A stretch of 28,834 bases of DNA from a virus. The position numbers and the translations under genes are program-made. The stretch spans positions 1 through 28,834 of IMG/VR virus record IMGVR_UViG_3300012936_000118. One strand, given 5' to 3'. The notes under the pieces were generated by a model. It was not told the origin of the DNA. It searched no databases and saw only the letters and a list, made by a program, of their open reading frames with translations. Of this stretch, positions 1 to 28,834 are shown piece by piece; within the stretch, counting starts at the first letter, position 1, and the number at the start of each line of letters is the position of its first letter.

Positions 1-566
1 GTGATCCTAACGCCCTGTATCGACCTTGATACCTTTGCCAGTCTCTCTATAGAATTGTCTGAGAAGTTTTGCATACTCGCTTGGGCAGAGAAAGTGCCAG
101 TCTCAGTCAGACCAGAGAAAGAGCACTTGTTAAGCACAAAGAAGTTAACCGCTCTCTCAAAGTCAGAGTTCGTTGTTTTGATATTCTCTTTTGTTTCTTC
201 GAACACCTTTCTTGCGTTTTGAGTAATCCGCTTTGTCAGAATTGACTTATCCTTCTTTGGAAGGTTCATTTCCTTTATCTGCTTCTTAGTCAACAACTCT
301 CTCGACCTATTCTTGATCTTCTGTAGACTTTCCACCAAGTTGTCTGGTTGATCCCTGAGAGCAACCCAAAAGCAATATAGATTATAGTACAGATCATTAA
401 TCCAGAAACTTCCATCAGGATTGTTCTTCTTTGCTGAAAGGAACACTGACCCGCCGCCGACGAAAGGTTCTACAAACTGTGAGTAGTCCTCGGGCATCTT
501 CGGCGATAAGAATTTTAATGCCCTGCTTTTACCTCCAGGGTATCTTAGAGGTGTTTTGAAATCCAT
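1..566 (-). CDS. dam: D12-class DNA adenine methylase (Dam-like), 3' end cut by the window
   Basis: This is the N-terminal 188 residues of a DNA N6-adenine methyltransferase that would transfer a methyl group from S-adenosylmethionine to adenine in duplex DNA. It starts at the ATG ending at 566, and the frame is open to base 1. The N-terminus shows the family signature LRYPGGKSRALKFL (residues 7-20), followed by motif I FVEPFVGGGSVF, the SAM-binding loop, and then INDLYYNLYCFW. Residues 150-172 carry NKCSFSGLTETGTFS, also typical of Dam/DpnM enzymes. The catalytic DPPY motif should lie beyond the window edge, so activity cannot be judged. The gene begins 3 bp after the stop of its upstream neighbour. 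In phages such enzymes usually protect DNA from host restriction; that role is inferred. Confidence 0.93.
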   Translation of the reverse strand, partial: MDFKTPLRYPGGKSRALKFLSPKMPEDYSQFVEPFVGGGSVFLSAKKNNPDGSFWINDLYYNLYCFWVALRDQPDNLVESLQKIKNRSRELLTKKQIKEMNLPKKDKSILTKRITQNARKVFEETKENIKTTNSDFERAVNFFVLNKCSFSGLTETGTFSAQASMQNFSDNSIERLAKVSRSIQGVRI

Positions 567-569
567 TTG

Positions 570-1004
570 TTAGTTCTCCCAACTTTCCATTATTATATAA
601 GATCCATCATACTCGGTTGATAATGGCGAGATATACCAACCATACTCTGATACTATTTGTTTAACTATGTGCTGCATCTTCTCTGATTTGCCTGTAATAA
701 TTGTACAGGGAAGTTCAACAAAGTTTAAGAAACTTCTAACCTTTTCTTCAACTTTATTGTGCCTTACCATGTGTAGATCCAGGGTCCTATCTTTCTTCTG
801 CTTTCTTCTATATTTCATGCCGCCATACTTCAACCCAACATCGGTCCTTTGGTCCAAATGCCGCCACAGACTCGACTTCTTTATTCTAGAGACATGTCCA
901 TTAAAGAAGTAATAATAGTAGTTTTTTGTTTTCTTTGTTATGATTCCAACGCCCGCAGCTGTAGTGATAGCGTCACCTTTGCGAATAGTGTATTGATATT
1001 TCAA
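570..1004 (-). CDS. Unknown small basic protein with SH3-like N-terminus (TTG start)
   Basis: The function is not recognised. The 144-residue protein begins with a short beta-rich stretch, IRKGDAITTAAGVGIITK, followed by a tyrosine-rich strand (YYYYFF). This resembles the small KOW/SH3-like barrels found in several other proteins of this window (1055-1246, 2850-3140, 24088-24399). The middle is Lys/Arg-rich (KYRRKQKKDR), compatible with nucleic-acid binding. No ATG fits. The TTG at 1004 is preceded by AAAGGATAAAGA, a good ribosome binding site, so TTG initiation is preferred. It lies in the same dense series of small genes as its neighbours. Confidence 0.75.
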   Translation of the reverse strand: MKYQYTIRKGDAITTAAGVGIITKKTKNYYYYFFNGHVSRIKKSSLWRHLDQRTDVGLKYGGMKYRRKQKKDRTLDLHMVRHNKVEEKVRSFLNFVELPCTIITGKSEKMQHIVKQIVSEYGWYISPLSTEYDGSYIIMESWEN

Positions 1005-1054
1005 TCTTTATCCTTTCAAATCCTGATTGATAATACCAGTAATGTAGTTTAATG

Positions 1055-1246
1055 TCAAGAGTTTTTTGAAACCAATATAAGATCTTCGAAGTAAACCCAA
1101 GTCCTCCTGTCTTTCCAGTACACAAGAACTTTGCCAACTTCATTTGGACCTTCAATAACTATTCCCATATCAGTATCGTCGGGAAAGTAATCATCCGAGA
1201 TGCCTCTTCTAATTGCAACCAGATCTCCCTTTCTTAGGTATGACAA
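1055..1246 (-). CDS. Small SH3/KOW-like beta-barrel protein (TTG start)
   Basis: This 63-residue protein consists almost entirely of one predicted small barrel: RKGDLVAIRRG, then MGIVIEGPNEVGKVLVYWKD, then WVYFEDLILV. The pattern (KGDLV ... GIV ... V.VYW ... L.V) is common in tiny phage proteins and resembles KOW/SH3 folds, but no function follows from it. The start is a TTG at 1246, three bases after the upstream stop codon. It is preceded by GGAAGGATGAG, a strong Shine-Dalgarno sequence. No ATG occurs at the proper place. Confidence 0.75.
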   Translation of the reverse strand: MSYLRKGDLVAIRRGISDDYFPDDTDMGIVIEGPNEVGKVLVYWKDRRTWVYFEDLILVSKNS

Positions 1247-1250
1247 CTAC

Positions 1251-1490
1251 TCATCCTTCCGGTTCAAAGCAATACTTGGTCTGATCTCCTGGAACCGTAC
1301 ATTCTTCACGACAAGGTCCCAAGTGATGCTCAGACTCTGGATTCCAACACAACCACTCTAAATCTATTTCAGTATCCAAGGATACTCCCAAATCTTCAAT
1401 TATGTCACAATCGACGGTGGGTTCTTCCAATCTCACATTACCATCACACGAGATGAAAGTCAAACTAAACAATAACAATAATTTTCTCAT
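1251..1490 (-). CDS. Small cysteine-containing lipoprotein
   Basis: The 79-residue product starts with a classic lipoprotein signal peptide: MRK, a hydrophobic core LLLLFSLTF, and the lipobox FISC, which would make Cys15 the lipidated residue. The mature part is short and acidic and has five further cysteines (two near the C-terminal GPCREEC), suggesting disulfide stabilisation in the envelope. Asp follows the lipidated Cys; in enteric bacteria that would keep a lipoprotein in the inner membrane, but the host's rule is unknown. GGTG lies 4 bp upstream of the ATG. The function is unknown. Superinfection exclusion is one possible role for small phage lipoproteins, but nothing specific supports it here. 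Confidence 0.8.
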   Translation of the reverse strand: MRKLLLLFSLTFISCDGNVRLEEPTVDCDIIEDLGVSLDTEIDLEWLCWNPESEHHLGPCREECTVPGDQTKYCFEPEG

Positions 1491-1540
1491 AATTCACCAT
1501 AAACAATAAAAACTGCTATAGTAATTATAAGTATATAAAA

Positions 1541-2167
1541 TTATTGACTTAAAATTCTTTTAGTTGCGGCACGGACAAACATCCTCTGATTCTTGGGTAG
1601 TTTATCGTATGTCTCTAAGTCTAGAGACTCGCTTGTTGAAAAAGGTCTGCCCTTCACTCTAGTCATAAACTCCGCTTCCTTTCCAAACGAAAGGTCTCCC
1701 ACCTTCTCCTTTTGACCGTAACCTGGGAACTCTGCCTCGTTAGTGCCTAAGAGATAGGACCCCTTGCCTCCCTTTGGAATAATCAACACTGAGTCTTGAC
1801 AATACTTCTCTCCCAATGTAGCGATAGTCTGGATGAAAGACGGGTCGTCTTTTAAGTTCACACAAAACAAACTGTTCTCTTTTACCTCCATCGCCTTTGG
1901 GGTATCGAAGTCTTCAACATAAGAACCATCAACCTTTGTAACTCCGTATCCAGAACCAAGCAGAGTTGCCTTGAGGTCCCTGTTCCTGTTCATATTCTTT
2001 TCACCTTCTTCAGGCATTTCTGCATTATCTGTGCAGTTTCCCATGTCCATCAAGTCACCACGGAAAGCAGTCAAGATGGCGCAATCGTGATTCATGATAT
2101 GCTTCCTCACCCTACTTAAACCGGATTCGTTAATGAACTGCCTCCAACCTTCCATTATTAATTTCAT
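1541..2167 (-). CDS. Unknown protein with capsid-targeting-like leader and DUF3293-like body
   Basis: The 208-residue protein opens with MKLIMEGWRQFINES, nearly the same leader as the next upstream gene (2169-2495) and similar to 24396-24950. Such leaders, ending in a hydrophobic-x-Glu site, resemble the cleaved capsid-targeting sequences of T4 internal proteins. That is inference. The body has NRNRDLKATL near residue 60, a GSYVEDF turn, then ENSLFCVNL and YCQDSVLIIPKGG near 125, a pattern resembling the DUF3293 family of uncharacterised proteins. The start ATG at 2167 is preceded by AGGAAT at a suitable distance. The catalytic role, if any, is unknown. Confidence 0.72.
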   Translation of the reverse strand: MKLIMEGWRQFINESGLSRVRKHIMNHDCAILTAFRGDLMDMGNCTDNAEMPEEGEKNMNRNRDLKATLLGSGYGVTKVDGSYVEDFDTPKAMEVKENSLFCVNLKDDPSFIQTIATLGEKYCQDSVLIIPKGGKGSYLLGTNEAEFPGYGQKEKVGDLSFGKEAEFMTRVKGRPFSTSESLDLETYDKLPKNQRMFVRAATKRILSQ

Positions 2168-2168
2168 A

Positions 2169-2495
2169 TTAATTATTCCTATTCCATTGTCTATAGAAAG
2201 ACTTCTCGCCTTTCTTTATATCGTTCAACCAAACATCTGGAGGCACAAACCTACCGTCAATCTTTTTGAATTTGATTGCAAAATTTGAATACTTCTTTAA
2301 GAGATTTTTGATTGGTTTGTCTAAAAAACCTTCACCATCTCTACTCAATATCACATACGCATCATAGTATTTGCCTCTCAGCATCTTATCAAAGACTCGA
2401 TTAATTCCCTTGTCCGTTGGCGAAGTGTCACCCATACTCAAGTTAAACTCTATCTCGTCAAGATGCTTTCTCCAATTTTCCATTATCAATTTCAT
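2169..2495 (-). CDS. Unknown protein with capsid-targeting-like leader
   Basis: The start chosen is the ATG at 2495 (AAGGA 7 bp upstream), giving 108 residues beginning MKLIMENWRKHLDE. An earlier ATG at 2522 would place nine extra residues inside the upstream gene. The leader matches that of the adjacent gene 1541-2167 even at the DNA level (ATGAAATTRATAATGGAA in both). The remainder is Lys-rich with YDAYVILSRDGEGF in the middle and FVPPDVWLNDI near the end; I recognise no domain. It ends one base before the next gene starts. Confidence 0.72.
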   Translation of the reverse strand: MKLIMENWRKHLDEIEFNLSMGDTSPTDKGINRVFDKMLRGKYYDAYVILSRDGEGFLDKPIKNLLKKYSNFAIKFKKIDGRFVPPDVWLNDIKKGEKSFYRQWNRNN

Positions 2496-2497
2496 AT

Positions 2498-2860
2498 CTA
2501 ATTCCTTATATGACCAATCCAAGCATATCTTTTTCTATTCTGAAGATACCCCTCTTTCATATCATTTCTATATGCCTCTTTCTCGAAAGGTATCTCAAGA
2601 TAAGCAAACCTACCATTCCTAAGAGTAATATAATTATAGACCCACCATGCAATATACAAAAAATAAAAACCGACAAACAACAGTTCTATTTGCTGCTGTA
2701 AGTGAATACTTTCATGACGTCTGGTCACTGGACTTGCAAGACCTTTCACGAATACAAGTGGACCCAAGATTATTGCTCTTATATCGATTGGAGCAATCTT
2801 GGAAAGTATCTTTGGCAAACTACTGTTCTCAACGAATAGCGGTCTTATCCTATTCAACAT
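2498..2860 (-). CDS. Membrane protein with zinc-peptidase-like HExxH motif
   Basis: The 120-residue protein carries RRHESIHLQQQIE at about residues 47-59, a HExxH motif. A hydrophobic segment follows (LLFVGFYFLYIAWWVYNYI, probably one membrane helix), then AYLEIPFEKEAYRND with a possible third-ligand Glu. This order (HExIH, membrane helix, PFEKEAY) is that of a widespread uncharacterised bacterial family that I associate with Bacteroidetes-type genomes. It is likely membrane-attached. A zincin-type peptidase is plausible but unproven. The ATG at 2860 overlaps the upstream gene by 11 bases; GGGGGACGGAG lies just before it. The C-terminus KRYAWIGHIRN is basic. Confidence 0.75.
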   Translation of the reverse strand: MLNRIRPLFVENSSLPKILSKIAPIDIRAIILGPLVFVKGLASPVTRRHESIHLQQQIELLFVGFYFLYIAWWVYNYITLRNGRFAYLEIPFEKEAYRNDMKEGYLQNRKRYAWIGHIRN

Positions 2861-3140
2861 CTCCGTCCCCCAGAACCTCTTCCACCTTTATCAACCAATT
2901 GCAGGATACCCACCCCTGATGTTCACTAACCTTTACGACATCTGTATACTTCTTAAAGAATCTTTCGTATCTCGTGCCAGGAACCATGCGAACCATCGCT
3001 CTGTGTTTGTTGGTCAGTGTGTCTGGACTTTCTGATATCTTTAGCACCACTGCGATCCACTCTCTTCCATATAGGATATGGTTTACCAGATCTCCAACCC
3101 TAAGTTCCTTCTTTCTTAAAATCCTTTCCAAAATCTTCAT
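2850..3140 (-). CDS. Small SH3-like protein of unknown function
   Basis: This is a 96-residue protein: a basic N-terminus (MKILERILRKKE), then LRVGDLVNHILYGREWIAVV, then HRAMVRMVPGTRYERFF. The VGDLV start and alternating strands suggest a small beta barrel, as in other short proteins of this window. The family is not recognised. The ATG at 3140 has AGGAT close upstream. Its first 41 bases overlap the end of the small membrane-protein gene 3100-3264 in another frame. Confidence 0.68.
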   Translation of the reverse strand: MKILERILRKKELRVGDLVNHILYGREWIAVVLKISESPDTLTNKHRAMVRMVPGTRYERFFKKYTDVVKVSEHQGWVSCNWLIKVEEVLGDGDVE

Positions 3141-3264
3141 CTATCCTGATCTCATGAGATCTTTGCTCTTCGATGGACTTAACGGAAAAATAGTAAACAA
3201 AACCTAAAATAATTAGGCACATAATCCACAAAATCAGAACAGTGTTCATAAACTTATTATTCAT
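3100..3264 (-). CDS. Tiny single-pass membrane protein (54 aa)
   Basis: The ORF reads MNNKFMNTVLILWIMC and continues hydrophobic through LIILGFVYYF (one membrane helix, about residues 7-26). A charged tail follows, with SIEEQRSHEIRIDEDF and KKEGT before a TAG stop. Its ATG overlaps the stop of the preceding 32-codon gene as ATGA, a typical coupling overlap for this genome; that is the main reason for believing it. An N-terminal helix with a charged tail is the shape of small spanin or holin-accessory proteins, but there is no sequence recognition of that kind. Confidence 0.55.
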   Translation of the reverse strand: MNNKFMNTVLILWIMCLIILGFVYYFSVKSIEEQRSHEIRIDEDFGKDFKKEGT

Positions 3265-3359
3265 GTCACAAAATACAACCTATAGAAATACAAAGCAGCA
3301 GTGATAATCGCTGCCAAAACCTTGACAGGAAAGTTGTGAAACAAGTATTTCTTTATCAC
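3261..3359 (-). CDS. Tiny hydrophobic protein (32 aa, GTG start)
   Basis: This short frame (V/M)IKKYLFHNFPVKVL, then AAIITAALYFYRLYFVT, ends in TGA. Its GTG start overlaps the stop of the upstream gene as GTGA, and its own TGA overlaps the next ATG as ATGA, so it sits exactly between two neighbours. GGAAG lies 4 bp before the GTG. The product would be a basic amphipathic segment plus one membrane helix. It fills what would otherwise be an empty stretch. It could alternatively be only a coupling peptide; function unknown. Confidence 0.45.
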   Translation of the reverse strand: MIKKYLFHNFPVKVLAAIITAALYFYRLYFVT

Positions 3360-3955
3360 AAAACTTCCAAATAATCATAGTTGGTAACAGAAACAACCTC
3401 AGTCATGTCATAGGTTATTCTGTTAACAATGTCTCCTCTATTCCTATTCTTTGCATCTAACAAAGAGTTTTTCATTTTTACAAAACACTTTTCTGCATTG
3501 ATATAATACTCATAAGCATCGCTTACTGCCTCAGTACTAGCACCAGATAAAGATCTTGACCTCCCAAAGAATAGCATGTTGTTTCTACTAGTGTTCTTGA
3601 GACTGATCCTGACTTCACAGTGGGCGTTCGCTCCGAGTGAACCTGGAGAACCAAAACTTTTAGGATTTGTTTTTACCTGAAACCCTGTAAACTCTATTGT
3701 TTTCAATGACTTATATATTTCTGAGTAGTGTCTCATGTAAGCATCGAAGATACTTTCCACTACTCCAGAACCCTCGCTCTTGATTGATTTTCGCTTATTG
3801 TTTTCTAGGAATGAAACCTTTACATTGCAAAGACCATTGCTTATATCTTCTTTCAAATCAATTGCTAGTGGTTTAATTAAGATCAGATCATCTTTGACAT
3901 ACTTCTTGATAAGAGAGAAGATGTTTTCTCTTCTTTCTTCATCTATGATCTTCAT
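3356..3955 (-). CDS. Stand-alone domain resembling the LeuA allosteric (dimerisation) domain
   Basis: The 199-residue protein has, from about residue 43 to 155, the layout of the C-terminal regulatory domain of 2-isopropylmalate synthase. A strand NVKVSFLENNKRKSI leads to a GSGVVESIFDAY helix start (62-73). Paired strands follow around TGFQVKT and AHCEVRISL, then GRSRSLSGASTEAVSDAY and a helix YYINAEKCF. In E. coli LeuA the matching elements are NGNGPVDAVYQAI and GLATDIVESSAKAMVHVLN. No catalytic TIM barrel is present. What a phage would do with a leucine-sensing-type fold is unknown; it may bind another ligand or only use the fold for dimerisation. The ATG at 3955 shares one base with the upstream stop (TGATG). 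Confidence 0.6.
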   Translation of the reverse strand: MKIIDEERRENIFSLIKKYVKDDLILIKPLAIDLKEDISNGLCNVKVSFLENNKRKSIKSEGSGVVESIFDAYMRHYSEIYKSLKTIEFTGFQVKTNPKSFGSPGSLGANAHCEVRISLKNTSRNNMLFFGRSRSLSGASTEAVSDAYEYYINAEKCFVKMKNSLLDAKNRNRGDIVNRITYDMTEVVSVTNYDYLEVL

Positions 3956-4335
3956 CAGATATCTTGCCTTCGTAACCTACTGGACACCTTAAATACTCGA
4001 TTGATGCCCGACACTCTCTTCAGTGCCTGCAAGATTTGAGACCTTCTCTTCTCTGGTCCGACTGGGACACCAACTGGAGTTGGTACAAACTTGATGCTTA
4101 GAGCGGCAACATAAACACCCTTTGTAACTGGTTTAACCTCACCCTCTGTCTTAACGATTGTGACTGAGGGAAGTGCTCTCACGTCTGTCAAGATACTCTC
4201 CAAGGACCTCTCAACGTCGGTGTACTGAACAAGACACTCAAATCCATAGATCCCCTTCTGTCTTGACCTGCCTGTCTTCTCTTCAGACAAAGAATCCAAA
4301 TAGTTTTTTATGTCTTTTTCTAATTGTTTATCCAT
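3955..4335 (-). CDS. Unknown protein with a ferredoxin-like (ACT-like) pattern
   Basis: The product has 126 residues. After a charged N-terminus (SEEKTGRSRQKG) comes a beta-alpha-beta-beta-alpha-beta-type run: GFECLVQYTD, a helix SLESILTDVRAL, SVTIVKTEG, YVAALSIKFVPTP, a helix RRSQILQALKRV, and INRVFKVSSR. This order is that of ACT/ferredoxin-like domains. It is intriguing because the overlapping downstream gene resembles a ligand-binding regulatory domain. No family is named. AGGTG lies 5 bp before the ATG, and a leader with a candidate promoter and stem-loop precedes it. Confidence 0.65.
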   Translation of the reverse strand: MDKQLEKDIKNYLDSLSEEKTGRSRQKGIYGFECLVQYTDVERSLESILTDVRALPSVTIVKTEGEVKPVTKGVYVAALSIKFVPTPVGVPVGPEKRRSQILQALKRVSGINRVFKVSSRLRRQDI

Positions 4336-4363
4336 TTTAACACCTAAAAATACATCTTAATTA

Positions 4364-4397
4364 GTGAAAAGACGCCAAAAATGCCGTCTAGTTTCAC
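4364..4397 (-). promoter_or_regulatory. Leader stem-loop upstream of the 3955-4335 gene
   Basis: In the 87-base gap, GTGAAA (4364-4369) pairs with TTTCAC (4392-4397) and AGACG (4370-4374) with CGTCT (4385-4389). This leaves a two-base bulge and a 10-base loop. It lies between the -10 element at 4407-4412 and the start codon at 4335, so it would form in the 5' leader. No T-run follows on the transcribed strand, so it is not an ordinary intrinsic terminator. A regulatory role is inferred only. Confidence 0.4.
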
Positions 4398-4406
4398 CGT
4401 GATTCT

Positions 4407-4435
4407 ATTATACAAACACCTATTAGCAAAAAAGT
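4407..4435 (-). promoter_or_regulatory. Candidate weak promoter with perfect -10 and conserved discriminator
   Basis: On the minus strand TATAAT (4407-4412) is followed by AGAATCAC, close to the TATAATATAATCTC found at the two strong promoters of this window. The -35 position (4430-4435) reads ACTTTT, a poor match, so it may need an activator. It is suitably placed to transcribe 3955-4335 and the genes below. Confidence 0.4.
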
Positions 4436-4761
4436 TGAATAAATATAATGATCACTGCCAAGACAAAGCATACAAAAGTCTTTGGAGAGAAGATGGATTC
4501 TCCCAACAAATACCAACTGAGAACACTAAAAACCAGTATGCCTGCACTTGAACCGATAAACCTAGCAGACCACACCGAGTTGAACTCATGTGCCGCAAGT
4601 TTCCAAGCGTGCCAAAAGGATATGCTAGTTGGTACTCCGAAAAGAAAAGATACTAAAATATATCTTCCTTCCCACCACTCAGACAGAAACTGGGAGTTTA
4701 ATTGAAACCACGCTAGGGTCTGTGCTAATATAAACAGTCCTATTATCAGAGCGTAGTTCAT
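4423..4761 (-). CDS. Four-helix integral membrane protein (DMT-transporter-like half)
   Basis: The protein of about 112 residues is almost wholly hydrophobic with four predicted membrane segments: near YALIIGLFILAQTLAW, ILVSFLFGVPTSISFW, FIGSSAGILVFSVLSWYLL and FVCFVLAVIIIFIQLF. The spacing and features (QxxAWFQxNSQFL, GVP, WSARFIG, LGE before the last helix) resemble a small membrane protein family that I associate with marine phages. It also resembles half of a drug/metabolite transporter. ATG at 4761 is chosen; a TTG at 4767 overlapping the upstream stop as TTGA is an alternative. Transport has not been shown for such phage proteins. Confidence 0.75.
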   Translation of the reverse strand: MNYALIIGLFILAQTLAWFQLNSQFLSEWWEGRYILVSFLFGVPTSISFWHAWKLAAHEFNSVWSARFIGSSAGILVFSVLSWYLLGESIFSPKTFVCFVLAVIIIFIQLFC

Positions 4762-4763
4762 GC

Positions 4764-5111
4764 TCAATGAACCAAATCGACATCAATACCAGCAGACACT
4801 AATTTGATCTGATATTCTGACAACCCTTTCAGCAACTGGGCAAGAACCTTTGCAGTAATAACTGATATCACTATAACCTCCCCCTTTTGATCTCCATCCA
4901 AAAGACCATAACCATCTACCGTTTGACATATCGTTCGCGCAGTCAAGAATGCGTCTATAACCGTTTCCTTTTGATAGTCACTGTACTTAATATTTTCTTG
5001 ATAGTAATCCCTCATGATGCACTCAAGTCTTGCTTCATACGACTTGGCAGTCTCATAGAAAGCAATCAACGCACTTCTCGGATACTCAACCCCTTTTGCG
5101 GACTGGGACAT
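4764..5111 (-). CDS. Unknown alpha-helical phage protein
   Basis: About 115 residues, not recognised. The first half is helical with YETAKSYEARLECIMRDYY, and the second contains KGEVIVISVITAKVLAQLLKGL. There are no catalytic motifs or membrane spans. The ATG at 5111 has GAGGGTG 3 bp upstream; a GTG two codons earlier (5117) is nearly as good. The start lies inside the 3' end of the upstream gene (26-32 base overlap). Confidence 0.65.
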   Translation of the reverse strand: MSQSAKGVEYPRSALIAFYETAKSYEARLECIMRDYYQENIKYSDYQKETVIDAFLTARTICQTVDGYGLLDGDQKGEVIVISVITAKVLAQLLKGLSEYQIKLVSAGIDVDLVH

Positions 5112-5493
5112 TTTCACCCTCGCTCCAAAACATCTTGTTCTTTCTCTTGTTCGTAATCAGAAGGGCACTTAAAAGTTTCTGACCATTCTTCTGAATAACC
5201 TTGCAACTTAGCGGAGACAGTGTCCCATATCTTGGTTCAGGTTTTTTCTTCTGATACTTTCTCCTCGGAGGTGGTTCATTCAAAAACTCTACGCAACTTT
5301 CCAGTATATCAACTTCAGACATGCTGGGGTCTATGTTATCAAAGTCAAGATCAATGTATACCCCGACAACCCAAGCACTGACTCCGAAACCAGGGACATT
5401 CCAAAACCTAGACCCATGATATTTGCCGTATCTCTTTTTGGGACTGACCATACCGAGATGCTCGTTGATTTCTTTTAGATCGCATTTAATCAT
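5086..5493 (-). CDS. Unknown basic protein
   Basis: This 135-residue protein of unknown function has an N-terminal part with MVSPKKRYGKYHGSRFWNVP, a hydrophobic strand VSAWVVGVYIDLDF, an acidic helix, then a Lys/Arg/Pro-rich linker PPPRRKYQKKKPEPRYG and a basic C-terminus. The linker suggests nucleic-acid or complex binding but nothing more. The ATG at 5493 overlaps the glutaredoxin gene stop by 8 bases. Confidence 0.7.
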   Translation of the reverse strand: MIKCDLKEINEHLGMVSPKKRYGKYHGSRFWNVPGFGVSAWVVGVYIDLDFDNIDPSMSEVDILESCVEFLNEPPPRRKYQKKKPEPRYGTLSPLSCKVIQKNGQKLLSALLITNKRKNKMFWSEGENVPVRKRG

Positions 5494-5752
5494 CTGCTTG
5501 CTCTTTCAATCTATTTTCAAGTTCAGTGAAACCACCGATAAATTTATTATAACCTGTTTCTAAGTTATTTTCAACAATTAGTGGTACAGTCTGGTGCTCA
5601 TAGAAGTCCATCAACTGACGGACGAATGCTTCGTCACCCTCGTGGTCAAAGAAGTCATATAACTTTTTCTTATTGTATAAGAGGGCACAAGCAGACTGAC
5701 AATACTCGCAAGACCTACGACCCCACACATAGTACCTCTTAGTGTTATCCAT
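5486..5752 (-). CDS. Glutaredoxin
   Basis: This 88-residue thiol-disulfide oxidoreductase has the active-site pair CEYC at residues 15-18, the TVP turn with the conserved cis-proline at 55-57, and IGGFTEL near residue 72 for glutathione binding. That is the complete glutaredoxin pattern, and the length fits phage glutaredoxins (about 80-90). In phages these proteins commonly re-reduce ribonucleotide reductase. The class II reductase in this window (25229-27091) has a C-terminal cysteine pair that would need such a reductant, though the two genes are far apart. The start overlaps the upstream gene by 8 bases. Confidence 0.9.
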   Translation of the reverse strand: MDNTKRYYVWGRRSCEYCQSACALLYNKKKLYDFFDHEGDEAFVRQLMDFYEHQTVPLIVENNLETGYNKFIGGFTELENRLKEQADD

Positions 5753-6011
5753 TTAACAAACCCTTGTTGCTTGTCATCTTTTTTTTAATCGAAGTAATGT
5801 TTCCCTCAACCAATTTCGAAACCGTAGAACTTCCGGTATTGATAACCACCCTGGTAATCTCTGATCCTCCGATTGGCGAGTGAGGTTCTAGAAGCACTAT
5901 ATTGCTTGGATTAATTACTATCTTTGTTCTTTCGATTGTCTCTTTTGGGTGTGAAGGAATTAGGGTTCTTTCAATTCGAAGCGTTCTTCTCACTTCTGTC
6001 AATGTGATCAC
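5745..6011 (-). CDS. FlbD-like small protein (GTG start)
   Basis: The frame is open from 6086, but GTG at 6011, preceded by GGAG with 7-base spacing, gives an 88-residue protein starting (V)ITLTEVRRT. Its pattern is the one I know from FlbD, a small flagellar-operon protein: MIxLT at the start, VINPSNIVLLEP in the middle, TRVVINTG, then KLVEGNITSIKKK. A longer start at 6086 would overlap the upstream gene by 116 bases and add an unrelated basic stretch. The role in a phage is unknown, and FlbD's own role is only loosely defined. The resemblance may reflect a small beta-rich fold. Confidence 0.6.
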   Translation of the reverse strand: MITLTEVRRTLRIERTLIPSHPKETIERTKIVINPSNIVLLEPHSPIGGSEITRVVINTGSSTVSKLVEGNITSIKKKMTSNKGLLNG

Positions 6012-6288
6012 TTTCTTTCTCCGTGCTTTGTGTGTTACTGTTTGTGATTGCCGCCAGGTATCCCGTTGCAATGCCACTGATGTCATCTAGGGAGACCCTT
6101 GCTTCCTCCACCTTTGCGGAAAGAAGTGCCAAGTCTTGCAGCATTGTATCAGAGATACCGTCTTGGTCTCTCATTCCGTCTGACACAACACTACAAGCGG
6201 TCAAAGTGCTGGAGACATTCTCTAGGAGACGCGCCACCTCACTAGGGACGTCTTCCAAATCAACCCTGTATGCAATAGTTACTTTCAT
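5971..6288 (-). CDS. Unknown helical protein
   Basis: 105 residues: a strand MKVTIAYRVDLEDVP followed by long helices (VARLLENVSSTLTACSVV; LQDLALLSAKVEEARVSLDD) and a hydrophilic tail. I know of similar small proteins in phages only as hypotheticals. AAGGA lies 5 bp before the ATG. The 3' 41 bases overlap the start of the FlbD-like gene. Confidence 0.68.
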   Translation of the reverse strand: MKVTIAYRVDLEDVPSEVARLLENVSSTLTACSVVSDGMRDQDGISDTMLQDLALLSAKVEEARVSLDDISGIATGYLAAITNSNTQSTEKESDHIDRSEKNASN

Positions 6289-6302
6289 TTGATTCCTTGT
6301 GT

Positions 6303-6572
6303 TTAGAAAAGTTTAATAATAAAAGCGGATACAAGACCAACAATGGAAGTGAAAAGGGTCCAGATCATTTTTGTGGAAGTATCCTTCCAAGTTTCCAATG
6401 CTTTAAGTCTAGCGTACAGACCTTCATCTGGGTTGTAAACCGCTTCTTTTATTTTATTTATATTTTCTAGCATCTCCTCTTGCTTCTCTTTGACGCCATC
6501 AATGTTGGTTATCAGACGATCAAACTTAATCTCTAAATCTACTAGAAAATCCTTTCCTGCTTCTTGTGACAT
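6303..6572 (-). CDS. Coiled-coil protein with C-terminal membrane anchor (XhlA-like)
   Basis: The 89-residue protein has a charged heptad-like region (FDRLITNIDGVKEKQEEMLENINKI, split at about residue 40), ARLKALETWK in the middle, and one membrane helix IWTLFTSIVGLVSAFIIKLF at the very C-terminus. This tail-anchored coiled-coil layout, with an Glu-x-Trp just before the helix, resembles XhlA-type hemolysin/holin-accessory proteins. No holin is recognisable beside it, so a lysis role is a guess. GGGAGG precedes the ATG. It is the first gene after groEL. Confidence 0.6.
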   Translation of the reverse strand: MSQEAGKDFLVDLEIKFDRLITNIDGVKEKQEEMLENINKIKEAVYNPDEGLYARLKALETWKDTSTKMIWTLFTSIVGLVSAFIIKLF

Positions 6573-6611
6573 GATCTGGTTCCTCCCACTGTAAATAGAA
6601 CTGTAGATCTA

Positions 6612-8165
6612 TTATGACTCAATAATTGCGTTACTGGTCATGATCAAAGTTCCTGCTACAGACACTGCATTCTGAAGAGCGCATCGAGTAACCTTGGCAG
6701 GATCAATTACACCCTTCTCCAGCAAGTTCACAGTTTCTCCGTTAGAGAAGTCAATGCCCGTACAGTTGTCCTCAATGGTATCTAACTTCATAAAGCAGAC
6801 TTCTGGACTCATACCAGCATTGTTTGCCATTGTCCTAATCGGTTCTTTCAAAGCGTCTTGAAGGATATACGAACCTGGAGTTCCGTCGCTTAAAGTCTTT
6901 GAAAGATTATACAAGGTGATCCCACCACCTGGTACAACACCCTCTTGTTGAGCAGAACGAACTGCTTCTAATGCGTCTTCGATGCGATGCTTCTTCTCAA
7001 TCATCTCGATTTCTGTTGCTGCGCCGACCTTAATAACTGCAATCCCAGAAGACAATCTTGTGACCCGCTCTTGCAATCTCTCTGCTGAATGGAGATCGTT
7101 TGTCTCAGAGATCTCTAATTTGATATCTTCAATTCTCTTCTCGATCTCTGTCGTGTCTCCCGTACCGTCTACTACGGTGGTCTGACCTTTTGAAATCTCT
7201 ACATTGCGGGCAGTGCCAAAGTCTAATAGTTTTACGTCAGCAAGCGAATGACCCTCTGATCGCCTGAAGAACTTACCACCAGTAGCGATAGCAAGATCTG
7301 CCATGATGCTTCGGCGTTCCTCTCCGTAACGAGGACCCTTTACCGCTGCGACCTTCATACTTCCACGAACCGTGTTCATGATCAATGCGGCGAGTGCCTG
7401 ACCTTCAATGTCATCTGCTACAATGATCAAAGGTTTGTTTTCTCTTGCAACGATCTCCAGGGCGGGCAGGATCTGATCGACAGTTTCCAACTTTTCGTCT
7501 GTGATCAGAAACATTGGACTGTCATACCTTACAACCTTCTTCCTCTCATCAGTGATAAAGGCACCTGCTGCATAACCAGAATCAAACCTAAAACCCTCCA
7601 CCAAGTCTAAACTAGTGTCCAGCGACCGTGCTTCCTCTACTGTGATGGATCCATTCTTCCCCACACGATCCACTGCTGTAGCGATCAGGTTGCCGATATC
7701 ATCATCATTGTTTGCAGAGATCTTTGCGATATGTGCAACGTCCTCTTCAGATGAAATGGGTTGGGCGACCTCTTTCAACCCCTCTACCACCTGAGTCAAG
7801 GCAGTATCCAGAGACCTTTTGATTTCAATCGGAGATGTCCCGGAGTCAACATACTTCAAAGCAGTGTTGAAGATTGCTCTTGTCAAGACTGTAGAAGTCG
7901 TAGTACCATCGCCTGCATCTGAGTTTGTTTTAGCAGATGCCTGCTTGACTACGGTTGCGCCCGCATTCTCTACTGGGTCAGACAATGATACAAACCCAGC
8001 GACTGTAACACCATCCTTTGTAACGATGGGTTGATTGTCCTTGCCTTGCAGCAAGACGTTTTGACCTTTTGGTCCTAGTGTAACAGACACGTAGTCTGCC
8101 AAGATATTGACGCCTCGGGAGATCTTCCTCCTGAGTTTCGCGCCCTCATTCAATGTTTTAGTCAT
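6612..8165 (-). CDS. groEL: Chaperonin GroEL (60 kDa type)
   Basis: This 517-residue group I chaperonin subunit would form ATP-driven folding rings. ATP-site elements are present: TLGPKGQNV, TKDGV (Asp51), DGTTT (86-90), GVVPGGG (409-415), and Asp397 matching E. coli Asp398, needed for hydrolysis. The apical domain aligns well with E. coli, but the substrate/GroES groove differs. E. coli Tyr203 corresponds to Ala202 here and Val264 to Met, while Tyr199, Phe204, Leu234 and Leu237 are kept. The C-terminus ends at SNAIIES and lacks the GGM tail, explaining the shorter length (E. coli 548). The gene has its own strong promoter; its partner groES lies 15 kb away at 23450-23764. Phage chaperonins probably fold capsid or replication proteins (known for phage EL); that role is inferred here. 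Confidence 0.97.
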   Translation of the reverse strand: MTKTLNEGAKLRRKISRGVNILADYVSVTLGPKGQNVLLQGKDNQPIVTKDGVTVAGFVSLSDPVENAGATVVKQASAKTNSDAGDGTTTSTVLTRAIFNTALKYVDSGTSPIEIKRSLDTALTQVVEGLKEVAQPISSEEDVAHIAKISANNDDDIGNLIATAVDRVGKNGSITVEEARSLDTSLDLVEGFRFDSGYAAGAFITDERKKVVRYDSPMFLITDEKLETVDQILPALEIVARENKPLIIVADDIEGQALAALIMNTVRGSMKVAAVKGPRYGEERRSIMADLAIATGGKFFRRSEGHSLADVKLLDFGTARNVEISKGQTTVVDGTGDTTEIEKRIEDIKLEISETNDLHSAERLQERVTRLSSGIAVIKVGAATEIEMIEKKHRIEDALEAVRSAQQEGVVPGGGITLYNLSKTLSDGTPGSYILQDALKEPIRTMANNAGMSPEVCFMKLDTIEDNCTGIDFSNGETVNLLEKGVIDPAKVTRCALQNAVSVAGTLIMTSNAIIES

Positions 8166-8189
8166 TAGTTCCTCTCTTTGTGAGATTAT

Positions 8190-8218
8190 ATTATAAACAC
8201 AGGAGATGTGTTTGTCAA
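8190..8218 (-). promoter_or_regulatory. Strong sigma70-type promoter of groEL
   Basis: The minus strand reads TTGACA (8213-8218), 17 bases, TATAAT (8190-8195), a perfect consensus at optimal spacing, continuing ATAATCTC. The same 14-base TATAATATAATCTC occurs at the promoter at 24063. The groEL ATG is 25 bases below the -10 with AGAGG just before it. Confidence 0.85.
8195..8213. promoter_or_regulatory. Palindrome filling the groEL promoter spacer (candidate operator)
   Basis: AAACACA (8195-8201), five bases, TGTGTTT (8207-8213) form a perfect 7+7 inverted repeat lying exactly between the -35 and -10 boxes. A repressor bound here would block polymerase. It is not the CIRCE element of bacterial groE genes (TTAGCACTC-N9-GAGTGCTAA). 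The strong promoter at 24063 has no such repeat. Confidence 0.5.
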
Positions 8219-8227
8219 CTATAAAAG

Positions 8228-9166
8228 TTAATTTTGTTGTATTTTTTGTGCAGCACTCTTTGCTTTCTCTGCTTTCTTTTCTGCTTTCGCTGCTTTCGTT
8301 TTAGTCTCTTTCTCTGCACCAACCAGGTCTCGCACAGCATCGATCAACTGATCGGTTTCCTCTATCAAAGAGTTAAACTTCTTATTAACCATATCAGCAA
8401 TCTGTTCTGAAACGGGAACGACGTTTGAGATATCTAGCGTTCCGATGAGTTCTGCCCTCAAGGTCACTCCATCCTTAGACACCTCTTCGCCCTTAGATGC
8501 TGCCTTGTAGTAAGACAGACTGAACTGACCTTCAGCGGATTCTTCTTCAAGAGACACCTTAATGTTATAAAAAGATAGTTCGTTCTTGTCTTCGCTTTTG
8601 CGAGCAACAATGTAATCGACAGAACCACCTGCTGATGCGAGTAACTTCTTAGATCCAGTGATGGTTGTCTTAGGTCCTATCAACTTTAATGAGACACCCT
8701 CGCCACTAGAAGACACTACATCCTTGATGTTATCAACCGTGCTAGTCTCCACCTTCATGCCAAATAGGATTGCGAACAACCTCTCGAAAAGAAACCCTGC
8801 GGAGGAAGGACTGGCATTGTCAACGAGATTGTAGATAACTCTCATCATCCTTACACGATTCATTAAATCGACAGGAGACTTGTCTTGAATACTTTCTGAT
8901 TGCAATCTAGAACCCATATCGATGAGTCTGGAGATGCCAGTTCCAAAGTCTGCTGATTTGTCAATACCTAATGATTTGGCAACCGAAACAATTTGATTAT
9001 AATCTTTATCCTCAATATCCTCTTCCCTGCCCAAGAAACTGGCATCAAGTTTCAAGTCTAAGAATGCTGGAAACTTTTTATACTTGACTTCCTGCTCATT
9101 CAATACAGGTTTGGAATATCTTTCTACTAAAGATAATACTTCTTTATAAATGTTGTAGTCGCCCAT
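8228..9166 (-). CDS. Putative PD-(D/E)xK-like nuclease-fold phage protein
   Basis: The 312-residue protein has a helical N-terminal half (IYKEVLSLVERY; GISRLIDMGSRL). Then comes SSAGFLFERLFAILFGMKV (122-140), GEGVSLKLIG with Lys near 162, a GSKKLL turn and VDYIVARKSED. The spacing GFLFE...S.K suggests a restriction-endonuclease-like core, as in a phage family I know only as uncharacterised. The C-terminus (about 285-312) is a Lys/Ala-rich helical tail. The exact substrate is unknown; a structural role cannot be excluded. GGAGG is 5 bp before the ATG. It is the last gene before the groEL promoter and is co-transcribed with clpP. Confidence 0.6.
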   Translation of the reverse strand: MGDYNIYKEVLSLVERYSKPVLNEQEVKYKKFPAFLDLKLDASFLGREEDIEDKDYNQIVSVAKSLGIDKSADFGTGISRLIDMGSRLQSESIQDKSPVDLMNRVRMMRVIYNLVDNASPSSAGFLFERLFAILFGMKVETSTVDNIKDVVSSSGEGVSLKLIGPKTTITGSKKLLASAGGSVDYIVARKSEDKNELSFYNIKVSLEEESAEGQFSLSYYKAASKGEEVSKDGVTLRAELIGTLDISNVVPVSEQIADMVNKKFNSLIEETDQLIDAVRDLVGAEKETKTKAAKAEKKAEKAKSAAQKIQQN

Positions 9167-9177
9167 GTTTTCCTCCT

Positions 9178-9921
9178 CTAGATGATTACGTCGGCAATAC
9201 CGTACTCAACCGCTTGCTCTGCTGATAAATAGATATCCAACTGCTTTTTAAGCATTGCTTGAATCTTTCTTTCTGTTAACTTGGTCTCTGACGCCAAACA
9301 TTTAATGTAGCGTTCCTGGATCCATCTCATCTCTTCTATCTCGTTTTCAATGCTAACCAAAGAACCATGGGAACCTCCAAGGATTGAGTGGATCATAACT
9401 CGACAGTTTCTTCCAATCTTTCTTTGTCCCTCGGTACCGGACGCTAAAAGAAGAACCCCCGCCGACATCACCTTACCCAAACCTACGGTCTCAATGGTAG
9501 TGTTCTCTCTCACAGTACGCATTGTATCATGGATAGAAAACATCTCTGCTGCCGAACCACCATAAGTAGAAACGATCATCTTGATGGGTTTCTTCAAGAC
9601 AAGAATCTCTTCTGGATCATCTACGCTTTCTTGTTGATAATACCCATTCTCACTTAGATAATAGAGAGCATTAACTGTCTCCTCTCCAGTTCTTTCAGTG
9701 ACATCACCATAAAGACTTATCGTCCTTGGATATTCTCTTTGTGGTGCCGCAGGTTGTTCAACATTGTTGATTATAACGATTGGTTGACCGTCTGGAGTTT
9801 CAGCGAACGCTACCGATGAATCAACTTCCTCGCCGCTACTTGTCTGATTTTCTAGGTCTTCCACGTCGTCTTTTGCTAATCTCTTTGTGTTTGCCTGTTC
9901 TGTTGTTGTATTCTGTGACAT
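9178..9921 (-). CDS. clpP: ClpP-family serine protease (S14)
   Basis: 247 residues. The catalytic triad of ClpP is intact: Ser153 in KVMSAGVLLL, His178 in CRVMIHSILGG, and Asp229 in QLDIYLSAEQAVEYGIAD. The oxyanion-hole loop is STYGGSA (118-124). An acidic, disordered-looking extension of about 60 residues precedes the protease domain, which host ClpP lacks. No ClpX/ClpA ATPase is encoded here. It may use the host unfoldase, replace host ClpP, or serve as a prohead maturation protease, as ClpP-like enzymes do in some phages; the window has no capsid genes to decide. The first 86 bases are shared with the end of the upstream AT-hook gene in another frame. Confidence 0.92.
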   Translation of the reverse strand: MSQNTTTEQANTKRLAKDDVEDLENQTSSGEEVDSSVAFAETPDGQPIVIINNVEQPAAPQREYPRTISLYGDVTERTGEETVNALYYLSENGYYQQESVDDPEEILVLKKPIKMIVSTYGGSAAEMFSIHDTMRTVRENTTIETVGLGKVMSAGVLLLASGTEGQRKIGRNCRVMIHSILGGSHGSLVSIENEIEEMRWIQERYIKCLASETKLTERKIQAMLKKQLDIYLSAEQAVEYGIADVII

Positions 9922-10156
9922 TTATTTCTAATTCCTTTGCAAAGTTAATCCATTCCTTTTGATTCTCAAACACCTTTTCGAAAATCAAAACTGTTTGTTT
10001 GTTTACTGATCCGTACCCTTCGCCAACAATTGTCCCGCCGATTTGCTGAGTTAGTTTATTAACTAACCTTTTACTCGTGGCAGTCAACTGTAGACGATAA
10101 ACACAGGTTTGATCATCAAGTTTCCTGAACATCCAACCAACTAAACTAGCACTCAT
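9836..10156 (-). CDS. Small protein with C-terminal AT-hook
   Basis: The ATG at 10156 overlaps the upstream stop as ATGA and has GGAAG 7 bp before it, giving 106 residues. The upstream-extended frame would invade the neighbour by 121 bases. The body contains VYRLQLTATSKRLVNKLTQQ, GTIVGEGYG and KEWINFAKEL. The C-terminus SKRRRGRPRKSDK carries the AT-hook core RGRPRK, which binds the minor groove of AT-rich DNA. A DNA-binding role is likely; the target is unknown. Its last 86 bases overlap the start of clpP. Confidence 0.68.
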   Translation of the reverse strand: MSASLVGWMFRKLDDQTCVYRLQLTATSKRLVNKLTQQIGGTIVGEGYGSVNKQTVLIFEKVFENQKEWINFAKELEINVTEYNNRTGKHKEISKRRRGRPRKSDK

Positions 10157-10533
10157 TTTTTCTCTTCCTTTTTTATTTTGTTCATTGCTGCGTTCCAAGA
10201 CTGATAATATTCTGCTCCCATAATTGATTTGGGTCTTTCTAACATCAGTTTCTTTATAGCAGAATTCCTCCAAGTCTTCAAGACTCTTTGATCTTTTTTT
10301 GCTATTTTCTCAATCTCCTCATCTTCTAGACCAGACTGTCTCAATGCGATATACTTCATTCTCATCATGCGAAGCATGTCTGCATCCAGTGCCTGATAAA
10401 TTTTAAGAACTGCGGACTCTATGTTGTTATAGAACCTACCGTACTCCACTGCTCTGAACATTGAAGTAAGAATTCGATAACTTAGAATACCGCTCAAATA
10501 GTAAATTAAAAAGTATTGTATGTTGTTTTCCAT
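10153..10533 (-). CDS. Conserved-looking phage protein with hydrophobic N-terminus
   Basis: 126 residues: a hydrophobic N-terminus (IQYFLIYYLSGILSYRI, possibly membrane-associated), then a helical domain with LKIYQALDADMLRMMRMKYI, then EDEEIEKIAKKDQRVLKTW and PKSIMGAEYYQSWNAAMNKI. The function is unknown, but the pattern is one I associate with marine phage hypotheticals. No Shine-Dalgarno precedes the ATG at 10533, and the promoter lies so close that the mRNA would be leaderless. A later start such as Met25 (10461) is possible but also lacks a clear RBS. Confidence 0.65.
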   Translation of the reverse strand: MENNIQYFLIYYLSGILSYRILTSMFRAVEYGRFYNNIESAVLKIYQALDADMLRMMRMKYIALRQSGLEDEEIEKIAKKDQRVLKTWRNSAIKKLMLERPKSIMGAEYYQSWNAAMNKIKKEEKK

Positions 10534-10539
10534 TTGTAT

Positions 10540-10568
10540 AATATACCATAACCTAGTCTATTAGTCAA
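10540..10568 (-). promoter_or_regulatory. Promoter abutting the 10533 start codon
   Basis: Minus strand TTGACT (10563-10568), 17-base spacer, TATATT (10540-10545). The distance from the -10 to the ATG is only 6 bases, so transcription would begin at or next to the start codon. It directly follows the terminator at 10571-10600, marking the start of a new transcription unit. Confidence 0.65.
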
Positions 10569-10570
10569 AC

Positions 10571-10600
10571 AAAAAACCCCCTTTAAAGATTTAAAGGGGG
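10571..10600 (-). terminator. Intrinsic terminator
   Basis: CCCCCTTTAAA (10577-10587) pairs perfectly with TTTAAAGGGGG (10590-10600). On the minus strand the 11-bp stem is followed by TTTTTT (10576-10571). It ends the long unit running from 24063 to 10632. On the plus strand the stem is followed by TCTCTTTT, a poorer tail. Confidence 0.92.
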
Positions 10601-10631
10601 TCTCTTTTAAATGAGCAAGTATCAATATTTT

Positions 10632-11282
10632 TTAAGAGTTCTTAAGTTTCTCAGATACAAGTCTCTTAAGGACCTTCTTGCTGACCTCGTTTACGAGAGA
10701 CTCAATGTCGAATTTTTCCATCATCTCGTCCTCGTCTTCCTCCTTGTCATCGGCATCCATCTCGGCGTCCATATCGTCTTCCATTTCTGCTTCCATTTCA
10801 TCATCCATTTCAGCGTCCATTTCGTCGTCCATGTCACCCTTGTCTCCACCGTGGAGAGCGGCAATCTTCTCGCCCAACTTCATGAGGAGCGCTGCCTCTT
10901 CGTCGGTAAGGGAGATGTCGTCGGCGTCAGCGTCCTCTGCCTCGTACATATCCTCTTCCATCTCGTCCTCTTCCATACCGTAACCTTCGGTGGTGGTGTC
11001 CTCTTCTACAACTTCCTCCTCGTTTACTTCCTCTTCGGTAATCTCTTCTTCTTCGTTGATTTCCTCATTGGTTTCAGTCGTGTCGGTCGTCTCAGTAACA
11101 ACCTCTTCAGTTGCTTCCGTAGTCTCGTTAACCTCAGTTACCTCTGCCGTTTCAGTGGTCTCAGTCTCTTCCGTATTCTGCTCATCGTTCTCAGAGATGA
11201 GGTTGGCGAACACGCCATTAATGTTTGCAAGTTTCATGAACCTGCGGATTGTTGTTTCGTTGAGTAGATCTTTCTTGCTCAT
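10632..11282 (-). CDS. Highly acidic low-complexity protein, possible head-assembly core/scaffold
   Basis: 216 residues. The short N-terminus (LLNETTIRRFMKLANINGVF, about 6-25) is basic and helical and ends LISEN. Residues 34-122 are almost only Glu, Thr, Asp, Val and Asn. A helix SLTDEEAALLMKLGEKIAAL follows, then a Met/Asp/Glu four-residue repeat, then a basic amphipathic helix SLVNEVSKKVLKRLVSEKL. Conserved ends around an expandable acidic middle are a layout I have seen in phage proteins linked to capsid assembly; that, and a DNA-mimic role, are inference. AAGGAG precedes the ATG. It is the last gene before the terminator. Confidence 0.72.
   Translation of the reverse strand: MSKKDLLNETTIRRFMKLANINGVFANLISENDEQNTEETETTETAEVTEVNETTEATEEVVTETTDTTETNEEINEEEEITEEEVNEEEVVEEDTTTEGYGMEEDEMEEDMYEAEDADADDISLTDEEAALLMKLGEKIAALHGGDKGDMDDEMDAEMDDEMEAEMEDDMDAEMDADDKEEDEDEMMEKFDIESLVNEVSKKVLKRLVSEKLKNS
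10753..10836 (-). repeat. Seven 12-bp tandem units inside the acidic gene
   Basis: Seven successive 12-base units of the form (g/t)c(a/g/t)tccat(c/a/t)tc(g/t/a) on the plus strand encode a four-residue Asp/Glu/Ala-Met repeat. The units differ at a few bases, so they are old or selected rather than freshly duplicated. Confidence 0.8.
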
Positions 11283-11335
11283 AGTGATTTTAACTCCTTT
11301 AAAAATATCAAAAACTCACTCCTAATTAGTATTAT

Positions 11336-11560
11336 TTATTCAAAAAAGTTTCTTTTATTGCATATTCTAGATAGTTTTTTCATTGCCTGTGTCTCTAATT
11401 GCTTAACACGTACAAAACTTATACCTAATCTTTTGCCGACCTCTTCCAAGGTCATGGCACCATTTTTCCTAATTGCTTCATAAATGCAGTTGTTATCTTC
11501 CGGGGAATCTATCCAAGACCGGTCCTTTTCTAATTTCTCTTTTTTCTCTTGCTTTGTCAT
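11336..11560 (-). CDS. Mini sigma-factor: region 4-type helix-turn-helix only
   Basis: The 74-residue protein has a charged N-terminus (KQEKKEKLEKDRSW) and then MTLEEVGKRLGISFVRVKQL followed by ETQAMKKLSR (about residues 36-65). This closely follows the sigma70 region 4.2 signature (TLEEVGxxxGVTRERVRQIExxALxKLR). Regions 2 and 3 are absent. It may bind -35-like DNA or the RNA polymerase beta flap and redirect transcription to phage promoters, as other small phage region-4-like proteins do; the exact role is inferred. It overlaps the upstream gene as ATGA. Confidence 0.75.
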   Translation of the reverse strand: MTKQEKKEKLEKDRSWIDSPEDNNCIYEAIRKNGAMTLEEVGKRLGISFVRVKQLETQAMKKLSRICNKRNFFE

Positions 11561-11898
11561 ATTTCTCCATGCTCTTGCGCTATCATATCGAAAATGTCCT
11601 CAAGTTCATCTTCAGAAAGCGCAAATCTTTTTTGGATCTCCTTTCCTTTGTTTATTAGATCTCTAGTCTTCTTTTTCTTATCCTTACCTCGATGGGTTAG
11701 TTTTGTCTTTAGTTTCTCGACTACTTCAAGCATGTCCTCGTCTTTGTCCAGGTACAGTTGAATCAATGTAGTGAAAAAATTTTGCTGCGAGAAACCGTCG
11801 TGACGAAGACGGATTCTCAAATCAACATGTAACTTATCCAATATTAAAAACTGTACTGCCTTATAGTCTGAACCATACTTGTCGTAATACTTTTTCAT
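11557..11898 (-). CDS. Unknown helical, possibly DNA-binding protein
   Basis: 113 residues. The first half (VQFLILDKLHVDLRIRLRHD, then FFTTLIQLYL) has the strand-helix-helix feel of ribbon-helix-helix proteins. A strongly basic middle (THRGKDKKKKTRD) is followed by an acidic C-terminus FALSEDELEDIFDMIAQEHGE. No enzyme motif is seen. It overlaps the IMPDH gene stop and the mini-sigma start as ATGA and may work with the latter; that link is only positional. Confidence 0.65.
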   Translation of the reverse strand: MKKYYDKYGSDYKAVQFLILDKLHVDLRIRLRHDGFSQQNFFTTLIQLYLDKDEDMLEVVEKLKTKLTHRGKDKKKKTRDLINKGKEIQKRFALSEDELEDIFDMIAQEHGEI

Positions 11899-12959
11899 AC
11901 ACTTCTATTCATAATGTGAGTAGAAGACTCCACCTGTGATGCTGAAGTTTGAATAACAAACTCTCGATTCAATTGTAACTCCCTGATATTCCTTGCCCCC
12001 GTATAAGACAGTCCGCTTCGAATATTCTGCTTCAAGTCAGTCAACACTAACTCTACTGGTCCCTTGTATGGAACTGTAGTTGCAACACCTTCTAGTGAAT
12101 TAGCAGAACCCTTCCAGTCCTCCTGTGCTTCTCGTGATGCCATGCCTCGATATGACTTGAAAGACTTGCCTGATGTGGACTGCATCAAAACTCCTGGAGT
12201 CTCTGTTGTGCCCGCCAACATTGAACCAAGCATAACAAAGTCTGATCCGGCAGCGAGTGCTTTGACTATATCCCCTGCCGTCTTGATCCCTCCATCCGCA
12301 ATGATCGCAGCAGGACTTATGTGCTCAGTGTCTTCTCGAAGACCTTTAAGGATCACGTCCCTCTCCATGGCACAACCCAGGACAGACCACAATGTAGGAA
12401 CCCCGTGACCAGTCTGAATCCTAGTCGAACATATAGATCCACCGCCGATACCTACTCGAACGGCATCAGCACCCCAAGATGACAAATCATAATAACCTTC
12501 AGGGGTCGCCACATTGCCAGCAATCAAAGTCACAGTGTCTGCAAAGATATCTTTAAGTCTCTTGATTGCCGACTCTACGTTCGAGTGATGTCCGTGAGCA
12601 ACATCAATACAAATAACTTTTGCACCATTACTGTGAAGTGCGATTGCTCTTTCTGTAAAATCATCCGTAACCCCTACCGCTGCACCGATATTGGTTGCTC
12701 CTGATTGAACCGCATCGCTCACAAGAGCGCACTGTTCCTTGATTGTGTTGTACCTATGTACGACACCCAGACCCCCAATCGAATCCATTGATACAGACAT
12801 CTTTGTTTCTGTTACTGTATCCATTGGACTTGACAATACTGGTAGATCTAGAGTGACACCACCCATTGTTGAAGACGTGTCTATCTCCTTTCTTGATGTG
12901 ATGTCTGACCTTTTGGGCACCAACAACACATCGTCGAATGCCAAAGTATTTCTAAACAT
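11895..12959 (-). CDS. IMP dehydrogenase / GMP reductase family enzyme
   Basis: A 354-residue TIM-barrel oxidoreductase acting on purine monophosphates. Visible are the N-terminal LAFDDVLLVP, LSSPMDTVTE (42-51), AGNVATPEG, the catalytic-loop VGIGGGSICSTR with Cys177, ADGGIK (221-226), the YRGMASREAQ flap region and VPYKGPVE. The CBS pair found in most IMPDHs is absent, as in GMP reductases and short IMPDHs. SYRGMASREA resembles GuaB1-type GMP reductases, while the C-terminal RSGLSYTGA is shared. Thus the direction (IMP to XMP, or GMP to IMP) cannot be settled by eye. It would adjust guanine nucleotide supply during infection. It overlaps both neighbours by a few bases. Confidence 0.93.
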   Translation of the reverse strand: MFRNTLAFDDVLLVPKRSDITSRKEIDTSSTMGGVTLDLPVLSSPMDTVTETKMSVSMDSIGGLGVVHRYNTIKEQCALVSDAVQSGATNIGAAVGVTDDFTERAIALHSNGAKVICIDVAHGHHSNVESAIKRLKDIFADTVTLIAGNVATPEGYYDLSSWGADAVRVGIGGGSICSTRIQTGHGVPTLWSVLGCAMERDVILKGLREDTEHISPAAIIADGGIKTAGDIVKALAAGSDFVMLGSMLAGTTETPGVLMQSTSGKSFKSYRGMASREAQEDWKGSANSLEGVATTVPYKGPVELVLTDLKQNIRSGLSYTGARNIRELQLNREFVIQTSASQVESSTHIMNRSV

Positions 12960-13224
12960 TCCCTTCTCCTCTTTGTTTTTTGAAATCTTCTATAATATCA
13001 TGCGCCTTGTTCCAACAAGCAGGGCAATACAAATTGACCTTCTTCTCCTTCTTCCTCACAACCACAGTCCAAGTTTTGACTTGTTCTTTGTCTGTTTTAT
13101 CGAAAGGTTCATTGCAGGCAAGACAGTGATCACCAATCTTATCAAACATGGTGAGTTGTTCAGACATCTTTTTTTCAGTGTCTTTTTCTTTTTTTCTTCT
13201 TATCTTTCTCTTGATAGAAGTCAT
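12952..13224 (-). CDS. Zn-ribbon protein
   Basis: The ATG at 13224 lies one base after the dut stop with AGGGG upstream, giving 90 residues; an earlier ATG at 13302 would run inside dut. After a very basic start (KRKIRRKKEKDTEKK) come two CxxC pairs, HCLACNEPF and LYCPACWNK, separated by a beta hairpin (TWTVVVRKKEKKVN). This is a treble-clef or zinc-ribbon arrangement likely to bind zinc and perhaps nucleic acid. I know similar sequences only as phage hypotheticals. Confidence 0.75.
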   Translation of the reverse strand: MTSIKRKIRRKKEKDTEKKMSEQLTMFDKIGDHCLACNEPFDKTDKEQVKTWTVVVRKKEKKVNLYCPACWNKAHDIIEDFKKQRGEGNV

Positions 13225-13225
13225 A

Positions 13226-13678
13226 CTATTCCCCTGTGGAACCCAGAGACCCAGCACCTCTATCTGTTGTTCCACCATAAATGTTATCTTCTTCAATCTC
13301 AATCAATAACGGTTTCTGGATCTGAACAAAGACACCCTGTGCCAACTTGACACCAGGTTCAATGACTTGCGTATCAGTTCCAATATTCTGAAGGTTTACA
13401 AAGATCTCTCCTGTGTATCCCTCGTCCACAACACAAGCACCTGTAATCAAAGACTTTTTGGATGCCACGCCGGATTTGTTCATGATCTGAAGCATACAAC
13501 CCGATGGAACTTCCATCTTAATTCCAGTGCCCAGAACAACTGATCTGCCGGGTTCTACCGTAACTGTGCTGCTGTCCTCCGGTGCGAAGAAGAAGTCCAT
13601 ACCGGCATCCGTTGTATGTGCCCTTTCAGGGACCTTCGCTGCTTCTCTTACTTTAAAAACTCTAACTTTATCAAACAT
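13226..13678 (-). CDS. dut: dUTP diphosphatase (trimeric dUTPase)
   Basis: 150 residues, the normal length. All five motifs are present: 1, TTDAGMDFFF; 2, MNKSGVA; 3, GACVVDEGYTGEIFV with the uracil-binding hairpin; 4, LAQGVFVQ; 5, GGTTDRGAGSLGSTG, the C-terminal lid. It hydrolyses dUTP to dUMP and pyrophosphate, keeping uracil out of DNA and feeding ThyX (22744-23460). The ATG has AAAGGAG upstream. It lies between the HNH and Zn-ribbon genes. Confidence 0.96.
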   Translation of the reverse strand: MFDKVRVFKVREAAKVPERAHTTDAGMDFFFAPEDSSTVTVEPGRSVVLGTGIKMEVPSGCMLQIMNKSGVASKKSLITGACVVDEGYTGEIFVNLQNIGTDTQVIEPGVKLAQGVFVQIQKPLLIEIEEDNIYGGTTDRGAGSLGSTGE

Positions 13679-13698
13679 AGTTTCTCCTTTAATTTATA

Positions 13699-14304
13699 TT
13701 AACAATTAATCTTTCTATTGTCAAGATATTTTTTCCACTCTTCTAATGTTTTTTTGCCTTTGGAATCATTGCACGGAAAGCAGCAAGCAACCACGTTGTC
13801 TATAGTATAATGACCGTCACTATCTACTCGGTCCAATCCAATGGTCTCAATCTCTGCTCCACAATATTCACAAGGTTTTTGCCAAAAGGATTCAAATTGT
13901 TCCATCGTCAAATGGAACTCTATCCCTCTTTGTTTTGCGCCGCTCTTATAATCACAGAATCTCCCTGAAGGCGTGCGGCGGTATTGCTTTTGGTATTCTG
14001 AGTTGCGTTCTTTGTTTTGTTCACGGTATTGCTTAAATCTTTCTTTGTTTTGTTCATAGTATTGCTTTTGGTATTCTGAGATGCTTTCTTTGTTTTGTTC
14101 ACGCCATTGCTTGGTGCGTTCTTGGATACGTTCTTTGTTTTGTTCACGCCATCGCTTGGTGCGTTCTTGTTCGCGTTCTTTGTTTTGTTCATAGTGTTGC
14201 TTTCTGCAATCCTTGCATTGGAATCGCAACCCGTCTTTACTAGATGCTCTTTTGCCGAACTTTTCAAATGGTTTCTCTTGCTTGCACTTACTACACACCT
14301 TCAT
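13699..14304 (-). CDS. HNH endonuclease with zinc ribbon and repetitive linker
   Basis: 201 residues from the ATG at 14304 (AGGTG 6 bp upstream). The N-terminal ribbon uses Cys4, Cys7, Cys30 and Cys33. Residues about 38-100 are a charged helical linker built from repeats of EQNKERIQERTKRWR. The C-terminal part has CEYCGAE, IGLDRVDSDGHYTIDN and VVACCFPCNDSKG, an HNH nuclease core with zinc-binding CxxC pairs. The gene stands immediately downstream of dnaE. HNH genes are often free-standing homing endonucleases, so intrusion next to the polymerase gene is plausible; the target is not known. Confidence 0.88.
   Translation of the reverse strand: MKVCSKCKQEKPFEKFGKRASSKDGLRFQCKDCRKQHYEQNKEREQERTKRWREQNKERIQERTKQWREQNKESISEYQKQYYEQNKERFKQYREQNKERNSEYQKQYRRTPSGRFCDYKSGAKQRGIEFHLTMEQFESFWQKPCEYCGAEIETIGLDRVDSDGHYTIDNVVACCFPCNDSKGKKTLEEWKKYLDNRKINC
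14008..14190 (-). repeat. Tandem 45-bp repeat in the HNH linker
   Basis: The 15-mer TTCTTTGTTTTGTTC (plus strand) recurs at 14008, 14041, 14086, 14131 and 14176. Steps are 33, 45, 45 and 45 bases, i.e. in-frame units of 11 or 15 residues around EQNKER. The near identity of the copies points to recent expansion by slippage or unequal recombination. Confidence 0.9.
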
Positions 14305-14313
14305 GAATAGCAC

Positions 14314-17300
14314 CTATGCTAATAACTTAAACATTTTTCTCACAGACCTTGTGCTGAATCCCCACTGAGCATCCCAGTTAAGTCTTGCCATGTAAGGTCT
14401 GTTGACGTGAACTCGATCAGTCTCTGGTTTGACACCCCAACACTTGATGGTATTTGTTTCAGAGTTTGAGTCAATAACTCTGACAAGATAATAATCTTTA
14501 CCATTCCGTGTCTTCTTTTTAATCACCTCTCTGGGGATGAACCAGACAACCTGCAAATCGGGATCGAACTCAGAGATCGGTGGGACATACATCTCATCCA
14601 ACTTTCTCATGATCTCTGGTCCCATAACAAGATTAATCGGGAACACTCCAGTTAAATCAACTAAATGCTGGATCTTTTCTTCTTCGGAGAAATCTCCCTC
14701 ATCCGCATAGTTTTCAATATTCTCTATTAAGTTCTTTTCCTTTCGAGGTCGATCAACCGCAACAGCAGACCAGAAATGCTTTAGACCTGTGAACCTGTCG
14801 TCTACCAAATCATTCAACGCCTGAGATCTAGTCAGAGCACATATAGTCTTTTTGTTCAACTTACTGTAAATGATGTCCTCGTTGAAGAGAAATTCCTCAA
14901 TCGTATTAAACGGTCTGTGGTCTAAGATCTGCTTGATTGCCGATTCACCGAGACCCTTAATGGAAGTCAGAGGTTGAATCAAAGTCTTTGTATCTTCCCC
15001 AATCTCCCAAACAGTTCCAGAAGTGTTTACATTGAGAGGAACAATGTCATACCCAAAAGACTTAACAGTATTAATTGCTCTTTCTTTTCTTGTCTCTGGT
15101 TCTTTGTCTAAGAACGCTGCTAACCAACATTCAGGATAGTAATTGAACAACCAGGCACACTGATAAGACAAGATGCAGTAAGACACCGCATGAGACTTGT
15201 TAAAACCATAACCTGAAAAGTACTCAAAGGTCTGCCAAAGTTCCTGCGCTTGTGCTCTGGATATTCCCTTTTCCAAGCAACCATCCTTGAACTTGCACCA
15301 GATCTTATCCTTCTCTTCGGCGACAGCACCTGTCCCTTTCTTCGTCAACAACTTTCTAAGCTTGTTACCCTCATCTAGAGATAGGTTCTTACCTAACCTG
15401 TGAGCAAGCATTGCGATCTGTTCCTGAAAAATGAGGAAACCAAAAGTCTCTTCAGTAACCTCTCGAACGGTGTCGTTAAGATAATAAACGTCTTCTGGGT
15501 TTTCCTTTGCCGCAACGTACTTATCGTGAACATTCGCAGACAAAGGACCTGGTCTGTAAATCGAAGTGATCGCCGCTAACTCAATAATATTATTTGGTTT
15601 TGCCTGCTCGCAGAACTTTTGTGCTCCAGTCTCTGTGAACTGGAAGATACCTGCCCACTTACCTGCATGGAATACGTTCTCCCAAACCTCTTTGTCGTTC
15701 AAGTCCATCTTTTCAGAATGAAGTTGTTCTTCGTAGAAATGCCTTACATCATCGAAGGATGGGTCAGGATTGTTATGATAACGCTTCAACACATGACGAA
15801 TGGCACCTTCGATCATTCTCAAAGAAGCAAGACCAAGAATATCAAACTTAATAAAACCCATAGGTTCAAGATGTCTAACGTTCTGCCCCTCAGACCAAGG
15901 AGTTTGCCTCACACCCTTACTGTTGATTAGAGGCATCCATTGGTCTAGGTTTTCCCCAACTACGACACCGCCTGCGTGTCTTGAAGCAGATCTAGTCTGA
16001 CCATACAGTGCATTGATGTGTGTCTTGATGTGTGGATACTTCTTGAGAAACCCCTGTAGTGTTTCAGAGTATTCCATCAACTCCTCAAAAGTAGGATTGT
16101 AAACACCAGCAGTGATGCCGTGTGCCTTCTTTGCCAACGGGGTTGCCTCGTGAAGCATCTTGCCTGTTACAAGATTTACTTCATTAAAAGGAACTCCATA
16201 AAACTTTGAAATGTCTTTCACTAAAGATCTTAGTTGCAAAGTGTTCCAGTTGGTAATAGGGACCACAGTAGTGTCTCCCCATGCCTCAACAAGTTCCTCT
16301 TTCAACTTCATTGGTTCAGCAGTATCAAAATCAATATCAGGATAACCAGAACCACCTTTTGTCAAGAAACGCTCAAATTGAAGTCCGTAACGGATCGGAT
16401 CGACTTGGGTAATACCCAAGGCATAGGCGACCAAAGAACCCGCCGCAGAACCGCGTCCTGCGCCTGTGAGTTGTGTTTTAGAAGCACGATCTGCTATCGC
16501 TTTCATAGTTAAGAAATACTTTGAAAAACCTCTGTTCTCAATGATATCTACTTCATACTTAAGTCTCTCAACATACTCAGTCTTATTCGCAAACCCTCTA
16601 AGTTTAGCACCCTCAATACAATAACTCGCAAGTGCTTGTTCTGCTGTGTATCCATCAGGAACCACAAAATCAGGAAGACGGACTGTGCTATCTGGATAGA
16701 AGGATTCGATTCTTTCATGCGCGATGTGATGAGTTCGTTCAATAGATGCCCTAATCAGATCATCGTCATACTCCGCTCCACATTCAGCAGAATACTTTTT
16801 ATAACTCTCCCACATCTGATCGCCGTTCTTGGGATAGAGTTCGTAACCAATCTCCTCAACAGACATTGGGATCTCATCTGACAGGTAATCTGGTTTACTC
16901 TTTCCTAACCAACCGAGGCGCTTATATAGTTCTCGGTCCTTCCAAGCGTCAGGAGAATAGTAGTGACTATCTGCTGTAGAAATCAACTCGATGCCGAACT
17001 CGTAATGCATTTGAATAATATAATGATTTAGTTCATGTTGTTCGGGTACATTATTCCACTGCAACTCACCATACCATCTATCACCAAAAATAGATTGCAT
17101 CTTCTGTGTAGTCTTGCGCATTGCATCCACAATGGCATCTGGACCACTATCTCGATTGTTCCAGTAGTCTTGTGCGTATGTGCCGCCGAGACAAGCACTA
17201 GCGGCGATGATGCCCTCGTTGTGCTTCTTGAGCATTGCATAGTCAACGCGAGGAAACCGATAGTAGTTGTCTCCTGTGTACGACCTTGAGATCATCTTGA

Positions 17301-17751
17301 AGAGATTCTTTAGACCAGTCTGGTTCTGGGCGAGAAGAATGAGATGTCCGCGCCTGTTAAGAATTGACTTGTTCTTCTTTTTTGATTCCTCATTCTCAAC
17401 TGTTGCGCCGGACTGGAGGTCGTCGTATTGTGATTTGTTCTTTGCCTCTGCGCGGATCTCATCGTAATCCTGCTTCCACTTCGCCACGGATGGTAAAAAG
17501 TAAACTTCACATCCATAGATAGGTTTGAAGTTCTTTCCTTCTTTCTGCATCTTTTTGGCGTGCAGCACTTGATATGCTAAACCATTTGCATTGCCATGGT
17601 CGGTTAGAGCGAGGGCATCCATACCGTTTTCATAAGCAAAGTCCATATGCTGCTGGGGATACCCCATTGCATCAAATATTGACCCTGCTACAGAATGAGC
17701 ATGAAGACCAACAAAAGGAATGCTTGGAGTCTCTCTAGTTGCCGTAGTCAT
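14314..17751 (-). CDS. dnaE: DNA polymerase III alpha subunit (C-family replicative polymerase)
   Basis: 1145 residues, close to the E. coli DnaE length. The N-terminal PHP domain keeps likely metal ligands HAHS (His17, His19), TDHGN (Asp51, His52), GCEVYF, SACLGG and TADSHYY. The palm has GAGRGSAAGSLVAYALGIT (430-448), PDIDFD (Asp472, Asp474) and IKFDILGL (Asp637), so the catalytic triad is complete. The helix-hairpin-helix region (LTSIKGLGESAIKQI) and a C-terminal OB-like domain (about 1040-1110) are also present. It should be the phage's own replicative polymerase, working with the DnaB-type helicase at 27093-28472. Carrying a full DnaE rather than a family A or B polymerase is uncommon among characterised phages. 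GGGAG precedes the ATG. Confidence 0.97.
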   Translation of the reverse strand: MTTATRETPSIPFVGLHAHSVAGSIFDAMGYPQQHMDFAYENGMDALALTDHGNANGLAYQVLHAKKMQKEGKNFKPIYGCEVYFLPSVAKWKQDYDEIRAEAKNKSQYDDLQSGATVENEESKKKNKSILNRRGHLILLAQNQTGLKNLFKMISRSYTGDNYYRFPRVDYAMLKKHNEGIIAASACLGGTYAQDYWNNRDSGPDAIVDAMRKTTQKMQSIFGDRWYGELQWNNVPEQHELNHYIIQMHYEFGIELISTADSHYYSPDAWKDRELYKRLGWLGKSKPDYLSDEIPMSVEEIGYELYPKNGDQMWESYKKYSAECGAEYDDDLIRASIERTHHIAHERIESFYPDSTVRLPDFVVPDGYTAEQALASYCIEGAKLRGFANKTEYVERLKYEVDIIENRGFSKYFLTMKAIADRASKTQLTGAGRGSAAGSLVAYALGITQVDPIRYGLQFERFLTKGGSGYPDIDFDTAEPMKLKEELVEAWGDTTVVPITNWNTLQLRSLVKDISKFYGVPFNEVNLVTGKMLHEATPLAKKAHGITAGVYNPTFEELMEYSETLQGFLKKYPHIKTHINALYGQTRSASRHAGGVVVGENLDQWMPLINSKGVRQTPWSEGQNVRHLEPMGFIKFDILGLASLRMIEGAIRHVLKRYHNNPDPSFDDVRHFYEEQLHSEKMDLNDKEVWENVFHAGKWAGIFQFTETGAQKFCEQAKPNNIIELAAITSIYRPGPLSANVHDKYVAAKENPEDVYYLNDTVREVTEETFGFLIFQEQIAMLAHRLGKNLSLDEGNKLRKLLTKKGTGAVAEEKDKIWCKFKDGCLEKGISRAQAQELWQTFEYFSGYGFNKSHAVSYCILSYQCAWLFNYYPECWLAAFLDKEPETRKERAINTVKSFGYDIVPLNVNTSGTVWEIGEDTKTLIQPLTSIKGLGESAIKQILDHRPFNTIEEFLFNEDIIYSKLNKKTICALTRSQALNDLVDDRFTGLKHFWSAVAVDRPRKEKNLIENIENYADEGDFSEEEKIQHLVDLTGVFPINLVMGPEIMRKLDEMYVPPISEFDPDLQVVWFIPREVIKKKTRNGKDYYLVRVIDSNSETNTIKCWGVKPETDRVHVNRPYMARLNWDAQWGFSTRSVRKMFKLLA

Positions 17752-17968
17752 TCAACACTCCCTCCAGATCAGTTTTAATATTGTGTAAATCATTTAACAG
17801 TTCTTGCATGCTCTCTCTTTCTGGTTGTGCTGCATAGTAAATAAGATCTTCTAAAAAATTCAGTTCTCCAGTTGTAAGATTCTCAAACCTCACTGAGAAA
17901 CCTGCATCCTCTTTAATGTAGTAAGGTACTCTGCTGTACACTTCATGAAGGTTTACTTTGTTTTTCAT
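17735..17968 (-). CDS. Unknown acidic small protein
   Basis: About 77 residues from the ATG at 17968; in-frame ATGs at 17977 and 17992 are alternatives inside the upstream gene. It contains YSRVPYYIKEDAGFSVRFEN, then GELNFLEDLIYYA and a helical acidic C-terminus (MQELLNDLHNIKTDLEGVL). No known family. It overlaps the start of dnaE by 17 bases, so it is translated with it. Confidence 0.6.
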   Translation of the reverse strand: MKNKVNLHEVYSRVPYYIKEDAGFSVRFENLTTGELNFLEDLIYYAAQPERESMQELLNDLHNIKTDLEGVLNDYGN

Positions 17969-18854
17969 CTGCTTCATTCTCCAATTCTTCAAATTTAATC
18001 TTTCCGTAAGACTTATAAGTCAAGTACCTACCAACCGGAGCATACGACTTGGAGGCAACATCCGAGTTCATATATACCACATAACTGTCCCAACTGTCAA
18101 TAGGATAGTACTCTTTTGTTTCAATTTTATTTGTTTTAAGGTTTGCAATTGGATGGTATATATCTTTTAGAGAAAAGTCTTTTGAAGACCATCGATCCGA
18201 AGCAGACATCTCTCTACTACCTCCTGTGCAGTTTTGCTTGACCTCTGTTAGATAAAGCTTGTATTCTTCTGCATCAAAAGTAAATGGCAAGTATAGACCG
18301 TCTGCCACACTCTTCCCTTTGTATGTGACCACAGTGGGTTTGGAAGATCTGATCAAAGATCTGTTTCCTGAGATCTCGTAAGGTGGCAGTACTGCACAAG
18401 GGAATGAAACAAAGTACCTGTCAGGATTTAACCACTTAGACATACGACTGCTCATCAAAAACGCAGTTAAAGCACCGTGCAATATGGACCAACCCAGACT
18501 GTCTCTCCTGTCCCTATCCTTTGGATGGATTGGAGTATAGAAAATAGGTATTCTCTTTTTGTCATCAGAATGATTGCTTGTTCGACTATTGGATTCTACA
18601 GAACGAGTATCGTATAACCAATCCCCTAATCTATGTTTTATCAAAGGTTGAACATCATCATTGCAAACTATCCAGATCGTATTACAACCTGCTGTTGAAC
18701 ACTCAATGACACTTCTCTCAATAGCGGTGTAACATTTCCCAATCTGTGTTAGACTGGGATCCCAAGGCATTTCAAGTCCAGCAGGCAAACCAGCGACTGG
18801 GATGATGCCCGCCAAGTGAAACCCACTGGTTCTGTCTTCATGGAGTTTTTCCAT
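17943..18854 (-). CDS. Nucleotidyltransferase-like (GT-A fold) protein
   Basis: 303 residues from the ATG at 18854 (AAGGG upstream; the frame extends one TTG codon further). The N-terminal part GFHLAGIIPVAGLPAGLEMP, then KCYTAIERSVIE and GCNTIWIVCNDD follows the beta-loop-helix-beta plan of sugar-nucleotide and other nucleotidyltransferases, though the usual GxGTR loop is replaced by PVAGLP. Further on are TPIHPKDRDRRDSLGWSILHG and YFVSFPCAVLPPYE. Similar proteins are familiar to me from marine phages without assigned function. It overlaps the Rossmann-like gene by 17 bases, suggesting the two act together. Confidence 0.65.
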   Translation of the reverse strand: MEKLHEDRTSGFHLAGIIPVAGLPAGLEMPWDPSLTQIGKCYTAIERSVIECSTAGCNTIWIVCNDDVQPLIKHRLGDWLYDTRSVESNSRTSNHSDDKKRIPIFYTPIHPKDRDRRDSLGWSILHGALTAFLMSSRMSKWLNPDRYFVSFPCAVLPPYEISGNRSLIRSSKPTVVTYKGKSVADGLYLPFTFDAEEYKLYLTEVKQNCTGGSREMSASDRWSSKDFSLKDIYHPIANLKTNKIETKEYYPIDSWDSYVVYMNSDVASKSYAPVGRYLTYKSYGKIKFEELENEADEKQSKPS

Positions 18855-19614
18855 CAAAAATATCCCTTAAAGTAATGTTACTGCAAAAATGAATCTTATC
18901 AGTTGAACGATACATGTTCTTAGATATTAGTTCCTTTTCTCTCAAGGTAGGGCGCATCCTGACTTTGTATCTGTGAGCAATGCCCTTCTTATCGTAATAC
19001 GAGACTCGCCCCTTAACTCCACCCTCGGTTAGGTGATATCTTGTTTTGAACACTGCCATTGTATCAGAATAATCAAACTCTGTCAACTGATCTTCTCTTA
19101 AATAAGAGACCGCTGCTATGTCTTTGAACGTTTTGTTTCCGTCTATTCTATCAGAGATGTAGAAAATAATATCGTTAATGAAATCATCACCAGTCTTGAT
19201 TCTGTCTTGATTGTGAGGTTCACACCTATCTACAGAAAACCAATCCACTACACGATAAAGTTTCTCGGATTTGTTCAATAGGTCCAGAGTATGGTTAACA
19301 CCGTTTTCGGTTTCAAACAAAAAGCATTGGTCATATTCTATATCTGTGACACTGGTGTTGTTGTGGACTACACGTATCTTATCTTCATCAACCGTGACCT
19401 GGTTAACTGAATCATAGAAAGGATTCAAACCATCTAGTCCAAGTGCCCATAGGTCTTTTGACCACATCTCTAATTCTGGTGTTTCATCGAATGTATCAAA
19501 TCGAAAAGGATATTCATCGTTTGGTATAACGATTGGTATCTTCTTTTTTCTTGCAAAAGAAACGGCAGCGGTGGAAGAACCCACCACTACCTTTTTGTGC
19601 CTCATCTTTTTCAT
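18838..19614 (-). CDS. Unknown protein with Rossmann-like N-terminus
   Basis: 258 residues from the ATG at 19614, which overlaps the VWA gene stop as ATGA. The N-terminus HKKVVVGSSTAAVSFARKKK, then IPIVIPNDEYPFRFD looks like the first beta-alpha-beta of a dinucleotide-binding fold with an altered glycine loop (GSSTAA). The middle has VVDWFSVDRCEPH, FYISDRIDGN and EFDYSDTMAVF. No catalytic motif is clear; an oxidoreductase or a sugar-modifying enzyme is possible. It is paired with the nucleotidyltransferase-like gene 17943-18854. Confidence 0.6.
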   Translation of the reverse strand: MKKMRHKKVVVGSSTAAVSFARKKKIPIVIPNDEYPFRFDTFDETPELEMWSKDLWALGLDGLNPFYDSVNQVTVDEDKIRVVHNNTSVTDIEYDQCFLFETENGVNHTLDLLNKSEKLYRVVDWFSVDRCEPHNQDRIKTGDDFINDIIFYISDRIDGNKTFKDIAAVSYLREDQLTEFDYSDTMAVFKTRYHLTEGGVKGRVSYYDKKGIAHRYKVRMRPTLREKELISKNMYRSTDKIHFCSNITLRDIFDGKTP

Positions 19615-21863
19615 TCGACTTGCGGGATACACAATCCTAAATTGTAATCATAAGGATAGTGGTTAACAGTAAAGTATTGGTTCACAAAATTGTACCCTAG
19701 AGATCGAAGACCACCTAGTTGCTCAACTTGATTTATCTCCTCTTCCTCCTCTCTAGGCAGACATGCCTGGTCGATAATGGTCATCAAGTCATTGTACATA
19801 GTGACAGGGTCTCTGGTTAAAAAGAAGTCCATACCACCTGTCTCCAGCGCTCTTTCATCCCAGTCATAGAACTTAGGGGCAAAAGTGTGCAATACCGTTT
19901 TGCTGGCGTTGGTCAGTGCTGTCCTCAAGTCATCTCGATCAACAGGTGGTTCAAGAAAACTTTGAGACGCCTCGTCGCTAAAGACAATGATTATCCGATC
20001 TGTACCGGGTCTCCAATTGATAACAAATTCATTTAATCGAGGTTCTGAACCAATTCCTTGCACCCAATCCCTTCCTGCTAAATCAACCTCACCACTAAGA
20101 TTTCTAAGTGACAAATACACCGCATCTCTCAACATCTCCTGACCTCCGGGATCATAATCAACTGCTGCAAACCTAGCAAGAAAATCCTCAAAGGGAGAGA
20201 TATTTGAAACTATACGAAGCATCTCCCTATGACCGCCTCCATTGAGCATGACGTCGGTTGGTCCGATTACCAAACCCCAGTGGATCGCATCCTCTGCATC
20301 AAAGTGCTGGGCGAACCGTGACAAAGCAACGAACACCGCCTGGATCTCTTCCCTCATAGAACCGCTGACGTCTACGATTAAAAGAATGTCTGTATCCGCA
20401 ACCTCTTCTCCATAATCAACCTCACCATCACAGTCATCGTCTGCCCCATTGCAAATCTCTCTTGAAGGAATTATTTCTCCTCCGCACAAATCTTCTACAA
20501 AATTAATGTTGTCATCATCCGCTCCCCAACGACCCTCAGAACAGTATTGAACTCCATCGGTGCATATGCCCACGCCAAGAGTTTCTGGTTCCCCAGTGTA
20601 ACAATCCCTGGTCAAACCCTCATCGTTCATCTCATCGCAATCTTCGTCAAAAGCGTTGCACGTCTCTATCTCTAGTGCCTGACCCATGCCTGGGTGACAT
20701 TCTACGTTAGGAGGAGGTTCGAAAAAGACACATGCCGCCAAACAGGGGGTCATCTCCATTTCGGTGCAGTCAACATCAATGCACTGGCATGTCTTAAATC
20801 CTGATCCGCAGATCAAGGGAGGTTCTGCACAAGGGAACAACACTCCAACTTGATCTACTGTACAGAGGCAATCCAACCCGTCATCAATGAATCCATTGCA
20901 ATCATTATCGAAACCATCACAAATCTCTTCAATTGGCGCACGAGCAGAGCAAGAATTCCATCTACCACCGATGCAAGTCTCGATCCCTCTTTCGCATAAT
21001 GTCTCGCACTCTCTAACTAGATCTTCGTCTGTGTTGCCGTCACAGTCGTTGTCCTCACCGTCGCAGACCTCATTCGGCAGTGGTCCACATTGACCACATG
21101 CATTTTCCTGTCCTTCGTCTACTGTGCCGTCACAATCATTGTCAACTAAGTCACAAACTTCTTCGCCTTGGTTTGGAGAAATACAATCAGTTACCACACC
21201 CTCTCGACAGATCCCAATACCAGGACCACAAGGTCCTTCACAAACTACAGGATCTTCATCCACTCGACTGTCACAATCATTGTCCTGATTATCACACAGT
21301 TCAGGTTCACAGGCAATACAAGGACCATGCATGATCTCACCCTTGTCACACAAGACTCTTTGTTGCCCTTGACGACCATCAGGTAATTGGCACTCAAACC
21401 AACGCAAAAATTCCCGCGAAGTACCGGGAGGGCATTCGTGTGCCACTTCACAAGGACTTTGATAAATTATTTCTGGAGGTGGACATTGAGGGTCAGTACC
21501 AAACTCGCACTGCTCCTCACTCTCATTACAGACCTCAACAACCACCAACATTGACTGAATTGAATTATCTGGGGTTGGAGGACAAAACCACTCCTGCCTT
21601 GAACAGCACTGTGGAAAACAGGTACAATACGCCTGGTAGTTGTCCACCGTAACCTCTTCGCATGAATTAACTTGAGGTGCTGCATCTTGCTTCAAGGCAT
21701 CTCTGGGAGGAGAACGGTCAATATAAGAAACCTCTGGTCCATAATCAATAGAAGTAACATCACTAATTCTATTAAGGTCTTCAGATTGCTCCCTCTTTAG
21801 TGATTCGTCTTCGCACGAGATCAGGACCAGTGACCCAATCAAAACTGCCAACCTAACATCCAT
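19611..21863 (-). CDS. Large lipoprotein with MopE-like Cys/Asp repeats and a VWA domain
   Basis: 750 residues from the ATG at 21863 (AGGATGG just upstream; 11-base overlap with the transglycosylase gene). The signal peptide MDVRLAVLIGSLVLISC ends in a lipobox with Cys17. The next 470 residues are Cys-rich and carry six repeats of the type CDGxDNDCDGxxDEG (about 190, 237, 267, 315, 402, 471), the putative metal-binding MopE motif. Residues 492-700 form a von Willebrand A domain with MIDAS DVSGS (498-502) and VFSDEAS (627-633). It would be lipid-anchored in the envelope, likely calcium-binding, and mediate adhesion or sense the surface. This is a host-like secreted protein type, suggesting acquisition from a Myxococcota/Bradymonadota-like bacterium. 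Confidence 0.9.
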   Translation of the reverse strand: MDVRLAVLIGSLVLISCEDESLKREQSEDLNRISDVTSIDYGPEVSYIDRSPPRDALKQDAAPQVNSCEEVTVDNYQAYCTCFPQCCSRQEWFCPPTPDNSIQSMLVVVEVCNESEEQCEFGTDPQCPPPEIIYQSPCEVAHECPPGTSREFLRWFECQLPDGRQGQQRVLCDKGEIMHGPCIACEPELCDNQDNDCDSRVDEDPVVCEGPCGPGIGICREGVVTDCISPNQGEEVCDLVDNDCDGTVDEGQENACGQCGPLPNEVCDGEDNDCDGNTDEDLVRECETLCERGIETCIGGRWNSCSARAPIEEICDGFDNDCNGFIDDGLDCLCTVDQVGVLFPCAEPPLICGSGFKTCQCIDVDCTEMEMTPCLAACVFFEPPPNVECHPGMGQALEIETCNAFDEDCDEMNDEGLTRDCYTGEPETLGVGICTDGVQYCSEGRWGADDDNINFVEDLCGGEIIPSREICNGADDDCDGEVDYGEEVADTDILLIVDVSGSMREEIQAVFVALSRFAQHFDAEDAIHWGLVIGPTDVMLNGGGHREMLRIVSNISPFEDFLARFAAVDYDPGGQEMLRDAVYLSLRNLSGEVDLAGRDWVQGIGSEPRLNEFVINWRPGTDRIIIVFSDEASQSFLEPPVDRDDLRTALTNASKTVLHTFAPKFYDWDERALETGGMDFFLTRDPVTMYNDLMTIIDQACLPREEEEEINQVEQLGGLRSLGYNFVNQYFTVNHYPYDYNLGLCIPQVE

Positions 21864-22335
21864 CCTGCAACAACTCCCACAATGTTTTAACTTTTGTAAC
21901 ATATTTCATCCTTTTATATTTGAACCCCTTCCTTAGACATATTGTCCCTGCGTTGTAATAGCAAATTCCCTTGTCTATATCTCCCTTTGCATATACCCTA
22001 ATTGAATAAGAAAGGACTTGTGCACCAACTCTAATTGAGGTTCTTGGTCTTTTAAGTTGCTCACAAGTATACTTTTTTCTTTTAGTCTCTCTGCCGCCTG
22101 TCCACTTAGGAATCACCTGGGTTAATCCGCAGGCACCTGCTGAACTCTCTGCTCTTGGAAAATAAGAACTTTCAACGAATATCATTGCGCCCAAAAGATA
22201 GGGATCTATGTCGTTACGACTCGCCTCTCTCTCAATTGTTTTTTCATACTTGCAAACCATCCTCACCTGATAGTCGCTCATAGAAGGATATATCACCGGG
22301 AACATGGCGCATAAGGAAAGAAAGGTTGAGGACAT
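21853..22335 (-). CDS. Lytic transglycosylase (SLT domain)
   Basis: 160 residues with an N-terminal hydrophobic stretch (STFLSLCAMFPVIYPSM), probably a signal peptide. The catalytic domain shows AMIFVESSYFPRAESS with the catalytic Glu55, GACGLTQVIP (67-76) and CYYNAG (125-130), the three hallmarks of goose-lysozyme-like soluble transglycosylases. It cleaves the glycan strands of peptidoglycan with anhydro-muramic ends. It may be the endolysin or a virion-associated cell-wall enzyme; no holin is recognised beside it. The ATG shares a base with the upstream TAA (TAATG), and the next gene encodes the VWA lipoprotein. Confidence 0.9.
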   Translation of the reverse strand: MSSTFLSLCAMFPVIYPSMSDYQVRMVCKYEKTIEREASRNDIDPYLLGAMIFVESSYFPRAESSAGACGLTQVIPKWTGGRETKRKKYTCEQLKRPRTSIRVGAQVLSYSIRVYAKGDIDKGICYYNAGTICLRKGFKYKRMKYVTKVKTLWELLQDGC

Positions 22336-22751
22336 TATTTTTCCTTACTGCTCGCAACAAGGTCTGAACTGCTTTGAATTTTGCCACCGCCGATGTTCCA
22401 CATGAGTTCGATCCCCAAACTATTACACAAAGAAACTTCAGGAGTGTTGTCCCCCTTTCTATCACCACCGTTTGCAAATGCGTCTGGGCGGCATCTTGAA
22501 ATTGCTTCGCACACGGTATTGTCTGAGTCATCCACCTTTTCGACGCGATAAACACCACGGATAGATCGAATAATTTCTGCTCTCTCTTCCCATGGCATAA
22601 AGACATAACCCTTCTTTCTCATCAACCAATCATCAGAGTTAGCAACTACGATGACTGGTCCGTGCTTAGATGCCTCTAGGATCATTCTGACGTGACCTAC
22701 ATGGATTGGGTCGAACCCACCTGAAACCATTACTTTCTTCATCTTATTCAT
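22335..22751 (-). CDS. Cytidylyltransferase-family enzyme (HldE C-terminal / TagD-like)
   Basis: 138 residues. The N-terminal motif GGFDPIHVGHVRMI holds the HxGH signature (17-20), followed by VVANSDDW, PWEERAEIIRSIRGV and a C-terminal QSSSDLV, the usual ISSS/T element. These features define the small nucleotidyltransferases that activate phospho-sugars or glycerol phosphate with CTP or ATP (HldE/RfaE C-domain, TagD, PaaD types). The acceptor cannot be read from sequence. It might make a precursor for cell-surface or DNA modification together with the nucleotidyltransferase-like gene at 17943-18854. GGAG is 5 bp before the ATG at 22751. Confidence 0.88.
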   Translation of the reverse strand: MNKMKKVMVSGGFDPIHVGHVRMILEASKHGPVIVVANSDDWLMRKKGYVFMPWEERAEIIRSIRGVYRVEKVDDSDNTVCEAISRCRPDAFANGGDRKGDNTPEVSLCNSLGIELMWNIGGGKIQSSSDLVASSKEK

Positions 22752-23460
22752 TCCTGCTCCTGTATGCTCTTACAGACTCTGGAAAGTGCTTTTCTGCAAT
22801 CTCCAAGCAAGCATCAGCAACTCTTTGAATCTCCCATTGAGCGCCTTCGTGAGACCTCAAAGAAACAAACTTCAAAAGGTTGTGCAGGTTTGCTGTCCCA
22901 AAGTATTGGGTGTATAAGTTCTGAGGAAGCACTCCTCTTGCTTGCTCTCTGCAAACTCCAGACTCGATCAACTGCTCATACAGTCTCAAACTTTTTTGGT
23001 TGTGGTTCTCCACTGCATCAGAAGCAAGATAACTTGGGACAGATACCTGGAACTCTCCAACATTTGAAATGCCATTGTTTAAGTCTGGATTGACTAGACT
23101 GTCCGTACTTGCCTGTCGATTTGATTTATGCTGGGTTCTAAACTCTTTAGGCGAGTAGAACTGCATATCTACAGAAGTATATCGACGACTAATTTCGTTA
23201 TACGCCCAAGTACGATGACGATGGTGCTGACTCCGAATAAACAAAGGAACAGTAAAGCGCATTGTAATAGCACAATGCTCAAATGGACTAGTGTGGTTGT
23301 GCTTAATAAGGTAGTTAATAAGTTTAATATCTTTCTCATCTACACTATCCTTCTCTGCTCCAAAAGAAACCCTAGCAGAGTTAACCACAGACAAGTCGCT
23401 TCCCATATGGGAAACGTACTCTACTGAACCAATGCCATCATTATATAGATCAATTTTCAT
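22744..23460 (-). CDS. thyX: Flavin-dependent thymidylate synthase ThyX
   Basis: 238 residues from the ATG at 23460 (GGAA 5 bp before it; a TTG one codon earlier is less likely). It makes dTMP from dUMP using FAD, NADPH and methylene-tetrahydrofolate. The signature is RHRTWAYNEISRRY (usual RHRxxSxNExSxRY; Ser replaced by Ala). Also present are NSARVSFGAE, NHTSPFEHCAITMRF and CREQARGVLPQ with the dUMP-binding Arg/Gln. The dUTPase at 13226-13678 supplies the dUMP. It overlaps groES by 11 bases and the next gene by 8. Confidence 0.97.
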   Translation of the reverse strand: MKIDLYNDGIGSVEYVSHMGSDLSVVNSARVSFGAEKDSVDEKDIKLINYLIKHNHTSPFEHCAITMRFTVPLFIRSQHHRHRTWAYNEISRRYTSVDMQFYSPKEFRTQHKSNRQASTDSLVNPDLNNGISNVGEFQVSVPSYLASDAVENHNQKSLRLYEQLIESGVCREQARGVLPQNLYTQYFGTANLHNLLKFVSLRSHEGAQWEIQRVADACLEIAEKHFPESVRAYRSRNE

Positions 23461-23764
23461 CAATATTCCGCAAAATTCCTACGACATAGTTTTCCAAAAT
23501 CAAACAGTGAGTCTTGTCGTTCACCTTAACTTCTTCAAGCATAGAGTTGTCAACAACGACAACCTTTGATCCCACACTTGATGTAGAGAGGTTCAAGAAC
23601 TGCTTTGAACAATCAACAGACACATCAACAACTGTTGCTAATGCATACTTCTCTCTGTTGGTGGTATACCCCTCTGGCAACAGAACCCCTGTTTGCTCTT
23701 CTTGCTTTTCTTCCTTGTGGGGGATAACCAACAAGTGCCTATTAACTGGTTTTAGTTTTGTCAT
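23450..23764 (-). CDS. groES: Co-chaperonin GroES
   Basis: 104 residues from the ATG at 23764 (AGGTG 6 bp upstream; a GTG three codons earlier is possible). It aligns with GroES: LKPVNRHLLVIPHKE (core strand), then the mobile loop with TGVLLPEG, where the hydrophobic triplet corresponds to IVL that inserts into GroEL, then ALATVVDVSV, VGSKVVVVD and ILENYVVGIL. The overall similarity is remote, as with T4 gp31. It should cap the phage GroEL (6612-8165) or the host GroEL. It sits in the DNA-metabolism operon, not with groEL. Confidence 0.88.
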   Translation of the reverse strand: MTKLKPVNRHLLVIPHKEEKQEEQTGVLLPEGYTTNREKYALATVVDVSVDCSKQFLNLSTSSVGSKVVVVDNSMLEEVKVNDKTHCLILENYVVGILRNIDEN

Positions 23765-23765
23765 C

Positions 23766-24032
23766 TTAAACACCTGTTAACCTCCCCATCGTTCGCTTCA
23801 ACTGATTAAAGTATTCTGTCAGTTGTTCCATATCTGCGTCTTGCTGAACAAGGCGATATGCTTTTACTGCCAATCTCATATCTTCTGTTGTCAACCAGTT
23901 GTTGTCTCTGTAACTTTCTCTAAGGTCTTTTCTTTGCTCCTTGAAAGGTTCAATACACTCCTCAATGGCAGCGAAAGATTTGATAAAGTTGATGAGATGT
24001 TCGTCTCTAGAAATTTCATTTTGATCACTCAT
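23766..24032 (-). CDS. Small helical protein, GapR/DUF2312-like
   Basis: 88 residues, nearly all helix. LINFIKSFAAIEECIEPFKE then QRKDLRESYRDNNWLTTEDM and VKAYRLVQQDADMEQL resembles the layout of GapR/DUF2312 proteins (paired helices followed by a segment where the chain is activated after Trp/Gly and a short basic helix), which bind overtwisted DNA. The match is loose. It is the first gene of the unit driven by the promoter at 24063-24091, with AAAGGAG before its start. Confidence 0.6.
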   Translation of the reverse strand: MSDQNEISRDEHLINFIKSFAAIEECIEPFKEQRKDLRESYRDNNWLTTEDMRLAVKAYRLVQQDADMEQLTEYFNQLKRTMGRLTGV

Positions 24033-24062
24033 GTGAATACACTCCTTTTATTTAGAGATTAT

Positions 24063-24091
24063 ATTATAAGAACATTATATTAGATTGTCAA
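24063..24091 (-). promoter_or_regulatory. Strong sigma70-type promoter
   Basis: Minus strand TTGACA (24086-24091), 17 bases, TATAAT (24063-24068), again followed by ATAATCTC as at the groEL promoter. The -35 overlaps the last codons of the upstream gene. The leader to the ATG at 24032 is about 25 bases. It starts the unit running to the terminator at 10571-10600. Confidence 0.85.
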
Positions 24092-24399
24092 GAACTTTTT
24101 AAATTTTCTTGGTATTGCTTGATCTGATTCAAGGTTGATAGTTCCTTGTTAAGATCAATAGTGCGGATCTTATCGACACGGTACTCCTCCAATCTTATAG
24201 TTTTGGATTCGCCCGATTTGTTTCTAAGTTTGTCTGTCTTCTTTACACAATGCTCATATGCCTCATCACTGAACCACTTGACTTGTGCGTAAGACCAAGG
24301 GATGGGAATCCCTTGGTCTTCCTTCACGTAAATGTTTGTTACGACTCCGTATCTTCTGATTTTATGATACTCGTTATATACAACGTCTCCTACCTTCAT
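24088..24399 (-). CDS. Small SH3-like protein
   Basis: 103 residues: MKVGDVVYNEYHKIRRYGVV, then TNIYVKEDQG, then WSYAQVKWFSDEAYEHC, the pattern of a small barrel as in three other genes of this window. The rest is a charged helical tail. No function is recognised. The ATG overlaps the upstream stop as ATGA; GAGGAAG precedes it. Confidence 0.72.
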   Translation of the reverse strand: MKVGDVVYNEYHKIRRYGVVTNIYVKEDQGIPIPWSYAQVKWFSDEAYEHCVKKTDKLRNKSGESKTIRLEEYRVDKIRTIDLNKELSTLNQIKQYQENLKSS

Positions 24400-24950
24400 T
24401 CTTCCTCACTTTCTTTTTGTTTGTTGGCAGTCACTTTTTCAAACCAAACCACGACTTGAGTGTCCCCACCATGAATAGTATAATATACTCCACGATACTT
24501 TTTAGCACCTTCTTCACGAATTGGTTTAAAATATTTTGCATACTCTGGATTCTCAGGTGGTAGGTCCTCCAGCATTAGCGATTTAAAAATCTTTGTATAA
24601 TCTGGTCTTGTTTGTCCCAATGCTTTTTTCGATTTAGACAAGAGGTCTTCAGGATCCTCCATTAAATTATAAATGTCAGATGCATCTACAGAAGCAACAA
24701 ACAAGTTACGGTGTTGACTCTTGACTATGTTTTCCGCTTCTTCTGGGTCAACATAAAAGAACACTCTTGGATAGGCAGATACCCTGTAGTCATTTCTAGA
24801 GTACGCTCCTCTTTTTGATAAGAAGAACTCTGGATCTAAGACAATCTGATCTTCTTTAGCAGAAGAGTAGTGATACAATTTCATAGCGCCACTACTCTTC
24901 GGACTTTCATTGAGAAGATACTTTTTCCATTTTTCCAAAATCTTCTTCAT
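24396..24950 (-). CDS. Putative packaged protein with capsid-targeting-like leader and ART-like core
   Basis: 184 residues. The leader MKKILEKWKKYLLNES parallels those at 1541-2167 and 2169-2495. The core has KLYHYSSAKEDQ (24-35), YSRNDYRVSAYPRVFFYVDP (51-70), EEAENIV, and YYTIHGGDTQVVVWFEKV near the end. The order YHYSS, then a loop, then PRVFFYVDPEEA is reminiscent of ADP-ribosyltransferase-like folds, but no full H-Y-E or R-S-E triad can be assigned by eye. If right, it would recall T4 Alt, an ADP-ribosyltransferase injected with the DNA. A plain hypothetical protein is the safe call. AGAGGA precedes the ATG. Confidence 0.6.
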   Translation of the reverse strand: MKKILEKWKKYLLNESPKSSGAMKLYHYSSAKEDQIVLDPEFFLSKRGAYSRNDYRVSAYPRVFFYVDPEEAENIVKSQHRNLFVASVDASDIYNLMEDPEDLLSKSKKALGQTRPDYTKIFKSLMLEDLPPENPEYAKYFKPIREEGAKKYRGVYYTIHGGDTQVVVWFEKVTANKQKESEEE

Positions 24951-25213
24951 AGTATATCATCCTCTAGGTAATCATGCTTTTCATGCCTAGCGACTAAAGA
25001 GTCTAGTTTCCCAAATAAGGCAGAGTCTACAACTAAATTTGGGAACTCTTCGTGATATGCAACCTGCTTTATTCCACATATAGACTTTGTTATCGAAGTT
25101 GATAACTTTTTTATCTCTGCCTGGGTTAGACCCGATTCTTCCTTGGACAAGTGCCCTGCTTTCAGTTTGTTATACAATTCTAAAATCTTGTATATCTCTC
25201 TATCTGCGCTCAT
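24947..25213 (-). CDS. Unknown helical protein
   Basis: 88 residues from the ATG at 25213, which has AGGAGG 6 bp upstream (a TTG two codons earlier has no room for an RBS). The sequence is helical and charged: DREIYKILELYNKLKAG, then GLTQAEIKKLSTSITKSI and LVARHEKHDYLEDDIL. No family is recognised. It overlaps the next gene as ATGA. Confidence 0.7.
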   Translation of the reverse strand: MSADREIYKILELYNKLKAGHLSKEESGLTQAEIKKLSTSITKSICGIKQVAYHEEFPNLVVDSALFGKLDSLVARHEKHDYLEDDIL

Positions 25214-25228
25214 TCTCAACCTCCTTTA

Positions 25229-27091
25229 TTAGAACGAAGTTATGGTACAGACACCTCCAGCACACGCTGCCTCTCCCTTGAGGTCTGTATTATCTTCTTC
25301 CTCTACAATCTTTGTCAAATCAACCGCTTTCAAGTCTGCCATTAATACTTCATATGTTTCTTTTGAACAATCCTCAAACGGTGTCTGTTTATAAGTACCT
25401 GTGTCATATGGCAAAACGGACAATCCATTATAACTTTCTCTGTTTTCCCACATCCATTCACCCACGTCATTCCATTCAGCATCCTTAATTGAAATGGTTG
25501 CTGACACGTTATGGGTGTTCTGACCTTTACTAAAACCTGGGTGAACCCAACGTTCAGACACTTCCTTGACCCTTCTAAGCAACTGAAGTGCTGACTCTGT
25601 ACGAAGGATTGAACCCTCTGGTGCCTTCTGCGGCAAGGAAATCACTGCTGTTGTATGAGGACTAAAGTACTCATCCTCCAACAACTCAGGATGGTTCTGC
25701 TGAAGGTATGGATAGATAGACTCATTCTTGCCGACTCGGATTCTGCGAATATAATAATCGTTATGCCAAGCGTGAATACCGGAACTGGTTCCACACACCA
25801 AACTTGTAGTTCCAGCGGGTTTAACACAGGTCGTTCTTGCTGCTGGTTTAATGCCAATCTTTGAAGCAACTCTTTGATTCTCTGCTCTCACAACATCTGC
25901 TGCGGCAGTCATATCCAACTGAAGAACCTGACCCGAAGCGATGCCAGTCATGGAAACCCCGAGGAGTGCATCCTTTTCTGTGTTTCGCCTCCATACATCT
26001 CGAAGATAATGAAAGTCAGTATAACTCGCCTGAAGAGTTCCGATGAAAGACGCTGCTCGGACTCTACCTTCAAGATCTTCTTGATCTGTGATGTTTGATA
26101 CATTCACCTCTGTAAGGTTGCAAAATTGATGTGGTCTAAGTCCAATCTCACAACAGGGGTTGGTGCCCCAATCTTTGTCATTAGAAAAATAAAACCCAGG
26201 TTCACCAGCACCGGAAGCACGGACTCGGTCCCACAGATCTAGAAAATACTCTTTGTCGATCTTGTGTCTAAGAAGGACCACCGAGTTATTTGCCCTTCCT
26301 CGTTGCGGGTTTGTCTCCCACCAATTTCCTGTCTTGGCAGAAAGCATCTGTTGATCATCTGCCGAAAACAAAGAAATCAATGCCGCTCTTCGAATGCCGC
26401 CTGCAAGCACAGCATCGGCAATGTGACAGATCATATCGTGAACCTCAATGGCAGTCAACTTATCTCCATCCGACTTCTCGGACAGCATCCCCTCGACCTT
26501 GACAAGGCATTCTCGAAGTGGTTGAGGTCCAGGTGCCTTGCCACCAGAAGTAATAAGTCTTGCACCCTTTGGTCTGATATCTGAATAGTCAAACCTTAGT
26601 TTGGAACCTCCGTAAAAATAGGAACGAATCAATGCTTTGACTGCGTCTGCCCAACCCTCAATGGAGTCATTCACGAGAAACCTTCGAGTTCGTTTTAGGT
26701 TTGGTTTGCGGATCTCAGGCAATTTCTCGACATGATGCGTCTGCACGCTATACCCGACACCGGTACCGCCGAGAAGAAGGAACATAGTCTCTCCAAATGC
26801 GCGCCAATCATCAATTGGCATATAGGCACAATTGAAAACTCTGTTTGGAGCAACCTCAATAGGTTTGCCGCCGAACTGCATGGACCTCATTGAAGGCAGA
26901 ACTTTTCTATCATATACCATCTTATAAACACCCCTGATCTCTTCTTCAAGATCTGGGAACTTCTTAATATGCATATTCATATTCCTAGTTACCAACTCAA
27001 CCCACGTTTCTCTTCTTTGAAACTCTGGTAAGTATCTAGCGTACTTCATGTGCACTGTAATGTCTGATAAGATTTTATTTGATAATTCCAT
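25229..27091 (-). CDS. nrdJ: Class II (adenosylcobalamin-dependent) ribonucleotide reductase
   Basis: 620 residues. The active-site set of Lactobacillus RTPR is complete: Cys88 (NCAYM, RTPR Cys119), TNPCCEIGL with thiyl Cys313 and Glu315 (Cys408, Glu410), and Cys324 in FCNL (Cys419). The C-terminal exchange pair is Cys610/Cys615 in ACAGGVC. The FLLLGGTGVGYSVQ and PAGTTSLVCGTSSGIH loops also fit. It makes deoxyribonucleotides with a B12 radical, so no separate radical subunit is needed. It is likely fed electrons by the glutaredoxin at 5486-5752. The chain is shorter than RTPR (739), with about 64 fewer residues between Cys88 and the thiyl Cys. AAGGAG in the helicase end serves as RBS. Confidence 0.95.
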   Translation of the reverse strand: MELSNKILSDITVHMKYARYLPEFQRRETWVELVTRNMNMHIKKFPDLEEEIRGVYKMVYDRKVLPSMRSMQFGGKPIEVAPNRVFNCAYMPIDDWRAFGETMFLLLGGTGVGYSVQTHHVEKLPEIRKPNLKRTRRFLVNDSIEGWADAVKALIRSYFYGGSKLRFDYSDIRPKGARLITSGGKAPGPQPLRECLVKVEGMLSEKSDGDKLTAIEVHDMICHIADAVLAGGIRRAALISLFSADDQQMLSAKTGNWWETNPQRGRANNSVVLLRHKIDKEYFLDLWDRVRASGAGEPGFYFSNDKDWGTNPCCEIGLRPHQFCNLTEVNVSNITDQEDLEGRVRAASFIGTLQASYTDFHYLRDVWRRNTEKDALLGVSMTGIASGQVLQLDMTAAADVVRAENQRVASKIGIKPAARTTCVKPAGTTSLVCGTSSGIHAWHNDYYIRRIRVGKNESIYPYLQQNHPELLEDEYFSPHTTAVISLPQKAPEGSILRTESALQLLRRVKEVSERWVHPGFSKGQNTHNVSATISIKDAEWNDVGEWMWENRESYNGLSVLPYDTGTYKQTPFEDCSKETYEVLMADLKAVDLTKIVEEEDNTDLKGEAACAGGVCTITSF

Positions 27092-27092
27092 T

Positions 27093-28472
27093 CTATTTCT
27101 CCTTCTTGTTTTTATTCTTGAATTTCTGATATTTCTCTACTAACATTTCCTTCTGTCTTTTGGCAGCATTCTGAACTATGTCCTCTATTGCCTCGTTTGA
27201 TTGAGGTAAAACTTTTATCTTTACATTGCTAGTATCCATAAACAAAGGATACACAATCCCATCAGGACCGTTTCTGTTCTTTGCTACAAACATTCGACCT
27301 GTGTTATTATTTTTGTCTTCGATTGTTCTGGATACTGTGCAAATAAGATCTGCAACAAAGCACTTGTTGAATGCTTCTGAAATTGATTCCATTGTGATAA
27401 CTTCAGCATTTATACCCGATCTATTTGTCTGTGATGCTGTCCAGATAGGACACTCATATTCCTGCGCCATACCTCGCAGTTCCTCATAAATAGTTTCCAG
27501 TTGATGTCTTTTCTCATCTTTCGATGAAGATTCTGGTTTTATTAGATCTCCGTAATCGACAATGATCAAATCTGGTTTGAAGTCTCGATTTTTCATCTTT
27601 GCCAGATGATTTTTAATGGTTTGTATAGAAGCAGAACGAGTAGGATACTCCTTCACAACCAACTTTCCGTCTACATCCTGAAGTTCTTCGTAAATCTTTT
27701 CTTTGAAAGCGATCAGGTCCTTGAGATGGATCCCTGTTATAACACTGTCGTAACGACCTGCTACAACCGTGTCTGCCAGTTCTAATGTATAATGTACGAC
27801 GTTCTTGCCTGCTAGAAGTGCTTGTGCTCCAAGATGGACGAGCACCATAGACTTGCCAGAACCGGTAGGTGCAATAACAACTCCCAATTCGCCAGTGCCC
27901 AATCCACCCTTGCAAATCTCATCAATCTCTTTCCAACCAGTTGGAGAAGGGTTTCTTGCCCTGACAAGAAAGCGTTCTTCAAAGTCTGCCATGTAGTCAT
28001 ATCCCAAATCATTACTAGACCCCAATTTCAGTGCATTGTTTATTACTTTTGCTACCTCGTCAAACGAGGAAGACTTTATAAGACCAACGGACTTAAGAAT
28101 TGCTTCCTTGAGTTTCTGCTTCTTACAAAAATCAAGCGAAGTATCCTTAATGTATTCAGACCCCTCAACTTCTAGATCTTCGGATAAGATTCTACCATAG
28201 TAATCCCTCACAAGAATCTTAGTCGAATCGTTCTCGTCTTTAAGACCGTTCTTAATAACAGAAGTCATCGTTTTCTTGGTAGGATGAACGCCATACTTCT
28301 TGCGATAATCTTTAACCTTGCGAACGAAAACTCTGAGGTGGTTTAACTCCAAAAAGTTTACATCCAAAACTTCAAAGATTTGATCAGCGAAGGGACGATC
28401 TTTTAGTATCAGGTGACACAGGTCTTCCTGAAAACTCTTTCCGAATTTTGAGAAGTCTTCTTTTTCTTTCAT
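27093..28472 (-). CDS. dnaB: DnaB-type replicative helicase (SF4)
   Basis: 459 residues. After a helical N-terminal domain (1-160) comes the RecA-type motor: Walker A APTGSGKS (201-208), Walker B DLIIVDYGDLI (301-311), the H3/sensor IWTASQTNR (343-351) and AKNRNGPDG (397-405) with the arginine finger region. The ATPase-linked TGWKEIDEICKGGLGTGELG precedes Walker A, as in DnaB/T4 gp41. It would unwind DNA at the fork ahead of the phage DnaE. The C-terminus is a Lys-rich tail. No separate primase or helicase loader is recognised here, although the upstream gene might encode one. The ATG overlaps the upstream stop by 4 bases. Confidence 0.94.
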   Translation of the reverse strand: MKEKEDFSKFGKSFQEDLCHLILKDRPFADQIFEVLDVNFLELNHLRVFVRKVKDYRKKYGVHPTKKTMTSVIKNGLKDENDSTKILVRDYYGRILSEDLEVEGSEYIKDTSLDFCKKQKLKEAILKSVGLIKSSSFDEVAKVINNALKLGSSNDLGYDYMADFEERFLVRARNPSPTGWKEIDEICKGGLGTGELGVVIAPTGSGKSMVLVHLGAQALLAGKNVVHYTLELADTVVAGRYDSVITGIHLKDLIAFKEKIYEELQDVDGKLVVKEYPTRSASIQTIKNHLAKMKNRDFKPDLIIVDYGDLIKPESSSKDEKRHQLETIYEELRGMAQEYECPIWTASQTNRSGINAEVITMESISEAFNKCFVADLICTVSRTIEDKNNNTGRMFVAKNRNGPDGIVYPLFMDTSNVKIKVLPQSNEAIEDIVQNAAKRQKEMLVEKYQKFKNKNKKEK

Positions 28473-28834
28473 TGACCTTCTTCTGTCTTACTTTCTAAGA
28501 TTATTGTATTGAACTTGCGATATAAGCAATCCAAATTCACATCGCCAAATCCGTCCTGGAACATCATCATTCTAAGTTCTGTTTTGTTAAACTCAGGCAC
28601 CCACTCATTGAGAGTGTGCGTGATTCTTCTTGTCATTTGGACAGACATATTTGGATTACTTAATTGCATTATTTTATAATTTTGCCTTATTAAGTCCAAA
28701 TTGTCAAGTACTTTCTCGTATGTTTTAATCTTAGAGTCCAGATTGCTTTGAGAATATTCTTCCAAGTCAGATATTAAATAGTCTGCATCTTCAGATAAAA
28801 ACGGAAATGCCTTAGCAACCTTTTTAAGTCCCAA
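28469..28834 (-). CDS. Unknown protein upstream of the helicase, 5' end probably beyond the window
   Basis: The frame is open to the window end; the last codon is TTG and could be an internal Leu or a start. The visible 121 residues are helical and charged: AKAFPFLSEDADYLISDL, YEKVLDNLDLIRQNYKI, TRRITHTLNEWVPEFN and FGDVNLDCLYRKFNTI. No family is recognised. The four-base overlap with the helicase start (ATGA) suggests linked function, possibly helicase loading, which is inference from position only. Confidence 0.6.
   Translation of the reverse strand: MGLKKVAKAFPFLSEDADYLISDLEEYSQSNLDSKIKTYEKVLDNLDLIRQNYKIMQLSNPNMSVQMTRRITHTLNEWVPEFNKTELRMMMFQDGFGDVNLDCLYRKFNTIILESKTEEGQ

Follow-up and report, generated by a model that had tools for sequence, protein, structure and literature searches.

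The window, that is, the whole 28,834-base stretch analysed here, is a fragment of an uncultured phage, and the database record consists of that fragment itself. All of the genes named in this analysis are on the minus strand. The gene of main interest is groEL (6612..8165), which encodes a 517 aa chaperonin (Pfam Cpn60_TCP1, 1.5e-66) and is preceded at 8171..8176 by a probable Shine-Dalgarno sequence, GAGAGG, identified by reading. GroEL genes in uncultured marine viruses have already been published (PMC5332604). Upstream of groEL is a gene of 312 aa without a confident family match (8228..9166), and the groEL promoter sits in the 62-base gap between the two: TTGACA AACACATCTCCTGTGTT TATAAT, at 8218..8190. 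Its -35 box (8213..8218) begins 9 bases beyond the stop codon of the 312 aa gene, its -10 box (8190..8195) is followed by ATAAT, and with a spacer of 17 bases it matches the consensus at 12 of 12 positions. Directly 3' of groEL is an 89-aa gene (6303-6572), present in 72 of 91 loci, whose product bears a weak likeness to phage proteins labelled hemolysin in PHROGs. Elsewhere in the window, 19611-21902 encodes a protein of 763 aa that combines repeated DNDCD-type motifs with a von Willebrand-like segment (by reading), which in our view is unusual for a phage, and 13699-14313 encodes an HNH-like protein with tandem EQNKER repeats (also by reading).

The groEL promoter spacer, together with one base of each box, forms a perfect dyad of 19 bp, AAACACA-TCTCC-TGTGTTT (8213..8195; arms of 7 around a loop of 5), and this symmetry overlaps both the -35 and the -10 box. 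The preliminary description, which had reported a perfect palindrome filling a 17-base spacer at these positions, was correct in each of these respects. It was also right that the other strong promoter lacks the symmetry: the second 12/12 promoter (24091..24063), upstream of an 88-aa gene and groES (23450..23773; Pfam Cpn10, 4.6e-6), has the spacer atctaatataatgttct, in which there is no such dyad. No second copy of the 19-base dyad is found within 2 mismatches in the 28,834-base record, and the three further places that match at 3 mismatches are no more than the chance expectation; the groEL promoter is the only place in the fragment that has it. No regulator gene adjoining groEL was recognised in the window.

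Taken by itself, the dyad in the window is modest evidence for a regulatory site, because dyads with 7-bp arms are common and several promoters offered an opportunity for one. The window contains two dyads of the 7-5-7 form and 27 perfect dyads with 7-bp arms when loops of 0-9 are allowed. Arms of 7 are reached in approximately 0.7% of spacer shuffles in which the boxes of the groEL promoter are held fixed, and there are six promoters of at least 11/12 on the minus strand of the window; we estimate the probability that any one of these six would have such arms at approximately 4%, which is mildly surprising. Outside the groEL promoters, arms of at least 7 are found in 0/112 dereplicated consensus promoters from the window and its relatives in a first set, and in 1/44 in a second (both discussed below). 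The case for the dyad is carried by comparative evidence.

The nearest relative found, L002, has a GroEL 78% identical to that of the window and groups as its sister with an SH-aLRT of 100 in a tree of 40 rows; in the phage collection, 283 records match the window GroEL, all of them at less than 60% identity. The L002 groEL promoter is TTGACA-AACACTTTCCTAGTGTT-TATAAT, with the dyad AAACACT-TTCCT-AGTGTTT. The two spacers differ at 5 of 17 bases: three of the differences are in the five-base loop, and the remaining two constitute one symmetric A/T to T/A exchange in the arms, such that the dyad is kept, and is still perfect, in the sister phage. A dyad would remain perfect after 5 random substitutions with a probability of 0.005, or of 0.21 if something else keeps the outer arms fixed. 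In exact IMG/VR scans, the joint window/L002 pattern was found in the L002 contig only. The principal alternative to a regulatory site is chance symmetry: the right arm would belong to the promoter type, the left arm would match it by accident and L002 would share both by descent. The symmetric substitution pair argues against this explanation, although under the conservative model the L002 pattern (p 0.21) is compatible with it. On balance, we consider chance a serious contender with somewhat less than even odds.

More distant relatives were compared in a set of 81 groEL loci (80 relatives and the window). A promoter-like site scoring at least 9 is present in 61 of the 81; among the remaining 20, a few have a misplaced gene start. 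The groEL promoter of L047 has a dyad in the register of the window dyad, AAACATAT-GAT-ATATGTTT, which with its 8-bp arms is longer than that of the window and likewise counts against chance. L060/L061, L007 and L087/L088 retain six of seven pairs, also in that register. The groEL promoters of L031/L035, L083 (with one change in the -10 box), L085, L086, L003, L012 and most other relatives have no dyad, and of these, L031/L035, L083, L085 and L086 belong to the same clade as L047 and L060. The preliminary description had regarded related phages that conserve the promoter and lose the dyad as evidence against its proposal, and these relatives are in part exactly that. Because these cousins keep the promoter without the dyad, their sequences exclude an operator conserved across the whole phage group; a lineage-specific operator is unrefuted.

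In the contigs of nine relatives, AAACA-N9-TGTTT occurs exactly once in four (L002, L047, L060 and L087), each time as the groEL promoter spacer, and is absent from the other five. The inner pattern ACAC-N7-GTGT was found in 7 of the 82 loci then in the set: at groEL in the window and in L002 (counted twice, as L082 is the same place), and elsewhere in L029, L033, L041 and L072. A different layout is seen in L030, where an inverted repeat with 9-bp arms, TACCACCTG / CAGGTGGTA, lies just before groEL at about 4964-4999; by reading, it flanks the -10 box, extends to the groEL ribosome-binding site and is likewise operator-like. When pieces of the L002 and L047 contigs were searched for groES with tblastn, no match was obtained, from which nothing is concluded.

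The right arm of the dyad is more widespread than the left. TGT, TGTT or GTGTT stands right before TATAAT in these phages, cousins keep this right arm without the left, and GTGTT or TGT also ends several promoters that have no dyad and no matching left arm. Since these motifs recur in dyad-less promoters, the right arm is partly an ordinary promoter element of the group, as the chance explanation has it. A similar picture emerges from IMG/VR, where the looser pattern TTGACAAACA-N9-TGTTTATAAT matches 17 viral stretches, four of which are groEL relatives. Because the other 13 matches precede other genes of other phages, the half-site pattern is, on this sample, not special to groEL, and the occurrence of similar partial dyads before unrelated phage genes also favours chance.

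We compared dyads in groEL promoters with those in other consensus promoters in two sets. For the first set of relatives, spacers were dereplicated at 70% and boxes of at least 11/12 were required; here, arms of at least 7 are present in 5/24 groEL promoters vs 0/112 others, and arms of at least 6 in 8/24 vs 2/112. One of the five, that of L022, is an all-A/T dyad, and removing the window/L002 group leaves 4/23 vs 0/112. This enrichment is a further argument against chance. In the second set, which consisted of 62 new contigs fetched separately, the enrichment is weak, as would be anticipated if chance were responsible: 0/21 groEL promoters vs 1/44 controls for arms of at least 7 (p 1.0), and 4/21 vs 2/44 for arms of at least 6 (p 0.08). 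When the sets are pooled, the counts are 12/45 vs 4/156 (arms of at least 6) and 5/45 vs 1/156 (arms of at least 7), which are still significant, a significance that includes the first set, in which the idea of family-wide dyads arose. Covariation at the spacer centre is not significant among 31 dereplicated 17-bp spacers (z 0.71); two other registers of 13 reach a z of 2.2, uncorrected. Both the sequences and the registers of the dyads vary between lineages. The idea that groEL promoters throughout the family carry dyads of differing sequence is therefore weak, as the register test is non-significant and the enrichment in the second set is slight.

The dyad begins 14 bases after the stop codon of the upstream gene, a position that suggests a second alternative: an RNA hairpin in read-through transcripts of that gene, acting as a weak terminator or processing site and overlapping the promoter only by crowding. 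A 23-nt stretch around the dyad folds at -5.3 kcal/mol, better than 200/200 shuffles, and by reading L007 pairs at 7/7 positions if a U-G pair is allowed. Set against this, only 2 of the 7 pairs in the stem are G-C, and RNA started at the groEL promoter would not include the dyad. No T-run follows and the dyad is absent from the terminator scan, on which grounds an intrinsic terminator was rejected; an Rfam element was likewise discarded, as there is no Rfam match in the window. We regard a hairpin function as improbable.

A location between the boxes would also suit a MerR-type activator that binds the dyad and untwists the spacer. Promoters of that type have spacers of 19-20 bp, and a consensus promoter with the optimal 17 bp should need no untwisting. 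There is also no MerR family match among the window proteins scanned, which are a subset of the window ORFs, and we consider such an activator very improbable.

Control of groESL by CIRCE and HrcA resembles the arrangement described here in that an inverted repeat lies at the groEL promoter. The CIRCE consensus, TTAGCACTC-N9-GAGTGCTAA, differs from the phage dyad in both sequence and spacing (9-N9-9), and a CIRCE/HrcA site was rejected after a search with this consensus gave 0 matches in the window at up to 3 mismatches.

Operators between the -35 and -10 boxes are a textbook arrangement, and closer parallels to the phage promoter were found in cellular genomes. When 84,980 species genomes of bacteria and archaea were scanned for TTGACA-nACAC-N7-GTGTn-TATAAT, 15 places in scattered phyla matched; the consensus promoters in those 15 genomes sum to 483. 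By our estimate, 15 matches are attainable by chance over approximately 85,000 genomes, and the idea of a host regulon was rejected on this basis. Because chance could yield this number, the count itself is no evidence, and only the neighbourhood of the matches is informative. By our reading, a repressor-type gene (RHH-antitoxin-like, XRE or LexA) adjoins 10 of the 15. The pattern is directly 5' of ribbon-helix-helix (RHH) antitoxin-like genes in L175, L178 (where a PemK/MazF gene follows), L180 and L181 (CcdA-like), although these profile matches are weak and below curated cut-offs, and L175 is assigned by 42% identity to L180 and by reading. A divergent XRE gene adjoins it in L176, L179, L182, L184 and L187, and a divergent lexA in L188. 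L176, L179 and L184, from three uncultured Bacilli, share a near-identical tACACCAAAnTGGTGT promoter, which is flanked on one side by the divergent XRE gene and on the other by a gene for a product with a signal-peptide-like start.

Among dyad-free consensus promoters of the same genomes, which served as controls, 3/28 adjoin a regulator (L209, XRE; L228, TetR; L213, NrtR-like), or 4/28 if L232 is counted, where the end of a Fic protein weakly matches a winged-helix family. The difference between 10/15 and the controls has a one-sided Fisher value of 0.0003 (0.0008 with L232). The value is 0.008 (0.017 with L232) when related cases are collapsed to 6/11, and 0.012 (0.027 with L232) when only the 7/15 listed at Pfam 0.01 are counted. 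Given this enrichment of repressor-type neighbours over the controls, the dyad arrangement tends to mark promoters under repressor control, and it lies beside RHH-like as well as XRE genes.

The likeness to these bacterial loci lies in the layout. The RHH-antitoxin-like loci L175, L178, L180 and L181 (MazE-like and CcdA-like) share the TTGACA-17-TATAAT promoter and hold ACAC-N7-GTGT in the register seen in the window, and the XRE (HTH_3) loci L176, L179, L182, L184 and L187 have the same dyad pattern and promoter placement as the window. The difference is in the neighbouring genes: the RHH-like gene directly follows the promoter in the former loci, whereas here groEL follows it and the nearest RHH-like gene is approximately 3.3 kb upstream, and the divergent XRE gene that adjoins the promoter in the latter loci has no counterpart recognised beside the phage groEL. 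A review describes the binding of antitoxins, including the RHH protein CcdA, to palindromic sites in or close to the promoters of their own genes (PMC3920265).

The nearest RHH-like gene in the window (11557..11898) encodes a protein of 113 aa and overlaps a gene for a 74-aa protein with only a sigma-70 region 4 (11336..11560; 7e-10). The AlphaFold2 model of the 113-aa protein has no helix at residues 7-20 and helices at 21-34 and 38-50, with block means of 90-97 for residues 11-60: the product is thus predicted to form an extended strand followed by two helices, as in an RHH fold. In a structure comparison, the model matched CopG chains (Z 3.7-3.8) and a MazE6 domain (3.9), weak values that stand among unrelated chains at 4.2-4.3. 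Foldseek gave no match to the PDB at E 0.001, and a profile search of PDB sequences returned nothing significant. Searches against Pfam, PHROGs and NCBIfam produced no RHH match at the thresholds applied, a result that does not itself exclude an RHH identity.

The preliminary description had named this protein as a candidate for binding the dyad, and we found nothing that links the two, since its family is common to all of the dyad-less loci checked by name (L031, L035, L083, L084, L085, L086, L003 and L012). The family was found in 66/91 loci by tblastn and in 71/90 by profile, the latter search recovering all six of the loci L083, L085, L086, L039, L046 and L048 that tblastn had missed and that might have passed for a joint loss with the dyad. 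The outward-facing strand residues are, by our reading, often hydrophobic and variable. The gene was set aside as the cognate regulator for its lack of co-distribution with the dyad; neither its spread nor its strand residues exclude it. The overlapping RHH-like/sigma-region-4 pair (11336-11898) is itself conserved in much of the phage group in a position upstream of groEL, its members being found by tblastn in 66 and 62 of 91 loci, respectively, and the RHH-like gene is directly before the sigma-region-4 gene in the 12 loci of a tblastn comparison where both were found. The RHH-like protein may serve these phages as a general transcription factor, and the pair is possibly a split phage transcription factor.

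Our preferred reading, to which we assign a probability of roughly 0.5, is that the dyad is a lineage-specific, operator-like site for a dimeric repressor. The direct observations behind it are the perfect symmetry and its position, the lack of a second such site in the fragment, the preserved dyad of L002 with its paired base change, and the repressor-type genes that tend to adjoin the bacterial sites. The single site, L002 and the bacterial pattern favour the earlier proposal of an operator at groEL, and the cousins that keep the promoter without the dyad count against it. In the operator reading, a homodimeric (or dimer-of-dimers) repressor would sit between the -35 and -10 boxes and block RNA polymerase, and the very strong phage groEL promoter would be silent until the repressor left. 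By analogy with the bacterial loci, an RHH or XRE protein would fit best, and it could be either a phage protein encoded outside the fragment or a host protein. The preliminary description also suggested that groEL could be controlled separately from groES. Each of these genes has its own strong promoter upstream, which is as far as the window speaks to this point, and separate control would follow only if the repressor exists.

A bolder version of the operator reading, which we consider unlikely, is that groEL alone among the strong promoters of these phages has a dedicated repressor whose specificity diverges fast between lineages, as in phage immunity repressors. The arms AAACACA/TGTGTTT, AAACATAT/ATATGTTT, GACATTT/AAATGTC and ACAACTA/TAGTTGT would then be the sites of different lineages, and the phage would time its chaperonin independently of the co-chaperonin. 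We know of no described case of a phage chaperonin under a dedicated repressor separate from its co-chaperonin, and our search of the literature on the regulation of phage groEL, a thin test, found nothing relevant. If the operator reading is not true, this promoter is a useful illustration that half of an apparent operator can come from a promoter-type element. If it is true, a dedicated repressor would give this phage control over its own chaperonin apart from the co-chaperonin.

Follow-up and report, generated by a model that had tools for sequence, protein, structure and literature searches.

A widespread family of VWA and MopE-repeat lipoproteins of large uncultured marine phages, with a possible role at the envelope of the infected cell

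Introduction

Most of the phage lipoproteins described so far belong either to the spanins or to small proteins of exclusion. Phage genomes rarely encode lipoproteins, and the o-spanins, such as Rz1 of lambda and PseT.3 of T4, are examples that carry a lipobox (PMC6139136). Llp of phage T5, described as small, is an outer-membrane lipoprotein that acts in superinfection exclusion (PMC9586334). Two bacterial proteins are also relevant here: CglB of Myxococcus xanthus, a motility protein and cell-surface adhesin that is a lipoprotein with a VWA domain (PMC12288465, PMC11752065), and MopE of Methylococcus capsulatus, a cell-surface protein (PMC3423442) whose known function is to bind copper via two histidines and a kynurenine.

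Here we describe LIPO, a protein encoded in a 28,834-nucleotide stretch of an IMG/VR virus record (IMGVR_UViG_3300012936_000118; hereafter the window), which resembles each of these proteins in part. It shares CDxxDxDC-type repeats with MopE and scores over the cut-off of the corresponding Pfam family; however, MopE's solved copper domain is not shared, since the LIPO family profile matched no PDB chain at E 0.01. Like CglB it appears to be a VWA-domain surface lipoprotein, a likeness drawn from the description of CglB and not from its sequence. Like Llp it is a phage-encoded lipoprotein that would act on the infected cell from a predicted outer-membrane location, but it possesses a VWA head and repeats. 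With the o-spanins it has in common the lipobox and, in some loci, a position adjoining a transglycosylase gene and an Rz-like gene, whereas its domain structure is much larger, it usually lies in a replication operon, and in the window, where the lytic transglycosylase (SLT) gene is present, neither an Rz-like nor an i-spanin gene sits beside it to form a pair. LIPO thus appears to be a kind of phage-encoded envelope lipoprotein outside the MopE, CglB, Llp and spanin families, CglB again being judged by description.

Domain architecture of LIPO

The original prediction was of a 750-residue lipoprotein with six repeats and a VWA domain, and this description is borne out; the gene, whose strand had not been named, is on the minus strand and starts with ATG (Table 1). 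A second in-frame ATG is found at 21902, and the signal peptide begins at 21863 instead. The lipobox reads LISC followed by E, a bacterial-type lipoprotein signal with the cysteine at residue 17, and this cysteine is kept in all 40 aligned members that were used for conservation counts. The residue following it is Asp in only 2 of the 40 and another residue in 38, which predicts sorting to the outer membrane, if the rule of E. coli, which may not be that of the host, is applied.

The protein contains 54 cysteines. Its six CDxxDxDC-type repeats were located by motif at residues 190, 237, 267, 315, 402, and 471, and five stretches scored against PF11617 (Cu-binding_MopE; E 7.6e-19, 68.1 bits against a cut-off of 27). 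An AlphaFold2 model built with 40 family members had a mean pLDDT of 82.8, rising above 90 across most of the VWA part, and a Foldseek search of the PDB with this model returned VWA and integrin domains, the best being VWFA2 of collagen VII (E 2.6e-7). It is because of the model and these matches that we assign the VWA domain, as the Pfam VWA score was under its cut-off (15.7 bits vs. 23.8); the modeled region is predicted to have a VWA fold. The usual MIDAS motif is DxSxS...T...D. LIPO has a candidate MIDAS-type site in which DxSxS and D630 are present in 40 of 40 members, with an invariant E576 near the usual Thr position, as the alignment was read by eye; overall, D498, S500, S502, E576, D630, and E631 are identical in every one of the 40 proteins.

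Table 1. Coordinates of LIPO, its parts, and other features (positions in the window unless a contig is named)
Feature	Position	Strand	Basis or remark
LIPO, VWA/MopE-repeat lipoprotein gene, 750 aa	19611..21863	-	ORF call, Pfam, AlphaFold2
LIPO signal peptide MDVRLAVLIGSLVLIS and lipobox cysteine C17	21813..21863	-	sequence; Cys in 40/40 members
Disordered linker, residues 18-64	21672..21812	-	pLDDT <50
Cys-rich N-terminal domain, residues 65-186, phage family only	21306..21671	-	alignments; none in bacterial loci
MopE repeat 1, CDNQDNDCD	21270..21296	-	Pfam and motif
MopE repeat 2, CDLVDNDCD	21129..21155	-	Pfam and motif
MopE repeat 3, CDGEDNDCD	21039..21065	-	Pfam and motif
MopE repeat 4, CDGFDNDCN	20895..20921	-	Pfam and motif
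MopE-like repeat 5, CNAFDEDCD	20634..20660	-	motif
MopE repeat 6, CNGADDDCD	20427..20453	-	Pfam and motif
VWA domain, residues 490-702; DVSGS 498-502, SDE 629-631	19758..20396	-	model, Foldseek, motif
C-terminal tail, mostly disordered, one Cys	19614..19757	-	model and alignment
SLT lytic transglycosylase, hydrophobic N-terminus	21853..22335	-	PF01464 E 3.4e-15; PHROG endolysin/transglycosylase
Nucleotidyltransferase, HldE-like, upstream of LIPO	22335-22751		PF01467
ThyX-like gene (named from sequence), upstream neighbor in most loci	22744..23463	-	synteny
Downstream gene (Ross), Rossmann-like by eye	18838..19632	-	synteny in 62 loci
NTase, nucleotidyltransferase-like by eye	17943..18857	-	synteny in 61 loci
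DnaE-type DNA polymerase, backbone marker	14314..17751	-	PHROG E 2.5e-218
Small Cys-rich lipoprotein, 79 aa	1251..1490	-	homologs directly upstream of LIPO in L055, L072
Tagged proteins	1541-2167, 2169-2522, 24396-24950	-	shared N-terminal tag
Trypsin-like serine protease lipoproteins	L086; L088 7844-8605; G022 152334-153098; G014 60851-61603		

A family of phage proteins

When IMG/VR was scanned, a single-protein query recovered 5 viral loci and an alignment query 317 phage loci; among the best 80 of the 317, most LIPO relatives were nearly full length with 38–58% identity. No match at E 0.01 was obtained with LIPO proteins as queries against 50,697 records of isolate phages, and the PHROGs contained no relative, consistent with the earlier view that this predicted lipoprotein, though phage-encoded, is not a known phage part. 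The only strong viral structural match was BFVD A0A516KYY5 (E 8.1e-20, 27% identity over 314 alignment columns), which has 266 residues vs. the 750 of LIPO and no recorded name or function. A literature search found no description of such a phage protein; its domains are known, but neither the libraries nor the literature searched contained a widespread family of phage lipoproteins that combines VWA and MopE repeats. As judged from the sequences, LIPO is a large family of its own, deep and widespread in phages, and not a stray host gene. The carriers are large uncultured ocean viruses of bacteria, hundreds of which have LIPO.

The contig is that of a phage, encoding DnaE, a DnaB-like helicase, RNR, GroEL, and a ClpP-type head protease, and the alternative raised with the original prediction, a fragment of a bacterial chromosome, does not apply; nor are the homologs restricted to tail-fiber contexts, the other observation that would have counted against it. 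Coupling of LIPO to its neighbors had also been proposed, and the overlaps are real: the upstream SLT gene overlaps the LIPO start by 11 nt and the LIPO end overlaps the downstream gene by 22 nt. The names Rossmann and nucleotidyltransferase proposed for the two downstream genes are unverified, as neither gene (Ross, NTase) had a Pfam match at E 0.01.

Genomic position and exchange of alleles

Approximately 60 loci have the common order RNR-c13-GroES-ThyX-(SLT)-LIPO-Ross-NTase-DnaE, a nucleotide/replication operon in which SLT is variably present. With the window DnaE as query we collected 80 loci and counted the occupants of the LIPO slot by hand, near-duplicates included: where DnaE was at least 74% identical, LIPO was present in 30 of the 30 loci with the slot sequenced (a divergent form in four), and in sister loci, with DnaE 65–70% identical, the slot was without LIPO in 37, some having an SLT gene in it. 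We considered whether the sister phages lack LIPO altogether; this does not hold for their two longest contigs, which have the gene at another position, so that LIPO moves but persists. Among contigs of at least 60 kb selected by DnaE, 10 of 11 have LIPO, and one of 95 kb (L212) shows none; an impression that every large contig has it came mostly from contigs picked for having it. Tandem LIPO copies were seen in L033/G020 (L266 4453-9079; L265), and a 267-kb contig (G030) encodes several MopE-repeat proteins, one with a C-terminal TM.

In pairwise comparisons of up to 37 dereplicated loci, LIPO distances correlated weakly with those of DnaB, c13, Ross, NTase, and DnaE (rho 0.16–0.27), whereas these five correlated with each other at rho 0.73–0.90. 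The decoupling of LIPO from its flanking backbone leads us to conclude that its alleles are exchanged between phages. Individual phages give the same picture. The window DnaE falls with W-type phages, in a set of 14 rows with support of 100 of which the other 13 have a W-type LIPO, and the window LIPO groups with the non-W type (support 99). Similarly, L029 and L045 are sisters by DnaE (99) with LIPOs from different clades. A further locus, L071, is 97% identical to L075 in its upstream part and 99.9% identical to L080 in its downstream part, with the junction inside LIPO; this may be a recombinant or an assembly chimera, and as the latter is possible we do not take L071 alone as proof of exchange. 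Exchange among phages at a fixed place is thus what the sequences indicate, and it is not unique to LIPO, because GuaB, dUTPase, RNR, and ThyX likewise follow the backbone poorly (LIPO vs. ThyX distances, rho 0.51).

Purifying selection acts on the gene, with a whole-gene dN/dS of 0.01–0.21 in the six pairs for which dS was computable (dS was saturated in three pairs). In four diverged pairs (71–78% identical) dN of the VWA domain exceeded that of the middle region by a factor of 1.8–2.1; in L002/L004 and L060/L064, which are close pairs, the VWA domain was no faster.

A possible role in envelope exclusion

The envelope-type role suggested in the original prediction fits these features, and the reading that we tentatively place first, while rating its chances somewhat below even, is that LIPO is a receptor-blocking or superinfection-exclusion protein of the envelope. 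The type II signal peptide with its invariant cysteine would lead to lipidation of LIPO and its sorting to the outer membrane, and the infected cell would display the protein in its envelope. There, a disordered tether would carry a cysteine-rich stalk whose acidic, metal-binding-type repeats may bind calcium, and the VWA head would bind a host envelope protein via its MIDAS-type metal site. The phage receptor would in consequence be occluded or altered, or the envelope otherwise closed, so that the cell is not reinfected, and alleles of LIPO would suit the host or competing phages. A location in the replication operon fits expression before lysis, and it is this position, together with the allele exchange and the faster-changing head in diverged pairs, that makes us favor a role in host interaction, for parts of which Llp and CglB offer precedents by analogy. 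Several points count against exclusion. The best-known exclusion lipoproteins are small; LIPO is not the only gene that is exchanged; the head is not faster in close pairs; and exclusion does not predict the lysis-like neighbors that LIPO has in several contexts.

Neighboring genes and a possible role in lysis

Those neighbors suggest a second role, in which LIPO would be the outer-membrane partner of a lysis module, a lipoprotein of very large size, o-spanin-like or accessory, that helps to breach or destabilize the outer membrane after the transglycosylase has cut the wall. The association of LIPO with genes for lysis of the wall and outer membrane speaks for it. Outside the operon, LIPO is accompanied by SLT, Rz-like spanins, DUF5658 proteins with three TMs, small Cys-rich lipoproteins, and a trypsin-like lipoprotein, and in 49 representative loci, which are related to each other and not independent, SLT made up 7 of 192 genes within two positions of LIPO vs. 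1 of 667 at four or more positions (p 1.7e-4). SLT is overlapped by LIPO in the window, and is close to it in L061 and L063 although the DnaE operon is absent there; in L004, SLT, an Rz-like spanin (PHROG E 2.3e-4), and LIPO follow in series, and in the sister contigs G010 and G014 LIPO is near DUF5658 and Rz-like proteins (PHROG E 4.4e-4 and 3e-3). However, most canonical loci have neither SLT nor a spanin beside LIPO, and the Rz-like pairing is confined to L002–L005 and, loosely, G010/G014, in the latter of which separate small lipoproteins adjoin the Rz-like gene. In the same 49 loci small genes with an N-terminal TM were not significantly enriched (p 0.42), all envelope classes pooled gave p 0.09, and no single class other than SLT was enriched at p 0.05. 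Moreover, we know of no spanin with an integrin-like head. We consider a lysis role rather unlikely, albeit the main rival to exclusion.

Other genes recur in these surroundings. Genes for trypsin-like serine protease lipoproteins adjoin LIPO in L086 and lie at most two genes away from it in L088 (Table 1), and a HELVHH-type metalloprotease-like protein, with a sub-threshold Pfam match to DUF6647, is found near LIPO in L084, L089–L092, and L263. Downstream of DnaE in L004 (16809-17456), a 216-residue protein has similarity to an endolysin family (PHROG 33083, E 2e-8), and related sequence is found in 55 loci.

Less likely readings: adhesion, host origin and packaging

It is also conceivable, if improbable, that LIPO is an adhesin that sticks infected cells to surfaces, particles, or other cells. 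CglB of Myxococcus is a precedent for a surface VWA lipoprotein of this kind, the integrin-like fold matches, and the model includes a flexible tether and stalk; against this, the likeness to CglB is drawn from its description, and a phage would have no obvious advantage from adhesion.

The original prediction regarded LIPO as typical of the surface proteins of Myxococcota-like bacteria and as a pointer to the host group; on this view it would be an accessory gene taken up from such a host. A genome scan did identify 372 bacterial loci with relatives, the best 80 of them mostly from Myxococcota or Deltaproteobacteria, and Polyangium has separate Cys-rich VWA lipoproteins (L270). The bacterial relatives, however, align with LIPO over the repeats alone. 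A model of the N-terminal domain had no match in the ORFs of the 80 best bacterial loci, and the VWA model had weak matches only, and at best such matches in each of three draws of genomes searched for a bacterial source: a Myxococcota-centered draw of 284, a second of 189 that overlaps it within the same group and is not independent, and one of 146 that had no positive control. All matches in these draws were weak and partial at best; the Polyangium VWA lipoprotein likewise gave a weak partial VWA match (E 9.4e-6). As only the repeats are held in common, they do not identify a host; on the sequences compared, a Myxococcota host or origin for LIPO is not shown, the use of the repeats as a pointer to the host group finds no support, and for a gene that is deep and widespread among phages capture from such a host is very improbable.

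Several otherwise unrelated proteins have in common an N-terminal tag like MKLIMENWRKFLNE (three in the window, two in G022, and six in G014), which from its sequence may direct packaged proteins to the capsid. One of the three in the window (1541-2167) matches the S-adenosylmethionine lyase family (PF23780, E 2.7e-11) and is possibly a co-injected anti-restriction enzyme. In G014 the LIPO gene forms part of a stretch of genes for such tagged proteins, but LIPO has a lipoprotein signal in place of the tag and most of its contexts are not structural, which makes a virion or injected component the least probable role of all.

Implications

LIPO occurs in hundreds of phage contigs and is unmatched in the isolate phages searched. 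It is possible, and we say so with some reserve, that an undescribed family of giant lipoproteins, widespread among marine phages and built of an integrin-like VWA head on a stalk stabilized by disulfides and calcium, controls the outer surface of the infected cell, with alleles traded to suit hosts or competitors. LIPO may in this way control the encounters of the infected cell with its surroundings or with other viruses. If this is true, an integrin-headed lipoprotein of ~700 residues would represent a new route by which phages act on the cell envelope, and LIPO offers a concrete target for learning by what means the abundant phages of the ocean keep a cell from being reinfected or breach its outer membrane.
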